From: an uncultured Ruminococcus sp.
GTDB taxonomy: Bacteria; Bacillota; Clostridia; Oscillospirales; Ruminococcaceae
Assembly: GCA_947345935.1 (NCBI GenBank)
Contig: CAMZZN010000001.1
Location: 133,086-197,085 of the forward strand
Direction: 5' to 3'
DNA length: 64,000 nucleotides
In this document: positions 1 through 64,000 of the stretch, piece by piece
Layout: each line of letters starts with the position of its first letter
How positions within the stretch are numbered: position 1 is the stretch's first letter
Position numbers and translations under genes: made by a program
Notes under the pieces: model-generated
Seen by the model: only the letters and a program-made list of their open reading frames with translations
Told to the model about the DNA's origin: nothing
The model's database searches: none

Positions 1-467
1 ATCTCCGGGATTGGCTTGGCATCTTCCCGTGAAGCAAGCTGGATAAGACTGGGAATATCGCTTTCTTCGGAGTTTTTTACAGAATCTAGATCATTTTCGG
101 AGCCTGATGAGCCATTGTTTTTGCTGGTTTTATTTTTGTCAGGGTCAAATTCAGATATCTCAGTTTTATCTTTGTTGTCAATGTAGATTTTGTAACCCTG
201 AACAGAGCCTACGCCAACGATAGCAAGACATAGAACGAATATTGCGGATTTCAGGAAAAAATGTCTTCGCTTCTTTTTGGGTTTCGGACTGTTTTCAGAA
301 GTATATGCATAGGAATTGAGATCCGGAGTCCCCTGTTCTGATGTCTCCGGTCTGCGATAATAATTTTCATACGTTTTGCTTCCTATGTCGTCGGTATCGG
401 GCATTGTATCTGATTCGTTTATAAGTGTGTCCTGGTTATCGTCAGGATTTGTAAATATATCTGTCAT
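1..467 (-). CDS. N-terminal part of a membrane-anchored protein, possibly HtrA/DegP-like serine protease (truncated by window edge)
   Basis: The reading frame begins at an ATG at 467 (minus strand), preceded by an AAAGGAAG ribosome binding site, and runs off the window after about 155 codons. The visible part has an acidic, Ser/Pro/Tyr-rich cytoplasmic tail of about 75 residues, a Lys/Arg cluster (KPKKKRR), one hydrophobic segment (about 17 residues, residues 87-104) and a polar Ser/Asn/Asp-rich extracellular linker. This layout is usual for Gram-positive HtrA-type proteases, and the last residues resemble the lead-in to their catalytic domain, but no catalytic residue lies inside the window. 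Membrane anchoring is seen; the protease assignment is inference and other extracytoplasmic proteins are possible. Confidence 0.5.
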   Translation of the reverse strand, partial: MTDIFTNPDDNQDTLINESDTMPDTDDIGSKTYENYYRRPETSEQGTPDLNSYAYTSENSPKPKKKRRHFFLKSAIFVLCLAIVGVGSVQGYKIYIDNKDKTEISEFDPDKNKTSKNNGSSGSENDLDSVKNSEESDIPSLIQLASREDAKPIPE

Positions 468-610
468 AAGAACTTCCTTTCATTAATGTAATGAGTTTAT
501 CAGCTCTGTATCTTTTATTATAAGCTTTTATGTGATAATTTTATGATAACATATAGAAAAAATAAAAAAAATTGCATCTTTATTTTAATTATACTTGTCG
601 CTGGTACATA

Positions 611-640
611 AAAACTCCCGGAAATCCGGGAGTTTTTTTA
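611..640 (-). terminator. Intrinsic terminator of the thioesterase/LTA-synthase-like operon
   Basis: A perfect 11-bp stem (611-621 with 626-636) with loop AAAT, followed on the minus strand by a run of T. The hairpin abuts the thioesterase stop codon at 638-640. A-rich and T-rich flanks on both sides could let it act in both directions, but only the minus strand has a gene ending here. Confidence 0.8.
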
Positions 641-1030
641 TCTGATTTTTGCTTTAGTTTTTTCTGTAAATTCTCTGCCGTATACCAGGAACCTTTTATG
701 ATCTCCTTTTCCGATCAGACCGGTTTCGTCATAGGCACGGACATCAAAAGTAAATTCCCTGCCGTTTATTTCACGCAGGACTGCTTCCGCACGGACTGTC
801 ATTCCTTTCGGAGTTGCAGAAGTATGGACGATGTTCAGCATGATCCCAACAGTGGTCTCATCGTCTTCCATAAATTCTGCAAGGCAGCTGCACGCAGCCT
901 TTTCCATAAGCATTGCCATTACAGGAGTAGCCATGACTTCCAGAGTGCCGCTTCCGACATTGACGGCAAGTTCGTTTTCCGACACCGTCAGTTCAGCGCT
1001 GCCGACAGCGCCGGCTTCAATTTTCTTCAT
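638..1030 (-). CDS. Hotdog-fold thioesterase (FlK/4HBT-like)
   Basis: 130-aa soluble protein resembling the small single-domain thioesterases related to fluoroacetyl-CoA thioesterase. The features used are the Ala/Val-rich N-terminal strand region, the segment VMATPVMAMLMEKAA typical of the central hotdog helix, then VGIMLNIVHTSATPKG and an alternating-hydrophobic beta sheet. Such proteins hydrolyse acyl-CoA thioesters; the substrate cannot be read from sequence. I chose ATG 1030 rather than the longer start at 1045, because the GAGGAG just upstream, inside the last codons of the LTA-synthase-like gene, is well spaced for 1030. It sits 4 bp after the upstream stop, so the two are translationally close and share the terminator at 611-640. 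Confidence 0.75.
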   Translation of the reverse strand: MKKIEAGAVGSAELTVSENELAVNVGSGTLEVMATPVMAMLMEKAACSCLAEFMEDDETTVGIMLNIVHTSATPKGMTVRAEAVLREINGREFTFDVRAYDETGLIGKGDHKRFLVYGREFTEKTKAKIR

Positions 1031-1034
1031 TCGT

Positions 1035-2957
1035 TCACTCCTCAATTTCGGTAACCGGCGAATCAGAATATATATCTCCGATCACACGGTCATAGGTAAG
1101 TTCGTCAAGTTCTTCGACGTGTTCAATAGAAGGATCAAAAGCTGTGGAGTATATCGGAAGTTCTTTCATAAAATTCATCATTTTTTCAATAAACGTATCT
1201 CTTGGCGCATCGATTATATCAAGGAGAATGTATGGAACATAGAAGAAAGAGAATTTTTCGTCTGGAATTTTTGAAAGATCTGCGTCATAATTACTCCAGA
1301 AGAAGCATGTCTGTTCATAAAGGAGACTCTCTCTTTCTTCAGTAAGATCTATGTCGTTGTATACGCTCGTTTCATTTCTCAGTGAAGGGAAATGATCTCC
1401 TACAAAGAATACGAGAGTGGGTTCGTCAAGCTGTTCAAGCTGATTCAGAAATTTATCAAGAGCATCGTTAGAATATTGTATCCACTGGAGATAGTTGCCG
1501 AATTCATCGTCAGGATCTTCTCCGAGATTGTATGGCTGATGATTCTGCATAGTGGTAGTATGAATGTACATCGGATCGTCCGAATTATTCAGCAGATCAA
1601 TAAGCTGATTAAAAATGGTGGAATCATCTACGTATGTGCCGTAGTGTTCTACGTCAACAGTAAAGTCGGATTCATTTGTATCGTCGTCATGGAAAAGAAG
1701 ATTCTTGAAGCCAAAAAGAGGATATGTACTCTTTCTTCCGTAGAATGTCGGCTGAAACGGATGAACATATGCTGTATTGTATCCCCAGCTGTCGTAATAC
1801 TGTGCCATAGCCGGAAGATCGTGTTCCTTATTGAGTTCTCTCTGGGGCATATTTGGATCGTTGAGACCCTTTACAGGCAAACCGAAAAGAAGTTCAAATT
1901 CAGCACGTACGGTCCAGCTTGCAAACGTAGGAGTTATGATACGTCTGCTTGCTCCCTCCTGACAGGCTTTATCGAAATTCTTATACGCTTCGTCGTTTAT
2001 TCTGTCTTCTAACTCGTCGAAAACACGGAAATCTGCAAACGATTCGCTCATTATAACAATAACGTTCGGCTTTACTCCTCCGTTGAAATTTCCGCTTGTA
2101 ACAGGAGAAGTATTTTTTAGATAATCCTGAACGTGATCTTTGCTGTAATCTTCAGGCTCCTTGAGTCTATGCTCATAATCCTCTGAGAGAGTCTGAAGAA
2201 GGAATCCTATAAATCCGTTTTTGTTGAATTTTTCGTTGATCTTGCTCTGTCTTATCGTATATGTATCGTCGATTCCGAAGGCTGAATAAGCAGTTCTGTA
2301 AAAAGGAGGACACATAACGAATCCGAAAGCGATGAGAACGAATACGGCGCCAATTGATACTCTTGGAATCGGTTTCCACTTTACCTTGGGGTTGAAGAAA
2401 TAAATAAGTAAAATCGCTGCGATGACAATCAGATAACACAAAACAAGATCCCAGGTGATCTTTATGTATGCAAATGAAGTCAGGCTTTTAACGCTGCGGA
2501 ACAGCTTCATATCTGAAATTATAAGATGGTTGCCGTTGGTGTTGTATTTGAAACGTTCAGTAGTACTCAAAGCAAGGTATATAAAACTTTCAATTAATAC
2601 AGTGATCCAACCCGTCCTGAATATTGCAAGAAAAAAAGCAAAAATCAGATAAGTTATAGCGAGACCAAACAGCATTGGTCCGAAGTGGTGACCCCACATA
2701 CTGAAATATCGTGTAACGCTGCATCCCTGAATTATTTCTGCCATTGACAAGATAAAGACGGGGAAGATTATAAGCAGTGCATAATTGAGTTTTTTGAATT
2801 TTTCAGTTCGCTCCCCACGTCTCTGATTGAATAATTTAAATTTTCTGAAACGTTCCTTCTGTTCAGAAACATCTGTCTCCTCCGGTACTTCGGCAATATC
2901 CGGCATATTTCCTTTTGCCCCGGCAGACTGCTTATGTTTAATTGATTTATCAGCCAT
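1035..2957 (-). CDS. LTA synthase family membrane sulfatase-fold phosphoglycerol transferase
   Basis: 640-aa polytopic protein. An N-terminal cytoplasmic tail (about 55 residues) is followed by about five hydrophobic segments (residues about 57-75, 92-112, 117-132, 170-188, 198-216) and a large extracellular alkaline-phosphatase-superfamily domain from about residue 298. Metal and nucleophile motifs are present: NVIVIMSESF, the SWTVRAEFE segment carrying the likely catalytic Thr, HTTTMQNHQPY and FFVGDHFPS. The family transfers glycerophosphate from phosphatidylglycerol to teichoic-type polymers or glycolipids. The exact polymer is not predictable, and the 640-aa length matches LtaS-like enzymes. 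The start has an AAGGGATG site. Probable operon with the thioesterase downstream. Confidence 0.88.
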   Translation of the reverse strand: MADKSIKHKQSAGAKGNMPDIAEVPEETDVSEQKERFRKFKLFNQRRGERTEKFKKLNYALLIIFPVFILSMAEIIQGCSVTRYFSMWGHHFGPMLFGLAITYLIFAFFLAIFRTGWITVLIESFIYLALSTTERFKYNTNGNHLIISDMKLFRSVKSLTSFAYIKITWDLVLCYLIVIAAILLIYFFNPKVKWKPIPRVSIGAVFVLIAFGFVMCPPFYRTAYSAFGIDDTYTIRQSKINEKFNKNGFIGFLLQTLSEDYEHRLKEPEDYSKDHVQDYLKNTSPVTSGNFNGGVKPNVIVIMSESFADFRVFDELEDRINDEAYKNFDKACQEGASRRIITPTFASWTVRAEFELLFGLPVKGLNDPNMPQRELNKEHDLPAMAQYYDSWGYNTAYVHPFQPTFYGRKSTYPLFGFKNLLFHDDDTNESDFTVDVEHYGTYVDDSTIFNQLIDLLNNSDDPMYIHTTTMQNHQPYNLGEDPDDEFGNYLQWIQYSNDALDKFLNQLEQLDEPTLVFFVGDHFPSLRNETSVYNDIDLTEERESLLYEQTCFFWSNYDADLSKIPDEKFSFFYVPYILLDIIDAPRDTFIEKMMNFMKELPIYSTAFDPSIEHVEELDELTYDRVIGDIYSDSPVTEIEE

Positions 2958-3027
2958 TTGTTATCATCCCTTTTAATTATTTTATCATTTTTATATTTTA
3001 TCTCCAAAAACTCCGGTTAGTATTTAT

Positions 3028-3056
3028 AATATATCACAAATCAAAATAAAGTGCAA
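3028..3056 (-). promoter_or_regulatory. Candidate promoter for the LTA-synthase-like gene
   Basis: On the minus strand, a TATATT -10 (3028-3033) and a weak TTGCAC -35 (3051-3056) are separated by 17 bp. It lies in the 204-bp AT-rich spacer upstream of the gene. The -35 is poor, so this is tentative. Confidence 0.4.
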
Positions 3057-3161
3057 GTGCTCTCAAAAAATATCACAATTCTGTAATTATTTTCGTCGTA
3101 TTAGTAATACCATACTGAAAAAGGAGACTTGTTTTGTGCAAATTTAACACGAATTTTCTAA

Positions 3162-3869
3162 TCATATAACCAAACCGCCGTTGACAGCAATAACCTGACC
3201 TGTAATATATTCAGCCTGATCTGATGCCAGGAATGATGCAGCGTCGGCTATATGCCTGGGTTCTCCGAAGATGCCGAGGGGGATATCGTCACGGATCAGA
3301 TCAAGATCTTCCGGTGAATAGCGGTTGTTCATTTCTGTCATAATGAAGCCGGGCGCTATGCAGTTTACCCGTATTCCCGATGGTGCAACTTCCTTTGCCA
3401 AAGCTTTGGTAAAGCCTATTATCCCGGCTTTTGACGCAGAATAGTCTACTTCACAGGACGCTCCGCACTGTCCCCACATTGAGGAAATATTTATAATGCA
3501 TCCTGATTTCCGGCGTATCATAGCGGGCAGAACGGCACGTGAGCAGTTCATGACGCCCCACAGGTTTACGTCAAGGAGTTTCCTTGCTCTTTCAGAGGAT
3601 AAGTGCGTAAAAAGCTCTGTTTCCGATATGCCGGCATTATTTACAAGAAGATCTATTTTTCCGGTTTTTTCAATTGCTGTTGTTGTTTCAGTATTGTCTG
3701 ATACATCAAATCCAAGCGCTGTAGCGTGAAGTTCCTCGGCAAGAGCTTCGGCTTTTTTTTGCGAATGATGATAATTTATAATAACGGCGTATCCGTCTGC
3801 GGCAAGACGGCGGCATATAGCTTCTCCTATACCTCCGGCACCGCCTGTTACAAGTGCAGTTTTTAACAT
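3162..3869 (-). CDS. Short-chain dehydrogenase/reductase, FabG-like
   Basis: 235-aa classical SDR. The N-terminal Rossmann cofactor motif is TGGAGGIG, followed by the NNAG motif, the catalytic Ser in the NISSMWGQCG segment and YSASK with catalytic Tyr and Lys, then the PG segment and a C-terminal VNGG. Residues favour NADP(H)-dependent 3-oxoacyl-ACP reductase-like activity. The gene stands alone and divergent from the cdd cluster, not in a fatty-acid operon, so the substrate may be another oxo- or hydroxy-compound. The start ATG at 3869 follows GGAGGG. Confident of family, not of substrate. Confidence 0.85.
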   Translation of the reverse strand: MLKTALVTGGAGGIGEAICRRLAADGYAVIINYHHSQKKAEALAEELHATALGFDVSDNTETTTAIEKTGKIDLLVNNAGISETELFTHLSSERARKLLDVNLWGVMNCSRAVLPAMIRRKSGCIINISSMWGQCGASCEVDYSASKAGIIGFTKALAKEVAPSGIRVNCIAPGFIMTEMNNRYSPEDLDLIRDDIPLGIFGEPRHIADAASFLASDQAEYITGQVIAVNGGLVI

Positions 3870-3889
3870 ATTTATCCCTCCGACTTTAA

Positions 3890-3918
3890 ATTATACCACA
3901 AAATATTTAGAAAATCCA
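3890..3918 (-). promoter_or_regulatory. Candidate promoter for the SDR gene
   Basis: Minus-strand extended -10 TGG-TATAAT (the hexamer at 3890-3895) with a weak TGGATT -35 at 17 bp (3913-3918). Confidence 0.45.
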
Positions 3919-3928
3919 GTGGTAATAC

Positions 3929-3957
3929 TTGAAAAATTTCTGAAAACATGATATAAT
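3929..3957 (+). promoter_or_regulatory. Promoter of the DUF896-cdd-radical SAM operon
   Basis: TTGAAA (3929-3934), a 17-bp spacer and TATAAT (3952-3957) with an upstream TGA forming an extended -10. It lies 30 bp before the first gene. Confidence 0.75.
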
Positions 3958-3987
3958 TAATACAATAATTTTTGCAGAGGTGATTTT

Positions 3988-4191
3988 ATGGATCAGAAAA
4001 AGATAGATCGTATAAACGAACTTGCACGGAAGTCAAAAAACAGCGGACTTACAGAGGAAGAAAAGGCGGAGCAGACGCTCCTGCGCAATGAGTACAGAAT
4101 GTCCGTGACCGGCAGTCTTGCCGCTCAGCTTAACAATACATATATAATGACACCCGACGGAAAAAAGCATAAATTAGGAAAGAACGGGTGA
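3988..4191 (+). CDS. DUF896 family protein (YnzC-like)
   Basis: 67-aa protein matching the small DUF896/YnzC family of Firmicutes in length and pattern. A basic helix-turn ([10 protein letters not shown]), TEEEKAEQ and a second helix RNEYR come before the family-typical TPDGKKHK tail. B. subtilis YnzC is a two-helix bundle of unknown function. The start ATG follows GAGGTG. Its stop overlaps the Shine-Dalgarno region of cdd, so the two are likely translationally coupled. Confidence 0.88.
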
Positions 4192-4195
4192 TTCT

Positions 4196-4591
4196 GTGAC
4201 AAACGGAGAACTTTTTTCAATGGCAGTAAGCGCCGCCGGAAATTCTTACAGCCCCTATTCCAGATTCAGTGTAGGAGCTGCGCTTCTTACGGCTGACGGC
4301 AGGATCTTTACCGGATGCAATATTGAAAACGCCTCATTTTCTCTTACCAACTGCGCCGAGCGTACAGCGTTGTTCAAGGCTGTTTCGGAGGGAGTCAGAG
4401 ATTTCAGAGCCATTGCCGTAGCAGGCGGCGTCGGCGGTGATTTTTCAAAAAGATGCGTTCCCTGCGGAGCTTGTTTACAAGTTCTGAGGGAATTCTGCGG
4501 AGACGATTTTGTAATAATCCTTTCGGACGGATGGTTTCGCCTCGCAGACTTTCTGCCAATGCAGTTCTGCGGTGACAATATAAAAAAATAA
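4196..4591 (+). CDS. cdd: Cytidine deaminase
   Basis: 131-aa enzyme of pyrimidine salvage that converts cytidine or deoxycytidine to the uridine form. It has the homotetrameric-class signature: SPYSRFSVGAAL, the zinc/catalytic segment NCAERTALF (Cys and the catalytic Glu) and PCGACLQVLREFC supplying two more zinc Cys. The length is normal for the small class. The start is GTG at 4196, 4 bp after the DUF896 stop, with GGGTGA overlapping that stop as ribosome binding site. Cotranscribed with the next gene (9-bp gap). Confidence 0.93.
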   Translation: MTNGELFSMAVSAAGNSYSPYSRFSVGAALLTADGRIFTGCNIENASFSLTNCAERTALFKAVSEGVRDFRAIAVAGGVGGDFSKRCVPCGACLQVLREFCGDDFVIILSDGWFRLADFLPMQFCGDNIKK

Positions 4592-4600
4592 GGAGTAATT

Positions 4601-6442
4601 ATGTTAAAAGAAAAAATAGAAAAACATCTGCTTGAAGTCCAGAAGCCGTCACGCTATATAGGCGGCGAAACAGGCAGCATTGTCAAGGATGCCTCGAAGG
4701 TGGATGTACGCTTTGCCTTTTGTTTCCCGGATACATATGATATAGGTATGTCTCACCTGGGGATGAAAATACTTTACTCGCTTATCAACGAACGTGAGAA
4801 TTATTGGTGTGAGCGCTGTTTTGCTCCGTCTGAGGATTTTGAGGCTGTGATGCGTGAAAATGATATTCCGCTTTACGCTCTTGAAAGTCTTGATCCAATA
4901 AAGGATTTTGACTTTATAGGCTTTACCATGCAGTATGAGCTTTCTTATACGAATGTACTGAATATGCTTGATCTTGCGGGAATTCCGGTATTTTCCGCCG
5001 AAAGAGGCGACGAACTTACAGGTATCGTCGTTGCCGGAGGACCGTGCGTATGCAATCCTGAACCGCTTGCAGATTTCTTTGATCTTTTCATACTCGGAGA
5101 AGGTGAAGAAGTTAATCTGGAACTTATGGATCTTTATTATGAAGTGAAAAAACAGGGCGCTTCAAGAAAGGAATTTCTCCTGAAAGCCTCTCAGATAGAG
5201 GGAATCTACGTTCCGTCGCTCTACGAATTCAGTTACAATGAGAACGGTACAATTGCCGGTGTAACGCCTTTGAACGGAGCACCGCCGGTTGTCCGGAAAC
5301 GCATTATAAAAGACTTCGATAAGGTATATTATCCGGATAATTTTGTTCTTCCGTTTACGGAAATAGTTCACGACCGTGCTTCTGTCGAGGTTCTGCGAGG
5401 ATGCATACGTGGCTGCCGGTTCTGTCAGGCAGGATTCATTTACCGGCCTTTTCGTGAGAAAAATCCTGATACTATATGCCGTGAGACAAAAACTCTATGT
5501 GAGAACACAGGATATGATGAAGTCTCCCTGGTTTCTCTCAGCACAAGCGACCATAAGCAGATAGACGAGATGCTTTCAAAGCTTATCGACTATACGGCGG
5601 CGGAAAGGATCAATCTTTCTCTTCCGTCGCTCCGTGTGGATAATTTTTCTGAATCTCTCCTGGAGAAGATCAAGAAAGTTCGAAAAAGCGGTCTTACTTT
5701 TGCTGCTGAGGGCGGTACGCAGCGGCTGCGTGACGTTATTAATAAAAACGTCAGTGAGGAAGAGATAATGAATACCTGCCGTATCGCTTTTGCGGGGGGA
5801 TATTCCGCAGTAAAGCTATATTTCATGATGGGGCTGCCGACGGAGACAGACGATGATATCAGGGGAATCGCCGATCTGGCGCAGCGTATCGTCGATTTGT
5901 TTTACAGTATCGGGAATCGTCCGAAAGGAAAGGGAGTTCAGGTATCTATCAGTGTCGCTACTTTCGTTCCGAAGCCCTTTACACCGTTTCAGTTCGAGCC
6001 GCAGGATACACGTGAGATGATCGAACATAAGCAGAAGCTTCTTATGGATTCCGTCAAGACAAAAAAAATAAAGGTGAGTTATCACGATCCGAATGTGAGT
6101 ATGCTGGAAGTGATACTTGCAAAAGGCGACCGCAGGCTTTGCAAGGCGGTATATGCGGCATGGAAAAAAGGATGTAAATTCGACAGCTGGGATGAGTACT
6201 TTCAGTTTGACAAGTGGATGGAAGCTTTTGAGGAATGCGGTATTGATCCGGCATTCTATGCCAACAGACGCTTTGAATATGACGAAATACTGCCGTGGGA
6301 TCACCTTGATTACTACATTTCAAAAGAATTCTTTATCCGTGAGAACAAGACGGCTCACAAAGCAATAACTACCCCGAACTGCCGTCTGAAGTGCTCAGGC
6401 TGCGGCATAACGGCAAGAACAGGAGGCAGATGTTTTGAATAG
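4601..6442 (+). CDS. TIGR03960-type B12-binding/radical SAM protein
   Basis: 613-aa protein. It has an N-terminal B12-binding-like region with alternating strands and helices, then a radical SAM core with CIRGCRFCQAG (CxxxCxxC, about residues 268-275) ligating the 4Fe-4S cluster, and a TIM-barrel with TFAAEGGTQRLR. The C-terminal tail has a second Cys cluster (CRLKCSGCGI). This is the conserved family normally paired with the DUF2344/TIGR03936 partner encoded next. The substrate is unknown; links to RNA or ribosome maturation are often suggested because of gene context. It overlaps the next gene by 8 bp. Confidence 0.88.
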   Translation: MLKEKIEKHLLEVQKPSRYIGGETGSIVKDASKVDVRFAFCFPDTYDIGMSHLGMKILYSLINERENYWCERCFAPSEDFEAVMRENDIPLYALESLDPIKDFDFIGFTMQYELSYTNVLNMLDLAGIPVFSAERGDELTGIVVAGGPCVCNPEPLADFFDLFILGEGEEVNLELMDLYYEVKKQGASRKEFLLKASQIEGIYVPSLYEFSYNENGTIAGVTPLNGAPPVVRKRIIKDFDKVYYPDNFVLPFTEIVHDRASVEVLRGCIRGCRFCQAGFIYRPFREKNPDTICRETKTLCENTGYDEVSLVSLSTSDHKQIDEMLSKLIDYTAAERINLSLPSLRVDNFSESLLEKIKKVRKSGLTFAAEGGTQRLRDVINKNVSEEEIMNTCRIAFAGGYSAVKLYFMMGLPTETDDDIRGIADLAQRIVDLFYSIGNRPKGKGVQVSISVATFVPKPFTPFQFEPQDTREMIEHKQKLLMDSVKTKKIKVSYHDPNVSMLEVILAKGDRRLCKAVYAAWKKGCKFDSWDEYFQFDKWMEAFEECGIDPAFYANRRFEYDEILPWDHLDYYISKEFFIRENKTAHKAITTPNCRLKCSGCGITARTGGRCFE

Positions 6443-7091
6443 AGTCAGAGCTGTTTTTGAAAAAAAAGGACGTGCAAAGTATATTTCTCACCTTGACCTT
6501 AACAGATGTATGTTAAGGATCTTCCGCCGTTCCGGACTTCCGGTATGGTATACAGAGGGATTCAATCCACATCCATACTACTCTTTCGCCCTGGCTCTTT
6601 CACTGGGGTTTGAAAGCAGCTGCGAGATACTTGACTTCAACATAACTGATGATTCAATGACAATGGACGAAATAAGAGACAGGCTTAACAAGGTCATGCC
6701 GAAGGATATGGGAATCGTTTCAGTAAAACCACAGAAGCTGAAGATAACGGAGATCGCCAAAGCAGAGTACGCCGTTTCTCTGGCATCGGAAAATACGGAA
6801 AAGCTTCTTGCCGATGTGCAGGCGCTTATGAATTCAGATGAGATATTTGTTGAGAAAAAAACAAAAAGGGGATTTAAGCAGGTTGATATAAAACCTGACA
6901 CAGAGCTTGTTGAGTGTGAGAAAAACGGAGCATTTCTGGAGATCGTCTTGCGGCTTCCTGCCGGAACACAGACAAATTATAATCCTACGCTCTTTCTGGA
7001 TGCTCTGAAAAATGCCGGATCACAGCCTTTTACGGTTGAAATAATACGCAGAACAGGAATTTTATGCAAAAATAATGAAATTTTTTCATAA
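6435..7091 (+). CDS. TIGR03936/DUF2344 radical SAM-associated protein
   Basis: 218-aa partner of the preceding radical SAM protein. Family features are the N-terminal RAVFEKKGRAKYISHLDLNR, then WYTEGFNPHPYYSFALALSLG. The start is TTG at 6435, set by a perfect AGGAGG (6421-6426) inside the 3' end of the upstream gene, so translation is coupled. In other Firmicutes this pair precedes ribosomal protein genes (often rplU-rpmA); here rplS follows. Function unknown. Confidence 0.85.
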   Translation: MNRVRAVFEKKGRAKYISHLDLNRCMLRIFRRSGLPVWYTEGFNPHPYYSFALALSLGFESSCEILDFNITDDSMTMDEIRDRLNKVMPKDMGIVSVKPQKLKITEIAKAEYAVSLASENTEKLLADVQALMNSDEIFVEKKTKRGFKQVDIKPDTELVECEKNGAFLEIVLRLPAGTQTNYNPTLFLDALKNAGSQPFTVEIIRRTGILCKNNEIFS

Positions 7092-7097
7092 AAACAC

Positions 7098-7126
7098 TTG
7101 CATTTTTTTCTGAAATATGGTATGAT
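7098..7126 (+). promoter_or_regulatory. Promoter of rplS
   Basis: TTGCAT (7098-7103), exactly 17 bp, then TATGAT (7121-7126), just after the DUF2344 stop codon. Predicted transcription start about 7133. Confidence 0.75.
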
Positions 7127-7132
7127 ATAAAA

Positions 7133-7336
7133 GCATTTGAAATCCGTCTGGCGTTTTGTGCGTACAGATGAGAGTTAATGCCGAAAGACATTAAATCGGA
7201 CAGTCCGCTGCCTGTATATACGGAGTGATCCGTATAGCGTCATTGACGCATATTCACATTTTTCCGCAGATGCCCAATGCTGAAAGGCTTTTGCAGAACG
7301 GGTAAGAATGTCCGGAAATTTTAGGAGGAAATTAAA
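7133..7336 (+). ncRNA. Structured 5' leader of rplS (candidate ribosomal protein leader)
   Basis: About 204 untranslated nt between the promoter and rplS are rich in hairpins. Examples are TTAATG/CATTAA (about 7176-7195), TATACGGA/TCCGTATA with loop GTGA (7217-7236) and GCGTC/GACGC (7237-7249), plus a longer-range pairing of TTTCCG (about 7260-7266) with CGGAAA just before the Shine-Dalgarno site. An L19 leader family that autoregulates rplS is known in Firmicutes. Membership here is inferred from position and structure, not from a covariance model. Confidence 0.55.
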
Positions 7337-7681
7337 ATGGATGCACTCAAATTAATCAGCGAGTCAAGCATGAAGGAAAATGTTCCGCAGTTCAACATCG
7401 GTGATACCGTAAAGGTTCACGTACAGATCAAGGAAGGCGACAAGAGCCGTATCCAGGTATTTGAGGGAACTGTTATTGCCAAGAAGCACGGCGGAATCAG
7501 CGAGACATTTACCGTAAGACGTGTTGCGCACGGATGCGGAATCGAAAGAGTATTCCCTCTTCACTCTCCTGTTGTTGACAAGGTAGAGGTTGTAAGACGT
7601 GGTAAAGTTCGCAGAGCTAAGCTTTATTACCTCAGAGACAGAGTTGGTAAGGCTGCTAAGGTTAAGGAACAGATCCGCTGA
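7337..7681 (+). CDS. rplS: 50S ribosomal protein L19
   Basis: 114-aa ribosomal protein located at the 30S-50S interface. Whole-length match to L19: [36 protein letters not shown], the [21 protein letters not shown] signature and the basic C-terminus [14 protein letters not shown]. The start follows TTAGGAGG. It is transcribed from its own promoter with a structured leader. The usual trmD neighbour is absent; signal peptidase and rbgA follow, an order common in Clostridia. Confidence 0.97.
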
Positions 7682-7740
7682 TCGGATACAGACGGGGTTC
7701 AGTCGGTTTATGCCGGCTGAACTAAGCTGTCTTGAATCAG

Positions 7741-7877
7741 AGAGCCTGTCCCGGATTGCTGCAATGCGGTTTTTGAAGTACTGTGTTTGATTTTCAGCCA
7801 TATTGTCAGTATCAGTATGCCTGCAAACGACCGACTTGTCTGCCGCATCCTTACAGCAGACCAGGGACAGGCTTTTT
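7741..7877 (+). ncRNA. Rod-like structured RNA between rplS and lepB (6S-like architecture, unassigned)
   Basis: Nested helices fold 7743-7873 into one long rod: 7743-7752 with 7864-7873 (10 bp, perfect), 7756-7761 with 7854-7859, 7764-7769 with 7843-7848, 7785-7789 with 7824-7828, 7795-7797 with 7821-7823, and 7799-7805 with 7813-7819 closing a 7-nt loop. A large symmetric internal bubble (7770-7784 opposite 7829-7842) sits mid-rod, and five T follow the closing stem. Upstream, 7697-7706 pairs with 7713-7722 as a separate hairpin lacking a T-run. No promoter is visible, so it could be processed from the rplS transcript or act as a terminator/attenuator before lepB. 6S RNA has this shape but is usually longer. 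Confidence 0.45.
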
Positions 7878-7901
7878 ACTATATATTACAGGAGGATTAT
7901 C

Positions 7902-8630
7902 ATGAACGAAAATAAAGATCTGGAAATAGAAAAAGACGAGGATGCTCCTGAAAACGAGCCGGAAACAGCGTCTCCGCAGAATTCGGAGGCAGGTCAGGAG
8001 ATCGCCGGTAAGAATAAAAACGGTAAGTTTCTGAGAGATGTAATGGATATAGTAGAATCAACTATGATGACTATATTCGTTATCATGATGATATTTACTT
8101 ATCTGCTGCATCCGGTAAACGTGAAGGGCGAGTCCATGCAGCCTACTCTGATGGATTATGACAGGATCCTTATGACTACAGTTTATTTTAAACTGGAATA
8201 CGGCGATATTGTTATCGTGGACAACGATGCGGCATACGATCTCGATGAAAACGGAGACCCCGTTGCTGTGGATATTGACGGCAGGCAGCTTGACGAATGT
8301 ATTATCAAGCGTGTAATAGCAACAGGCGGACAGACGATTGATATCCGTGACGGAAAAGTTTATGTTGACGAAAAAGAACTTGATGAACCGTATATAGCCA
8401 AAGGAGCACGCACATATCCTTTGAACGGATTTAATAACAAATATCCGATCACTATTCCTGAGGGCTATTACTTTGTAATGGGCGATAATCGTGAACGCTC
8501 TTCGGACAGCCGTCATGCCGATGTGGGACTTATCAAGAAATCTCAGATTTACGGAAAGGCTCTCGTAAGATATTCACCTCTCAGCAAATTTAAATTTTTG
8601 TGGGATACTGAAGACGAGTCGGCAGAATAA
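7902..8630 (+). CDS. lepB: Signal peptidase I
   Basis: 242-aa type I signal peptidase, removing signal peptides from exported proteins. An acidic cytoplasmic tail of about 45 residues and a single membrane segment (TIFVIMMIFTYLL) precede the extracellular catalytic domain. Box B has the Ser nucleophile (GESMQPTL), box D the Lys base (CIIKRVIATGGQ), and box E is GDNRERSSDSR. I chose ATG 7902, preceded by AGGAGG, over an in-frame upstream start at 7803 that lies in the RNA structure. A second, shorter paralogue follows 19 bp later. Confidence 0.92.
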   Translation: MNENKDLEIEKDEDAPENEPETASPQNSEAGQEIAGKNKNGKFLRDVMDIVESTMMTIFVIMMIFTYLLHPVNVKGESMQPTLMDYDRILMTTVYFKLEYGDIVIVDNDAAYDLDENGDPVAVDIDGRQLDECIIKRVIATGGQTIDIRDGKVYVDEKELDEPYIAKGARTYPLNGFNNKYPITIPEGYYFVMGDNRERSSDSRHADVGLIKKSQIYGKALVRYSPLSKFKFLWDTEDESAE

Positions 8631-8649
8631 TAACGTTTTCTGAGTTGTA

Positions 8650-9228
8650 ATGAAAAGGAAAAATATTCTTGCAGCAGCGTCCGGATTTATTGAGATGCTG
8701 TTTATAACGCTTTTGATCGTGAGTCTGGTCTTTACGTATTTGCTGCGGATAGTTGAGGTAAGCGGCGATTCAATGAGTTCGACCCTTGAATCAGGGGATA
8801 AAGTTATAATGACGTCAGAGTGCAGGCGGCCGAAACAGGGAGACATCATTGTTTTCTACGCTTCAGGAGCTGTGACCCTGGACGACGATTCTGAAATTGT
8901 TGTGTCCGCCGGAATACGTCAGAATCTGATGAAGCGTGTGATCGCTGCGGAGGGACAGACAGTTGACTTCGACTTTGCTGCCGGAAAGGTCTATGTTGAC
9001 GGCAGAGAACTTGACGAACCATATATCAGCGGACTTACTCACAGCGATCAGGGAGCGTTCACCGGAAAATATCCTGTAACCGTTCCGGAAGGGTATGTTT
9101 TTGTAATGGGTGACAATAGGCGTGCTTCGATTGACAGCCGTGCAAGCGAACTCGGATTTGTTCCGGTAGACGATATAATCGGCAGAGTTGTTTTCAGGAT
9201 ATCTCCGTTCGGGTTTATTAAAGATTAA
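8650..9228 (+). CDS. lepB: Signal peptidase I (second copy)
   Basis: 192-aa paralogue of the preceding gene without its acidic N-terminal tail. One membrane segment (residues about 12-32) is followed by the catalytic Ser in GDSMSSTL, the Lys in MKRVIAAEGQ and box E GDNRRASIDSR. All expected catalytic residues are present. No clear Shine-Dalgarno sequence precedes ATG 8650, so it may depend on translation from the upstream lepB. Tandem signal peptidases are common in Firmicutes and may differ in substrate preference. Confidence 0.9.
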   Translation: MKRKNILAAASGFIEMLFITLLIVSLVFTYLLRIVEVSGDSMSSTLESGDKVIMTSECRRPKQGDIIVFYASGAVTLDDDSEIVVSAGIRQNLMKRVIAAEGQTVDFDFAAGKVYVDGRELDEPYISGLTHSDQGAFTGKYPVTVPEGYVFVMGDNRRASIDSRASELGFVPVDDIIGRVVFRISPFGFIKD

Positions 9229-9240
9229 GAGGAGGTTCAT

Positions 9241-10119
9241 GTGGATAATACAGATATGAAACAGATTCAGTGGTTTCCGGGGCATATGGCAAAAACCAGA
9301 AGACTAATCGCTGCAAATCTTAAGCTTGTGGATGCTGTTGCGGAGATCGTTGATGCGAGAGCTCCGCTGAGCAGCCGTAATCCGGAAATGGACTCCATGA
9401 CAAAGAACAAGCCACGTCTGGTGATTCTTAACAAGTGTGATCTTGCGGACGAAAAGGCTACCCAGAGCTGGATAAATTACTTTAAAAACAACGGTATAGA
9501 AGCTGTGGCAGTTGATTGCAAATCGGGCAGAGGACTTAAAAATATTTTGCCTGCGGTGAAAAATAAAGTTCTTGCGGAACTTATGGCAAAGCGTGAGCAG
9601 AACGGAATGTCCGGAGCCGCTGTCAGGCTTATGGTTGTTGGAATTCCGAATGTCGGCAAATCTACCGTTATCAACAGACTGTCAGGAGCAAAACACGCTA
9701 AGGCGGAAGATCGCCCTGGCGTTACCCGTACAAAGCAGTGGGTGAAGCTTGATAAGAGCACAGAACTGTTGGATATGCCTGGAGTTTTGTGGCCTAAATT
9801 TGAGGATCAGGACGCTGCTGTGCGTCTGGCATTTACCGGCGCTATAAGCGATGATATCCTGGATATCGAAACATTGGCGGCAAAATTGCTTTTATTTCTG
9901 GCGAACGGCTATCCGGATTCTCTCAAAGAGCGGTATAAGGTCATGCCGGAAGCTGATATGAGCGGATTTGATCTTCTTGAATCAGTAGGAAGGAAACGTG
10001 GTATGATGATCTCCGGCGGAGAGATCAACACAGAACGTGCCGCTATTACCGTAATAGATGAATTCAGAAGCGGAAAACTTGGGCGAATCACCTTGGAAAT
10101 GCCGCAGAAAAGAGACTGA
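9241..10119 (+). CDS. rbgA: Ribosome biogenesis GTPase RbgA/YlqF
   Basis: 292-aa circularly permuted GTPase needed for late 50S assembly. The N-terminal QWFPGHMAKTRR motif, the G4 motif NKCD, then G1 GIPNVGKSTVINRL and G3 DMPG occur in the permuted order G4-G5-G1-G2-G3, with a C-terminal helical RNA-binding tail. The start is GTG 9241 with AGGAGG 5 bp upstream (an ATG lies at 9256). It is followed after 1 bp by rnhB, the usual Firmicutes order. Confidence 0.95.
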   Translation: MDNTDMKQIQWFPGHMAKTRRLIAANLKLVDAVAEIVDARAPLSSRNPEMDSMTKNKPRLVILNKCDLADEKATQSWINYFKNNGIEAVAVDCKSGRGLKNILPAVKNKVLAELMAKREQNGMSGAAVRLMVVGIPNVGKSTVINRLSGAKHAKAEDRPGVTRTKQWVKLDKSTELLDMPGVLWPKFEDQDAAVRLAFTGAISDDILDIETLAAKLLLFLANGYPDSLKERYKVMPEADMSGFDLLESVGRKRGMMISGGEINTERAAITVIDEFRSGKLGRITLEMPQKRD

Positions 10120-10120
10120 T

Positions 10121-10747
10121 ATGGCAAAGATCATTCTTCACAAAGAACTTTTTGACTACGACAGTGAGCTTCGCCGGGAATTTCCGCTGATCTGCGGTGT
10201 GGACGAAGCAGGCAGGGGACCTCTTGCGGGGGACGTTTATGCTGCTGCAGTAATTCTTAAAGACGGAGATATGATAGATTATCTTAATGACAGCAAGAAG
10301 CTTTCGGAAAAACGCCGTGAGCAGCTATACGATATTATCATAGATAAAGCGGAGGCGTACTGTATCGCCGTGGCTTCTGTTGAGGAGATCGACCGTCTGA
10401 ATATACTGAATGCAGCTATGCTTGCTATGAAACGTGCTGTCGAAGGATTGGATGGAACTCCTGATCTTGCTCTTATTGACGGAAACCGTCTGCCTGATCT
10501 TGACTGCAATTCAAGATTTGTTATAAAGGGAGACGCCACATCTGCTTCGATTTCAGCGGCGTCTGTGCTTGCAAAGGTTGCCCGTGACCGCTATATGAAA
10601 GAAATTGCTGAAAAATATCCGCAGTACGCCTTTGAAAAGCATAAGGGATATGGTACTAAGTTGCACTATGAAATGCTTGAAAAGTACGGTATATCCGATA
10701 TTCACCGCCGCTCGTTCCTGAAAAAGCTTACTGATGAAAGCAAGTGA
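10121..10747 (+). CDS. rnhB: Ribonuclease HII
   Basis: 208-aa enzyme that removes ribonucleotides from DNA-RNA hybrids and misincorporated ribonucleotides. The ICGVDEAGRGPLAGDVYAAAV motif contains the first acidic residues of the DEDD active site; LIDGN and the KGDATSASISAASVLAKVARD segment follow, then the KHKGYGT signature. I take ATG 10121, directly after the rbgA stop; the ORF extends further upstream only as overlap with rbgA. It overlaps the next gene by 14 bp, indicating coupling. Confidence 0.95.
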   Translation: MAKIILHKELFDYDSELRREFPLICGVDEAGRGPLAGDVYAAAVILKDGDMIDYLNDSKKLSEKRREQLYDIIIDKAEAYCIAVASVEEIDRLNILNAAMLAMKRAVEGLDGTPDLALIDGNRLPDLDCNSRFVIKGDATSASISAASVLAKVARDRYMKEIAEKYPQYAFEKHKGYGTKLHYEMLEKYGISDIHRRSFLKKLTDESK

Positions 10748-11111
10748 AACGGGAAAACTCGGCGAGGAAAGGGTATGCGCATATTTGAAGGATAACGGCT
10801 ACAGGATCGCCGAACGCAATTTCCGCATCAGAGGCGGAGAAATCGACATTGTTGCCGAAAATGAATTTTATATTGTATTTGTGGAAGTTAAGACACGCAG
10901 GCCTGACAGTATGGTAACGGGATTTGAAGCGGTGACAAAACGAAAAAAAGAACTGATAATCCGGGCGGCGGCTGAATATTGTATAAGGCATTCAAGTGAG
11001 CTTCAGCCACGATTTGATACCGCTCAGGTTATTGCGAGTGGAGAAAAAGTTCTCCGGATTGATTATATTGAAAATGCCTTCGACACGACAGGCTATAATT
11101 TTATATTCTGA
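10734..11111 (+). CDS. YraN/UPF0102 family nuclease-fold protein
   Basis: 125-aa UPF0102 protein. The GKLGEERVCAYLKDNGY start, RGGEIDIVA and VFVEVKTR reproduce the restriction-endonuclease-like E-xn-D-xn-ExK core of this family, which commonly follows rnhB. Function is not settled; it may act in DNA processing. The start codon lies inside rnhB. Confidence 0.9.
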   Translation: MKASETGKLGEERVCAYLKDNGYRIAERNFRIRGGEIDIVAENEFYIVFVEVKTRRPDSMVTGFEAVTKRKKELIIRAAAEYCIRHSSELQPRFDTAQVIASGEKVLRIDYIENAFDTTGYNFIF

Positions 11112-11122
11112 AAGGTGATAAT

Positions 11123-12616
11123 ATGTTCTACAACAGCACAAGAAACAGCAAGGTTAGGGTGAGCAGCGCTGAAGCAATTACTCAGGGAATCTCCTTGGAG
11201 GGCGGTCTTTTTGTGCCGGAAAGTATTCCAGCGCTTTCTCTTGAAGAGATAAAAGCTGTGGGTGAAATGAAATATGCCGACAGAGCCGCTTTTGTTTTTT
11301 CAAAGTATCTTACGGATTTTACAGATGCTGAGATACGTTACTGTACTGACAATGCCTACTCCGTAAAGAACTTTGAGACAGAGAGCATTGCTGAAATTGC
11401 TCATCTCTTCGACGGCACATATATGCTTGAGCTCTGGCACGGTCCGACCTGTGCTTTCAAGGATATGGCGCTCCAGATCCTGCCGTATTTTCTGACAACA
11501 TCCGCAAAGAAGATAAATCTTGACAAGAAGATCGTTATTCTGGTAGCAACTTCCGGCGATACGGGAAAGGCTGCTCTGGAGGGATTCAGGGATGTTGAGG
11601 GAACTTCGATTCTTGTATTCTACCCCGAGGACGGCGTAAGTCCCATGCAGAAGCGTCAGATGAAAACGCAGGAGGGCGAAAACGTTGGCGTGTGTGCGAT
11701 AAAAGGTAATTTTGACGACTGTCAGAACGGCGTCAAAGCTATCTTTACGGATGATGATGTCAAAAAGCGGCTTGAAGAAGCAGGTCTTATGTTTTCAAGC
11801 GCTAATTCAATTAACTGGGGACGTCTGGTGCCGCAGATCGTTTACTACATTTCTTCCTATGCCGAACTTGTCAAGGATGGAGAAATTGAACTTGGAGATA
11901 AGATAAATATTGTTGTTCCGACCGGAAATTTTGGCAATATTCTGGCTGCGTATTACGCTAAGCATATGGGAATTCCAGTAAATAAGTTGATCTGTGCCTC
12001 AAATGTAAATAACGTTCTCACTGATTTTATCAATACCGGCGTTTACGACAGAAACCGTCAGTTCTATGCGACTGTTTCGCCGTCGATGGACATTCTCATT
12101 TCCAGTAATCTTGAAAGACTTCTTTACCTTATGACCGGAAAAAATGATGAGATAATCCGTGAATGGTTCGGAAAGCTTGCGTCGGACGGAAGATATGAAG
12201 TAACAGAGGATGTAAAGAAAAAGCTCAGCGAGGAGTTCTGGGCAGGATGCTGCAACGACGAGGAAACGAAGGCAGCCATAAATGCAGTATATGAAAAGTA
12301 TTCATATACCTGCGATACCCATACGGCGGTTGCAGTCAAAGTATATAAGGATTACAAGAAAGCTACAGGAGACACAGCAAAAACTATCATTGCATCAACT
12401 GCAAGCCCTTATAAGTTCAGTGCTGCTGTTCTTGAAGCGCTGGAGGGCGGCGAATCCGACATTGACGAGTACGCTAAGGTCGATCGTATTGCAGAGCTTT
12501 CAAAGCTTCCTGTGCCTGCCGCACTTGCTGATCTTAAAAATAAATCGCAGCGCTTTAACGATGTTATAGAAAAGGCGGATCAGAAGCAGTACGTTCTCAG
12601 GACGCTTGGTATCTGA
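11123..12616 (+). CDS. thrC: Threonine synthase
   Basis: 497-aa PLP-dependent enzyme of threonine biosynthesis, converting O-phosphohomoserine to threonine. It is the long class: an N-terminal domain (YNSTRNSKVRVSSAEAITQG, LEGGLFVPE) precedes the PLP site HGPTCAFKDMALQILP, whose Lys forms the internal aldimine. VATSGDTGKAAL and the phosphate-binding PTGNFGNILAAYYAK follow. The start follows AAAGGTGATA. It ends 1 bp before the phosphoesterase gene. Confidence 0.95.
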   Translation: MFYNSTRNSKVRVSSAEAITQGISLEGGLFVPESIPALSLEEIKAVGEMKYADRAAFVFSKYLTDFTDAEIRYCTDNAYSVKNFETESIAEIAHLFDGTYMLELWHGPTCAFKDMALQILPYFLTTSAKKINLDKKIVILVATSGDTGKAALEGFRDVEGTSILVFYPEDGVSPMQKRQMKTQEGENVGVCAIKGNFDDCQNGVKAIFTDDDVKKRLEEAGLMFSSANSINWGRLVPQIVYYISSYAELVKDGEIELGDKINIVVPTGNFGNILAAYYAKHMGIPVNKLICASNVNNVLTDFINTGVYDRNRQFYATVSPSMDILISSNLERLLYLMTGKNDEIIREWFGKLASDGRYEVTEDVKKKLSEEFWAGCCNDEETKAAINAVYEKYSYTCDTHTAVAVKVYKDYKKATGDTAKTIIASTASPYKFSAAVLEALEGGESDIDEYAKVDRIAELSKLPVPAALADLKNKSQRFNDVIEKADQKQYVLRTLGI

Positions 12617-12617
12617 T

Positions 12618-13310
12618 ATGAGTTTGTACGTTATCGGCGATCTTCATTTGTGCAAAGGCAATTCCGGAAAGTCGATGAGTATATTCAGCGGCTGGGACGA
12701 CTACCAGGAACGTATTGAGAGTAATTGGCTGAAAGTCGTAGAGCCGGAGGATACGATAGTTCTTGCCGGAGATATTTCATGGGGAATGTCTTTGCAGGAG
12801 GCGGAGGAAGATTTCAGGTTTATAGATCGTCTGCCGGGAACGAAGATCATTTTGAAAGGGAATCACGACTACTGGTGGACAACGATGAATAAGATGGAAA
12901 ATTTCCTCAGTTCAGAGGGATTTTCAACCATAAAAATATTGCACAATAATCACTACCGGTATGGCGATTATGGTATTTGCGGAACAAGAGGCTGGGTGAA
13001 TATGCCCGGTGAAACTCAGGATGAAAAAGTTCTCCGGCGAGAGGTGCAGCGTCTGGAGACGTCAATAAAATCTGCGCTGTCTGAAGATCTTACACCGCTT
13101 GTTTTTATGCACTACCCTCCGGTATTTGCATCTAACTTTAATTACGATATCCTTGAGATACTTTATCGTTACGGCATAGGCGAGTGCTACTACGGTCATA
13201 TACATGGACGTTCTGCACATGAATTATGTCTGACCAATACTTATGACGGTATAAATTTTCACTTGATATCTGGTGATTATTTGCAATTTATTCCGGAAAA
13301 AGTGATATAA
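12618..13310 (+). CDS. Calcineurin-like metallophosphoesterase
   Basis: 230-aa phosphoesterase with the five metal motifs: GDLHL, AGDISWG, GNHDYWW, FMHYPP and YGHIHGRS. It acts on an unknown phosphate ester or nucleotide substrate in the cytoplasm (no signal peptide). ATG 12618 sits immediately behind the thrC stop with only a weak ribosome binding site, suggesting coupling; the upstream in-frame ATG at 12606 is inside thrC. Confidence 0.85.
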   Translation: MSLYVIGDLHLCKGNSGKSMSIFSGWDDYQERIESNWLKVVEPEDTIVLAGDISWGMSLQEAEEDFRFIDRLPGTKIILKGNHDYWWTTMNKMENFLSSEGFSTIKILHNNHYRYGDYGICGTRGWVNMPGETQDEKVLRREVQRLETSIKSALSEDLTPLVFMHYPPVFASNFNYDILEILYRYGIGECYYGHIHGRSAHELCLTNTYDGINFHLISGDYLQFIPEKVI

Positions 13311-13362
13311 TTTGTGCTAAATACAGAACTGTTAAAATTTAGTAGAAAAATTATTTTGAATG

Positions 13363-13371
13363 TGGTATAAT
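13363..13371 (+). promoter_or_regulatory. Extended -10 promoter for tig
   Basis: TGG followed by the consensus TATAAT (13366-13371), 39 bp before tig. No good -35 is seen at 17 bp, consistent with an extended -10 promoter. Confidence 0.6.
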
Positions 13372-13410
13372 ATACCAGGTATGTTATATAATTATATGGA
13401 GGATATATAA

Positions 13411-14727
13411 ATGAGCTTAAAATCATCAAACAAAACAGATGTGAATACTACAGAGTTAGTTATTTCAATCGACCCCGAAACATTTGAGGCTGCTGTTGAG
13501 AAAGAATATCAGCGTCAGAAGAAGAATATTCAGATCAAGGGTTTTCGTAAAGGCAAGGTTTCAAGAAAGCTTGCTGAGAAGGAGTTCGGCGAGGGCGCTT
13601 TTTATGAGGGAGCTATTAACTCTCTCGTAGGTCCTGAGATCGATGCTGCTGTTAACGAAACAGGCATAATTCTCGTTGACAGACCCAGTCTTGAAGTTCT
13701 TTCCATTGACAAGGCCGAGGGAGTTGAGATCAAGGCCGTGTGCATTACAAAGCCTGAGATCGAGATCGCTGATTACAAGGGAATCAAAGCTCCCAAGCAG
13801 GTAAGCGAGATCACAGACGAGGATATCGAAAAGCAGATCGAGATGATAAGAAAGAAGAATGCACGTATCGTTTCTGTTGAGGACAGAGCGGCTGAAATGA
13901 ACGACGAAGTTATCATAGACTTTGAAGGATTTTTCGGCGACGAGGCATTCGAGGGCGGAAAGGGTGAAGATCATCCTCTGCGTCTTGGCAGCGGTCAGTT
14001 TATTCCCGGATTTGAGGATCAGATCGTAGGTCATAATATCGGCGACGAGTTTGACGTAAACGTAACTTTCCCTGAAGACTATCAGATGGCTGACTATGCA
14101 GGAAAGGCTGCCGTTTTCAAGACAAAGCTCAAGGCTATCAGCTACGAAGAACTTCCTGAGATCAACGACGATCTCGTAAAGGACGCTACAGAATTTGAAA
14201 CTGTTGAGGAATACAAGAACGACATCAGAGAAAAGCTTGAAGAGGCAGCTGTAAATCAGGCAGAAGCATCCTTTGAGAACGCTGTTATGGCAAAGCTTAT
14301 TGAAAAGGTGGAAGCTCCTATTCCGAATTGTATGTATGAGCACAGAATTGATGCTCTTATCAATAATTTCAATCAGCAGCTCCGTCAGCAGGGCATGGAT
14401 CTGAAGCTCTATTTCCAGTACACAGGCATGGATATGGACTCATTCAGAGAGACTTACAGAGACAGAGCCGAGAGCGAAGTTAAGCTTCGTCTTGCACTTG
14501 AAAAGATTGCTGAGCTTGAGGACATCGAGGTTTCTGAGGAAGAGATCGACAATGGTCTTGCAGAACTTGCTGCTGCTAACAGCATGGATGTTGAAACAGT
14601 AAAGCGCTTCGTTAATGTAAACGAATACAGCGAGGATCTTAAAGTTCAGAAGGCTGTTGACCTTGTAAAGGAGAATGCCGTTATCGACAATACTTCTGCT
14701 GAGGAAGAAAAGACAGACGCTGAATAA
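13411..14727 (+). CDS. tig: Trigger factor
   Basis: 438-aa ribosome-associated chaperone and peptidyl-prolyl isomerase. The N-terminal ribosome-binding domain has the family signature IKGFRKGKVSRKL (the usual signature motif is G-F-R-x-G-K-x-P, here with Ser for Pro). The central FKBP domain carries DFEGFFGDEAFEGG and LRLGSGQFIPGFEDQIVG, and the C-terminal helical arms are rich in Glu and Lys. First gene of the conserved tig-clpP-clpX order. AT-rich leader, ATG after GGAGGATAT. Confidence 0.96.
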   Translation: MSLKSSNKTDVNTTELVISIDPETFEAAVEKEYQRQKKNIQIKGFRKGKVSRKLAEKEFGEGAFYEGAINSLVGPEIDAAVNETGIILVDRPSLEVLSIDKAEGVEIKAVCITKPEIEIADYKGIKAPKQVSEITDEDIEKQIEMIRKKNARIVSVEDRAAEMNDEVIIDFEGFFGDEAFEGGKGEDHPLRLGSGQFIPGFEDQIVGHNIGDEFDVNVTFPEDYQMADYAGKAAVFKTKLKAISYEELPEINDDLVKDATEFETVEEYKNDIREKLEEAAVNQAEASFENAVMAKLIEKVEAPIPNCMYEHRIDALINNFNQQLRQQGMDLKLYFQYTGMDMDSFRETYRDRAESEVKLRLALEKIAELEDIEVSEEEIDNGLAELAAANSMDVETVKRFVNVNEYSEDLKVQKAVDLVKENAVIDNTSAEEEKTDAE

Positions 14728-14742
14728 TTACAGATACAAACA

Positions 14743-14767
14743 TTGTCCCACATATCTTGTGGGACAA
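14743..14767 (+). terminator. Hairpin between tig and clpP (weak terminator or processing site)
   Basis: A perfect 10-bp stem (14743-14752 with 14758-14767) with a 5-nt loop is followed by GTATTTTA rather than a clean T-run. It may partly terminate tig transcripts or stabilise a processed end. Confidence 0.5.
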
Positions 14768-14793
14768 GTATTTTAAGAAAGGGCAGTGAAATT

Positions 14794-15384
14794 ATGAGCA
14801 GTTTAGTACCTTACGTTGTTGAACAGACGAGTCGTGGAGAGCGTTCTTATGATATTTTTTCACGTCTCCTCAATGACAGGATCATTATGCTTTCAGATCA
14901 GGTCAATGATGCTACCGCAAGTCTTGTAGTAGCCCAGCTTCTTTATCTTGAAAGTCAGGATACGGAAAAGGATATATCCCTTTATATAAACAGTCCGGGT
15001 GGATCCATTACCTCTGGAATGGCTATTTATGACACTATGCAGTACATCAAGTGTGATGTATCGACTATCTGTATAGGTATGGCTGCTTCCATGGGAGCGT
15101 TTCTCCTTGCTGCCGGAGCCAAGGGTAAACGTCTTGCCCTTCCGAACAGTGAAATAATGATCCATCAGCCCCTTATTTCGGGAGGACTGTCCGGTCAGTG
15201 CACCGATATTAAAATTCATTCCGATCATCTTGTAAGAACTCGTCAGAAAATGAATGAAATGCTTGCTGCCAATACAGGCAAACCTCTTGAACAAGTTCAG
15301 GCGGATACTGAGCGTGATAATTACATGACAGCTCAGGAAGCTATGGAATACGGACTTATTGATAAAGTAATTGAAAAGAGATAG
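14794..15384 (+). CDS. clpP: ATP-dependent Clp protease proteolytic subunit
   Basis: 196-aa serine peptidase forming the ClpP tetradecamer. The start of the mature protein is [20 protein letters not shown]. The catalytic triad is visible as Ser in [11 protein letters not shown], His in [10 protein letters not shown], and Asp in the TERDNYM region. ATG 14794 follows AAAGGGCAG; an upstream in-frame ATG at 14743 lies in the hairpin and is rejected. Partner ClpX is encoded 8 bp downstream, and ClpC at 17070 is a further partner. Confidence 0.97.
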
Positions 15385-15392
15385 GAGATCTA

Positions 15393-16685
15393 ATGTCAGA
15401 AACATTTAAATCATGCAGCTTCTGCGGCAAGGGTGAAAACAGGGTTCACAGTATGTTTTCAGCCGGTCCATCCAATATATGTGACGAATGCATATGCTAC
15501 TGCTATGAAATGCTTTTTGGCCCTTCGCCTGAAAAAACGCAGAAGAAAAAAAATAAGGATAAAATACAGCCGCTGTCTGAAATGCGACTTTTTAAGCCCA
15601 TGGAGATCAAAACTTTTCTGGACGAGTATGTTATCGGACAGGAAGCTGCTAAGATTTCACTGTCAGTTGCTGTGTACAACCATTATAAACGTATCCTTGC
15701 ACAGGAGCAGAAAAACGGAGATCAAGCAAACAATATTGACGATGTGGAACTTCAGAAGAGCAATGTTCTCCTTTTAGGACCTACCGGCGTTGGAAAGACC
15801 TTTCTTGCCCAGACGCTCGCCAAATTTCTTAATGTACCGTTTGCTATTGCTGATGCCACTACCGTAACAGAGGCAGGTTATGTGGGCGAAGATGTGGAAA
15901 ACGTTCTGCTTCGCCTTATTCAGGCTGCCGATTTTAATATTGAGGCGGCAGAGAGAGGAATCATTTATATTGACGAGATAGACAAGATCGCCAGAAAGTC
16001 TGAAAATACGTCGCTTACCCGTGACGTAAGCGGCGAGGGCGTTCAGCAGTCTCTTCTTAAAATCATTGAGGGAACAGTCTCTAATGTTCCTCCGCAGGGC
16101 GGACGAAAGCATCCGAATCAGGAATTTCTTCAGATAAATACGAAAAATATTCTGTTTATCTGCGGCGGAGCTTTTGACGGACTTGAAAAGCAGATTCAGA
16201 GGAGAATAAGCAAAGCTCCTATCGGTTTCGGCGGAGAACTTAAATCTCACAAGGAAGAAATGGACAATATCTTCAAGAAAGTGATCCCAAAGGATCTTGT
16301 AAAGTTCGGAATGGTTCCGGAATTCATCGGCAGACTGCCAGTAATTTCTGTTCTTGAAGCACTTGATGAGAATTCGCTTGTAAGAATTCTCACCGAGCCG
16401 AGAAATGCGCTTATCAAGCAGTATAAGAAGCTTTTTGAGTATGACGATGTAGAACTGGAGATTCAGGATGACGCTCTTATCGAGATTGCCAAAAAGGCGA
16501 TTTCTCAGAAAACAGGCGCAAGAGGTTTGCGGTCTATTCTGGAAAAGATTCTTATGCGTACTATGTATGCAGTGCCGTCAGACGGCAGTATAGCAAGAGT
16601 AACGGTCACTGCCGAGTGTGTAACTCAGGATGCTGATCCGATACTTACAAACAGAAGAAATAAGACCGTTCAGCTGGCTAAATAA
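15393..16685 (+). CDS. clpX: ATP-dependent Clp protease ATP-binding subunit ClpX
   Basis: 430-aa AAA+ unfoldase. The N-terminal C4 zinc-binding domain has [11 protein letters not shown] and CDECICYC. Walker A is [12 protein letters not shown], Walker [12 protein letters not shown], then the pore loop GYVGEDVE, the [11 protein letters not shown] segment and the C-terminal sensor-2 region GARGLR. It delivers ssrA-tagged and other substrates to ClpP. AGGAG precedes the ATG. It ends the tig-clpP-clpX unit with a strong terminator. Confidence 0.97.
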
Positions 16686-16693
16686 AATATGTA

Positions 16694-16724
16694 AGCTCTG
16701 TACCGAGGTACAGAGCTGTTTTTT
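16694..16724 (+). terminator. Intrinsic terminator after clpX
   Basis: 10-bp stem (16694-16703 with 16708-16717) with loop CGAG, followed by a run of six T. Confidence 0.88.
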
Positions 16725-16736
16725 ATGGGCAGATGA

Positions 16737-16895
16737 TTAGCATCCGCAGCCACAATCGTTGTTGTTGCCGCATCCGCAGTTGTTGTCGTTGCCACATCCG
16801 CAGCCACAGCCGCCGTTTGCGAAGAGGATCACGAAGAGAAGGATCACCAGGATAAGACACCAGTTATTTCCGCAGCCAAAGTTTGAATTACACAT
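16737..16895 (-). CDS. 52-aa Cys/Gly/Asn-rich single-pass membrane protein
   Basis: A short gene with a convincing AAGGAG ribosome binding site 9 nt before ATG 16895. The peptide has a short N-terminal segment with three Cys, one hydrophobic helix (CLILVILLFVILFANG) and a C-terminal tail of Gly-Cys repeats with Asn/Asp (nine Cys in the last 24 residues). Such a tail could bind a metal or form disulfides. It is reminiscent of very small Gly/Cys-rich membrane proteins found in many spore-forming Firmicutes, whose roles are mostly unknown. A 7-bp inverted repeat (16923-16929 with 16940-16946) lies in its presumed 5' untranslated region. Convergent with clpX, divergent from clpC. No function assigned. 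Confidence 0.75.
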   Translation of the reverse strand: MCNSNFGCGNNWCLILVILLFVILFANGGCGCGCGNDNNCGCGNNNDCGCGC

Positions 16896-17069
16896 AAAGA
16901 ACAACTCCTTAAAAGATGTATTTGAAGCGTTTTTGTTTTCGCTTCATAGTACATAGTATGCTATGGCGAAAAAAGTGTTACAAAAATTTTCCGTATCATT
17001 CTTTTCGACTGTTATCGCACAGTTGATGTGGCATAATAATTATATACAAAGACTATAAGGAGAGAGCAT

Positions 17070-19436
17070 ATGATAAACACAGACAAATTCAACAGGAAGT
17101 CGGTAAAGATCATTGAAGAAGCAGTACGGCAAGCGTCAGATCTGGGGCATACCTATATAGGCAGCGAGCATATTCTGCTGGCTATGTCAAGGGACGGCTC
17201 GTCAAAGGCGTCGGATATATTGACAGAAAACGGAGCTGCATATGAAGATATCCGACGGGCTATCATTGACCTTGTGGGGCAGGGGGCGCCTTCAATACTT
17301 AATCAGCGTTATTTTACCACCGCTTCAAGGAAGATACTGGAAACCGCCTGTTCTATTGCACTCAGGGATAAGAAAAAACAGGCGGCGCCAGAGCATATAC
17401 TTGCAGCAATTATGAAAGAATCATCATGTAGCGCCTGTACGGTTATCAGGAAAATAGGCGGAGATCAGACCGGAATTTGTCAGGGACTTAATATGATAGA
17501 TTCACCGGAAGTCATAGGAGAGCTTTATGAATCTCTTAAACCCAAAGCGTCGCATCTGCCTAATCTGTTCAGATATGGCAGGAATATAACCGATATGTCA
17601 GCCGTTAAAAAGAATGATCCGCTTATTGGACGAAGCCGGGAAATTGAACGTGTTATGCAGGTGCTGGCACGCCGTACTAAAAATAATCCATGTCTTATCG
17701 GCGAGGCAGGAGTCGGAAAAACTGCTATAGTAGAGGGGGTAGCAGAGCTGTTTGTCCGTAATCTTGTTCCAGATTCACTGAAAAACAGGTTTATTTTTTC
17801 TCTTGACTTGACCGCTCTGCTTTCGGGAGCAAAATACCGTGGTGATTTTGAGGAACGCATTAAGGCGTGCATTGAGGAGGCAGTAAATGCCGGCAATATT
17901 ATTTTGTTTATTGATGAGATTCATACTATTGTCGGCGCCGGAGCCGCCGAGGGAGCGATAGACGCCGCAAATATTATGAAGCCACGTCTGGCACGTGGTG
18001 AACTTCAGGTAATCGGGGCGACTACTTTTGACGAGTATAAAAAGACAATTGAGAAAGATTCTGCCCTGGAGCGTCGATTCCAGCCTGTTCATGTAAACGA
18101 GCCTGACAAAAAAAGCTGCATCCGGATCATTAACGGTCTTAAAAGCAATTATGAATCTTTTCACCAGGTTGAGATAGGAACTGAGATAGCAGAAATGGCT
18201 GTTGATCTTTCAGTCAGATATGTTACTGACAGATGTCTCCCTGATAAGGCTATAGATTTGCTGGATGAAGCCTGTGCTTGCGCTAAGATCCGTTGCAATT
18301 CCGGTATCATTACAGAGGATTCTGATTTTATTACGTCAACAGATAAGGAAATTCGGCTGAGCGCTCTTAGAAAGGTTATTCGTGGCAGCGGAAAACCGCA
18401 GGTAACAGAGGAAGATCTTATTTCTGTAATAAACCTTCGTACCGGAATTCCTCTGAATAAAATCAGCGTTGAAGAGGAAAAGCAGCTTTCATTGCTTGAA
18501 ACTCAGTTGTCCCAGCGTGTTATCGGTCATCAATACGCTGTCAGTAAAGTCACAGACGCCGTGTGCCGTGCAAAATCCGGACTTCGTGACGAAAGACGCC
18601 CCATGGCTTCGTTTTTGTTTGCAGGTCCTACCGGTGTTGGCAAGACTGAACTTGCACGTGCTCTGTCAGAGTGCCTGTTCGGGTCGGAAACAAGTCTCAT
18701 ACGTATTGATATGTCCGAATATATGGAGAAGCATTCGGTATCCAAGCTTATTGGTGCGCCTCCCGGATATGCGGGATATGAGGACAGCAGCGGAAATCTT
18801 TGCGAACGTGTACGCAGAAATCCATATTCGCTGATACTTTTTGATGAGATTGAAAAGGCAGATATGGAGGTTCTGAACATACTCCTGCAGATACTTGATG
18901 ACGGAATGCTGACGGATTCAACTATGCGGCGTGTAAGTTTTCGCAGCTGCATTATAATTATGACTACAAATATAGGCGCCGGAAAGCAGTCTGGAAACTC
19001 AGCCCTTGGATTTGCCGGCGACAGCAGGAAAGCGGATGAAGATATCGTACAACGCTGCGTCCGGGAGCATTTTACACCTGAGTTTATCAACAGAATAGAC
19101 GAGATAATTGTATTCAGCCCTCTTTCAAGTGATAATATAGGCGAGATAAGCCGTATTGCTCTTGAAGACCTCCGTGAAAGAGCTGAAAGCATAGGTATCA
19201 GCCTGACGTATACACCGGAGGTTGTAAAAACAGTGGCGTCGGCAGCCGGAACTGAAAAGTACGGGGCACGTCCGATAAAACGCAGAGTAACGGAACTTAT
19301 TGAAACAAAACTTGCTCATCTTATCATAACATCTCAGCTTAACCGTGGAGATGAAGCAAAGATATGTCTTGTAAACGGTGAAATTTCCATTTTTGCAAAT
19401 GCCGGCATGACTATATCATCCGGAAGCGAGGGATAA
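17070..19436 (+). CDS. clpC: ClpC/ClpA-family AAA+ chaperone
   Basis: 788-aa Hsp100 protein. It has two N-terminal Clp repeats (residues about 1-140, TYIGSEHILLAM and AAPEHILAAIM), a first AAA+ module with Walker A GEAGVGKTA and Walker B ILFIDEIHTIVGAG, and a second with [19 protein letters not shown] and TTNIGA. The linker between modules is only about 40 residues and shows no UVR coiled coil of the ClpC middle domain, so it is a ClpC-like protein with a shortened middle region. It should unfold substrates for ClpP. There is no mcsA, mcsB or ctsR beside it and no CtsR box was recognised. AAGGAGAG precedes the ATG. Confidence 0.88.
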   Translation: MINTDKFNRKSVKIIEEAVRQASDLGHTYIGSEHILLAMSRDGSSKASDILTENGAAYEDIRRAIIDLVGQGAPSILNQRYFTTASRKILETACSIALRDKKKQAAPEHILAAIMKESSCSACTVIRKIGGDQTGICQGLNMIDSPEVIGELYESLKPKASHLPNLFRYGRNITDMSAVKKNDPLIGRSREIERVMQVLARRTKNNPCLIGEAGVGKTAIVEGVAELFVRNLVPDSLKNRFIFSLDLTALLSGAKYRGDFEERIKACIEEAVNAGNIILFIDEIHTIVGAGAAEGAIDAANIMKPRLARGELQVIGATTFDEYKKTIEKDSALERRFQPVHVNEPDKKSCIRIINGLKSNYESFHQVEIGTEIAEMAVDLSVRYVTDRCLPDKAIDLLDEACACAKIRCNSGIITEDSDFITSTDKEIRLSALRKVIRGSGKPQVTEEDLISVINLRTGIPLNKISVEEEKQLSLLETQLSQRVIGHQYAVSKVTDAVCRAKSGLRDERRPMASFLFAGPTGVGKTELARALSECLFGSETSLIRIDMSEYMEKHSVSKLIGAPPGYAGYEDSSGNLCERVRRNPYSLILFDEIEKADMEVLNILLQILDDGMLTDSTMRRVSFRSCIIIMTTNIGAGKQSGNSALGFAGDSRKADEDIVQRCVREHFTPEFINRIDEIIVFSPLSSDNIGEISRIALEDLRERAESIGISLTYTPEVVKTVASAAGTEKYGARPIKRRVTELIETKLAHLIITSQLNRGDEAKICLVNGEISIFANAGMTISSGSEG

Positions 19437-19440
19437 AAAT

Positions 19441-19464
19441 AAGGCGGTCTGAAATGACCGCCTT
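19441..19464. terminator. Bidirectional terminator between clpC and the sortase cluster
   Basis: A 9-bp stem (19441-19449 with 19456-19464) with a 6-nt loop and A/T runs on both sides lies between convergent genes. Confidence 0.8.
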
Positions 19465-19467
19465 AAA

Positions 19468-20382
19468 TTATTTTTCAGGATTTTCCTTAGTATTGCTTTC
19501 AGCCACTTTTGGTGGAGCAGATTTATAACATCCAATCACCGCATAGAGTACTATCATGGTAATTCCGGCAGCGCAGACAGCAATGCTTGCAGCCATGAAT
19601 GCCTCTGTGAGTTTGAACATTGCGCTTGTGTAAGCAGCGAATATCTGGGGCTGTTTGATAGAAAAAGCGTTAAAGTAATCAGTGGAAAGAAGATAGATGC
19701 TTGGCACCATGCCGATAGCTCCGGCAATAGCTGCTGAAATTCCAGACCAGTAGAGGACTGTTTTCTTTTCTTTACGGTTTATAAAGATCAGGAATAAGAT
19801 CATAAGCGCTGTTCCACCGGCAGAAGCAAAGGTAAGCAGCGGACGCATTCTGTATATTCTGGATGCCGAAGTAAGAACGCCATGTTTTTCAAGTGCAGCA
19901 AACTTGTAGATGTCGCAGCTCTCGCCGATAATCTGATATGCATTTTTCTTTGTATTTTCCAGCTTATCATAGAAATCATCGTTTTTTTCGTAACCGGTTT
20001 CGTCAGCCATATTATTGAAAAAATCATCAAGAGCTTTTTCCATTTCTGTATTCGTCGGAATTTCTATGTTCATTTTTTTGCCGGATTTAAGGACATCGTA
20101 GCCGCTGTTTATATATTCGTTTATTACAGATTGTATATATTCTTTATTCAGATTTTTTAAATAGATATCTGACGGGATTCCCGAAGCTCCTGAACTCTCT
20201 CTGAATTTACTGTTAAGATGAGCAGATGCCTTGTCGGAGATATTTTTCTTTTCCGAGAGTGTAACAGTTCTTTCGGCGTTGAAATTGATATCTGCGATTA
20301 TAACGCTGACACTGCATATCATCAGAATGACCAGAAGTATGGAAATCAAAAGAGAAGGAATATATGCACTCAATTTTTTCAT
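19468..20382 (-). CDS. Membrane protein of the sortase cluster, unknown function
   Basis: 304-aa protein, not recognised. One hydrophobic segment near the N-terminus (residues about 6-30) is followed by an extracellular region of about 150 charged residues, then three hydrophobic segments in the last 130 residues and a Lys/Pro-rich tail. ATG 20382 overlaps the sortase stop region, with AGGAG inside the sortase coding end, so it is coupled to the sortase. Third gene of a three-gene unit with a sortase and a secreted surface protein, so a role in cell-surface assembly is plausible but not shown. Confidence 0.7.
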   Translation of the reverse strand: MKKLSAYIPSLLISILLVILMICSVSVIIADINFNAERTVTLSEKKNISDKASAHLNSKFRESSGASGIPSDIYLKNLNKEYIQSVINEYINSGYDVLKSGKKMNIEIPTNTEMEKALDDFFNNMADETGYEKNDDFYDKLENTKKNAYQIIGESCDIYKFAALEKHGVLTSASRIYRMRPLLTFASAGGTALMILFLIFINRKEKKTVLYWSGISAAIAGAIGMVPSIYLLSTDYFNAFSIKQPQIFAAYTSAMFKLTEAFMAASIAVCAAGITMIVLYAVIGCYKSAPPKVAESNTKENPEK

Positions 20383-20383
20383 A

Positions 20384-21076
20384 TCATTCAGTCTCCTCTG
20401 CACCATAGTATTTTGTTTCGGTAAGATCGCAGATAACGCCTATTCTCTGGTCGGATGCGCCGAAAATATCCTTTGTACAGGTATACAGCGTCAGACGTGT
20501 ATCGTCAGTGGGACGGACATATTTCTTTTCACTGTCCTTGAACGATATGGTCTCACTGACTGTATAGACGAACTTGCCGTAATTAGTTCTGACGGTGATA
20601 ACGTCCCCGATTTTGAGTTTATCAAGCTCGGCAAAGAATGTGTTTACGTGAGCGCTGATGACCGAATTTCCGGGATCGCCGAATACTGCCGAGCTTGACG
20701 CCTGACAGGCTCCGATTTCAAAGAGATCGATATTGCTGCCCCAGTAAACGGGAACAGTGGTTTCAAAAGCTTCACAGCTGAGGTCGGCGTAATGTTCTGC
20801 AAATACCGGACGCATGATTTCTCCTTTGTCAGAGGAGTAATTATTATCGTCATCATTAATTTTATTATCCTTTATTTTCAAACCGGATTCTGCATTTTCC
20901 GGGTTGATCTTCAACTCATCCATAAATACCAGACCTTTGTATCTTTGCAGCTTGTCCGACGTGGGAATGAGAGCTATCATTATAATACCCATGCACATAG
21001 CGAATAGGATAAAAGGCGTGGTAATATGGATAAACAGAGTTCCATGGTTAGTTTTATTTTTTTTCATTTGATGCAC
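20384..21076 (-). CDS. Sortase family transpeptidase
   Basis: 230-aa membrane-anchored protein with one N-terminal hydrophobic segment (residues about 14-36). The C-terminal half has sortase hallmarks: catalytic His in ISAHVNTFF, catalytic Cys in LTLYTCT and Arg in DQRIGVIC. Sortases link proteins to the cell wall or build pili. The variant TLYTCT and small size fit class D/E-like enzymes. The neighbour that overlaps its start encodes an exported, C-terminally anchored protein that could be its substrate. Ribosome binding site AAAGGAAC. Confidence 0.85.
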   Translation of the reverse strand: MHQMKKNKTNHGTLFIHITTPFILFAMCMGIIMIALIPTSDKLQRYKGLVFMDELKINPENAESGLKIKDNKINDDDNNYSSDKGEIMRPVFAEHYADLSCEAFETTVPVYWGSNIDLFEIGACQASSSAVFGDPGNSVISAHVNTFFAELDKLKIGDVITVRTNYGKFVYTVSETISFKDSEKKYVRPTDDTRLTLYTCTKDIFGASDQRIGVICDLTETKYYGAEETE

Positions 21077-21884
21077 GTTCCTTTGGCGAGTATCTTCGGG
21101 TTACAAGGAATGTTCCGGCAAGAGCTATAATGAAAAGCCCACCTGCTACCACGTAGACCCAGCGGCGGTCGTAGCCGGTATTTTCCACGACATCGCTGCC
21201 GATGCTTGACTGACCGATCAGCACGCCGTTTTCATCACGAAGAGTCAATTTTACAGTGTTGTCGTTTATGTCCTGTACGGTAAGATTGATTCCGAATTCC
21301 TCCATAACCCCAGCCATTCCGTCGATCGTTTCAAGTTTTTTGTCCATAGGGAGCTGTTTGAGCAGACTTCTCCGCTCCTCAGGCGAAAGATTGTCAATAA
21401 TAAACTGTTGCTGAGCTGGCGGAAAAGCAGCGATGTACGCCTGTTTTTCTTCGTATGAAAGAGAGATGAATTCTTTTTTGCTGATACGTGTAAAAGTTGT
21501 TCCGTCCGCCATAGTGAGCGTTATGGGCGGATCTGTATTTGCAGGCGCAGAAGTACCGGGAACTTCCGGATCAGGGGCCGGGACAGCTGTGGTCGTGGTA
21601 ACAGTGGTCTGAGTCACCTGCGGTCCGGTTGTAAGGTATTGCCCATGTTTGTGTATCTCGTCAATAGCTTTCTGGAGATTTTCTTCGTTCCAGTCACTTT
21701 CGTCAGTATATTCTGCACGAGCAAGGTTGTAGTAATCCCGAACCATTTCTTCCGGATACCCGTAAGCAAGCGCTTCATTCCATACATCTTCAACAGTAAT
21801 GGCGTTTACCGTCAGAGCACCGGCAAATAGAATCGCCGCAGTACCTATCATGACGGTAAGTCCTGTAATAATTTTTTTTATCAT
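21054..21884 (-). CDS. Exported surface protein with C-terminal anchor, candidate sortase substrate
   Basis: 276-aa protein. A signal peptide (residues 1-28, ending near NAITVED) precedes a helical extracellular region, a Thr/Pro-rich linker with TTTTA, and a second domain. The C-terminus has ENTGY, then a hydrophobic helix (WVYVVAGGLFIIALAGTFLV) and a basic tail RRYSPKERASNEKK. This arrangement is that of a sortase substrate, but the pentapeptide is VENTG rather than LPXTG. It overlaps the sortase gene by 23 bp. GGAGGG precedes the ATG. Family not recognised. Confidence 0.72.
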   Translation of the reverse strand: MIKKIITGLTVMIGTAAILFAGALTVNAITVEDVWNEALAYGYPEEMVRDYYNLARAEYTDESDWNEENLQKAIDEIHKHGQYLTTGPQVTQTTVTTTTAVPAPDPEVPGTSAPANTDPPITLTMADGTTFTRISKKEFISLSYEEKQAYIAAFPPAQQQFIIDNLSPEERRSLLKQLPMDKKLETIDGMAGVMEEFGINLTVQDINDNTVKLTLRDENGVLIGQSSIGSDVVENTGYDRRWVYVVAGGLFIIALAGTFLVTRRYSPKERASNEKK

Positions 21885-21913
21885 ATTATCCCTCCATGCT
21901 TTATCATAAATTT

Positions 21914-21942
21914 ATTATACCCGTTTTTTTCAGTAATGTCAA
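21914..21942 (-). promoter_or_regulatory. Consensus promoter of the sortase cluster
   Basis: Minus strand TTGACA (21937-21942), 17 bp, TATAAT (21914-21919); both hexamers are perfect. Confidence 0.85.
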
Positions 21943-21985
21943 GAAAAATCGAAATCTGTCCATGGAAATCAGAAACGTAATATAA

Positions 21986-22014
21986 TTGACTTTATAGGCG
22001 TTACATGATATAAT
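21986..22014 (+). promoter_or_regulatory. Promoter of the PflX-like radical SAM gene
   Basis: TTGACT (21986-21991), 17 bp, TATAAT (22009-22014) with TGA upstream as an extended -10. Confidence 0.8.
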
Positions 22015-22051
22015 ATCATTCAGGCAATCTGAAAATAAGCGGAGGGAAAGA

Positions 22052-22954
22052 ATGGAAAAACTTTTGAAAGAATGCCGTTTATGTCCGAGACAATGCGGCA
22101 TAAATCGCTATGAAAGCATTGGATACTGCGGCGCCGGAGCAGAAATTCTTGGGGCAAAGGCGTGTCTGCATCAATGGGAAGAACCCTGTATATCGTATAG
22201 GAACGGCGCCGGAACAGTGTTTTTTTCAGGATGCAGCCTCCATTGCTGTTTTTGTCAGAATGCTCCTATAAGCAATGAGATCAAAGGAAAAGCGATCACC
22301 GTCCGGCAGCTAAGCGAGATATTTCTTCGACTTCGGGAACAGGGAGCAGACAGCATAGAGCTAGTTACGCCGACACATTTTGTGACGCAGATAATTTCTG
22401 CTCTCGATATGGTAAAGCATCGTCTTGGGATCCCTGTTATCTGGAACAGCGGCGGCTACGAGCTTCCGGAAACAATAAGGATTCTGGACGGATATATTGA
22501 CGTTTATATGCCGGATATAAAGTATTTTTCCTCCGATATTTCAGCAAAGTACAGCAATGCTCCCGACTATTTTGAATATTCCTCGTCAGCTGTACTGTGT
22601 ATGATAAATCAGGCAGGAAAGCTTGTTTATAACGATCAGGGAGGGCTTATCAGGGGAACGGTCATACGTCACCTTGTTCTGCCGTCTCACCGTCATGATT
22701 CAATGAAGATACTGGATTGGATCGCTGAAAACACCACTCCGGAAACTGCGCTGCTAAGCCTTATGAGCCAGTATACTCCGTTTGACGATATTCCAGATAA
22801 CTGTCCTGAGCTGCGCCGCCGTATAACAAAAATGGAGTATAATTCCGTTGTCCGTCATGCACAGGATCTTGGTCTTGAAGGATTTATCCAGGAAAAAGCT
22901 TCGGCATCTGCCGATTATGTTCCTGATTTCGATTTTTCCGGACTGCCGGAATAA
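22052..22954 (+). CDS. PflX/YgiQ-like radical SAM protein (pyruvate formate-lyase activase homologue)
   Basis: 300-aa radical SAM protein of the COG1313 (PflX) type. The N-terminal Cys-rich segment CRLCPRQCG and GYCGAG is followed by the cluster motif CSLHCCFCQN (CxxxCxxC) and a TIM-barrel with VTPTHFV, VIWNSGGYE and DIYMPDIKY. It probably activates or modifies a partner by radical chemistry; the target is unknown. It is a single-gene unit with its own promoter and GGAGGG ribosome binding site. Confidence 0.85.
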   Translation: MEKLLKECRLCPRQCGINRYESIGYCGAGAEILGAKACLHQWEEPCISYRNGAGTVFFSGCSLHCCFCQNAPISNEIKGKAITVRQLSEIFLRLREQGADSIELVTPTHFVTQIISALDMVKHRLGIPVIWNSGGYELPETIRILDGYIDVYMPDIKYFSSDISAKYSNAPDYFEYSSSAVLCMINQAGKLVYNDQGGLIRGTVIRHLVLPSHRHDSMKILDWIAENTTPETALLSLMSQYTPFDDIPDNCPELRRRITKMEYNSVVRHAQDLGLEGFIQEKASASADYVPDFDFSGLPE

Positions 22955-23049
22955 TTATACTATGTTTGTTATAGATAACAAATTTGTGTCACATCCTTCT
23001 TAAAAAAGCTGTTATATTAAGTGAGACGTCTCAAGGAAGAGGTGATAAC

Positions 23050-23586
23050 ATGACCGGTAAGGAAACAGAAAAGCTAAAGCAGCTCTACGAAATCTACGAG
23101 CAGCTGATGTTCAGAATAGCTTATGCGGTTCTGCACAATAATGAGCTTGCAGAAGACGCAGTCTCGGATTCTTTTATACGTATTATCGAACGGCTGAACA
23201 GAATAGGTGTTGTTAAAAGCGATAAGACCAAAAACTATATCGTGAGAGTGATAAAAAGCACGTCTATTAATATTTACCGGAAAAACAGGTCGTTTTTCGT
23301 CAGGGAAATCCCTATAGACGATGAAACTATGCAGATTCCGGATAGTTCCCCAGGGGTGGAAAGAATCGTTATAAACGCTGAAAGCAGCCGGGAACTCGAT
23401 AATATGCTGGAAAGGATCAGCGTGACTGACCGCAACATTGTTTTATTAAGATGCCGTGAAGAATTATCGTTGAAAGAGGTTGCAAAAAATCTGTCTCTTA
23501 CTGAGACTGCCGCCAGAAAGCGTTTTGAAAGAATACGAAAACGTCTTATCGGCATGAAAGGGGAACCGTCTGATGGAAAGATCTAA
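23050..23586 (+). CDS. ECF-type RNA polymerase sigma factor
   Basis: 178-aa sigma factor. Region 2 carries LMFRIAYAVLHNNELAEDAVSDSFIRI, and region 4 has ISVTDRNIVLLRCREELSLKEVAKNLSLTETAARKRFERIRKRL. I place the start at ATG 23050 after GAGGTGATAAC; the longer in-frame start at 22984 lies in the leader. The leader holds a perfect 10-bp palindrome, GAGACGTCTC (23023-23032), which may belong to an autoregulated promoter region. The gene overlaps a downstream anti-sigma-like gene that is broken (23573-24910). Confidence 0.9.
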   Translation: MTGKETEKLKQLYEIYEQLMFRIAYAVLHNNELAEDAVSDSFIRIIERLNRIGVVKSDKTKNYIVRVIKSTSINIYRKNRSFFVREIPIDDETMQIPDSSPGVERIVINAESSRELDNMLERISVTDRNIVLLRCREELSLKEVAKNLSLTETAARKRFERIRKRLIGMKGEPSDGKI

Positions 23587-24910
23587 ATTACCAGGTAAAA
23601 AAGAATTTGATAAGATAGTGGAAGAGGCTTTTTACGCAGATGAACGTCACAGCTTCTCTCCGCAGTACAAGCAGAAGAAGGATAATATACAGAGAGGTAT
23701 CATTATGAAAAAACAAATAACAAGCTGGAGCGTGTTTTTGTGGGCGCTGTAGCTGCTGCCGTACTGGCTGTAGTTGCCGTTCCTACAGGAGTGGTTATTA
23801 AAAATAAGCTTGTTCCGAAAGAAACAGTTCCCGGAACAGACGAAAATGCAGTTGTCGTTGAAGCTACAAAAAATCCTGAAGAAGTTACTGAACCTGCAGC
23901 TAACGTTCCGGAGTTCAGTGAAAACCCCATGACGTATGAATTCGGATGGCTTCCAGATAACGTGACATCTGACGGTTGGAAGCTCCATAGCTCCGATCAT
24001 ACGTCGTGCATCACGCCTGATATTTACAGGTATACGCCGGATCAGGAGCTTCTTCCGAGGACAGGTTTCCCGACTGCTTCCAAAGATGAATACGCTATTG
24101 AAGGCGGAAACGTGAAGATTTTTTATTCATGTGATTTCAGAACGATTGAACAGGGAAACTTCGGGCGCAATGTCTGGATCACATTTGAGGGCAGTCAGTA
24201 TGCTGTTTTCCTCTACGTTACAGACGGTTTTGACGATGAGGCGCTGAAAAAGATCATTGAGAACATTTCGCTTGTTCCGGCGTCTGAGGATAATTCAAAG
24301 GTATACGAAGAACCTGTTCAGGATGAGCAGCCGGCAGGTGATACAGGATTTGTACCTGAAATACCGGAGGGAATACCGGCTGAAAATCTGAATCTTATTA
24401 AGTTAGGAGAAACATATACCGATACTTTTGATTTCTGGCAGGATCATACGACTGTAATGGACATTACGACAACCGATGCATATATTACCAGAAGCCTGGA
24501 CGGTATTGTTACAGACGCAATCGGTCTGGATGCAGATTACAGTCAATTTACTGACGAAAACGGAAATGTGATTGACTGCTATACAGAGTGGTACAAAAAT
24601 GTCAAACAGAATGACGGAAATTATACAAAAGAAGTAGTTGACAGCGAGATAGTCGGTTCAAAGATACTTGTTGTGGATATGACGCTTACAAACAATTCAG
24701 ATATGCGTGACGAATATAATATCCATCCGACTATGATGATCGATACTGAGGGAGGACTTCTTCAAATAGAAGAAGCGGAAAGAGCTGCAAAACACAGAGA
24801 GTATTCAGTTTACTGCAATTTGCGTGAAATGAGCGGCGCACGCAACTGACGACGAATCATATATGGCTAAAAATGCGTTTCTTGATCTCAGCGAAGTTGC
24901 TGAAAGATAA
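23573..24910 (+). pseudogene. Anti-sigma-factor-like membrane protein gene with two frameshifts
   Basis: The frame opens at ATG 23573, overlapping the sigma stop, and encodes about 47 residues of a cytoplasmic domain containing FDKIVEEAF. At an A6 run (23708-23713) the frame must move by -1 to continue into a membrane helix (VFVGAVAAAVLAVVAVP) and an extracellular domain of about 330 residues resembling those of DUF4367-type anti-sigma partners. That frame stops at 24847-24849, yet the original frame resumes within about 18 nt and continues SYMAKNAFLDLSEVAER to a stop at 24908-24910. Two compensating shifts suggest a decayed gene, slippage at the A-run, or sequencing errors. The longest intact piece starts at GTG 23740. 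As an intact gene it would tether and inhibit the sigma factor. Confidence 0.72.
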
Positions 24911-24958
24911 GGTAACACCGAACAAAGCACGCCTGATGGCTTTGTAAGTCAAATTTAT

Positions 24959-24992
24959 GCCCTGTGATATGTTACGATATCACGGGGCTTTT
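24959..24992 (+). terminator. Intrinsic terminator after the sigma/anti-sigma unit
   Basis: 12-bp stem with one GU (24959-24970 with 24977-24988) and loop GTTACG, followed by four T. Confidence 0.85.
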
Positions 24993-25089
24993 CATGTCAT
25001 CAGAATTTACTTTTTTACGTATATCAGGGAGTTTTTTTGTATCCCTGACTTCTTGTTAAAGGAAATATTTTTCTGTTTGGCACTTACTC

Positions 25090-25194
25090 TAATTCTTAAA
25101 AATCCCCCTTGTGGTTGATTTTTAAGAATTAATAATGGGTTTCCAAAGGGAATGTACTTCCCTTTGGCAGGGGGAGGGGGGACGGAGTCCCCCC
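25090..25194. repeat. Three-hairpin dispersed repeat, copy 1
   Basis: In the 408-bp spacer before the response regulator there are three adjacent perfect hairpins: 25090-25104 with 25117-25131 (15 bp, AT-rich), 25143-25152 with 25158-25167 (CCAAAGGGAA type) and 25176-25183 with 25187-25194 (GGGGGGAC type). A second copy at 63829-63924 keeps the order and the sequences of hairpins 2 and 3 while hairpin 1 differs in sequence. A further short hairpin (TCAGGGA/TCCCTGA, about 25025-25050) precedes it. No coding potential is accepted here. Confidence 0.75.
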
Positions 25195-25249
25195 TTATAG
25201 ATGTGAATAAAAGTAAATGCTGCTGCCATGAAGAGATGTTTGTTATACA

Positions 25250-25278
25250 TTGACATTTCAGAAAATAAGGACTATAAT
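25250..25278 (+). promoter_or_regulatory. Consensus promoter of the two-component system
   Basis: TTGACA (25250-25255), 17 bp, TATAAT (25273-25278); both hexamers are perfect. Confidence 0.85.
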
Positions 25279-25318
25279 ATTTATTGAAAACAAGCATTCA
25301 ATGAAAGGAACTATCAAT

Positions 25319-25990
25319 ATGACAAAAATACTTTTGGTAGAAGACGATAAGAGCATTATTTCAAATCTGAGCGAATTACTTATGTCCGAGGGATTCAGCG
25401 TTAGAACAGCTGTCGGACAGCGTGACGCTATAGCCTCTGTTGAACAGGATCAGCCTGACCTTGTGCTGCTTGATATTTGTCTGGCAGACGGAAACGGTTT
25501 TGCAGTTTGTTCGGCTATAAAAAGCGTTTATAATATCCCGGTTATTTTTCTTACTGCCTCCGGCGATGAATACAGTACCGTTACAGGTTTTGATCTTGGA
25601 GCTGACGACTATATACCAAAACCGTTCCGTCCACGTGAGCTTATTTCAAGAATAAAAAACATATTGAGACTTACAGGAAGCATAGGAGCAGTGATACAGC
25701 TTGGCGATATTACTGTTGATACAATAAAAGGAACGGCAGTGAGGAATGGAAAGGATCTCTATCTCTCGGCTCTTGAATACAGACTTCTGCTTACGTTTAT
25801 TAATAATCGTGGCGCTGTTCTTTCAAGGAATCAGCTGCTTGAATCAATATGGGATATCGCCGGAGAGTTTGTAAACGACAATACGCTGACCGTTTATATA
25901 AAAAGGCTGAGAGATAAGATAGAGACTGATCCGCAGAATCCGCTTATCATAAAAACGGTTCGTGGAATGGGCTACAAGGTGGATCTATAA
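25319..25990 (+). CDS. OmpR-family response regulator
   Basis: 223-aa regulator. Receiver domain (residues 1-115): acidic pair VEDD, phosphoacceptor Asp in LVLLDICLADG, Thr in FLTASG and Lys in YIPKPFRPRE. The C-terminal winged helix (residues about 130-220) contains LSALEYRLLLTFINNRGAVLSR and the RDKIE recognition region. ATG 25319 follows AAAGGAA; the upstream in-frame extension overlaps the promoter. It is coupled to the kinase (ATG overlaps the stop) and probably controls the ABC exporter downstream. Confidence 0.93.
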   Translation: MTKILLVEDDKSIISNLSELLMSEGFSVRTAVGQRDAIASVEQDQPDLVLLDICLADGNGFAVCSAIKSVYNIPVIFLTASGDEYSTVTGFDLGADDYIPKPFRPRELISRIKNILRLTGSIGAVIQLGDITVDTIKGTAVRNGKDLYLSALEYRLLLTFINNRGAVLSRNQLLESIWDIAGEFVNDNTLTVYIKRLRDKIETDPQNPLIIKTVRGMGYKVDL

Positions 25991-26991
25991 TGAAATTACT
26001 GCGTAATAGTGAAGTTTTAAAAGGAATTCTGTTCCTTGCAGCAGTTTCTGCCGCAGCTGTGATATATTGTTTTTATACGAATATCGGCTCAGTGATCTTT
26101 ATTTCTGCGCTTTGTCTGGCGTTTATTGTCATTCACACTTTTATAACATGGAAAAGATACCGCAGGATAAGCAGTCTTGCCTCTGATATAGACAGCATTC
26201 TTCACGGAAACGATCATATCATGCGCAGCTCGTACGATGAGGGCGAGCTGGCTGTTCTTGAATGCGAAATATACAAAATGATCGTCTGTCTGCGTGAACA
26301 GCGGCAGAGACTGATGAATGACAAGATCTATCTTGCCGATTCCATAGCCGATATCTCACATCAGATACGAACGCCGCTTACTTCAATAAATATTATCGTT
26401 CAGCTTCTTTCAAAGCCCGGACTTGACGACGATCGCCGCTGCCGGCTCTGTTTTGAACTCCGGCAGCTTCTCTCACGGATAGATTGGCTGATAAATTCGC
26501 TTCTGAAAATTTCAAAGCTTGACGCCGGAACGATTACATTCAACCGGGAAAAAATCAGTCTTACGGAGCTTATTGAAAGATCCTGTGCTCCTCTGCTTGT
26601 TTCGCTGGAGCTGCGTGAACAGACGCTGGATATAAAAGCGTCCGGAAACGTTTTGGGCGATATTGCGTGGAACTGTGAAGCAATCGGCAATATTGTCAAA
26701 AACTGTACGGAGCATACCCCAGCCGGGGGAACTATCTCGATCACTGCCGAGGAAAATCCTCTTTTTTCAGAAATATGCATCTGCGATAACGGAAGCGGTA
26801 TTGCGGAGGATGATCTTCCGCATATTTTTGAACGTTTTTACAAAGGCGGCAATTCAGATGAAAGCAGTTTCGGCATTGGTCTGAATCTTGCAAGAATGAT
26901 AATCACAAATCAGAACGGTACTGTCAAGGCGGAGAACCGTCAGTCGGGAGGGGCTAAGTTTATTATAAGATTTTATAAAGAGATAATCTGA
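25990..26991 (+). CDS. Sensor histidine kinase
   Basis: 333-aa kinase. Two membrane helices near the N-terminus (residues about 10-50) have almost no loop between them, a small HAMP-like linker follows, then the DHp domain with phosphoacceptor His in ADISHQIRTPLTSI. The ATPase domain has the N box (EAIGNIVKNCTEHT), G1 CDNGSGIAEDDLPHIFERF and the G2 region SFGIGLNLA. The tiny extracytoplasmic part is typical of intramembrane-sensing kinases that sense with their ABC transporter. Its start overlaps the regulator stop. Confidence 0.92.
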   Translation: MKLLRNSEVLKGILFLAAVSAAAVIYCFYTNIGSVIFISALCLAFIVIHTFITWKRYRRISSLASDIDSILHGNDHIMRSSYDEGELAVLECEIYKMIVCLREQRQRLMNDKIYLADSIADISHQIRTPLTSINIIVQLLSKPGLDDDRRCRLCFELRQLLSRIDWLINSLLKISKLDAGTITFNREKISLTELIERSCAPLLVSLELREQTLDIKASGNVLGDIAWNCEAIGNIVKNCTEHTPAGGTISITAEENPLFSEICICDNGSGIAEDDLPHIFERFYKGGNSDESSFGIGLNLARMIITNQNGTVKAENRQSGGAKFIIRFYKEII

Positions 26992-27053
26992 TCTTTCAAA
27001 CAACAGCGGACAAATATTCCGGTTCTCCAAGGTGACGTTTTTGTAATATTAAA

Positions 27054-27085
27054 GTCACTTCAATGTCACTCAGGCGTGATATAAT
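27054..27085 (+). promoter_or_regulatory. Promoter with direct-repeat operator for the ABC exporter
   Basis: TATAAT (27080-27085) with extended TGA, but no good -35. In the -35 position lie direct repeats GTCACTT (27054-27060) and GTCACTC (27065-27071), 11 bp apart, one helical turn, as expected for an OmpR-family activator. An inverted GTGAC is found further upstream at about 27032. Inference: the regulator at 25319 binds here. Confidence 0.6.
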
Positions 27086-27147
27086 TGAAACATAATCTGA
27101 TACTGAACCAAAAAATATTGGGAAGCAGTATGAAAAGGAGAACGGTT

Positions 27148-27831
27148 ATGGAAATTTTAAAAGTTGAAAACTTGTGCAAAACTTACGGTAAAGGCGAAAA
27201 TATCGTTCATGCGCTCGATAATGTTTCGTTTTCAGTCAGCAAAGGAGAGTTTGTCGCTATAATCGGACCGTCCGGTTCAGGCAAATCTACCCTGCTTCAT
27301 ATCCTCGGAGGCGTTGACAAGCCGACCAGCGGAAAGGTTTTTATGGATGGCTGTGATGTTTACTCCCAGAATGAAGATCAGCTTGCAGTATTCAGACGCC
27401 GTCAGGTAGGGCTTATCTATCAGTTCTACAACTTGATACCGGTTTTGAATGTTACGGAAAACATTACCCTTCCGGTGCTTATGGACAGCCAGAAAGTGAA
27501 TACGGAGAGGCTGAACGAGCTTATTATGACGCTTAAACTGAAAGGACGTGAAAACCATCTTCCGAATCAGCTTTCAGGAGGACAGCAGCAGCGTGTTTCT
27601 ATCGGAAGAGCGCTTATGAATTCTCCTGCCGTAGTTCTTGCCGACGAACCTACGGGTAATCTTGACAGCAAGAACAGTCAGGAGATAATGGAACTGCTTA
27701 AATATTCCAATGAAAGATATAATCAGACGCTTATTATTATTACCCATGATGAGAATATCGCACTTCAGGCAGACAGGATACTTACGGTTGAGGACGGAAA
27801 GATCAAAAATGACGAGGTGATACGCAGATGA
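27148..27831 (+). CDS. ABC transporter ATP-binding protein (MacB/LolD type)
   Basis: 227-aa nucleotide-binding domain. Walker A is [11 protein letters not shown], then the Q-loop region [12 protein letters not shown], signature [15 protein letters not shown], Walker [14 protein letters not shown] and the H-loop ITHD. The family pairs with FtsX-like permeases in antimicrobial peptide resistance or lipoprotein export. ATG 27148 follows AAAAGGAG; the longer in-frame start at 27085 lies in the promoter. It overlaps the permease gene by 4 bp. Confidence 0.94.
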
Positions 27832-30506
27832 ATATTTTTCATAAAGTCACTTTGCAGTCCCTTAAAAGAAACAGAACACGGACTGTGGTCACAATAATAG
27901 GAATTGTTCTTTCTGCCGCTCTTATATGTGCGGTTTCAACATCGGTTTCAAGCTTTCTTGATTATATGAAAAGATCCATCATATACGATTCCGGCAGTTG
28001 GCAGGGAAATGTTATGAATGCCGATTATGATTCCTACAGTCTTATCAAAGATTCCAGTGAAGTTTCAGAAACGGTTTTTGCCCAGCAGGTGGGATATGCT
28101 GAAATCGAAGGCGATAATGACGACAAACCGTTTTTGTATATTCTCGGAGCAGACAAAAACTTTGCAGATACGATGTCTGTGCATATGAAATCCGGAAGAT
28201 TTCCGGAAAATGAAAATGAGATAATGCTCCCGGATCATCTCGAAAATAACGCCGGACTTGCCTGGTCTGTCGGTGACACTGTCAAACTGGATATCGGTCA
28301 GCGCTCAAGAGACGGATGTATTCTTGGACAGAGCAATCCTTATTATGTTTATGGCGACGAGGGAAGCCCGATAGAAGAAAACGAGCAGTTTACCGTAAAC
28401 GAGACAAGAACCTTTACTGTTGTGGGAATATTCAGGCGTCCCGGATTCGAGGACTGGTTTGCTCCGGGATATACGGCGATAACGGCTCTGGCTGACGACA
28501 ATGCAGGAGCTCTCCGGTATGACGTTTATTTTAGTATGAAAAAGCCGAAGGATATATTTAAATTCATTGAAAAAAATGGTCTTGAAGCTGATACTAACAA
28601 CGAACTGCTTATATGCTACGGAGCAGCAAAATACAACGGATTTACAAACGCCCTTTACAGTATTGCGGCAATTATTATCGTGCTTATAATGTTCGGCTCG
28701 GTTTCCCTTATTTATAATGCCTTTTCTATCTCCGTATCGGAAAGAACAAAACAGTTCGGTTTGTTGTCTTCCGTCGGAGCAACTCGCAAACAGCTTCGCC
28801 GCAGCGTTTTCTTTGAAGCCGGAACAGTAAGTCTCATCGGAATTCCACTGGGTATACTGGTCGGAATCGCCGGAATCGGTATAACTTTGACGCTTATAAG
28901 CGATAAGTTTTCTTCCTTGGCGGGCAGCTCTGACGTTAAAATGAAACTCTGCGTTTCATTGCCGGCTGTAGTTATTGCTTGTGCAGTAGCTCTTATAACG
29001 GTCTTTATTTCTGCATGGATACCGTCAAAGCGGGCAACAAGGATTTCTGCAGTTGAGGCTATCAGACAGACAAATGATATAAAGTCGGAGAAAAAGGCTG
29101 TTAAAACTCCGAAGATTATTGAAAAGCTTTTCGGGCTTCCCGGTATGCTTGCGCATAAGTACTACAAGCGCAGCAAAAGAAAATACCGTGCTACAGTAGT
29201 AAGTCTTTTTATGAGCGTAGTGTTATTCATTCCGTCTGCTGCATTTACAGATTATCTTGTTGAAATGGCTGATGATACGTTCAGAACTTATGGATATGAC
29301 CTGTCCTATTTTCCGGATAAAGAAGATTTGTCCGGATTTAGCAGGGATGAGATACTCAGAACGGTGCTCAGCGAGGAAAATGTAGATAAAGCTGTATATT
29401 CTCGTGTTTTTCAATATACGGTTCATACTGACGGAAAGTATCTTTCAGACAAAATGAAGACCATGATTCCGCCGGATGATACAAATAAACACGAAATGAT
29501 GATAGATGTCTGTTTTGTGAACGATGAGGAATTTCTGAGACTGCTTGACGAATATAAACTCGATAAAAACAGTTATATAAATCCTGACGTTCCGCAGGCA
29601 ATAACAGTCGATCGTATGTCTGCATTTGATTATGAAAATGAAAAGAGGGTTATTTACAATGGTCTGTCGTCAGATAAATTTGAAGCTGAATGCAGTATGA
29701 TGAAAAAAATAGACGGTTACTATTTTGAAATGTTTGATTATGACGAAGAGGATAATGAATATGTTGTTTACCGCAGTTACGACGACCCTGAGGATGTGAT
29801 TTGGCTGACACCTGAAGAAACTTATATCGGGACTGATCTGAGATCCGGAAAAACCATTCATGAAATTCCGTTTTTCCTTTCGTATAGGGGCAATATTATC
29901 ATGATCTATCCCTATAGCGTAATGGAATCTGTCATTCCTGACAACGTTGTCGATGATTCATATTTGAGCTATAAGATACAGGCTGAAAATCATGCGGACT
30001 GCTTCGCATCTCTTAAGGAACTTATTGATAAAAAACTGCTTCCTGCAGGAGATATTACGGATTTTGCTGAAATGGCTGAATCCGACAGAAATCTAGTGAC
30101 TATAGTTCAGGTATTTGCCTATGGATTCATAGTTCTTATTTCGCTGATTGCCGCTGCGAACGTTTTCAATACTATATCAACTAATATCAGTCTCAGACGG
30201 CGTGAATTTGCCATGCTTAAATCCATAGGAATGACCGGCAGCGGATTTAACCGCATGATGAATTTTGAATGCATACTTTACGGTATAAAGTCGTTGATGT
30301 ATGGACTCCCTGTTTCGATTGCCGTAACATTCTGCATATATCGTGCCGTTTCAGAGGGATTTGTTATGGACTTCCGGCTTCCATGGAAAGCAATACTGAT
30401 AGCAGTTTCAAGCGTACTTCTTGTTGTTTTTGCAACTATGATGTACTCCATGAGCAAAATCAAAAAGGATAATCCAATTGACGCCTTGAAAAACGAAAAT
30501 ATATGA
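27828..30506 (+). CDS. FtsX-like ABC transporter permease (duplicated)
   Basis: 892-aa permease. TM1 (about 20-43) and a large extracellular domain (about 45-275) are followed by three helices around 280-400, then a second TM-plus-extracellular-domain unit (about 455-765) and three final helices. Both halves have the FtsX motif (SVSERTKQFGLLSSVGATRKQ and LRRREFAMLKSIGMT). This eight-helix mechanotransmission architecture is that of type VII exporters rather than of 10-helix BceB proteins. With the two-component system upstream it forms a sensing/detoxification or export module; the substrate is unknown. Confidence 0.9.
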   Translation: MNIFHKVTLQSLKRNRTRTVVTIIGIVLSAALICAVSTSVSSFLDYMKRSIIYDSGSWQGNVMNADYDSYSLIKDSSEVSETVFAQQVGYAEIEGDNDDKPFLYILGADKNFADTMSVHMKSGRFPENENEIMLPDHLENNAGLAWSVGDTVKLDIGQRSRDGCILGQSNPYYVYGDEGSPIEENEQFTVNETRTFTVVGIFRRPGFEDWFAPGYTAITALADDNAGALRYDVYFSMKKPKDIFKFIEKNGLEADTNNELLICYGAAKYNGFTNALYSIAAIIIVLIMFGSVSLIYNAFSISVSERTKQFGLLSSVGATRKQLRRSVFFEAGTVSLIGIPLGILVGIAGIGITLTLISDKFSSLAGSSDVKMKLCVSLPAVVIACAVALITVFISAWIPSKRATRISAVEAIRQTNDIKSEKKAVKTPKIIEKLFGLPGMLAHKYYKRSKRKYRATVVSLFMSVVLFIPSAAFTDYLVEMADDTFRTYGYDLSYFPDKEDLSGFSRDEILRTVLSEENVDKAVYSRVFQYTVHTDGKYLSDKMKTMIPPDDTNKHEMMIDVCFVNDEEFLRLLDEYKLDKNSYINPDVPQAITVDRMSAFDYENEKRVIYNGLSSDKFEAECSMMKKIDGYYFEMFDYDEEDNEYVVYRSYDDPEDVIWLTPEETYIGTDLRSGKTIHEIPFFLSYRGNIIMIYPYSVMESVIPDNVVDDSYLSYKIQAENHADCFASLKELIDKKLLPAGDITDFAEMAESDRNLVTIVQVFAYGFIVLISLIAAANVFNTISTNISLRRREFAMLKSIGMTGSGFNRMMNFECILYGIKSLMYGLPVSIAVTFCIYRAVSEGFVMDFRLPWKAILIAVSSVLLVVFATMMYSMSKIKKDNPIDALKNENI

Positions 30507-30513
30507 TTGAAAG

Positions 30514-30550
30514 AAATGGACGAACCTGTATCATGGTTCGTCCATTTTTT
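30514..30550. terminator. Terminator shared by the permease and the thiamine operon
   Basis: 13-bp perfect stem (30514-30526 with 30535-30547) with an 8-nt loop and a T-run on the plus side; the A-rich flank gives some function for the minus-strand thi operon, whose stop codon is at 30549. Confidence 0.85.
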
Positions 30551-31148
30551 ATAATGATTCTCTTAATGAGCGGATAAATTGCACCGGATCGTTACAGGTC
30601 ATGAATCCGTTCATTATACAGGCACCGGCAGTTCCGGTATTTCTGATATGGGATACATTTTCCGGATTTATCCCTCCGATGGCGTAAACCGGGATATCGA
30701 CGTTTTTACAGACGTTTTCAAGAAAATTAAGTCCACGGGGCGGAAGTCCTTTTTTGCAGCCGGTTTCAAAAATATGACCGGCTGTAACGTAGTTTGCTCC
30801 GAGATTTTCAGCTTCGGCGGCTTCTTCCGCAGAATGCACCGATACGCCGACCGTCCGGAATCTGTCTGTTATATTATCAGAAAAACTTCTCAAAACCGTT
30901 ATTGGAAGATGAATATCTCCGGCGTTGAGCTTCTCCGCTATATCGGGGTAGGTATGTATACTGCATGGTATATCATATTCACGGCAGATATTGATCGATC
31001 TTTCGGCAAATGCGGCGTAGTCTGTTTCGGTGAGTTCTTTTTCACGAAGAATTATCCTGTCCGGCTTTGCTGCCACTATATTGTCAAGTCTTGCAAAAAA
31101 ATCTTCACGGCAGCTTTTTCTGTCGGTAACGCAGACGATCTTAAACAT
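30549..31148 (-). CDS. thiE: Thiamine phosphate synthase (ThiE/TenI family)
   Basis: 199-aa TIM-barrel protein. IVCVTDRK near the N-terminus, IILREKELT, GVSVHSAEEA, NYVTAGHIFETGCKKG and VYAIGGINPENV match the ThiE/TenI family. It couples HMP-pyrophosphate to thiazole phosphate to make thiamine phosphate, or in TenI proteins aromatises the thiazole. HMP-binding residues appear less conserved than in classical ThiE, so TenI-like activity is possible; it is the only candidate in the operon. Last gene of the operon, overlapping thiH by 8 bp. Confidence 0.82.
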   Translation of the reverse strand: MFKIVCVTDRKSCREDFFARLDNIVAAKPDRIILREKELTETDYAAFAERSINICREYDIPCSIHTYPDIAEKLNAGDIHLPITVLRSFSDNITDRFRTVGVSVHSAEEAAEAENLGANYVTAGHIFETGCKKGLPPRGLNFLENVCKNVDIPVYAIGGINPENVSHIRNTGTAGACIMNGFMTCNDPVQFIRSLRESL

Positions 31149-32394
31149 AAAGATAATCGTTCAGCACAGGCTGAAGTCCTTCGCCGGACATATCGCTGTA
31201 CATTTTCCTGAAACTTCTGCTGTCGTTGATCTCAAACTGTTCGTCGCCGCCCTCACTGACGTTCTCCTTTCCGGTATACTTGCTTTCGTGGTCTCCGATA
31301 CCGGTAGAAACTCCGGCGGAAACTTTCGTTGCGGCAATTTTTACTATTCCATTGCGGAATGTCTCGCTTTCTCTTGAAGATACCGTAATGCCGCAGAACG
31401 GCATGAATATCCTGTATGCGCAGAGGATCTGGCAAAGCTGTTTTTCATGAACGTCAAGGGGATTTATTGCGCCGTTGTTTACTATGGGACGAAGTCTTGG
31501 ACAGGAGAGTGAAATTTCTGCGTGCGGATATTTTCTCTGGAGATAATACATATGCAGCGCACTTGCAAGAGCGTCCCTTCTGAAATCTGAAAGTCCAAGT
31601 AGAGCCGAACCTGCAACGCCCCTCATTCCAGCCATCAGCGCTCTTTCCTGAGCGTCAAAGCGGTACGGCCAGACTCTTTTATGTCCCAAGAGATGAAGCT
31701 GTTCGTAACGGTCGCTGTCGTAGGTCTCCTGAAAGACGGTAACGTAGTCCACGCCGCATTCGTGAAGATAACGATATTCATCAGTATTGACAGGATAGAT
31801 CTCAACTCCGACCATTTTGAAGTACTTTCTTGCAAGACGGCAGGCGTCACCGATATATTCAACGCTGCTCTGTATCCTGCTTTCACCTGTCAGGATGAGA
31901 ATTTCTTCCATGCCGCTGTCGGCAATTATCTTCATTTCATGCTCTATCTGAGACGTATCAAGCTTCATTCTCCTGATATCGTTATAGCAGTTAAAGCCGC
32001 AGTATACGCAGTAATTTTCACAGTGATTCGCAATATACAGCGGTGTGAACAGATAAACGGTATTGCCGAAATGCTTTTGCGTTTCAAGTCTTGCACGTTC
32101 AGCCATTTTTTCCAGAAAAGGTTCGGCAGCAGGTGAAAGCATTGCTTTCAGATCTTCCACAGTACAGTTGTCATGAGACAGTGCGGTACGGACGTCCGCC
32201 GCAGTATAGCTGTTATAATCGTAGCTTTCCATTTCCGAGATTACTCTGGAGCATATATCAGAACTTATCTTCTCCATTCCGTTCATGTATTCCATGTGAT
32301 CGGTGCGTGAGCCGGGATCGTTTTCAAGTGCGTGTTTTTTTTTCAGAGCCGCTTCCGAAAGCTTGTCCGAATCAACAAAGTATTTATTTTCCAT
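31141..32394 (-). CDS. thiH: 2-iminoacetate synthase ThiH
   Basis: 417-aa radical SAM enzyme that cleaves tyrosine to dehydroglycine for the thiazole ring (anaerobic route). The cluster motif is CENYCVYCGF (CxxxCxxC) after LFTPLYIANH, then LILTGES, VGVEIYPV, the QETYD and RMRAGMRGVAGSALLGL-like barrel segments, and LSCPRLRP. It uses the sulfur-carrier and ThiG products of the same operon. AAAGGAAG precedes the ATG. Full length for the family. Confidence 0.95.
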   Translation of the reverse strand: MENKYFVDSDKLSEAALKKKHALENDPGSRTDHMEYMNGMEKISSDICSRVISEMESYDYNSYTAADVRTALSHDNCTVEDLKAMLSPAAEPFLEKMAERARLETQKHFGNTVYLFTPLYIANHCENYCVYCGFNCYNDIRRMKLDTSQIEHEMKIIADSGMEEILILTGESRIQSSVEYIGDACRLARKYFKMVGVEIYPVNTDEYRYLHECGVDYVTVFQETYDSDRYEQLHLLGHKRVWPYRFDAQERALMAGMRGVAGSALLGLSDFRRDALASALHMYYLQRKYPHAEISLSCPRLRPIVNNGAINPLDVHEKQLCQILCAYRIFMPFCGITVSSRESETFRNGIVKIAATKVSAGVSTGIGDHESKYTGKENVSEGGDEQFEINDSRSFRKMYSDMSGEGLQPVLNDYLYV

Positions 32395-32416
32395 TTGTCA
32401 TTCTTCCTTTGAAAGA

Positions 32417-33730
32417 TTATTTTTCTGTACAGAATTCAACTTTTTCTCCGTTGAGGATCATATTTGTTGTTCTTACAGCGCACATTTTTCCGCACATTGA
32501 GCAGGTGTGTCTGTCGGACGGAGGCGTGCTCTCAAAGTATTTTCTTGCTTTTTCGCCGTCAATAGCGATATCAAACATTTTCTCCCAGTCTACCGCATGA
32601 CGGGCTTCTGCCATAGCGTTGTCTGCGTCTGCTGCGTGCGGTATTCCCTTGGCGATATCAGCTGCGTGAGCTGCTATTCTGCTTGCAATGATACCTTCCT
32701 TTACGTCGTCAAGATCCGGAAGTCTGAGGTGTTCAGCCGGCGTTACATAGCAAAGGAAATCTGCACCGCTGGCAGCGGCAATAGCTCCGCCGATAGCCGA
32801 TGTGATATGATCGTATCCCGGAGCGATATCTGTAACGAGAGGTCCGAGAACGTAGAAAGGGGCGTTATGGCAGATGCGTTTCTGGAGCTTCATATTGGCT
32901 GCAATTTCATTCATTGCCATGTGACCCGGACCCTCGACCATAACCTGAACATCTTTTGCCCATGCTCTTTCGGTAAGAGCGCTAAGCTCGATAAGCTCGG
33001 ATATCTGTCCTGCGTCTGTTGAATCGTCGATACATCCCGGACGGAGAGCGTCTCCAAGACTGATCGTCACGTCGTATTCACGAAGAATTTCAAGAACTTC
33101 GTCGTAATGCTCATAAAAAGGATTCTCGTTTCCGGTCATCATCATCCATGCAAAGAGAAGAGAACCGCCTCTGGAAACAATATTCATTTTTCGCTTGTCA
33201 CGCATGAATGCTTCAACTGCACGTCTGTTTATTCCGGCATGGATAGTCATGAAGTCAACGCCTTCTTCCGCATGAGCTTTCACAACCTTCAGAAAATCTT
33301 CGGCAGTAATTTCAAGAAGATCTTTTTCCAGATAGCCGATAGCGTCATACATAGGGACGGTTCCTATCATTGCCGGGGACTGTTCGACAAGCTTTTTACG
33401 GAAAGTGTTTGTCTTGCCGTAATTGCTGAGATCCATAATGGCTTCTGCTCCGAATTTAAGAGCAGTTTCAACTTTCTGCATTTCAATATCGTAATTCTTG
33501 CAGTCGCCGGAAATTCCGAGATTTACGTTTATTTTAGTTTTCATGCGGCTGCCTATTCCCTCCGGAGAAATAGACTTATGATTGATATTGCAGGGAATGC
33601 AGACTTCTCCTTTTGCCACAAGGCTGCAAAGTTCTTCTTCGGAGATGTACTCCTTTTCTGCAACTATTTTCATTTCAGGGGTGATTATCCCCTTTTTTGC
33701 AGCTTCCATCTGTGTGTTGTAGTTCTTCAT
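32417..33730 (-). CDS. thiC: Phosphomethylpyrimidine synthase ThiC
   Basis: 437-aa radical SAM enzyme converting aminoimidazole ribotide to HMP phosphate. Recognised by the internal barrel ([31 protein letters not shown] region, [34 protein letters not shown]) and the C-terminal cluster motif CSMCGKMC. The length fits the shorter bacterial form. AAAGGAAT precedes the start. Confidence 0.96.
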
Positions 33731-33772
33731 ATTTTATAATTCCTTTCAATTAGGGCAGTTCCCTGATAATTA

Positions 33773-34573
33773 TTAGTCTTTATAATCGCTTTTCAGGTCG
33801 AACGCATGATTAAGCGGACCGTTTCCTCTGCCGAGATCAAGTCCGTACGCAAGCGCTCCGGATAAGTAATCCTTGGCTTTGCTTATCGAATCCTCCAGTG
33901 AATATCCTTTTGCAAGATTTGCAGCAACTGCGCTTGAAAGGGTACAGCCCGTACCGTGAGTATTCGGATTGTTAATGCGTTTTCCCATGAACCATTTGTA
34001 CGATCCGTTGGTATTATAAAGCAGATCATTTGCATCGTTTATGCTGTGACCGCCTTTGCAGAGCACGCAGCAGCCGTATTTCCGGCTTATTATTTCTCCG
34101 GCGGATATCATATCGCCGCTTTCTGAAATTTTTATGCCCGAAAGCTGTTCCGCCTCCGGAATATTGGGCGTTACCAGCACCGCAGCCGGGAGCAGTTTTT
34201 CTTTCAGCGCTTCATAGGCTTCTGTGCTGCTCAGATCGGAACCGCTTGTTGCAGCGGCGACCGGATCGATCACGATATTTTCGGCATGATAAAATTCAAG
34301 CTTTTCTGCAATTACCATGATAAGATCCGGAGAGGAAACCATTCCGATTTTGACCGCATCCGGACGTATATCCTCAAATACTGCGTCTATCTGTTGTCCG
34401 AGAAATTCCGGTGAAACTTCGTTTATTGCTCTTACTCCCATTGTATTCTGTGCTGTAAGAGCAGTTATTGCGCTCTGTGCAAAAACTCCGTTAAGCGTCA
34501 TAGTTTTAATATCCGCCTGAATTCCTGCTCCGCCGGATGAATCGCTTCCGGCTATCGTTAATGCTGTTTTCAT
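33773..34573 (-). CDS. thiD: Hydroxymethylpyrimidine/phosphomethylpyrimidine kinase
   Basis: 266-aa ribokinase-fold enzyme. ALTIAGSDSSGGAGIQADIKT, the QNTMGV segment, AVKIGM, DPVAAATSG, TPNIPEAE and NTHGTGCTLSSAVAANLAKG (anion hole and catalytic Asp region). It phosphorylates HMP and HMP phosphate. I use ATG 34573 with AAGGAAC, not the longer in-frame start inside thiG. Gap to thiG 10 bp. Confidence 0.95.
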   Translation of the reverse strand: MKTALTIAGSDSSGGAGIQADIKTMTLNGVFAQSAITALTAQNTMGVRAINEVSPEFLGQQIDAVFEDIRPDAVKIGMVSSPDLIMVIAEKLEFYHAENIVIDPVAAATSGSDLSSTEAYEALKEKLLPAAVLVTPNIPEAEQLSGIKISESGDMISAGEIISRKYGCCVLCKGGHSINDANDLLYNTNGSYKWFMGKRINNPNTHGTGCTLSSAVAANLAKGYSLEDSISKAKDYLSGALAYGLDLGRGNGPLNHAFDLKSDYKD

Positions 34574-34583
34574 ATGCTGTTCC

Positions 34584-35360
34584 TTAATCACGCAGAAAAC
34601 CCGTAAGCGAATCCGACGGTGAAGCTCCTCTTGTGAGAACTCGTCCAAGTCCTGCAAGATATGCTTTTCTTCCCGCTTCAACAGCCTGTCGGAACGCTTC
34701 CGCCATTGCCGGAAGATCGCCTGCTGTAGCGAGGGCGGTGTTGGACATGACGGCTGCCGCTCCCATTTCCATTGCTTCGCACGCCTGCGAGGGACGTCCG
34801 ATGCCTGCGTCTACGATGATCGGCAGGTCTATTTCATCAATGAGTATCTGGATAAAATCCTTTGTTGAAAGACCTTTATTTGAGCCGATAGGGGAGGCGA
34901 GAGGCATTACGGAAGCTGCTCCGGCGCTTGCGAGGTCACGGGCTGTGTTGAGATCGGGATACATATACGGCATTACTGTAAATCCCTCTCCGGCAAGAAT
35001 TTCCGTTGCCCTAATCGTTTCCTGATTATCGGGGAGCAGATATTTTGAATCTCTCATTATTTCGATCTTTATAAAGTTTCCGCAGCCGAGTTCTCTTGCA
35101 AGGCGTGCAATGCGAACGGCTTCTTCTGCATTTCGTGCTCCGGAGGTATTCGGGAGAAGAGTAACACCCTCCGGAATATAATCCAGAATATTTTCATTTT
35201 CTTTTGAATTCGTGCGCCGTACAGCAAGAGTGATGATTTCTGCTCCTGCATATTTAACGGCAGCCTCGATAAGTTTCATCGAGTACTTTCCGGAACCAAG
35301 GATAAAGCGAGAGTTGAATTCCTTTCCGCCTAAAATAAGCTTGTCGTCATTTTTGTTCAT
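34584..35360 (-). CDS. thiG: Thiazole synthase ThiG
   Basis: 258-aa TIM-barrel forming thiazole phosphate from DXP, dehydroglycine and ThiS thiocarboxylate. Family motifs: [17 protein letters not shown], the active-site Lys in [11 protein letters not shown] strands, [48 protein letters not shown] strand and [10 protein letters not shown]. Usual length. GGAG precedes the ATG. Confidence 0.95.
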
Positions 35361-35374
35361 TTTTAATTCTCCTA

Positions 35375-36016
35375 TCAGATATTTCCCTCTGTTATGATCC
35401 TGACGGCTGTCAGGGCTTCATGTGCGGCACATATCATAACTCTTGCTGAAATAAGACTTCCGGCTTCTTCTATGCCGTTTTCTTCATCGCCGCAAATAAA
35501 AAAATGTTTGGCGATCTGTCTCGTCTTTATTAGATTTGGCGAACCTGTTCCTGCCATTCCGGAAGCTGCGATAAGATACTTGTCTGGAAGTTTTTCAAGA
35601 ATACAGTTGACAAGCATGGCTTTTTGCTCCGCCAGATCGAAGGCCTCGCAGATAACGTCGTCATCTTTCAGAAGATCAGGGATATTCTCTTCCGTAAGCT
35701 TTATACAGTGGGGGACGACTTCGCAGTACGGTGCGATCCTCGTCAGTGTGTCGGCAAGAGCTTTTGTTTTGAACTCGCCGAGTTGGTCGGTGAAGTACTG
35801 CTGACGATTGAGATTTGAGATATCGACTTTATCGAAGTCAATAACATGAAGTCTGCCTATGCCTGACCTTGCAAGTGCTATTGCAATGTTTGAGCCAAGT
35901 CCGCCGAGTCCGCATACTGCCGCCGATGACTTCGACATTTTTTTCTGAAAATCAATGCCGTGTCGGGCTTCAAGAGCACGATACATTTCTTCTTTTGCAG
36001 GAATATTGATGTTCAT
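35375..36016 (-). CDS. thiF: Sulfur carrier protein adenylyltransferase ThiF
   Basis: 213-aa E1-like enzyme. The nucleotide-binding loop is [21 protein letters not shown], then [12 protein letters not shown]; helix-rich C-terminal half. It adenylates the ThiS C-terminus and hands over sulfur. Short form typical of Clostridia, without a C-terminal rhodanese and without an obvious Cys-pair zinc site. Its start overlaps the thiS stop by 1 bp. Confidence 0.92.
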
Positions 36017-36210
36017 CAGCCGCCTCCTACAAATCTGACGATTTCGACCGAATCGCCGTCTTTGATGATCTTTTCATGATATGTGTTCCTCGGAACGATC
36101 GTTTCGTTCAACTCAACCGCAACACGTCCGTCAGAGAAGTTCATATCCTCAAGCAGTGCGGCGATACTTTTACCGGATGCGTCAATGATTTCTCCGTTTA
36201 CCTTGACCAC
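36016..36210 (-). CDS. thiS: Sulfur carrier protein ThiS
   Basis: 64-aa ubiquitin-fold protein ending in VRFVGGG; the terminal Gly-Gly is adenylated by ThiF and thiocarboxylated as sulfur donor for ThiG. MVKVNGE and a beta-grasp pattern agree. The start is GTG 36210 with GGAGGTG just after the riboswitch terminator. First gene of the thi operon. Confidence 0.93.
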   Translation of the reverse strand: MVKVNGEIIDASGKSIAALLEDMNFSDGRVAVELNETIVPRNTYHEKIIKDGDSVEIVRFVGGG

Positions 36211-36227
36211 AAAAACACCTCCAATAC

Positions 36228-36256
36228 AAAAAATGGAACTGCCGCAGCAGTTCCAT
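36228..36256 (-). terminator. Expression-platform terminator of the TPP riboswitch
   Basis: 10-bp stem (36233-36242 with 36247-36256), loop CGCA, followed on the minus strand by six T, placed between the riboswitch and the thiS ribosome binding site. Confidence 0.88.
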
Positions 36257-36276
36257 GATAATACATTAAATAATAT

Positions 36277-36392
36277 CTCACAGGTTCCCTACGTTGGCAT
36301 TATCCAAATCAGGTTTCAGAATTCTCTTGAAAGAGAATTCCCAAGGTCGAAGGTTTCGCTACCTTCCTCTCAGCCTGTAACACAAGCTCCCT
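36277..36392 (-). ncRNA. TPP riboswitch (THI element)
   Basis: Read on the minus strand the RNA starts with GGGAGC, has CTGAGAGG (36367-36374 region), the variable P3a stem AATTCTC/GAGAATT, then ACCTGATTTGGATAATGCC and GTAGGGAACCTGTG, which are the strongly conserved thi-box segments. With thiamine pyrophosphate bound, the downstream terminator at 36228-36256 would form and switch off thiSFGDCHE. Confidence 0.97.
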
Positions 36393-36400
36393 TTTTATAA

Positions 36401-36429
36401 ATTATATCACTTTTTATTTTAAAAATCAA
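36401..36429 (-). promoter_or_regulatory. Promoter of the thiamine operon
   Basis: Minus strand TTGATT (36424-36429), 17 bp, TATAAT (36401-36406) with TGA upstream, about 9 bp before the riboswitch 5' end. Confidence 0.85.
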
Positions 36430-36476
36430 GAGTTTTTCTAATTTTTTCTGAAAAAATGCGAATCCAAGCTGTAATA

Positions 36477-38309
36477 TCAATCTGTAAAGCCCAGTATGTA
36501 GCGCTGGAGCGATACAAGGTCGGCAATACTGAATTGTCCGTCATTGTTTATGTCCGCTGCCGGCAGAGCCGACTTATTATCAAAGCTGCTGATAAACGCC
36601 CGTCTCAGAAGTACCATATCGAATGCGTCAATAATATTGTCGCCGTTCAGATCACCACGGATGAATTCAATTATTTCAGTTTCTATGCAGCCGCAGAGTT
36701 CGCATTCACGTGTCTGAAATCCTTTTATATTTGTTACCCAGTCTCCAAAATTGTGCCCAGAAGTTTCTGTAAAACCGCAGTCAGCGCAATAGCAAGAATG
36801 AGTGCCGTCTCCATTGTCCGACCATGGAGTCATAACGTGCCCAGAAGTTTCTGTAAAACCGCAGTCAGCGCAATAGCAAGAATGAGTGCCGTCTCCATTG
36901 TCCGACCATGACGTCATAAGGTGTTCAGAAGTTTCCGTAAATCCGCAGTCAGTACATGAACGAGAATGAGTACCGTCGCCGTTATCCGACCATGGAGTCA
37001 TAAGGTGTTCAGAAGTTTCCGTAAATCCGCAGTCAGTACATGAACGAGAATGAGTGCCGTCGCCGTTATCCGACCATAAGCCAAAGTCATGATATTCAGA
37101 TGTAGTAATATGTTCATATTCGCAATCTGAACATATGCGTACGAACGTATCTGCATCCGTATTTTTCCATTCGCCGTAACTATGCGGAACAGGGGATTCA
37201 TCTCCGCAAACGCTGCATATAACATTGTGATAAACTGGGTCATCCGATGGAGTGATCTGATAAGAATGCGACGTATCGGCAAGAATAGTGAATGGCGCTG
37301 TGAAATTATTTCCGCAGTCGAAGCTGTATGTGATCGTCGTATCATCGGGAATAATGATGCCGTTTTTTATTTCAGCGCCGTTAAGATCAGTGATTTTATC
37401 CGTGTCGATTCCGAGAGTTACCCATGCTCCGCATGACGGTTCGCCGAGGTTGCGCAGATTACTCTCGCAGCTAAGAATGGAAAGCTTTTTATTTTCGCTG
37501 AGATCAAGGCTGATAAGGGAGTTGTTTCCGCAGCTAAGGGAGACAAGCTCTGTAAAATATTCTATTCCTTTAAGACTTGCAATTCCCGTAGAGTCAACAT
37601 CAATATCCGAGACGTCGGAGATCTCTTTTTCGGACAAAAATCCGTCGCTGTCCTTATCAATATTGGCAGAAATGTAATCACGGAAAGAACCGTCCGGAAA
37701 ATGTTCGGGATCGATGGCAGTTCCACGTGCCAGAACGCCGGCGGCATTGACGGAATAGCTTCCTATATCGTCATAGCCTGCCGTGCCGTAATTCCAGCCT
37801 TCATTGTACAGCGGATCTTCGGCATCAGTGCTTGCCGAGCAGTTTCCGAACCATACAAGATGAGCTTCGGAAAGATCAACTGATGTGTCTGCAAGTCTCT
37901 TTTTGATAAGATTTGTTTCAGCAGACGCAAGAGCGGCATGAGCCCAGCAGGTACCGGTATCGTATTGATTCCGCACTGCAGGAAGCTGATCCTGTTCACG
38001 CAGGTCATATCTTGACGGCATCAGCGAACTCAAAGAATAGAAAGCAAATGTGCCGCCGGCAGATATTCTCGGAACAAGTTCCTGAATGATCTCTTTTCCG
38101 TTTTCGTCAACAAAGCGTACCGAGCGTTCGCCGTATTCCGAGGTCTCCCCCTCAACGGAGATCATCCTGATTTCCTGAAAGCTTTCGTCTTCTGTTTTCT
38201 GGTCGGGAATATCATTTTTTCCGGCAGCATAGCCTTCGGCACTGTTCATTACAGACAGTGAAACGGAAAGAAAGAATGCTGCCAGTTTTTTCAATGTAAT
38301 TTTTTTCAT
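36477..38309 (-). CDS. Exported dockerin protein: truncated papain-like domain, leucine-rich part, 28-aa repeats, type I dockerin
   Basis: 610-aa exported protein. Signal peptide (1-29). Residues about 95-190 resemble the first half of a C1A peptidase, with NQYDTGTCWAHAALASAE (Cys121 in the nucleophile position), but no His/Asn half follows. A Ca-binding-like loop DKDSDGFLSEKE (about 218-230) and leucine-rich segments (SLKGIEYFTELVSLSC) come next. Four 28-aa repeats with CxxC pairs and the SDNGDGTHS motif follow (about 410-520), and then a dockerin (552-607) with duplicated Ca loops DLNGDNIIDAFD and DINNDGQFSIAD. The dockerin would attach it to a cellulosome scaffoldin. Peptidase activity is doubtful. 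Shares an operon with the upstream lipoprotein gene. Confidence 0.85.
   Translation of the reverse strand: MKKITLKKLAAFFLSVSLSVMNSAEGYAAGKNDIPDQKTEDESFQEIRMISVEGETSEYGERSVRFVDENGKEIIQELVPRISAGGTFAFYSLSSLMPSRYDLREQDQLPAVRNQYDTGTCWAHAALASAETNLIKKRLADTSVDLSEAHLVWFGNCSASTDAEDPLYNEGWNYGTAGYDDIGSYSVNAAGVLARGTAIDPEHFPDGSFRDYISANIDKDSDGFLSEKEISDVSDIDVDSTGIASLKGIEYFTELVSLSCGNNSLISLDLSENKKLSILSCESNLRNLGEPSCGAWVTLGIDTDKITDLNGAEIKNGIIIPDDTTITYSFDCGNNFTAPFTILADTSHSYQITPSDDPVYHNVICSVCGDESPVPHSYGEWKNTDADTFVRICSDCEYEHITTSEYHDFGLWSDNGDGTHSRSCTDCGFTETSEHLMTPWSDNGDGTHSRSCTDCGFTETSEHLMTSWSDNGDGTHSCYCADCGFTETSGHVMTPWSDNGDGTHSCYCADCGFTETSGHNFGDWVTNIKGFQTRECELCGCIETEIIEFIRGDLNGDNIIDAFDMVLLRRAFISSFDNKSALPAADINNDGQFSIADLVSLQRYILGFTD
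36753..37088 (-). repeat. Four tandem 84-bp coding repeats
   Basis: Units start near 36753, 36837, 36921 and 37005, exactly 84 bp apart, and encode 28-aa modules with two CxxC motifs. At DNA level they form two pairs: units 1 and 2 nearly identical, units 3 and 4 nearly identical, giving an A-A-B-B order in window coordinates. This suggests two separate recent duplications. Confidence 0.9.
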
Positions 38310-38351
38310 AGCAAATATACAGAATTTTCTGTATGGTTCACTTCCTTTCGA

Positions 38352-39782
38352 TCAATAGTTATATTGATAGACGAATTTCCATCTGAAATCATTTTCTGCC
38401 ATGGCTTTTTTTGTGTTTTCCATGGATTTTTTCATTTCCTCAATTCTATCTTTAGTCGCATAATCTGAGTTGACATAGTTATTGTAATTGTCCTCCGGCG
38501 ATGCATAGAGAGCCGTATCTGTCTGCCCGGCGGCATTTGACCTATAATCCCGGATGATCTGGTATTTGCAGCCGAAGGGTTCTGTGCCGTAGAAAATAAT
38601 TATATCGCCCTTTGAATTTGCCTTTAAGAAGCTGATGTTATTCTGTTCAGTAAATTCAAAGGGGAGACTATACGAAACAAATGAACTGTCAGTTAAATTT
38701 ATATCTATCAGGTCGCCGAGTACCGGTTCATTCTGTCTGAATAGTATATCTGAACTGCTGTCAAATGATCCTGCCAGATTATTCAGATGTGTAATTGCAG
38801 CAAGCGTTACATGAAGTATATCGTCAGATCTGTTGAAAATAAAATATTCTTCCTCAATCTCAGTACTTGTTTTAAAGCAGTAATAATTATTGTTGATTAT
38901 AAAGTCCGTGATCTCAAAAGCTTCTTCTCCGAAAAAGCGTTCAAGGTTTACTTTTTCAGTTTTATTAACGCTGTTGTCGGGATCTATCCATATCAACTGC
39001 GTTCTATATGATTCTTCCACCGAAGACTGAACCGCAAGAACGATATCTTTTCCGTCGCTTGCAAGAGCCACAGGAGAGAGCGGCATGTCGTTAAAGTTGG
39101 TATGCCGGAATATCTCCTTTGTTTCATCTGTTACGATATCGTAATATTTTACTACCCAGTCCTGGGTTTCGTTTTCATAATAACAGTAAGCTATACCTTT
39201 TTCGCTGACGGCAGTTATATATTGAACGATATTATGGATCTTATAATTATCGATTGTCCGGGAACTGTTATTTTCAACATCACAGACCGTGACTTTTCCG
39301 TTCAGTCCGCCGTCTGCTTCGTCGGCGTCTATCATAAAGAAATATCTTTCCGCCAGCACGCCGGTGTTGTTTCCATACGCAGCACAGAACGGCGTTCTGC
39401 CTGTTTTTTCATAGGTATTATTATATGGATCAAAAATTCCTGTTTCAATGCAGTTTTGTTCGTCTGTCGGGTAAGAGCATATAATAAGCTTATCCTTAAC
39501 GCAAAGCGCTGAAACGAGCGTGCCGTTAAAAGAAGAATCAAGATTTTTTAATTCGTATTCATCCAGGTTGAGTTGTTTCTGTGATTCTTTATGCTTTAAT
39601 TCCGTGAAGTAGTCGTTTCGCAAATTGAGTTCGGTAATATTTCCTGTCTGTTCGGAATAATTTCCTGAGTTGCTTTCAAGAGAAATAGAGGAGTTTTTTT
39701 TACGTGGCTTATCATTACAGGACACCGTAAACAGCAGACAAAGTGACGACATTAGTGCAAATGCAGAGGAGAGTTTTTTCAT
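38352..39782 (-). CDS. Lipoprotein of unknown function
   Basis: 476-aa exported protein with a lipoprotein signal peptide (residues 1-22, LLFTVSC with the Cys as lipidation site) and a Ser/Asn-rich linker. The body is rich in short beta strands with repeated Tyr, Asp and Gly, for example VSALCVKDKLIICSY, which suggests a beta-propeller-like fold. No family was recognised. The last 60 residues are a charged helix containing MKKSMENTKKAM. It is 42 bp upstream of the dockerin gene and likely cotranscribed. A 13-bp hairpin (39821-39833 with 39840-39852) lies in its leader. Confidence 0.7.
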   Translation of the reverse strand: MKKLSSAFALMSSLCLLFTVSCNDKPRKKNSSISLESNSGNYSEQTGNITELNLRNDYFTELKHKESQKQLNLDEYELKNLDSSFNGTLVSALCVKDKLIICSYPTDEQNCIETGIFDPYNNTYEKTGRTPFCAAYGNNTGVLAERYFFMIDADEADGGLNGKVTVCDVENNSSRTIDNYKIHNIVQYITAVSEKGIAYCYYENETQDWVVKYYDIVTDETKEIFRHTNFNDMPLSPVALASDGKDIVLAVQSSVEESYRTQLIWIDPDNSVNKTEKVNLERFFGEEAFEITDFIINNNYYCFKTSTEIEEEYFIFNRSDDILHVTLAAITHLNNLAGSFDSSSDILFRQNEPVLGDLIDINLTDSSFVSYSLPFEFTEQNNISFLKANSKGDIIIFYGTEPFGCKYQIIRDYRSNAAGQTDTALYASPEDNYNNYVNSDYATKDRIEEMKKSMENTKKAMAENDFRWKFVYQYNY

Positions 39783-39987
39783 GGCGTAAACCTTCTTTCT
39801 TAAAAAGATAAATAAACTAAGGCAATACTGTGCATAACTGCGCAGTATTGCCCATAAAAATGTTAACTTCCTATTCGGTCTGCTACAGCTCGTACTTGTG
39901 TCATCTACATATGTGAATTTTTTCTCCTTTCAATCATGTTGTATCATATCTTTTGCGTATTGTCAATAGATAATATGCAATTTTTAC

Positions 39988-40020
39988 AAAAATAAAGGGC
40001 GTACATAGAATGTACACCCT
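39988..40020 (-). terminator. Intrinsic terminator after the DUF6514 gene
   Basis: 11-bp stem with one G-U (39996-40006 with 40010-40020), then TTATTTTT on the minus strand. Confidence 0.75.
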
Positions 40021-40030
40021 GAATCTGTTA

Positions 40031-40333
40031 TCAAATAGAAATGCAGAGATAATTAAGAGCTTGATCGTATATATTTCTGGGACGGATGCGTCCGTTTATC
40101 ATCATTTCTGTAAAATCCACGGCATCCTCGACGTTGCGTGAAAAGTCGGCAATTGTTTCTTTCTCGCCCGTGACATGATCTTCGGCCTCTACGCCGTATG
40201 TACAGATGTTTTCACCGTAAAGATTGACCCATCCGGCAGTTACCCTGTATGCGACTTTGTTATCCCCGTAAACCTCCATATAGACAGTTCTGTCCCTGAC
40301 TTCCCGCTTTATTTTTCTTACAATTCCGAACAT
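40031..40333 (-). CDS. DUF6514 family protein
   Basis: 100-aa soluble protein resembling the short DUF6514 family of Clostridia: alternating strands with YRVTAGWVNLYGENICTYGVEAE, then a charged EKETIADFS segment and a C-terminal helix. Function unknown. The ATG is preceded by GGAGG within AAAGGAGGCTGC. It has its own terminator and appears monocistronic. Confidence 0.65.
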   Translation of the reverse strand: MFGIVRKIKREVRDRTVYMEVYGDNKVAYRVTAGWVNLYGENICTYGVEAEDHVTGEKETIADFSRNVEDAVDFTEMMINGRIRPRNIYDQALNYLCISI

Positions 40334-40454
40334 AGCTGTGCAGCCTCCTTTTTTATTCTGATATTAGTATAACATTTCAAAGGCGATTTGTGAATGGGTA
40401 AAATATGCTCGTTTACAGATTCTTTTGTCGAAAGCTGATAAATCGGACAAAAGT

Positions 40455-41147
40455 TCAGTCAATGTCATGAATTTTAAGAAAAATATCCTGCATCTGTATA
40501 TCAGTCTCAGCTATTCTTTCCGCACAGTCACGGAGTTCCTCTGAGATCTCCGGAGTTATTGCAGCAGAAGTTTTGTATTTAAGCTGATGCTCAAGACTTG
40601 CCCAGAAATCCATAGCGATAGTTCTTATTTGGATCTCTACAGGAGCGCATGATTTTTTTGACGACAGGTAAACGGGAACGTTTACTATGAGATGATAGCT
40701 GCGGTATCCGCTTGGTTTGGGATTCTTTATATAATCCTTTTGTTTTATGACGGTGAAATCATCACGGCGGCAGAGCATGTCGGCGATTGCATATATATCG
40801 TTTATATAGCAGCAGGTGACACGTATTCCGGCGATGTCCAGAAGGTTTTTCCTTGCAGATTCGGTGGTGATAGGCAGATCTTTCTTTTGCAGTTTCCCGA
40901 TTATCGACTGCGGAGATTTAAGTCTGCTGTCAATGTTGTGAATGGGGGTTCTCTGGAATTTAACACTGAATTCGCTGTCTATTATATTGAGATACGTCTT
41001 TACCACTTCGATAGCGGAGTCGTAAAGATGCTGAAGTTGTATGAAATCGTATACGATAGCGGCAACACGCTCCTTCATTGTTTCGCTGCTGTTGATTACG
41101 GCAGGAAGATTTTCCAGAGTTTCCATGTAAAAGTCCATTTCGCTCAT
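40455..41147 (-). CDS. Small alarmone synthetase (RelQ/YjbM-type GTP pyrophosphokinase)
   Basis: 230-aa protein with only the RelA/SpoT synthetase domain. RSLKSPQSI-like substrate loop, DIAGIRVTCCYINDIYAIAD, KDYIKNPKPSGYRSYHLIVNVP (the G-loop Tyr stacking GDP/GTP) and VEIQIRTIAMDFWASLEHQLKYK with the catalytic acidic residue. It makes (p)ppGpp in stress. I take ATG 41147, which overlaps the stop of the upstream TPM gene (TAATG), not the long upstream extension. No hydrolase domain or regulatory C-terminus. Confidence 0.9.
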   Translation of the reverse strand: MSEMDFYMETLENLPAVINSSETMKERVAAIVYDFIQLQHLYDSAIEVVKTYLNIIDSEFSVKFQRTPIHNIDSRLKSPQSIIGKLQKKDLPITTESARKNLLDIAGIRVTCCYINDIYAIADMLCRRDDFTVIKQKDYIKNPKPSGYRSYHLIVNVPVYLSSKKSCAPVEIQIRTIAMDFWASLEHQLKYKTSAAITPEISEELRDCAERIAETDIQMQDIFLKIHDID

Positions 41148-42049
41148 TATGTACCTCTCTTTCCGTTCAGAAGTTCGAGCAGATATGTATAAAGTTCTCC
41201 GCTCCCGGCAATATGGCGGTCCGGCGCTGAGATTTGTAATTCTGCCGGAATGTCGGTTTCGGAATACGCCATGGTTCTTCCGTTGCCGTCGATAAGGAGC
41301 ATCACGCCGTCTTTTGCAGGATATCTTCGCCTGCACAGAGATTCCGCAGTTTCACGGCTTGTTTCTGCCGTATTGCCTACGGTATATACAGATACGTCTT
41401 TTCCGTACCCGGCTGCTGCCTTTTCAAGTTCGGATATCTGCTGAGAATTGAAAAAACCTGCCTGATCGAAAATATGAGAGGAGCATTCCTCACCAAGTCT
41501 TAGCATTCGTATGGCGGCGGAACTGTAATCTTTTCCGACTATATCACGTGTAGCCTGATAAAAAGCGTTTTTTTCAGCTTCCGGGTCGATATTTATTCCG
41601 CCTGCTTTATAGAGTATATCCTCGTTGGTATCGTTGTTGATAAGAAAGAGAAGTCCACGGCTGCTGTCGCTTCCGAAAATCTGATTATAGCACCGTGATG
41701 CATAGTCATACGGCTCGGCGCCGTCAAGCTTGTTTACAGTGACAACGGCAGCGTTTATCATGCGGCTTGAATTGAGTTCGGATATCACTTGGTTACAGGC
41801 TGCTGCTGCCTCGCTGTCCATTATGCCGGCGTAGTCTTTTATGTATTGACCCGACACAGATACAGGATTTTCAGGAACGACGCTTTCAGATGTTATATTT
41901 TCTACCGTGTCAGGAGTCTGGCTGTTTCCGGTCTGCGTTTCCGAAACACCCGAAGCATTGCCGTTGTCTGCCTTTTCGGTTTTATGTGCACATCCGCAGA
42001 ATATCGCTGCGGATACTATAAAAATGGCTGCTGAAAAAATTTTTTTCAA
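41147..42049 (-). CDS. TPM-domain lipoprotein
   Basis: 300-aa exported protein. Signal peptide with lipobox IFCGC (Cys near residue 19), then a Thr/Ser/Glu linker. The first TPM domain contains YIKDYAGIMDSEAAAACNQVI, NAAVVTV and GLLFLINNDTNEDI; a second, degenerate half includes DVSVYTVGNTAE and DGVMLLIDGNGR. TPM domains act as extracytoplasmic phosphatase-like or membrane-complex repair modules. Start chosen as TTG 42049 because AGGAGG lies about 10 nt upstream (42060-42065); a longer TTG start at 42112 has no site. Coupled to the alarmone synthetase gene. Confidence 0.78.
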   Translation of the reverse strand: MKKIFSAAIFIVSAAIFCGCAHKTEKADNGNASGVSETQTGNSQTPDTVENITSESVVPENPVSVSGQYIKDYAGIMDSEAAAACNQVISELNSSRMINAAVVTVNKLDGAEPYDYASRCYNQIFGSDSSRGLLFLINNDTNEDILYKAGGINIDPEAEKNAFYQATRDIVGKDYSSAAIRMLRLGEECSSHIFDQAGFFNSQQISELEKAAAGYGKDVSVYTVGNTAETSRETAESLCRRRYPAKDGVMLLIDGNGRTMAYSETDIPAELQISAPDRHIAGSGELYTYLLELLNGKRGT

Positions 42050-42224
42050 AAAAATCAGTCCTCCTACTTGTAATCTTATTAATATTTTAGTATAATTTAA
42101 TAGAAAAATCAAGTGGAATTATGTATTTCACAAAACTTTCATTTAGGCACACCGTACAAAGATCGTGCGGCAGATGCTCAGTTGGATTTTTGGTACGGCG
42201 CTGCCTTAATAAAGAGGAGATATT

Positions 42225-43040
42225 ATGGATTATAAAATTACAGATGCAGGAATTATTGTTTCAGAGGCTGATCTTGACCTGGACGAAACTCTTGACTGTG
42301 GTCAGGCTTTTCGGTGGAGAAAGATTACTTCCGATTATGAATGTACATATCAGGGCAGATTTCTCAATGATGATCTGGTTGTTTCACAGGTGAAAAAAGG
42401 AGAATTTCTTTTTCATGATATTTCAGAGACAGATTTTCTGAGCAGGTGGAAGGACTATTTTGATTTTGATACCAACTATTCCGAGTTGAAAAAAAGCTTT
42501 TCCGAGGATGAAACGCTGTCACAGGCGTGCAGTTTTGCAGGAGGTATACGGCTTTTGCGACAGGATAGCTGGGAGTGCCTTATTTCCTTTATTATTTCCC
42601 AGAACAACAACATCCCCCGCATAAAAGGGATAATTGACAGGCTATGCGGTATGTACGGAGGACGTTTTCCTGAAGCCGGAGAACTTTCGGAAGAAACACC
42701 TGAAAGCCTCGAACCGCTAAGAAGCGGATTCAGAGCAAAGTATATCTGCGATGCCGCTGTAAAAACAGCTTCCGGAGTGACAGATCTTGCCGGAATTGCC
42801 GCTATGCCTATTGAGGATGCAAGAACAGAACTGAAAAAGATCTCAGGGGTAGGTCCTAAAGTTGCCGAATGCGTGCTTCTTTTCGGTATGCACCGTACGG
42901 ATGCTTTCCCTGTTGACGTATGGATAAAACGTGTGCTGTCAGAGTATTATCCGAACGGTTTTCCGGAATATCTCAAAGAAAACGCCGGCATTGCGCAGCA
43001 ATATCTTTTTCATTATATACGCAATTTGCCGGAAAAATGA
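42225..43040 (+). CDS. ogg: 8-oxoguanine DNA glycosylase (OGG/AlkA superfamily)
   Basis: 271-aa base-excision repair enzyme. N-terminal TBP-like domain with DLDETLDCGQAFRW, then SFIISQNNNIPRIKGI and the helix-hairpin-helix SGVGPKVAECVLLFG, which carries the catalytic Lys. The catalytic Asp is in DAFPVDVWIKR. This combination marks bifunctional OGG-type glycosylase/AP lyases rather than AlkA. AGAGGAGAT precedes the ATG. A 175-bp leader region (42050-42224) shows nothing else certain. Confidence 0.92.
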   Translation: MDYKITDAGIIVSEADLDLDETLDCGQAFRWRKITSDYECTYQGRFLNDDLVVSQVKKGEFLFHDISETDFLSRWKDYFDFDTNYSELKKSFSEDETLSQACSFAGGIRLLRQDSWECLISFIISQNNNIPRIKGIIDRLCGMYGGRFPEAGELSEETPESLEPLRSGFRAKYICDAAVKTASGVTDLAGIAAMPIEDARTELKKISGVGPKVAECVLLFGMHRTDAFPVDVWIKRVLSEYYPNGFPEYLKENAGIAQQYLFHYIRNLPEK

Positions 43041-43099
43041 ATAATCTCCCAGAAACTTCCAATGATAAAATCAGAAGAAGTTACTTCCAGGAGGTTTTT

Positions 43100-43357
43100 A
43101 TGATAAAAGGAGTTACAAAAAAGATAATAGAGATAAACAATCCCGACAGCATTTACTTTGAAAAAGCAGTGTTCTATCTGCGCCCTAATGTAAGGGAGCT
43201 TCCTCCGGAGATTTCTCGATCGGAGGCTCATCGGTATATTGCAAAGCTTGGATTGGAATACACAAGTCAGCGGAAAAAAAGAAAATGGGGAAAGATTTTT
43301 TTCCTCGCAGCTGCGGCTGTGTCGGCAGCCGCTTTGATTTTTATTTTTCTGCATTAA
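43100..43357 (+). CDS. 85-aa protein with C-terminal membrane helix, unknown
   Basis: Small tail-anchored protein. The soluble N-terminal 60 residues contain IIEINNPDSIYFEKAVFYL and a basic KRKKR-type segment before a single hydrophobic helix (IFFLAAAAVSAAALIFIFL) at the end. Start ATG 43100 after CAGGAGG; the longer in-frame ORF upstream overlaps ogg and is not used. Lies between ogg and the AraC gene in the same orientation. No function assigned. Confidence 0.7.
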   Translation: MIKGVTKKIIEINNPDSIYFEKAVFYLRPNVRELPPEISRSEAHRYIAKLGLEYTSQRKKRKWGKIFFLAAAAVSAAALIFIFLH

Positions 43358-43367
43358 GGAGTTAAAA

Positions 43368-44237
43368 ATGGAAGCAATAAACGCAACAGGAAATATATCG
43401 AAACGGATAATCTGCACTCCCAGTCCTTCGGCGAAAAACGGATTTTTTTACGTTCAGGAAACCGGATGCCTTGCAGCGGGAGATACGGCGGCAGCGTGCA
43501 GGAAGGATCTGGAGTCTTTTCTGTTCGCTGCCGTTATAAAGGGAAGGGGAGAACTATGTTTTGGCAGGGAGACTTATACGGTATCAAGCGGAGAATGCTT
43601 TTTTATTGACTGCCGGCTGCCGCATTATTATAAAAGTTCCGAAAATGAACCGTGGGAGCTGATTTGGGTTTATTTTAATGGGGCGACATCACGACAGTAC
43701 TATGATTTTTTTCTGTCGCAATCAAAGAACGTGTTCCGGATTTCTGCATTTGAACGGGCAGTATCGGCGATAACAAGGATAATCGAGATCAATGAAGAAA
43801 AAAATCCTAACGGCGAGATACTATCCTCCAAATATATTATGGATCTTATGACGATTGCTCTTATGGTCAATGCCGATGGTGAAAGGTATGACTCGGCGTT
43901 GAAAAATAAGCTGATGTCGGTACATAATTATATAGACGATCATTTCAGCGAAGAAATGTCGCTGGAGATGCTGTCCGCTAAGTTCTATATCAGTAAATTT
44001 TACCTTACACGGGAATATAAGAGAATATACGGAATGACGATATTTCAGCATATTATTACAGCAAGAATAAATTACGGAAAGAAACTGCTGAGATTTTCGG
44101 ATAAATCCATCGAAGATATTGCTCATCTTTGCGGATTTAACGATCAGAGCTATTTTGCAAGGCAGTTCAAAAAGTCTGAAAATATCACCTGTTTTGCATA
44201 CAGGAAAATGTGGATGGATAAAAAAGAGAACCCTTAA
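43368..44237 (+). CDS. AraC-family transcriptional regulator
   Basis: 289-aa regulator. The N-terminal cupin-like sensor domain (residues about 20-150) contains YTVSSGECFFIDCRLPHYYKS. The C-terminal double helix-turn-helix (about 185-285) has MSLEMLSAKFYISKFYLTREYKRIYGMTIFQHI and IEDIAHLCGFNDQSYFARQFKKSENITCFAYRK. Such regulators often respond to sugars; the target is unknown, and no sugar gene is adjacent. Its stop lies in the loop of the terminator it shares with rnpB. Confidence 0.9.
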   Translation: MEAINATGNISKRIICTPSPSAKNGFFYVQETGCLAAGDTAAACRKDLESFLFAAVIKGRGELCFGRETYTVSSGECFFIDCRLPHYYKSSENEPWELIWVYFNGATSRQYYDFFLSQSKNVFRISAFERAVSAITRIIEINEEKNPNGEILSSKYIMDLMTIALMVNADGERYDSALKNKLMSVHNYIDDHFSEEMSLEMLSAKFYISKFYLTREYKRIYGMTIFQHIITARINYGKKLLRFSDKSIEDIAHLCGFNDQSYFARQFKKSENITCFAYRKMWMDKKENP

Positions 44238-44250
44238 GGGTTCTCTTTTT
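44221..44250. terminator. Bidirectional terminator of the AraC gene and rnpB
   Basis: A perfect 30-bp palindrome (13-bp arms and loop TTAA) with A5 and T5 ends; the AraC stop codon is at the loop (44235-44237). Confidence 0.88.
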
Positions 44251-44256
44251 TAAAAT

Positions 44257-44595
44257 GACCAGACCGATAAGCCGGGTTCTGTCGAGTGCGGTAATTTATC
44301 TACTCCTGCCGTCGCCGGCAGGCTCAAGCCGTCATTACTTTATATCCGCCGGACAGACGTTAAGATATAAAGCACCAATAGACGTTGCATCGGATAGGGT
44401 TTACATAGCAGTACAGTCTCCTGTACCCTGGTGAGCTCTTACCTCGCCTTTCCACCATCACCTCACGAGGAGGCAGTATATTTCTGTTGCACTTGCCCTA
44501 AGGTCGCCCTCGGCTGCCGTTAGCAGTTATCCTGTCCTGTGATGCCCGGACTTTCCTCATAAACTAAAACGTTTCCGCTACCGCATAGTCTGCTC
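44257..44595 (-). ncRNA. rnpB: RNase P RNA (class A)
   Basis: Minus-strand RNA of about 339 nt. Conserved segments: GAGGAAAGTCCGGGC near the 5' end (complement about 44545-44559), CTAAGGGCAAGTGCAACAG-like P11-CRIV region, and GAACCCGGCTTAT near the 3' end (44266-44279). The 5' CAGAC and 3' GTCTG ends pair as P1. It is the catalytic RNA that processes tRNA 5' ends. A consensus promoter lies immediately upstream, and a palindromic terminator downstream. Confidence 0.96.
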
Positions 44596-44603
44596 ACAAT
44601 GTT

Positions 44604-44632
44604 ATTATAGCATTTTAAAATAATTTTGTCAA
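44604..44632 (-). promoter_or_regulatory. Consensus promoter of rnpB
   Basis: Minus strand TTGACA (44627-44632), 17 bp, TATAAT (44604-44609); both perfect, 9 bp before the RNA 5' end. Confidence 0.92.
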
Positions 44633-44640
44633 GAATAATA

Positions 44641-44669
44641 TTGACAAATCATATTGTTTGTGCTATAAT
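44641..44669 (+). promoter_or_regulatory. Consensus promoter of the polyamine operon
   Basis: TTGACA (44641-44646), 17 bp, TATAAT (44664-44669) with TGC upstream. Back to back with the rnpB promoter, 8 bp between the two -35 boxes. Confidence 0.9.
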
Positions 44670-44675
44670 AATACA

Positions 44676-44949
44676 AACTGCAAAAGAAGCGATTGTTTCA
44701 GAGCATGATTTTTGACCACCCCGAACGGGGTCAATGCCATACGGACAGCTGGTCAAATGCCGACTGCCGGATTTCCGGCTGGCAACTTCTGTTGCCTTAT
44801 TGAATTTGTTTTATGAGTTTTTCTCAGCTTGTGAAAGGTCAATAAGAGTAGTAAAAGGTATCTTTGCTCAAGGCGGTTTTCCTGCCCTATGCTTCTCATC
44901 TCCTTGCTTTTGTCACTCACGTACAGGCTGAAAAAGTCTGTACTTTTTT
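44676..44949 (+). ncRNA. Structured attenuator leader of the polyamine operon (candidate new riboswitch)
   Basis: About 290 nt separate the promoter from speD. Visible pairings are 44711-44717 with 44751-44757 stacked on 44718-44722/44727-44731 with a 19-nt one-sided bulge; TGCC/GGCA and GCCGG/CCGGC around 44758-44784; an alternative GGCAAC/GTTGCC (44781-44796); and 44796-44803 with 44839-44846. The end is an intrinsic terminator, 44921-44929 with 44935-44943 plus six T. A stretch at 44825-44832 can pair with 44923-44930 and would destroy the terminator, so attenuation is likely. No match to a known riboswitch or T-box was recognised. Short ORFs in the leader (from 44704 and 44734) leave a leader-peptide mechanism possible. 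Confidence 0.6.
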
Positions 44950-44968
44950 ATTTCTGAGGTGTATTTTT

Positions 44969-45751
44969 ATGGAAAATAAGCTTAAGCTTTACGGCTTTAA
45001 TAATCTCACCAAATCCCTTAGTTTCAACATTTATGATGTATGCTATGCCCGTACTCCAAAGGCACAGCTTGATTATATCGCTTACGTTGACGAAGTGTAT
45101 AATTCTGAAAGGATCACCGACATCATGACTCATCTTACCGAAATGATAGGAGCGCAGGTGCTAAGTATTTCCCGGCAGGATTACGATCCTCAGGGAGCCT
45201 CAGCAACATTTCTTATAGCCGACGATACCATGATCCCAGCCGGAGGATCTGAAACAGTCGCTCATCTCGACAAAAGTCATGTTACTGTGCATACCTATCC
45301 GGAGTATCATCCGGATACGAGCATTGCCACTTTCCGGGTGGATATTGACGTTGCCACCTGCGGAAAAATAACTCCTCTTACGGCTCTTGATTATCTTATA
45401 GGCAGCTTTGATTCCGACATAATCACAATGGATTACCGTGTCCGTGGATTTACACGGAATCTCAGCGGCAAAAAACTGTTTATAGACCACGATATAACTT
45501 CGATCCAGAATTACATAAACGAAGCTACGCTTGACAAATACGACGCTGTTGACATAAACGTTTATCAGGCGAATATGTTTCATACAAAAATGCTTATAAA
45601 GGAAATAGAACTTCAGAATTATCTGTTCAACACAGATGTCCGGGAATTGTCCCCCAGAAGCCGCCTTGATATTACAAATGCGCTTCGCCGGGAAATGATC
45701 GAAATTTTCAGCGGAAGGAACGTGTTCGGAAATGGCTCTTTATCAGACTGA
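44969..45751 (+). CDS. speD: S-adenosylmethionine decarboxylase proenzyme (E. coli type)
   Basis: 260-aa pyruvoyl enzyme making decarboxylated SAM, the aminopropyl donor. The self-cleavage site is [13 protein letters not shown], with Ser103 becoming pyruvoyl. The length places it in the long class 1A (E. coli-like), not the 120-aa Gram-positive class. Downstream motifs [13 protein letters not shown] and [10 protein letters not shown] agree. I use ATG 44969 after GAGGTG, directly after the terminator. It overlaps the next gene by 20 bp. Confidence 0.93.
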
Positions 45752-47192
45752 CGCCCCTATTTACGAGGCTTTGCGGAAATTAAGACGGATGAGGGTAGTT
45801 CCCTTTGATGTTCCCGGTCATAAACGTGGACGAGGCAACATGGAATTAACGGAATTTCTCGGCGAGGACTGCATGAACGTGGATGTAAATTCCATGAAGC
45901 CACTGGACAACCTCTGTCATCCTGTCTCAGTTATACGGGATGCGGAAACGCTTGCCGCACAGGCATTTCATGCCGCCAGTGCATTTTTTATGGTAGGCGG
46001 AACGACTTCCGCCGTTCAAAGCATGATAATGTACGCCTGTAAAAGCGGCGACAAGATAATTATGCCCCGAAACGTTCATCGGAGCGCAATAAATGCTCTG
46101 ATTCTTACGGGAGCAGTACCGGTCTACGTAAATCCTGACGTTAACGCTCAGCTCGGTATTGCTCTTGGAATGTCGCTCGCCCAGGTAGAACAGGCAATAC
46201 TTGAAAATCCGGACGCCAAGGCGATAATGGTCAATAATCCGACATATTACGGCATCTGTTCTGATCTCCGGCGCATTACCAAGCTTGCTCATGAGCACAA
46301 TATGCTGGTGCTTGTTGATGAGGCTCACGGTACTCATTTCTATTTCGGAGAAAATTTTCCCGTTTCTGCCATGGACGCCGGAGCTGATATCACCTCGGTA
46401 AGTATGCACAAATCGGGCGGAAGTCTCACTCAAAGCTCATTCCTTATTATGGGTAAATCGGTAAATTCCGATTATATGCGCCAGATCATCAATCTGACCC
46501 AGACCACCAGCGCCTCGTATCTGCTTCTTTCAAGCCTTGATATATCGAGAAAAAGACTGGCTCTTATGGGACGTGATATTTTTGCTGAAACCATTGAAAT
46601 GGCGGAATATGCAAGATCTGAGATCAACAGTATAGGCGGATACTACGCTTATTCAAAGGAGCTTATCAACGGCGACAGTATCTTTGACTTTGACGTTTCA
46701 AAGCTGAGCGTTTACACACTTCCTGTCGGTCTTGCGGGCATCGAGGTCTACGACTATCTCCGTGACGAATACGATATACAGATAGAATTCGGTGATATCG
46801 GCAATATCCTTGCGTATATCTCCGTAGGCGACAGGAAACGTGACATAGAACGTCTGATAAGCGCTCTTTCGGAGATAAAGCGTCGGTTCGGCAGATCTGG
46901 CGCCGATATGCTGACGCAGGAATACATCTCGCCCATCGTTGCTGAAACTCCGAGAACGGCTTTTTACGCCGATAAGGTCTCGCTGCCCCTAAATGAAGCT
47001 TCTGGTCATGTGTGTACGGAATTTGTCATGTGCTATCCGCCGGGAATCCCAATTCTTGCTCCCGGTGAGCTGGTGACAAAGGAAATAATTGAATATATAA
47101 ACTATGCACGTGAAAAAGGATGTCAGCTTACGGGAACTGAGGATATCAATATTGAACGTCTGAATGTTCTGAAACAGCATAATAAGGAGTGA
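45732..47192 (+). CDS. speA: Orn/Lys/Arg decarboxylase family enzyme, probably arginine decarboxylase
   Basis: 486-aa fold-type I PLP enzyme of the Bacillus SpeA kind. N-terminal [11 protein letters not shown] and [11 protein letters not shown], then [39 protein letters not shown] (PLP-binding Asp and His) and the Schiff-base Lys in [16 protein letters not shown]. The C-terminal domain ends with [12 protein letters not shown]. Specificity for arginine is inferred from agmatinase (speB) in the same operon; lysine or ornithine cannot be excluded. The start lies inside speD. Confidence 0.88.
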
Positions 47193-47196
47193 TTTG

Positions 47197-48048
47197 ATGG
47201 AATTATGGTTTACGGAGCGTCATACTCCCAACGTAAAATTTTCAATAAAGGTCGATCGCCAGCTTTACAGCGGAAACAGCGAATTTCAGCGGATAGATGT
47301 GTTTGATTCAAAGGAATTCGGAAGATTTCTCACCCTTGACGGCTACATGATGCTTACGGAAAAGGATGAATTCATCTATCACGAAATGATAACCCATGTT
47401 CCTATGGCGGTGCATCCCGACCCGAAAAATATCCTTGTTATCGGCGCAGGAGACGGCGGAGTTATCCGTGAGCTTACACGTTATCCTGGCGTTGAATCAA
47501 TCGATCTGGTGGAAATTGACGAGTTAGTGGTAGAGGTATGCCGGAAATATCTGCCGTCTACCGCCTGCCGCCTTGATGATAAAAGGGTTAATATTTATTA
47601 TGAGGACGGCGTAAAATTCATACGCAGATGCGAAAATAAATATGATATCATAATTGTTGATTCAACCGATCCTTTCGGTCCGGGCGAGGGTCTTTTTACC
47701 AAGGAATTTTATGGAAGCTGCTCAAAGGCGCTGCGTGAGAACGGCGTCATGGTGAATCAGCACGAAAGCCCATTCTATTCCGAAGATGCTGCCGCCATGC
47801 AGAGATCGCATAAGCGCATTGTTGATAGTTTTCCCATAAGCCGTGTATATCAGGCTCATATTCCGACCTATCCGTCCGGACACTGGCTTTTTGGATTTGC
47901 TTCAAAAAAATGTCACCCTGTCCATGATCTCAATAGTGCTAAATGGAATATGCTCGGTCTGAAAACCGGTTATTATAATACGAAACTTCATGCCGGAGCT
48001 TTCTCACTGCCGAACTACGTTGAGGAAATGCTCAGGGACGTTGAATGA
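47197..48048 (+). CDS. speE: Spermidine synthase (aminopropyltransferase)
   Basis: 283-aa enzyme transferring aminopropyl from decarboxylated SAM to putrescine. The N-terminal beta domain begins LWFTERHTPNVKFSIKV. GGYMMLTEKDEFIYHEM-like segment, VIGAGDGGVIREL (SAM fold glycine loop), VEIDELVVEVCRKYLP and DIIIVDSTDPFGPGEGLF, with the catalytic Asp. ATG 47197 has AAGGAG at 7 nt; the TTG one codon earlier is not needed. Gap to upstream gene 4 bp. Confidence 0.95.
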   Translation: MELWFTERHTPNVKFSIKVDRQLYSGNSEFQRIDVFDSKEFGRFLTLDGYMMLTEKDEFIYHEMITHVPMAVHPDPKNILVIGAGDGGVIRELTRYPGVESIDLVEIDELVVEVCRKYLPSTACRLDDKRVNIYYEDGVKFIRRCENKYDIIIVDSTDPFGPGEGLFTKEFYGSCSKALRENGVMVNQHESPFYSEDAAAMQRSHKRIVDSFPISRVYQAHIPTYPSGHWLFGFASKKCHPVHDLNSAKWNMLGLKTGYYNTKLHAGAFSLPNYVEEMLRDVE

Positions 48049-48065
48049 CATGAAAGGAGAAAATA

Positions 48066-48917
48066 ATGCTTTCTAAAAATATATCAACCTTTATCGCCTG
48101 TGAAAGCGATTACCATGAAGCCAGGATAGTTCTTTTCGGCGCCGGATTCGACAGCACAACGAGTTTCCGTCCTGGAGCACGTTTTGGTCCTTCCGCCATA
48201 AGAAACGAGAGCTTCGGAATAGAGACATACAGCCCGTATCAGGACAAGGACATGACCGATTACCGCTTTTTCGACAGCGGCGACATCGACGTAACTTTTG
48301 GCGGTGTAAGGCGTACCATAGCCGATATTGCCATGAGAACCGATATGATCCTCACTGACGGAAAGCTGCCGTTCATGATCGGCGGAGAGCATCTCGTAAC
48401 GCTTGGCTCCGTTATGGCTCTAAAGGAAAAAAACGACGATCTTTATATCATCCATTTTGACGCTCATGCCGATCTTCGGGACGACTACCTTGGTCAGCAG
48501 CTTTCTCACGCTTGTGTGCTCAGACGCTGCCATGAACTTGTGGGCGACGGACATATTTTCCAGTTCGGAATCAGGAGCGGAGACCGTGAAGAATTCCGTT
48601 TTGCTGAAGAACACACAACAATGCACAGGTTCAGCTTTGACGGACTTGAGGAAACGGTAGAGAAGCTCAAGGGAAAAAACGTCTATTTTACCCTTGATCT
48701 CGACGTGCTTGACCCTTCAATTTTTCCGGGAACAGGCACTCCGGAGGCGGGAGGCGTTACATTCGATGAACTGAGAAAAGCTGTTACTCTTGTTTGTGGC
48801 AATCTGAATATCAAAGGCTGCGACGTATGCGAACTAAGTCCAGTTTACGATCAGAGCGGGGTTTCTACCGCAGCTGCCTGTAAGATAGTCCGTGAAATGC
48901 TTCTGGCTCTTTCATAA
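48066..48917 (+). CDS. speB: Agmatinase (ureohydrolase family)
   Basis: 283-aa dinuclear Mn enzyme hydrolysing agmatine to putrescine and urea. Metal motifs GGEHLVTLGS, HFDAHADLRDDYLG, and LDLDVLDPSIFPGTGTPEAGG. FDSTTSFRPGARFGP near the N-terminus fits agmatinase more than arginase. The product feeds both SpeE and the carboxynorspermidine route. AAAGGAGAAA precedes the ATG. Confidence 0.93.
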   Translation: MLSKNISTFIACESDYHEARIVLFGAGFDSTTSFRPGARFGPSAIRNESFGIETYSPYQDKDMTDYRFFDSGDIDVTFGGVRRTIADIAMRTDMILTDGKLPFMIGGEHLVTLGSVMALKEKNDDLYIIHFDAHADLRDDYLGQQLSHACVLRRCHELVGDGHIFQFGIRSGDREEFRFAEEHTTMHRFSFDGLEETVEKLKGKNVYFTLDLDVLDPSIFPGTGTPEAGGVTFDELRKAVTLVCGNLNIKGCDVCELSPVYDQSGVSTAAACKIVREMLLALS

Positions 48918-48930
48918 AAAGGAGAATGCA

Positions 48931-49476
48931 ATGCAGATATATAGAAAAAGCATTCCGCTTAATACTCCAGGTGGAAGAAAAACTGCAAAGCTGCTGCTCA
49001 CTATAATTCTTTTGGGGATATCGGCAGTATTTATTGCTGTAGGGGCAATAATATTTAAGGTGAACAAATCAAATCAGGATAAATGTACAGAGAAAGTTAC
49101 TGCCACGGTAGTTGATCTTTTGGAGCAAACTAATACTTCCAGTCACAAAGGCAGACGAAGAACAAGTATTTCCTATCGTCCGGTATTTGAATATACCTAC
49201 AATGATGTAAAATACATTACGGAAAGCAATATTTCATCAAATCCGCCTGAATACGAGATTGGTGAAACTGTAGATCTGATGATCGCCCCTGATAAACCAA
49301 GAAGGATTTACGATCCGGGAAGCAATCTGCTTCGGCTGATGGGATTTATATTCGGCGGCGTTGGTATATTAATGATGATAATATACATTATCATCATGAT
49401 CGTTATGGGCAAACTTAAGGATAAAGAAAATCCGGAAAATACAGAGATTGACTATTACGAAGAAAATCAATATTAA
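48931..49476 (+). CDS. DUF3592 membrane protein
   Basis: 181-aa protein with two hydrophobic segments (residues about 20-45 and 135-165) flanking an extracytoplasmic beta-strand domain containing KVTATVVDLLEQT and SYRPVFEYTYNDVKY, the DUF3592 pattern. C-terminal acidic tail. Start ATG 48931 after AAAAGGAG. It sits within the polyamine operon, 14 bp after speB and 18 bp before the next gene. No enzymatic role known; possible link to polyamine transport is speculative. Confidence 0.72.
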   Translation: MQIYRKSIPLNTPGGRKTAKLLLTIILLGISAVFIAVGAIIFKVNKSNQDKCTEKVTATVVDLLEQTNTSSHKGRRRTSISYRPVFEYTYNDVKYITESNISSNPPEYEIGETVDLMIAPDKPRRIYDPGSNLLRLMGFIFGGVGILMMIIYIIIMIVMGKLKDKENPENTEIDYYEENQY

Positions 49477-49494
49477 ATAAAAGGAGAATAAAAA

Positions 49495-50697
49495 ATGGGA
49501 AAATGTATGATAATCGGCTGCGGCGGCGTAGCTTCTGTTGCAATTCATAAATGCTGTCAGAACAGCGAGGTTTTTGAATCGATAATGATCGCAAGCCGTA
49601 CAAAATCCAAATGCGACGCTCTGAAGGAGAAACTTCAGCCCACAACTAAAACCGTTATTGAGACAGCTCAGGTCAACGCCGACAACGTTGACGAACTTAT
49701 AGTTCTGATCGAAAGCTACAAACCTGACGTAGTACTTAATCTTGCGCTTCCATATCAGGATCTGACAATTATGGATGCTTGTCTCGCCACCGGAACTCAC
49801 TACGTCGATACTGCAAACTACGAACCCCTCGATACCGCCAAATTCGAGTATAAATGGCAGTGGGCTTACCATGAGCGTTTTGAAAAAGCAGGTATCACTG
49901 CGCTTCTTGGAAGCGGCTTTGATCCCGGTGTTACGGGCGTTTTCTCAGCTTATGCAATGAAACATCATTTTGATGAAATCAATTATATTGATATTCTGGA
50001 CTGCAACGGCGGCGATCACGGCTATCCATTTGCAACCAACTTCAACCCTGAGATCAATATTCGTGAAGTTTCCGCAAAGGGAAGCTATATTGAAAACGGA
50101 AAATGGGTTGAAACCGAACCAATGGAAATAAAACGTGTATATAACTTCAAAGGCGTAGGCGAAAAGGATATGTATCTTCTTCACCATGAGGAGCTTGAAT
50201 CACTTGCGCTTAACATCAAAGGCGTCAAGAGGATACGCTTCTTTATGACATTTGGTCAGAGCTACCTTACACATCTGAAATGCCTTGAAAACGTAGGAAT
50301 GACGTCAATTGAACCTATTATGTACGAGGGACGGGAAATTGTTCCGCTCCAGTTCCTGAAAGCGGTGCTCCCTGATCCTGCAAGTCTGGGTCCCAGAACA
50401 GTCGGAAAAACCAATATCGGCTGTATTTTTCACGGAAAAAAAGATGGAAAGGATAAATCCTACTACCTCTATAATATCTGCGATCATCAGGAATGCTACA
50501 AAGAGGTAGGCTCTCAGGCGATTTCCTACACCACGGGGGTTCCGGCAATGATCGGTGCAATGATGATAATGACCGGTAAATGGAACAAAGCCGGAGTTTA
50601 CAATATTGAGGAATTTGACCCTGACCCGTTCATGGAGGCTCTCAACAAATGGGGACTGCCATGGGAGGAAGATTTTAACCCTGTTCCTGTGGAATAA
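49495..50697 (+). CDS. Carboxynorspermidine/carboxyspermidine synthase (saccharopine dehydrogenase family)
   Basis: 400-aa NADPH-dependent enzyme condensing aspartate semialdehyde with putrescine or diaminopropane. N-terminal Rossmann GCGGVASVAIHKC, then LNLALPYQD, THYVDTANYEP, LGSGFDPGVTGVFSAY and DCNGGDHGYPFATNFNPEINIRE, which match CANSDH rather than plain saccharopine dehydrogenase. Together with NspC downstream it forms a SAM-independent spermidine route. AAAAGGAG precedes the ATG. Confidence 0.92.
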   Translation: MGKCMIIGCGGVASVAIHKCCQNSEVFESIMIASRTKSKCDALKEKLQPTTKTVIETAQVNADNVDELIVLIESYKPDVVLNLALPYQDLTIMDACLATGTHYVDTANYEPLDTAKFEYKWQWAYHERFEKAGITALLGSGFDPGVTGVFSAYAMKHHFDEINYIDILDCNGGDHGYPFATNFNPEINIREVSAKGSYIENGKWVETEPMEIKRVYNFKGVGEKDMYLLHHEELESLALNIKGVKRIRFFMTFGQSYLTHLKCLENVGMTSIEPIMYEGREIVPLQFLKAVLPDPASLGPRTVGKTNIGCIFHGKKDGKDKSYYLYNICDHQECYKEVGSQAISYTTGVPAMIGAMMIMTGKWNKAGVYNIEEFDPDPFMEALNKWGLPWEEDFNPVPVE

Positions 50698-50701
50698 TAA
50701 A

Positions 50702-51865
50702 ATGAACTTCACTAAATTGATAAACAAGTTGTTAGGCTCTGGAAATGAATCGCAATCTGAACCTGTCTGCTGCTCAGTATTCATTAACGGCAATGACGAG
50801 CTTTTCAACGCAGCGTTCAACACCCTGAATTCCCTTAATACCGGTCGGATAAAGGATTTTGCAGCACGATGCAGGATTCTTACAACAGGAAGCATACAGG
50901 AGATACGGAATCGTTTTTATCACCTTCGTCATGCCAATTACGGATATTGCTTAGGTACGGAATACACAAAACCGGATTTCGGGCTTCTGAAAAAATACGG
51001 CGGCAATGATTTCCCTGCCGTTCTTGCGGCTGGAATGATGCATCAAAGCGGTTATTGCCGTGAAGATTGTACCGTTCTTATATCCGATTATCCGGAATAT
51101 ATCTGTCTGACACTGTACGGCTTCAATGACTGGGTACCCCAGGTGCGCAGTGCGTCGGAAAAAAGCTTTTTCAATATGCTTCCGAAAGCTGATCTAATTA
51201 ACGTAATCAGAGCATACAGCGAAATCGACCGGATAATCAGAAGCAATCGTTTCAGTAAGAAACAGTTTGACAAAGCACGCAGTCAGCTGGCAGAAAGAAT
51301 AAGCCGGGAAAGCAGAACGGATGTTATTTCCGCAATAAAAACTGTCATTCAGTCCAATGACCGCTGTAATCTGTATTTTCCGCTGCTCCGGGACAGGTTG
51401 ATATCGCCGGAAACAGCAGAATCAATTATCAAAACCGAAGAAGCGGCGATAGCGGACAGACTTGCTCCGCTTGTGATCGATAAATATGATCTGCCCGTTG
51501 AGCATCTTATTGAAATGACGGAAAGCCGATTTCCGAGAACAAGATATGTCGCCGCAAGACGGCTCTATGAAAAATCCGGATTGTGGCAGAATTCCGATAG
51601 GCTTCTGCTTGATAAAAGCAATTCTGTGATAAAGCTTCTGTGCCGAAACACCGGTAGTCTCTGGAACGCAATGCCATATTTTATACGTCTCTACTATGCC
51701 CCGGAGGAGTATATATGTTTCCCGGTACGCATGGCGATATCTAAAAGATCCTATATATACCTTTCAACAAGGGAGCACGCTGAAGAGATCAGAAGAGCAA
51801 TAGAAGAAAATCCTCTTCCTGAAAATCTGACGGCAGAAATTTACAGAGAGATCGGAGTGATTTGA
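50702..51865 (+). CDS. Unrecognised alpha-helical protein inside the polyamine operon
   Basis: 387-aa soluble protein, not recognised. It is almost all helical, with repeated patterns such as WVPQVRSASEKSFFNML and RFPRTRYVAARRLYEKSG that recall HEAT-like repeats, and a short C-terminal region. No signal peptide, membrane segment or catalytic motif seen. ATG 50702 lies 4 bp after the synthase stop without a clear ribosome binding site, so translation may be coupled. Its stop overlaps the nspC start (TGATG). Position between two enzymes of one pathway suggests a related role. Confidence 0.65.
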   Translation: MNFTKLINKLLGSGNESQSEPVCCSVFINGNDELFNAAFNTLNSLNTGRIKDFAARCRILTTGSIQEIRNRFYHLRHANYGYCLGTEYTKPDFGLLKKYGGNDFPAVLAAGMMHQSGYCREDCTVLISDYPEYICLTLYGFNDWVPQVRSASEKSFFNMLPKADLINVIRAYSEIDRIIRSNRFSKKQFDKARSQLAERISRESRTDVISAIKTVIQSNDRCNLYFPLLRDRLISPETAESIIKTEEAAIADRLAPLVIDKYDLPVEHLIEMTESRFPRTRYVAARRLYEKSGLWQNSDRLLLDKSNSVIKLLCRNTGSLWNAMPYFIRLYYAPEEYICFPVRMAISKRSYIYLSTREHAEEIRRAIEENPLPENLTAEIYREIGVI

Positions 51866-52992
51866 TGAAGGACATTTCCGTCCTCAGAACACCTTGCTAC
51901 GTCATTGACGAAGCACAGCTCATACACAACCTGGAAATACTTCACGGAATTGAAGAACGCACCGGAGCAAAGATACTTCTTGCCCAGAAAGCATTTTCAT
52001 GTTATCATCTATATCCAACAATAGGAAGGTATATTTCAGGAACAGCTTGCAGCGGTCTTTTTGAGGCACGTCTCGGATATGATGAAATGAGAAGTGAGAA
52101 TCATGTATTTTCCGCCGCCTACCGTGAAGAAGAAATCGACGAAATAATCGGATACTGTGGTCATATTATCTTCAATTCCTTTACACAGCTTGGCAGGTAT
52201 CGCAAACGTGTTCTGGCTGCCGGGAAAAAAATCGGGCTGCGCATAAATCCGGAATGCTCCACCCAGAATGGACATGAGATTTATGACCCGTGCTCTCCAA
52301 AATCACGTCTTGGCATCACGGACAAGAATTTCCGGCGCAGTGATATTTACGGTGTGACAGGGCTTCACTTTCATACGCTGTGTGAGCAGAATTCGGATGA
52401 TCTTGAAAAAACTCTGAACGCCGTTGAGGAAAAATTTGGCGATATACTGCCAAAAATGGAATGGATTAATTTCGGGGGAGGTCATCACATCACCAGGGAA
52501 GATTATGACATTCCACGACTGGAACGATGCATAAAGAGGATGCAGGAAAAATACGGGCTGGAGGTATATCTTGAACCAGGAGAAGCCGTTGCCCTGAATG
52601 CCGGATTCCTTGTGACGGAAGTCCTTGATATTACCGAAAACGACATTCCTATTGCAATTCTGGACACTTCGGCAGCCTGTCATATGCCTGACGTTCTTGA
52701 AATGCCGTACAGACCGCCGCTTTTAAACTCCGGAATGCCGTCTGAGAAGGCATACACTTACCGTCTTGGTTCGCAGACCTGTCTTGCCGGAGATGTTATC
52801 GGCGAATATTCATTTGACGCTTCGCTGAATATCGGCGACAAACTTGTTTTCGGGGATATGGCGATCTATTCTATGGTGAAAAACAACACTTTCAACGGAA
52901 TGCCGCTGCCGGATATCGTTCTGAAAAAAACAGACGGAACACTTGAAATGCTGAAACAATTCGGGTACAGAGACTTCCGTGAAAGGCTCTGA
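51865..52992 (+). CDS. nspC: Carboxynorspermidine decarboxylase
   Basis: 375-aa fold-type III PLP decarboxylase. The PLP Lys is in ILLAQKAFSCYHLYP, the TACSGLFEARLG segment and INFGGGHHIT glycine loop bind the cofactor, and the active-site Cys region is near the C-terminus (TCLAGDV). It removes CO2 from carboxyspermidine or carboxynorspermidine made by the synthase two genes upstream. ATG 51865 has GGAG at 7 nt. Last gene of the operon. Confidence 0.93.
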   Translation: MKDISVLRTPCYVIDEAQLIHNLEILHGIEERTGAKILLAQKAFSCYHLYPTIGRYISGTACSGLFEARLGYDEMRSENHVFSAAYREEEIDEIIGYCGHIIFNSFTQLGRYRKRVLAAGKKIGLRINPECSTQNGHEIYDPCSPKSRLGITDKNFRRSDIYGVTGLHFHTLCEQNSDDLEKTLNAVEEKFGDILPKMEWINFGGGHHITREDYDIPRLERCIKRMQEKYGLEVYLEPGEAVALNAGFLVTEVLDITENDIPIAILDTSAACHMPDVLEMPYRPPLLNSGMPSEKAYTYRLGSQTCLAGDVIGEYSFDASLNIGDKLVFGDMAIYSMVKNNTFNGMPLPDIVLKKTDGTLEMLKQFGYRDFRERL

Positions 52993-53003
52993 ATCACTAA
53001 AGC

Positions 53004-53034
53004 AAAACGGATGCTGTTATGGCATCCGTTTTTT
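53004..53034 (+). terminator. Intrinsic terminator of the polyamine operon
   Basis: 11-bp stem (53004-53014 with 53022-53032), 7-nt loop, followed by T-run. Confidence 0.9.
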
Positions 53035-53097
53035 CATATTTCGTGGATTTCGGCAAATAATACAAATATAAAAAGTCAGATTTGTTTAAAATACATA

Positions 53098-53126
53098 TTG
53101 ACATATACCCACTACGGGTATATAAT
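53098..53126 (+). promoter_or_regulatory. csoR-copA promoter with CsoR operator in the spacer
   Basis: TTGACA (53098-53103) and TATAAT (53121-53126) are separated by exactly 17 bp. The spacer is TATACCC-ACTAC-GGGTATA (53104-53122), a palindrome of CsoR-operator type. Repressor bound here would block polymerase; copper would relieve it. Confidence 0.85.
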
Positions 53127-53139
53127 TATAACATATAAG

Positions 53140-53156
53140 ATACCCGGTTAGGGTAT
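53140..53156 (+). promoter_or_regulatory. Second CsoR-type operator
   Basis: ATACCC (53140-53145), GGTTA, GGGTAT (53151-53156): same half-sites as the operator in the promoter, 36 bp downstream centre to centre, before csoR. Confidence 0.8.
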
Positions 53157-53174
53157 ATTGATCGGAGGAATAAT

Positions 53175-53486
53175 ATGCACGACAAAAACCCATCGGAATG
53201 CTGCTGCCGGCAAAAAAATACACCGAGAAGCGAACAGACGCTCAGGCAGCTGCGCAACCGCATAAACCGTATTATCGGGCAGCTCAACGGAATACAAAAA
53301 ATGCTTGACGAAAATCGATACTGCGGCGATGTTCTAACACAGATCGCTGCTGCTGAAAGCGCTCTCCAAAGTGTGGGGTATATCGTTTTACAGGAACATA
53401 TGCAGACCTGTGTTGCAGAACAGATCAAAATGGGCAATACTGAAATAATGATTGAAGCCTTTGATCTTATCAAAAAACTTAAATAG
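53175..53486 (+). CDS. csoR: Copper-sensing transcriptional repressor CsoR
   Basis: 103-aa all-helical repressor. QLRNRINRIIGQLNGIQKMLDENRYC has the first Cu(I) Cys; LQEHMQTC supplies His and the second Cys (the C-H-C site x-Cys, His, Cys). A Cys-rich N-terminal extension (ECCCRQKN) is unusual and may add metal binding. Two operators precede it. Controls copA, 16 bp downstream. Confidence 0.92.
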   Translation: MHDKNPSECCCRQKNTPRSEQTLRQLRNRINRIIGQLNGIQKMLDENRYCGDVLTQIAAAESALQSVGYIVLQEHMQTCVAEQIKMGNTEIMIEAFDLIKKLK

Positions 53487-53502
53487 TCAAAGGAGATTTT
53501 TG

Positions 53503-56031
53503 ATGCAAAAGAAAAAATATGACGTTACCGGAATGACTTGTTCAGCCTGCCAGGCTCATGTTGAAAAGGCAGTCAGCCGGATAGAAGGAGTGTCCGCAGT
53601 AAATGTAAATCTGCTGCGGAATTTCATGGAAGTAGAATTTGACGAAAATGTTACAGGATCGAAAGACATTATACAGGCAGTCAAAAGTTCCGGTTACGGA
53701 GCCTCTGAAAAAGGAGCGGCAGCTCAATTGGAAAAAACAGAGCAGAACAGTGAAGATGAACAATTGAAAAAAATTAAGCGCCGATTTATACTATCGGTAT
53801 TCTGGCTTATACCGTTATTCTATATATGCATGGGTCACATGGTCAACGCACCCCTGCCGCCGTTTTTGGCAGGACACAAAAACATGATGGTTTTCGCCTT
53901 GACACAGCTTCTGCTCACAATACCGATCATAGCCCTTAACTTTCACTTTTTCAGGAACGGATTCCGTAATCTTCTTCGCCGTGCACCTAACATGGACAGT
54001 CTTATTGCTCTTGGAGCATCGGCAGCATTTATATACAGTTTATACGGAACGTATATGACAGCCTACTATATGGGACATGGCAATCTTGCAGCTGCACACG
54101 AATTTATGGAAAATCTCTACTACGAATCCTGTGGAACAATTCTGACTCTTATTACTATAGGTAAATATCTTGAAGCTAAAAGCCGCAGGAAAACCTCTGA
54201 CGCCGTAAGCAAACTGGTAGATCTTGCTCCGAAAACAGCCATTGTTCTCAGAGACGGACAAGAAACGGAAATTCCGGCAGCCGAAATAGCTGTGGGAGAT
54301 ATTTTTCTTCTGAAAGCCGGAGCTTCTGTTCCCTGCGACGGAACAGTTCTTGAGGGCAGCTGTTATGTTGACCAATCAGCGCTGACCGGAGAAAGTCTGC
54401 CGGTGGAAAAAACTTCTGGAGACAAGCTTATGAGTGCGAGCGTTTCTACCGGCGGATTTGTAAAGTGTCGGTGCGATCGGGCTGAAAAAGACTCTACGCT
54501 TTCACGTATTATTGCGCTTGTTGAGGATGCCTCGGCGTCAAAAGCGCCTATAGCACGGCTTGCGGACAAGATCAGCGGAGTTTTCGTGCCGGTGGTTATC
54601 GGCATTTCTCTGATATCTGCAATTGTCTGGATAATTGTTACAGGTAATTTAGCCGCTGCCCTGAACGCTGCGATCTCCGTACTGGTCATCTCATGCCCTT
54701 GTTCCCTGGGACTTGCAACACCTACCGCTATTATGGTCGGCACTGGAAAAGGAGCTCAGAACGGTATCCTTATAAAATCCGCTGAAAGCCTGGAAACAGC
54801 TCATAGTATCAGCACCGTTGTACTTGATAAAACAGGTACCTGTACCGAGGGGGGACCGTCTGTGCAGCGGGTATATACCCATAATACATCCGAGGAGGAA
54901 CTTATACCGCTTATCGCTTCTGTTGAGGCAAATTCTTCACATCCGCTTGCACGTTCCATAATAGAATACTGTGCCAGAAAAGGAATCTCTGAGGCTACGT
55001 GTAACAATTACTCCGAAACACCCGGAGGGGGTATATCAGGAACTGTAAACGGCAGGAAAGTCTTTGTAGGCAACCGTCGTCTCATGGAACAAAACAAAAT
55101 TGATATCTCGGTATTTGCGGACACGGCAAAAAAAGCCGCATCGGACGGTGGAATTCCTCTGTACACTGCTGTAGACGGTTTGGCTGCCGGAATGTTTATC
55201 ATTGCCGACCCGGTAAAAAAGACTTCAAAAGAAGCTGTATCGTCTTTGAAGCGAATGGGAATAAAAACAGTCATGCTCACCGGAGACAATACAGGAACAG
55301 CAGAATCCGTCCGTACAAAACTTGGGATCGACAAGGTATTCGCCGAGCTTCTTCCTGAGGATAAAACACGCATTATCCGTGAACTTCAATCAGAGGGCGA
55401 ACTGGTGGCAATGACCGGAGACGGCATAAATGACGCTCCCGCTCTTGCCGCTGCTGATGTAGGAATTGCAGTGGGGGCAGGTCAGGATATTGCAATAGAA
55501 TCGGCAGATATAGTTCTAATTAAAAACGATCTTCGTGACGCTGCCGAGGCAATTCGTCTCAGCCGTGCAACAATGAGAAATATCAGGCAGAATCTTTTCT
55601 GGGCGCTGATATATAATTCCCTTGGAATTCCCTTGGCAGCAGGAGTATTTTATCCGATTTTCGGCTGGCAGCTTAATCCGATGTTCGGAGCGGCGGCAAT
55701 GAGTCTCAGCTCCGTTTGCGTTGTGACAAACGCTTTGCGTCTGAATTTTTTCAGGAGTGAAAAAAGCAGAACTGAGGAAACAGCACCGGCAGAAATAAAA
55801 ATAACAGAACCGGAGGTGAAAATCATGAAAAAGACAATGAAGATCGAGGGCATGATGTGCAGCCACTGTACAGGAATGGTAACTAAAGTCCTGAACGCAG
55901 TTGACGGCGTTGCCGCTGAGGTATCGCTGGAGGATAAGTGTGCGTATATAGATCTTTCAAAGGAAGTTCCGGATGACGTGCTCATCAAAGCAGTTATCGA
56001 CGCCGGATACGAAGTCACAGGTATAGAATAA
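53503..56031 (+). CDS. copA: Cu(I)-exporting P1B-type ATPase with C-terminal CopZ-like domain
   Basis: 842-aa pump. N-terminal heavy-metal domain with GMTCSACQAHVE, eight membrane helices, the transport motif SCPCSLGLATP, phosphorylation site DKTGT, TGD and MTGDGINDAPALAAADVG. After the last helices a linker leads to a second heavy-metal domain with GMMCSHCTGMV at residues about 775-842. That domain begins with Met codon 55825, which has its own GGAGG, so a 68-aa CopZ-like protein could also be made. ATG 53503 follows CAAAGGAG. Copper efflux from the cytoplasm; regulated by CsoR. Confidence 0.94.
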   Translation: MQKKKYDVTGMTCSACQAHVEKAVSRIEGVSAVNVNLLRNFMEVEFDENVTGSKDIIQAVKSSGYGASEKGAAAQLEKTEQNSEDEQLKKIKRRFILSVFWLIPLFYICMGHMVNAPLPPFLAGHKNMMVFALTQLLLTIPIIALNFHFFRNGFRNLLRRAPNMDSLIALGASAAFIYSLYGTYMTAYYMGHGNLAAAHEFMENLYYESCGTILTLITIGKYLEAKSRRKTSDAVSKLVDLAPKTAIVLRDGQETEIPAAEIAVGDIFLLKAGASVPCDGTVLEGSCYVDQSALTGESLPVEKTSGDKLMSASVSTGGFVKCRCDRAEKDSTLSRIIALVEDASASKAPIARLADKISGVFVPVVIGISLISAIVWIIVTGNLAAALNAAISVLVISCPCSLGLATPTAIMVGTGKGAQNGILIKSAESLETAHSISTVVLDKTGTCTEGGPSVQRVYTHNTSEEELIPLIASVEANSSHPLARSIIEYCARKGISEATCNNYSETPGGGISGTVNGRKVFVGNRRLMEQNKIDISVFADTAKKAASDGGIPLYTAVDGLAAGMFIIADPVKKTSKEAVSSLKRMGIKTVMLTGDNTGTAESVRTKLGIDKVFAELLPEDKTRIIRELQSEGELVAMTGDGINDAPALAAADVGIAVGAGQDIAIESADIVLIKNDLRDAAEAIRLSRATMRNIRQNLFWALIYNSLGIPLAAGVFYPIFGWQLNPMFGAAAMSLSSVCVVTNALRLNFFRSEKSRTEETAPAEIKITEPEVKIMKKTMKIEGMMCSHCTGMVTKVLNAVDGVAAEVSLEDKCAYIDLSKEVPDDVLIKAVIDAGYEVTGIE
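55812..55827 (+). promoter_or_regulatory. Internal in-frame ribosome binding site and start in copA (CopZ-like product)
   Basis: GGAGG (55812-55816), 8 nt, then ATG 55825-55827 in the copA frame. Initiation here would give a 68-aa HMA-domain copper chaperone, residues 55825-56031. Seen in the sequence; use in vivo is inference. Confidence 0.55.
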
Positions 56032-56034
56032 GAC

Positions 56035-56066
56035 GTAAAAAGACACCTTGCTGGGTGTCTTTTTAC
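56035..56066 (+). terminator. Intrinsic terminator after copA
   Basis: 13-bp stem (56035-56047 with 56054-56066) with 6-nt loop; the T5 lies in the 3' arm. Convergent with the diguanylate cyclase gene and A/T-rich on both sides. Confidence 0.82.
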
Positions 56067-56114
56067 TTTCATATAATATTAGAGCTATCCGTATAAAAGT
56101 CATGAAATGTTCTC

Positions 56115-57392
56115 TTAATACACTGTAACAACCATATTTTTACCGGACTCCTTGGCGTCATATAATGCTGCATCCACACGAGTATACAGGGATATCTCAG
56201 TATCGGAAATCTTTGCCTGAGTTACACCCAGGCTTATCGTCTGCGGAGGCAGCGGACTAAGATCGGTATTGCTGAAAGAAACACGTATCTTCTCGGCAGT
56301 TCTTTCAGCTTCCGACAGTTCTGTATTTATAAGCAGAATCATGAATTCTTCTCCGCCCCAGCGTCCGGCAAAATATTCCCTGACGCCGATAGCTTTTCTG
56401 TCTCTCAGCACATCAGCCAGAGCACGGATAACACGGTCTCCTTCCTTGTGCCCGTAGTTATCGTTTACTCTCTTGAAGTCGTCGATATCAAGCATAATGA
56501 CAGAAACCGGAGCACCGCCGTCCTTCATTATGCGGAAACTGTTTTCGATTTTGGATTGTATCTTACGGCGATTGAGTAAACCTGTAAGACCGTCTGTATC
56601 AGCGGCAAATTTTAGTTTATTTCGTAATTTTTCGTGTTCTGTAACGTTATTGATGAGACCGACTATACCGCATATCCTGTTGTTTTTATCCCAGACCGGT
56701 TCTTTTATAACTTCAAAAAACTCCTGTATATTATCGTTGCTTTCCTCAATTATGTAACAAACGCCTTTACCGGTTCTCATTATTTCTTTATCGGCTTCCA
56801 TAGCGGAGATGGCGTTTTCCTTGTTCTTTCTGATATCAATATCCGTTTTTCCACGTATCGTCCAGTCAGTGCCGTCTCCGTTATTCAAGTGATTCCAGTA
56901 ATGAGTGGCAAAAATATATCTGCAATCGGCGTCCTTAAGATAAATATTTGACGGAAGCGCTCTGAGCATACGTGCTATCTCGTAGAAAGACGCTGAATCT
57001 TTAAGCCTTATGGCATTTTCTATTCGGAGTTCCGTCAACTTTTTATGAAACGGCGAAACGATAATATCCACTGCGCCCAGTGAAAGACAATTTATTTCCT
57101 CATTCATGGGAATGCCTGATGCAACAAGAATTATCGGAATAAACATGAACCTCGGTTCGTCCGTCACCCATGAAATAAAACTTGTTCCTTTTTCTGCTGC
57201 AAGCATAGAATCAAGCAGAATGACAGATATCTTATCGTAATGGAGTTCCAGAAGCGCTTCTCCGGCATCCAGTTTGTCAGTAAAATAGAAGCTGTATTTA
57301 TCTGCAAGCAGAGTATGGATCTCGTCTGAAACCATTTTGCTTTCTGAAATAAACAGTATTATCTTTTTTGTTCCTTGTTCAGAATCATTCAT
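56115..57392 (-). CDS. Diguanylate cyclase with receiver-like and PAS domains
   Basis: 425-aa cytoplasmic protein. Receiver-like domain (residues about 10-125) with VILLDSMLAAEKG carrying the Asp, but VSPF in place of the usual KPF, so normal phosphorylation is uncertain. PAS domain (about 140-260) includes LPSNIYLKDADCRYIF and ends VGLINNVTEHEKL. The GGDEF domain (about 265-425) has DGLTGLLNRRK and the active site GGEEF. No I-site RxxD was recognised. It makes c-di-GMP. GAGGTG precedes the ATG and a perfect promoter is upstream. Confidence 0.9.
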   Translation of the reverse strand: MNDSEQGTKKIILFISESKMVSDEIHTLLADKYSFYFTDKLDAGEALLELHYDKISVILLDSMLAAEKGTSFISWVTDEPRFMFIPIILVASGIPMNEEINCLSLGAVDIIVSPFHKKLTELRIENAIRLKDSASFYEIARMLRALPSNIYLKDADCRYIFATHYWNHLNNGDGTDWTIRGKTDIDIRKNKENAISAMEADKEIMRTGKGVCYIIEESNDNIQEFFEVIKEPVWDKNNRICGIVGLINNVTEHEKLRNKLKFAADTDGLTGLLNRRKIQSKIENSFRIMKDGGAPVSVIMLDIDDFKRVNDNYGHKEGDRVIRALADVLRDRKAIGVREYFAGRWGGEEFMILLINTELSEAERTAEKIRVSFSNTDLSPLPPQTISLGVTQAKISDTEISLYTRVDAALYDAKESGKNMVVTVY

Positions 57393-57428
57393 TTTGCAGT
57401 GTCACCTCGCTTTATTCTTCCATGATAT

Positions 57429-57457
57429 ATTATACACTTTTTTTCACTGTTTGTCAA
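57429..57457 (-). promoter_or_regulatory. Consensus promoter of the diguanylate cyclase gene
   Basis: Minus strand TTGACA (57452-57457), 17 bp, TATAAT (57429-57434). Confidence 0.88.
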
Positions 57458-57888
57458 CTGGTATGAGCATTTATTCTATATAAATCATGTTTTGTTTCAC
57501 TGTGTCAGAGGAAATTTGCAATGAATGACGAATTTACACGTCATTTTCTGTGGCTGAGGGCAGTACCTTTAAGGAACACACTCTAAAGCAGAGTTAATAT
57601 ACCGTGTGATTTTGTGTACGTATAATAAAAAGCCCGTAGATACGGGCTCAGTCTGTAGAAAAATTTGATTTTAGGGGCATATCTCTTTTACAGGGCGTTC
57701 CTTTTTTGAAGAAGTGTGGAAAGTGCAGTTTGCATATATACTTTTCTCGGCAGGAAACCAATAGTTGTGCCGGAAGTACAATATAGGCTTCTTAGATCTG
57801 AGGAAATTAATTGTGAAAAGATTCCAAGATAGATAGTACGATCACAGGAAGCAAGGGACTGCCGAAGCAATCGACAGCCCCCTTATTT
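57458..57888. other. 430-bp region without an accepted gene, holding two opposed terminators
   Basis: A hairpin at 57631-57648 (AGCCCGT/ACGGGCT) is followed by T5 on the minus strand and can end minus-strand transcripts from the gene at 57889. A 10-bp hairpin with two GU pairs at 57853-57883 is followed by CTTATTTTT on the plus strand, so it would end plus-strand transcripts, although no plus-strand gene is seen. A 21-codon ORF (57521) and a 60-codon minus ORF are not supported. It may be decayed sequence. Confidence 0.5.
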
Positions 57889-58683
57889 TTATGATGCGAA
57901 GAAAAATCCTGCTGTCATATCAAGATAATTTCCGCCGCTGTAATTTGGATACTGCTTCTGAACTTCTGCCTTGAATGCGTCTGCATCCGCACATTTTTCA
58001 GCAATTGCTTTCAGATTTTTTAGATAGTCGATTTTTGTCTGAGCGTCCTTTAAATCCTCAGGCGTATAGTGAGAAGTCAGAATCAAATCGTAACCCTTTG
58101 CGATATAGTCGTTCAGCTGTGCAACAATGGCATCTGCGTGACCTGCACCTGCAACGATAGAGTGGCAATCGTGACCGAGCATATGTGTGTAAACTGCGTT
58201 GATTTCGGGTATCTCAACATCAAAAGCTTCAGCAGTCTGCTTGATGATAAAATCAATTCCGCCAATTGTAACTTTTCCCTCGCCAATGGTATTTGTAATC
58301 TGGTGAACAGAATTATCGAAAATTTCGCCGAATGCTGCTGTGAAGTTGTCAATCAGAGCCTTTCCGCCGCCGTTTGAAGAATAATCCACCGCATTCTGTG
58401 TCGCATATTTCGGAACATCAGGCAGGAATGTTGCTCCTGCACCGTGATAAGCAACGAGGATTCCCTCAACTTCGATATCTTTCAGATACTCTGCAAGTTC
58501 TGTGTTGTTATCGAAGAAACATGGAGATTCGATTACGACAGCTCTGCCGCTCTTTTCGACGATAAAAACCTCATCGTCAATAAAGTCGTTAGTCTTGTAA
58601 GCATGGAGCTTCACTGCTTCGAAGTCATAAACGTTCATTTCGCCCTTTGCAAGCTTCACTGCTGTAAATGTATTCTTGTTCAT
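57889..58683 (-). CDS. MBL-fold-like protein without the usual metal motif
   Basis: 264-aa protein whose strand/helix pattern resembles a metallo-beta-lactamase-fold hydrolase: VFIVEKSGRAVVIESP, then GILVAYHGAGATFLPDV at the place of HxHxDH, YTHMLGHDCHSIVAGAGHADAI, and DLILTSHYTPEDLKDAQ. The typical HxHxDH is missing, so activity is uncertain and a different metal arrangement or non-enzymatic role is possible. AGGAGG precedes the ATG. Monocistronic. Confidence 0.6.
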   Translation of the reverse strand: MNKNTFTAVKLAKGEMNVYDFEAVKLHAYKTNDFIDDEVFIVEKSGRAVVIESPCFFDNNTELAEYLKDIEVEGILVAYHGAGATFLPDVPKYATQNAVDYSSNGGGKALIDNFTAAFGEIFDNSVHQITNTIGEGKVTIGGIDFIIKQTAEAFDVEIPEINAVYTHMLGHDCHSIVAGAGHADAIVAQLNDYIAKGYDLILTSHYTPEDLKDAQTKIDYLKNLKAIAEKCADADAFKAEVQKQYPNYSGGNYLDMTAGFFFAS

Positions 58684-58761
58684 AATAAATTCCTCCTGAA
58701 AATTCTGATTTGAATTTGTTTTTTCGGGAGATTTCAGCGCTGTATCTCTTTCCTTGATTAT

Positions 58762-58790
58762 ATGATACCACAGCTTTTTTCATTTGTAAA
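58762..58790 (-). promoter_or_regulatory. Promoter of the MBL-like gene
   Basis: Minus strand TTTACA (58785-58790), 17 bp, TATCAT (58762-58767), each one mismatch from consensus. Confidence 0.6.
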
Positions 58791-58903
58791 GTAGGCACTT
58801 TTTTGTGGTATAGTTACCGAAAGGTAACTTTTGTGCAAATACGATAATTTTAAGTGGAAATATTTATTGTAAACATTATGTGAACGATAACAACACCGCA
58901 AAT

Positions 58904-60247
58904 TTACTCTTCGGTAACTTTGTGCGAACCTTTCCCAAATAACATCACCGCTCTTGTCGCAAACGAAATTGCCTCTGCAATAATCAAAGAGAAAATAACG
59001 ACATTTACTTTGAAAAGATAGTTTCCGATAATAATAGCTGGTATCAGCACAAGTCCTCTCATAACAGACATGATAACGGACGGCATACCCTTTCCTTCGG
59101 CTTGAAAAATTCCTGTGAGAAGTCCTGCACCTGCGGCAAAAAATGCTGAGCAAAGCTGTATAGTAAGAATGAATTTTCCTGTATTTATGACATTTTCGTC
59201 ATTTGAAAAACATCTGAAGATTAGCACTCTGAATATAAAGATGACCAAGAACAGACCTGTTATCAGCAGACCAAGATATACTGCCGTCTTTTTTATTATC
59301 TCTTTAGTTCTGCTATTGTTGCCGGCTCCATATGCTGATGCAATAAGCGGTATCACACCCATATAAAGTCCCATTCCAACTAAATCGACTATCTGCACGA
59401 TTTTCTGAGAGATTCCAAAGCCAGCCAGTATATAGTCTCCATATTTTGCTGCATAATAATTAAACATAAATCCCGAAGCAACTAAAAGAAGATCAAGCAG
59501 CATTGCCGAAAAGCCCACTGAAAATATTTCTTTCAGCATTTTTCTTTCCAGCGTAAAATACCGTGGCTTAACAGTCAACTGATTATCTGTGATGTGAATA
59601 CGAATCATATAATAGCAAACAGCGGCACAGTTTCCAATAACAGTTGCTATCGCTGCTCCACAAATACCGAGATGCAGTCCAAACATAAGAACAGGGTCGA
59701 GAACAATGTTCACAGCAACACTGATAATCATTCCCACCATAGAATCAACAGATTTTCCATCACCTCTTATCAGCTGCTCCAATGTGAAATTTGCCACAAT
59801 GAACGGCGAGCCTATAGCATAAAACATAAGATATTGTTTGACATAGTCAAAAGTATCAGCGTCTGCTCCAAGAATTGCTGTTATCTTATCAAGAAACACT
59901 AATGATATAATAGTAGCTATCAGGCCGAAAATGAAAGACAGATACAGAGTTGCAGCTGAGCATTGTCTTGCTTTTTTAGCATTGTCACTTCCTAAAAGTC
60001 TTGAAAACAATGTGCTTCTGCCTGTTCCGAATAAATTGCCGATAGCCATTATGATAGTTGTGAATGGCAAAACAAGAGCTATTGCAGCAAGAGCCGCAGT
60101 GTTATTCAGCCTGCCGATGAAAAAAGTATCAGTTATATTATAAATTACATTAACCGACATTCCAAGTATCATAGGTATTGCCATATGCCAGATAGCTTTG
60201 GTGACCGGTGCGTCAAGCAGCCAATAATTTTCGTTTTTGGTATCCAT
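58904..60247 (-). CDS. MATE-family multidrug efflux transporter (MepA-like)
   Basis: 447-aa transporter with about 12 hydrophobic helices. The N-terminal signature PMILGMSVNVIYNITDTFFIGRL, GTGRSTLFSRLLG and the second-half LLVASGFMFNYYAAKYGDYILAGFGIS and GLLTGIFQAEGKGMPS are those of MATE exporters. Function: Na+- or H+-driven drug efflux. AGGAGG precedes the ATG. Downstream of marR in one operon with a hairpin terminator between. Confidence 0.93.
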   Translation of the reverse strand: MDTKNENYWLLDAPVTKAIWHMAIPMILGMSVNVIYNITDTFFIGRLNNTAALAAIALVLPFTTIIMAIGNLFGTGRSTLFSRLLGSDNAKKARQCSAATLYLSFIFGLIATIISLVFLDKITAILGADADTFDYVKQYLMFYAIGSPFIVANFTLEQLIRGDGKSVDSMVGMIISVAVNIVLDPVLMFGLHLGICGAAIATVIGNCAAVCYYMIRIHITDNQLTVKPRYFTLERKMLKEIFSVGFSAMLLDLLLVASGFMFNYYAAKYGDYILAGFGISQKIVQIVDLVGMGLYMGVIPLIASAYGAGNNSRTKEIIKKTAVYLGLLITGLFLVIFIFRVLIFRCFSNDENVINTGKFILTIQLCSAFFAAGAGLLTGIFQAEGKGMPSVIMSVMRGLVLIPAIIIGNYLFKVNVVIFSLIIAEAISFATRAVMLFGKGSHKVTEE

Positions 60248-60264
60248 ATTATTTCCTCCTGTCG

Positions 60265-60306
60265 TAAAAAATAAGCCCTATGGACAATTATATCCATAGG
60301 ACTTAT
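60265..60306 (-). terminator. Hairpin terminator/attenuator between marR and the MATE gene
   Basis: 14-bp stem with a GU (60271-60284 with 60293-60306), functional in minus RNA because a T-G wobble replaces a C-A mismatch, followed by TTTTTT. It lies between the MarR stop and the MATE ribosome binding site. Confidence 0.75.
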
Positions 60307-60327
60307 TGCTATAAAAATAGTGCCTTA

Positions 60328-60978
60328 TTATTTTCTTTTATCAAAATCAAATGGTGGGAAATCTCCTCTGTCAGGAACAAAACCATCATAATCCTTTGAA
60401 AAACGTTCAGCTGACGGTATATCTCTCGGCATACCTGCATTGCCAAAAGCTCGTTTACGCATTAACATAAGCTGCTCAAATTGCTGCTCACCCATTCTCT
60501 CTCTTGCCCGTGACATTCTGTCCGCAATGCTATCCTCTTCCTGCTCATTTTTATATTGTGCTCTGAATGTTTCAATAATGCGGTCAAGATACTGACACAT
60601 CTGCTGAAGTTCATCAGGCAATAGGCAGTCAAATATCTCGTGATAATCTGACTCAGGCTGTTGTATCTCTTTGCCCTTTTCTGTGAGATGAACTATCATT
60701 ACTCTTCGGTCATTTTCAGAGGGCTTTCGCTCTACATAACCTTTTTTCTCCATTTTGTTGAGCAGCTCATTGAGAGATTGCTGACGTATTCCCAATAAAT
60801 ATGCCAGCTCTTTTGTTGCTATTTCAGGCTGAATTTTCAGCATAGCCAAAATTCTTCCCTGACCTCGTGCAGTATCGGCAAATGTTCCTGCTTCAGCCTG
60901 ACAATACATTTGATGCCGTCTCATAAGCCACTGCAAGGTTGAAAGCTTTTCATAAATATCTGTATAAATATCATTCAT
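60328..60978 (-). CDS. MarR-family transcriptional regulator
   Basis: 216-aa regulator. Winged helix with ATKELAYLLGIRQQSLNELLNKMEKKGYVERKPSENDRRVMIVHLTEKG, the classical MarR recognition helix and DRR wing. A long, Arg/Phe-rich C-terminal tail of about 70 residues (MSRARERMGEQQFEQLM) is not part of the core domain. Likely represses the downstream MATE exporter. AGGAGG precedes the ATG. Divergent from hxlR. Confidence 0.9.
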   Translation of the reverse strand: MNDIYTDIYEKLSTLQWLMRRHQMYCQAEAGTFADTARGQGRILAMLKIQPEIATKELAYLLGIRQQSLNELLNKMEKKGYVERKPSENDRRVMIVHLTEKGKEIQQPESDYHEIFDCLLPDELQQMCQYLDRIIETFRAQYKNEQEEDSIADRMSRARERMGEQQFEQLMLMRKRAFGNAGMPRDIPSAERFSKDYDGFVPDRGDFPPFDFDKRK

Positions 60979-61001
60979 TACAAATCCTCCTAATCGATTG
61001 C

Positions 61002-61050
61002 AACAGGTACCTTTAATTTATATTATACAAGTACCTGTTATACTTGTCAA
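61002..61050 (-). promoter_or_regulatory. marR promoter overlapped by inverted-repeat operators
   Basis: Minus strand TTGACA (61045-61050), 17 bp, TATAAT (61022-61027), both perfect. Overlapping the spacer is ACAAGTA-7-TACTTGT (61027-61047). AACAGGTAC (61002-61010) is a perfect inverse of GTACCTGTT (61031-61039). Expected for an autoregulated MarR. Confidence 0.7.
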
Positions 61051-61100
61051 GGGTATATATGTAAATTGTATTGTAAATATTTTATGAACAAGCAAACATA

Positions 61101-61129
61101 TTGCAATTTTGATTTCAATATGCTATAAT
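61101..61129 (+). promoter_or_regulatory. Promoter of the hxlR gene
   Basis: TTGCAA (61101-61106), 17 bp, TATAAT (61124-61129) with TGC upstream. Confidence 0.75.
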
Positions 61130-61171
61130 GAATGTAACATTCTATATGAAAATATTGAAAGGAGAATTGCT

Positions 61172-61504
61172 ATGGCAAATAAAACTGAACTGCCTGCTTG
61201 TCCGGTGGAAACCACGTTGATGCTGATCGGCGATAAATGGAAAGTCTTGATTCTTCGTGATCTGAGAAGCGGTACAAAACGTTTCGGAGAATTGAAAAAG
61301 TCCGTGACAGGAATCTCACAGAAAGTCCTTACTTCCAATCTGCGTGATATGGAGGAAAATGGCATCCTGACAAGAGAAGTCTTTCCCGAAGTTCCGCCGA
61401 GAGTGGAATATACTCTTACCGATTTGGGACAAAGCATGATGCCGATTCTGGACGCTATGGAACAGTGGGGAACGTCTTACAAGTGCAGCTGTGCAAGAGA
61501 ATAA
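61172..61504 (+). CDS. HxlR-family transcriptional regulator
   Basis: 110-aa winged-helix protein. CPVETTLMLIGDKWKVLILRDLRSGTKRFGELKKSVTGISQKVLTSNLRDMEENGI is the family signature, with a Cys near the N-terminus that in some members senses electrophiles or redox. Start ATG 61172 after AAAGGAG, not the longer upstream frame. Single gene between the MarR and mannan loci; target unknown. Confidence 0.93.
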   Translation: MANKTELPACPVETTLMLIGDKWKVLILRDLRSGTKRFGELKKSVTGISQKVLTSNLRDMEENGILTREVFPEVPPRVEYTLTDLGQSMMPILDAMEQWGTSYKCSCARE

Positions 61505-61550
61505 AAGCAATCTTAAAAAGTTTCGCAAGAAAAAACAGATAGGTAATTCC

Positions 61551-62492
61551 TTAAATCAAAGTAATCGCATAATCACTGTTATACATTTTTCTGACCTTAT
61601 CAGTATGATTATACTGCTCACCAATGCAAAATTCCTTTGACCATGTCATATAATACGCCCACGGAGTATGGGATTTTTCCAGCATATCGATATCAGGCAT
61701 ATATCCTACTTCTGCAAGTGCAGCTACTTTATTATTCGTAGTTCCTGCGATAAGATTTTCATAGTTCTCGTGATAATCCGTTGCGGAATATTCGGGCAAA
61801 TATATATCCGTGGAAATAATATCTACATACTCGTCTCCCGGATAACCTTCTTTTATCGGACTGTTCCAGACCCAGAGCAGATTGTTTATTTTATGAACGT
61901 TTGTGTAGTAATCGTACATCAGCTTGTAAAGTTCACGGGCGGTTTCCGGACCTTTAGCTCCCCACCAGAACCAGTCTCCGTAGGATTCATGAAAAGGTCT
62001 CCACAAAACAGGAATATCGGCTTCCTGAAATTTTTTCAGATATTCCGCAATAACGTCCATATCGTGGAAAAACGCTTTTCTTTCAGGTGTGTTTTCAATC
62101 AGCACACGAGTCGCATCAAAATCGGTATTTACAGCGTAAAAGCTCTTATCATGTCCTCCGACAGGCGAAAACCAGTGAAACGAAAACGTAACTATCCCGT
62201 CGTTTTCCTTTGCCCATTTCAAAGCCGTATCTACAGTTCCACGATTTTCATAAACCTCAGTCAGGCAAGGCTCATCTGCATCGTTATAATTGATATTCGG
62301 CGAATAAGCGAGCAATTCAAAACCTCTGAGCTTCGGCTGTTTTCCGGTTATTTTTTCAATATAATCAATTTCCTCCATGGGATTTGTCTGCGTGTGCTGA
62401 CCTGTAATAATATGCTTTCCGGCAGTGTCGGAAAGATAATTCAGTAATTCTTTTGCTTTTTCTGTTGCATTAATATTAACTGTATTCTGCAT
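61551..62492 (-). CDS. GH26 beta-mannanase, cytoplasmic
   Basis: 313-aa glycoside hydrolase family 26 TIM-barrel. The acid/base Glu is in PVLWRPFHESYGDWFWWG and the nucleophile Glu in VAALAEVGYMPD; FSFHWFSPVGG and IISTDIYLPEY add family features. No signal peptide, so it likely cleaves imported manno-oligosaccharides to mannobiose. It lies 18 bp after the epimerase gene with AAAGGAG before its ATG, the same pairing as in R. albus (order may differ). Confidence 0.92.
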   Translation of the reverse strand: MQNTVNINATEKAKELLNYLSDTAGKHIITGQHTQTNPMEEIDYIEKITGKQPKLRGFELLAYSPNINYNDADEPCLTEVYENRGTVDTALKWAKENDGIVTFSFHWFSPVGGHDKSFYAVNTDFDATRVLIENTPERKAFFHDMDVIAEYLKKFQEADIPVLWRPFHESYGDWFWWGAKGPETARELYKLMYDYYTNVHKINNLLWVWNSPIKEGYPGDEYVDIISTDIYLPEYSATDYHENYENLIAGTTNNKVAALAEVGYMPDIDMLEKSHTPWAYYMTWSKEFCIGEQYNHTDKVRKMYNSDYAITLI

Positions 62493-62510
62493 AATAATTC
62501 TCCTTTCATA

Positions 62511-63689
62511 TTATGAAGCCTGTGATAAACGCTGTATCATTTCCATGCACATTCTGCCGTTGTGATACGGACATTTCCATGGATGCACAAGCGCCTGATT
62601 TGAATCCGGCAAATTATCGGCAGGAATGCTTTCTATCCATTCTCCGCTTTTTGAATCGATTACATGATGCTGAATAAACTCCCAGATTTTTTCGGCTGTA
62701 TGCAGATATTCTGTTTTTTGTGGATCATTCTGATACGCGTTGTAAAATCCGACTACAGACTCTGCCTGAACCCACCAGATCTTCTGATTGTCTATACGCT
62801 CTCCCTCACGCTCGTTATTCAAAGCGTTCTGATGCTCGTCAAAAGCGTTATGGTATGCCGCTTCCGCAAGACCGTTTATTATGGGCTGCATTTCTTTTTG
62901 ATACGCCTTGTCTTCAAGAATATTGCATCCACGGTCTATCAGCCACGATGTTTCGATATCATGTCCGAAGGATTCAAGGTCGATAAGAGAGTGATAATCC
63001 GCATCAAAGAAAACATCACAAATCTGTTTTTCAGGGTCGTATATTTTCTTTTCAAACAAACGAAGAATACTGCGGATGGAATCGCCTACTTCGTAAAACG
63101 GATCCGCACGATAAAGCTCGGTATATGCTTCAAGAACGTGAAGCAGCGTATTCATTGTACGTTCTGCAAGAACACCGTTTTCAGAAAGCTTTTCATTTGA
63201 CGCCGGCGTGAAATCACGCTTGAACGCTTCAAGGTAACCGTTGCTGTCCCTACACTTTTCCTCAATCACACGATAAAGAACGTAAGCAAGATTTAAAGCG
63301 TCCTTTCGCTTGCTCGCCTGATAATACGCCGACAGTGCATAAATCGCAAATGCCTGATTGTACGTGTGCTTTGTATCATCGCATACAGTGCCATCATAGT
63401 TGACAGACCAGTATACTCCGCCGTATTGGGAATCAAAGCAGAAATCCACAAGAAATCTGTAAGCATGATCTGCCATTTCAAGCAGTTCCGGTTTATGAAG
63501 AAGCTGATATGCCGAAGAATAAAACCACAGAATTCGGCTGTTAAGAATCACTCCCTTGACGCTTTTGGCATCAGGATTTCCCTTAGAGTCTGCGTAACCG
63601 TAGAAACCGCCGTTTGTTTCATCTTTCATTTTATTCCAGAACGGAATCAGATTATTTTCCAGATGTTCCTTAAATACTTTTGCTTCCAT
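62511..63689 (-). CDS. Cellobiose 2-epimerase (AGE family)
   Basis: 392-aa (alpha/alpha)6-barrel enzyme converting cellobiose or mannobiose at the reducing end, for example mannobiose to mannosylglucose, for the mannan phosphorolysis route. PFWNKMKDETNGGFYG, KGVILNSRILWFYSSAYQLL, YGGVYWSVNYDG, KHTYNQAFAIYALSAYYQ, the catalytic His in ESFGHDIETSWL and WKCPYHNGRMCMEM. ATG 63689 follows AAAGGGAAA; an in-frame upstream extension of 45 residues is probably not translated. A mannosylglucose phosphorylase would be expected but is not in this window. Confidence 0.93.
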   Translation of the reverse strand: MEAKVFKEHLENNLIPFWNKMKDETNGGFYGYADSKGNPDAKSVKGVILNSRILWFYSSAYQLLHKPELLEMADHAYRFLVDFCFDSQYGGVYWSVNYDGTVCDDTKHTYNQAFAIYALSAYYQASKRKDALNLAYVLYRVIEEKCRDSNGYLEAFKRDFTPASNEKLSENGVLAERTMNTLLHVLEAYTELYRADPFYEVGDSIRSILRLFEKKIYDPEKQICDVFFDADYHSLIDLESFGHDIETSWLIDRGCNILEDKAYQKEMQPIINGLAEAAYHNAFDEHQNALNNEREGERIDNQKIWWVQAESVVGFYNAYQNDPQKTEYLHTAEKIWEFIQHHVIDSKSGEWIESIPADNLPDSNQALVHPWKCPYHNGRMCMEMIQRLSQAS

Positions 63690-63828
63690 AATTGATTTCC
63701 CTTTCATTGAATTAGTAAGCTTAGTAATAAAATCATCAAACTTTTCCTTAATGCTGTTACCATAAGTGACTTTGTTCCCCCTGAATCGTTGCTGAATGGA
63801 GTTATTCTCTTTTTGGACATTCATGCCC

Positions 63829-63924
63829 TAATTATATTAAATACCATTTGGTATTTAATATAATTAATACTGGGTTTCCAAAGGGATGATTATCCCTTTG
63901 GCAGGGGTACGGGGACAGCGTCCC
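63829..63924. repeat. Three-hairpin dispersed repeat, copy 2
   Basis: Upstream of the epimerase gene (311-bp region to window end): a 17-bp perfect AT-rich hairpin (63829-63845 with 63850-63866), CCAAAGGGA/TCCCTTTGG (63878-63886 with 63893-63901), and GGGAC/GTCCC (63912-63924). The hairpin 2 and hairpin 3 sequences and spacing, with shared GGGTTTCCAAAGGG and TCCCTTTGGCAGGGG, match the copy at 25090-25194. Beyond it, 63925-64000 shows nothing recognisable. Confidence 0.75.
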
Positions 63925-64000
63925 ATATGCGTTTACTTAATAGAAAAAATACGAAAAAGAGAATATTTTCTGGAACGTTTTGAATTTGAAGTAAACTTAG

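Follow-up and report, generated by a model that had tools for sequence, protein, structure and literature searches.

Among cellular cations, polyamines are some of the most abundant. In the available text of one report, natural spermidine riboswitches are said to have been sought many times, mostly in work that stayed unpublished, and a single case is reported, a rare variant of the SAM-I riboswitch; the same text mentions, and doubts, the claim of a polyamine riboswitch in the spe2 mRNA of fission yeast (PMC10853860). In Borrelia burgdorferi, excess spermidine leads to more truncated pot transcripts, as described in the accessible part of a second paper (PMC10319736). The SAM-I variant is the one polyamine riboswitch class that full-text searches of the open PubMed Central literature listed. 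Judged by titles and the visible parts of abstracts, none of the papers listed presents the RNA discussed here as a riboswitch, and a prior description elsewhere is possible; the main text of a 2024 survey of 50 genomes (PMC11109978) contains none of the terms polyamine, spermidine, ldcC, potA, speA and decarboxylase. The present analysis concerns the leader of a speD operon and its relatives, which very probably constitute a genuine, widespread, structured, cis-acting attenuator of polyamine genes.

The speD leader and the genes that follow it

The window is the whole 64,000-nt stretch of DNA that was analysed, and all coordinates are positions within it. The leader lies on the plus strand behind a promoter at 44641-44669, whose hexamers, TTGACA (44641-44646) and TATAAT (44664-44669), agree with the consensus at 12 of 12 positions; the spacer is 17 nt long and a TG is present. 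The leader itself (44676-44968) folds at −88.5 kcal/mol against a mean of −73.1 kcal/mol for dinucleotide shuffles (z −3.1), of which 1 in 200 is equally good. An intrinsic terminator at 44921-44949, made up of a 9-pair hairpin (44921-44943) and a U run, precedes the ribosome-site sequence of speD (GAGGTG, 44956-44961; start codon 44969). A preliminary description of this locus had claimed a perfect promoter and a long, structured leader of about 290 nt with a terminator before speD, and these points hold.

The gene speD (44969-45751) encodes an adenosylmethionine decarboxylase of the E. coli type (TIGR03331). On the same strand follow a speA-like Orn/Lys/Arg decarboxylase gene (45732-47192; matches below cut-offs only, with no NCBIfam equivalog reached), speE for spermidine synthase (47194-48048; TIGR00417), speB for agmatinase (48066-48917; TIGR01230), a carboxynorspermidine synthase-like gene, casdh (49495-50697; NF043000 at 403 bits, below its cut-off of 800), and nspC for carboxynorspermidine decarboxylase (51862-52992; TIGR01047). 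Two further ORFs within the operon, at 48892-49476 and 50606-51865, have no convincing NCBIfam match.

On the minus strand, the RNase P class A RNA (44252-44596; 255.9 bits) is transcribed divergently from the leader, from a promoter (44604-44632) that likewise agrees with the consensus at 12 of 12 positions. Beyond rnpB lies the gene for an AraC-family regulator (43368-44237). The inverted repeat with A/T flanks between the two (44219-44252), which has sub-threshold matches to microRNA families on both strands, looks like a bidirectional terminator.

The preliminary description had tied the leader of this one operon to polyamine metabolism, and the tie extends to the relatives. Of 188 loci gathered, 11 with less than 600 nt of flank were left out of the gene count; in all 177 others the first downstream match is a polyamine gene, namely speD (63), casdh (43), speA (39) or potA (32). 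Eleven of the 177 repeat the core of another locus, and with distinct cores counted once the result is 166 of 166 (speD 61, casdh 38, speA 37, potA 30). Core-to-gene distances have medians of 314 to 385 nt and a maximum of 643 nt over the 177 loci. The query set comprised ten proteins, those of the polyamine genes plus one unassigned ORF, and a small unrelated intervening gene would therefore go unseen. At one potA locus (L137) a small ORF, PII-like by eye, is found between the RNA and potA, at oriented positions 196-595 after the core. At another (L055) PotA passes the NCBIfam cut-offs, and the best matches of PotB, PotC and PotD are spermidine/putrescine models, below cut-offs.

The conserved domain

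The preliminary description had recognised no known riboswitch class and had named an Rfam family match as evidence against itself. It overlooked RF02440 (SpF59_sRNA, ldcC RNA; Rfam 15), which matches at 44713-44763 with 57.1 bits (E 1.2e-8), above the cut-off of 37.2 bits, over the full 54 model positions. RF02440 is, however, a 54-nt sRNA entry and not a riboswitch one; no other Rfam family exceeds its cut-off in the leader. The SAM families gave no match in window positions 42000-48000 up to E 10, nor in eight loci (the window copy and seven relatives) up to E 1, and no other Rfam riboswitch is among the matches of either set. The entry spans about a quarter of the conserved domain, and conservation continues for about 140 nt past the 54-nt module.

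The domain comprises about 214 model positions. P1 closes the whole; within it are arranged, in order, P2, P2b and P3 (with an ACGGAC loop and a UGCCGA tail), P4, and P5, which encloses P6-P9. A full-length model of 214 positions, R1, was built from 48 sequences, one of which is the window. R1 matches the window at 44698-44881 on the plus strand with 116.9 bits, the sole match in its genome at E ≤0.001.

In the window, the 5′ strand of P1 is GAGCA (44701-44705), for which alignment A1 (see below) gives UGCUC (44865-44869) as partner. The free fold of the window leader (−88.1 kcal/mol), in which P2, P2b, P4, P5, P7 and the terminator form together, instead pairs 44701-44705 with 44890-44894; forcing the P1 of the model yields −82.5 kcal/mol, a cost of 5.6 kcal/mol. 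The RF02440 module holds P2 (44713-44717/44751-44755), P2b (44718-44722/44727-44731) and P3, each with double changes among relatives, as well as the loop and tail. The one-sided bulge of 19 nt noted earlier corresponds to the nucleotides that separate the inner hairpin (44718-44731) from 44751. A pseudoknot is proposed between CGG(A)C (44742-44746) and GCCG (44759-44762); its letters are invariant in A1, show no covariation and were also demanded by the selection pattern of A1. P4, the hairpin GGCAAC/GUUGCC (44781-44796), shows double changes at all six pairs in relatives. The preliminary description had set this hairpin against a TGCC/GGCA pairing: the hairpin is there, and the competing pairing, though possible, is not needed, because members without that TGCC, such as L228 and L235, keep GGCAAC/GUUGCC.

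P5 (UUAUUGA, 44797-44803, with UCAAUAA, 44839-44845) and P7 (AUGAGUU, 44813-44819, with AGCUUGU, 44826-44832, as in A1) are both present in the free fold of the window. P5 is nearly invariant, with 98.3% of A1 cells paired and some letters demanded by the selection pattern. The window is without the P6, P8 and P9 found in most A1 rows, and it has what reads as a stem insert of its own at 44870-44905 (AAGG, 44870-44873, with CCUU, 44902-44905). Past P1, at a distance of about 5 nt in most A1 rows, GACUCU can pair with AAGAGU to form P10; in the window the proposed strands are GAGU (44846-44849) and ACUC (44915-44918), the latter placed by hand from the sequence. In P10, 97.8% of A1 cells are paired, with zero double changes, and GAG and CTCT were demanded by the selection pattern. 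The strand AAGAGUAGUAAAAG is nearly constant in A1, and its AAGAG belonged to that pattern.

From an initial alignment of 133 sequences that was badly gapped, RNAalifold recovered almost no structure (−6.0 kcal/mol). The structure was worked out manually, using the conserved blocks of a single relative (L062), and then tested on A1, which consists of the window and 68 non-redundant members of the 113 loci (of 186) that pass a regular expression. Letters in this expression are invariant because of selection, and this affects P2, P5, P7, P10 and the pseudoknot. Over the 69 sequences, 93.0% of cells are paired (shuffled mean 87.6%), 23 pairs show double changes (shuffled mean 15.7) and covariation is 0.200 (shuffled mean 0.102; slid versions at most 0.078). 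In all five structure measures none of 500 shuffles is as good, and every slid register falls below the true one. Most of the signal comes from P2b, P4, P6, P9 and the closing pair of P2, which is UA in 29 sequences, GC in 17, CG in 16, UG in 4 and not paired in 3. In two genomes with identical cores (L192, L193) P3 is flipped from GGC/GCC to GCC/GGC, and P4 is altered with, by eye, its pairing kept.

Shuffles and swaps leave relatedness in; 34 disjoint nearest pairs of sequences were chosen to lessen its effect. In these pairs compensatory changes number 44 (slid partners 0-15), one-sided changes 70 (slid 38-49) and broken ones 118 (slid 127-151). The broken changes fall mainly in P1 (37), P9 (24) and P2b (19), where the high count is probably due in part to misalignment. 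Among the 34 pairs no compensatory change occurs in P5, P7, P8, P10 or the pseudoknot; covariation says little for these elements, including the RF02440 pseudoknot, because they hardly vary. Homologous leaders thus covary, a check that the preliminary description had proposed, and they do so beyond shuffles, slid controls and the slid partners of nearest pairs.

P1 was also examined by exchanging strands between loci (132 of 186 loci). Its own arms pair at −14.75 kcal/mol and swapped arms at −11.80 kcal/mol; the own partner is better in 115 of 132 loci, and swapped strands are at least as good in 1218 of 5280 cases. For the arms flanking the domain (119 loci) the values are −16.9 kcal/mol for own and −13.2 kcal/mol for swapped, with the own arm better in 94 of 119 loci (p 3e-14) and swaps equally good in 1224 of 4760 cases. 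A long-range helix encloses the domain in many loci (L170 and L085 are examples; about 14 bp in L170) and lies outside R1.

Occurrence and modular make-up

Relatives were supplied in the phylum, family and class searches by matches to the RF02440 model. It matches 18 of 398 genomes of the phylum, 49 of 197 genomes of the family (48 above cut-off) and 31 of 398 genomes in the class of another genome, G335, with one match per genome among the matches listed; Lactococcus lactis is the only one of 14 named control genomes to carry it. A pattern scan of GTDB genomes found at least 118 loci. Five of these (L050, L097, L123, L130, L132) were excluded, since nothing more of the module is present around them. 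The 113 kept comprise 109 from Bacillota, one from Spirochaetota, one from Synergistota and two without a label; as many genomes are metagenome bins, the non-Bacillota loci could be misbinned. Also gathered were 30 of the 49 family matches to RF02440, 8 of the 50 genus matches to R1, and 14 further stretches, mostly low-scoring, from R1-matching genomes of the genus.

R1 matches 54 of 59 sources, 58 of which lie outside its training set, some as near relatives of it; the misses are exactly the five chance matches set aside above. In the phylum R1 finds 25 of 398 genomes, that is all 18 of RF02440 and 7 more, the extra loci all being upstream of speD or speA. In the genus of the window it finds 48 of 60 genomes. 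One of these, G981, has two R1 matches on separate contigs. What looked like a tandem pair in another, G1028, is a single RNA whose P6 carries an insert of 175 nt; an insert of this length in P6 is recorded for the same-genus member L238 (172-532).

Twenty further R1-matched loci were picked as low-scoring or missed by RF02440, and Rfam reports RF02440 (E ≤0.01) in two of them. In L218 and L223 a diverged ACGGACA stretch is still present. In several members from the genus, L228, L235 and L236 among them, the module is absent, with other sequence in its place, and P1, P4, P5, P7 and the constant strand are kept. That piece is therefore peripheral, and the core is likely to lie elsewhere than the Rfam entry suggests. 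It is somewhat more likely than not that the RNA forms a riboswitch class that is new, large, modular and without relation to SAM-I, and that it is the main natural polyamine sensor RNA of Bacillota. Its core would be the constant strand GUCAAUAAGAGUAGUAAAAG...GCUAUAUAGACUCU together with P1, P5 and P7; RF02440, the only part on record, would be a peripheral module that can be exchanged and is missing from some members.

The candidate switch, its likely ligand and the closest known systems

Downstream of the domain, a looser finder detects terminator-like hairpins in 128 of 132 loci, compared with 5 of 132 mononucleotide shuffles; with a strict finder, 65 of 131 loci were usable for pairing tests. 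In these, the 5′ arm of the terminator pairs with the P9/P7 3′ strand of its own locus at −11.7 kcal/mol, with swapped strands at −9.7 kcal/mol and, when the arms are shuffled, at −6.7 kcal/mol. The own strand beats the mean swap in 55 of 65 loci (p 9e-10), and 764 of 2600 single swaps are equally good or better. The P1-3′ and P4 regions show no own-locus preference for the terminator arm in this comparison (p 0.97 and 0.9).

The window copy of this layout had been pointed out in the preliminary description: 44825-44832, which overlaps the 3′ strand of P7, can pair with 44923-44930, and the relatives support its view of a leader under terminator control, with an alternative pairing that they conserve. 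The window duplex has −13.8 kcal/mol against a mean of −7.9 kcal/mol with 65 other arms, seven of which do as well. With the antiterminator forced, the window fold reaches −78.6 kcal/mol, compared with the free fold given above; the terminated state is thus preferred at equilibrium even in the absence of ligand, so that read-through would depend on the kinetics of co-transcriptional folding. The complementarity of the strands is locus-specific, and the switching itself is predicted from sequence.

As the antiterminator strand competes with both P7 and the terminator, the layout is that of an OFF switch, and the genes downstream, which are linked in function, share a conserved, covarying domain in their 5′ leaders, as expected of a riboswitch. 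The leader probably acts as an OFF riboswitch that responds to a polyamine by terminating transcription; spermidine is the likely ligand. At low spermidine, the P9/P7 3′ strand (44825-44832) would pair with the 5′ arm of the terminator (44923-44930), and with this antiterminator formed RNA polymerase would read on into speD. Plentiful spermidine would bind the folded domain and lock the 44825-44832 strand into P7, freeing the terminator and stopping transcription. A polyamine ligand is suggested because the two spermidine routes and PotABCD import have a product in common, either spermidine itself or a close relative of it. The choice of spermidine over another polyamine would follow from gene content and strand competition, as would the OFF direction, and binding is presumed to be direct rather than through a protein go-between.

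The same genes also handle putrescine, agmatine, cadaverine, carboxyspermidine, SAM and decarboxylated SAM, and a riboswitch for one of these is unlikely but deserves some weight. speD and speE use SAM derivatives, and the preliminary description had offered SAM or decarboxylated SAM as ligands. Both are now disfavoured because the same RNA precedes potABCD importers and the 43 casdh-first operons, which SAM-type ligands fail to explain; nor, as noted, is any SAM family among the Rfam matches of window positions 42000-48000 up to E 10. Arginine and lysine, like SAM, are poor candidates because they do not fit the importers. Putrescine is a weaker candidate than spermidine, since it is consumed by speD and speE, and an OFF switch responding to it would shut the genes that do so. 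About as unlikely, if anything slightly more so, is a protein-dependent attenuator, in which polyamine levels or growth state are read by an RNA-binding protein, and this protein either stabilises the domain or opens it. Leaders that bind proteins can have such an appearance, and both the size of the domain and its nearly constant strand would suit such a protein, but multi-helix domains with a strand that competes against a terminator are typical of riboswitches.

SP0916 is presumably the first gene of the pneumococcal polyamine operon. In the available text of PMC3395615, F59 (also SN20 or srn235) is an 82-nt pneumococcal RNA located between SP0915 and SP0916, with a lung Tn-seq fitness of 0.05 under its other names. 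Together with the Rfam type of RF02440, 'Gene; sRNA', a Streptococcus sRNA entry, this would suit a trans-acting small RNA whose terminated leader base-pairs elsewhere. Such a role is very unlikely: a terminated leader would appear as a short RNA anyway, insertions there could act via the downstream operon, and members without the RF02440 module exist. The genomic context, with polyamine genes following in 177 of 177 testable loci, and the antiterminator layout point to action in cis rather than to an independent sRNA. A leader peptide, with termination controlled by ribosome stalling, was the main alternative of the preliminary description and is more improbable still. The window does contain a 65-codon ORF (ATG at 44734), and start-like codons stand in constant columns (TTG in column 194, for example, in 68 of 69 rows), but these columns are constant because of RNA structure. 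The commonest ORF length is 9 codons, which could also suit a leader peptide; yet a Shine-Dalgarno-like site with a start inside the domain occurs in only 3 of 69 sequences, and the lengths of the P2-P5 stretch are even modulo 3 (26, 22, 21). On these two grounds the leader peptide was rejected.

If the leader is a polyamine riboswitch, the Rfam sRNA entry RF02440 would have to be reclassified as one piece of a cis-regulatory element, and with R1 annotators could detect members that escape Rfam. The RNA is common, large and linked to polyamines at every testable locus, so that RNA polyamine sensing becomes directly testable in Clostridia, Bacillus and Paenibacillus.

The candidate class is new, whereas the kind of system is known. 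According to the available text of PMC10853860, the SAM-I-variant spermidine riboswitch is likewise an OFF switch with competing terminator and antiterminator, and its RNAs adjoin speE, speB, speD and ldcC genes. The terminator/antiterminator platform on polyamine genes found here is a shared way of working rather than membership of SAM-I: the leader has other helices and other conserved letters, as compared through the Rfam SAM families. The SAM-I variant is called rare in that text (PMC10853860), whereas the present RNA was detected in 48 of 60 genomes at the genus level and in 25 of 398 at the phylum level. The Borrelia burgdorferi potB transcript has a spermidine-dependent premature 3′ end, which falls within the coding region, with no conserved RNA domain described in the accessible part of the paper (PMC10319736); in the present case, termination would occur in a leader built around such a domain.
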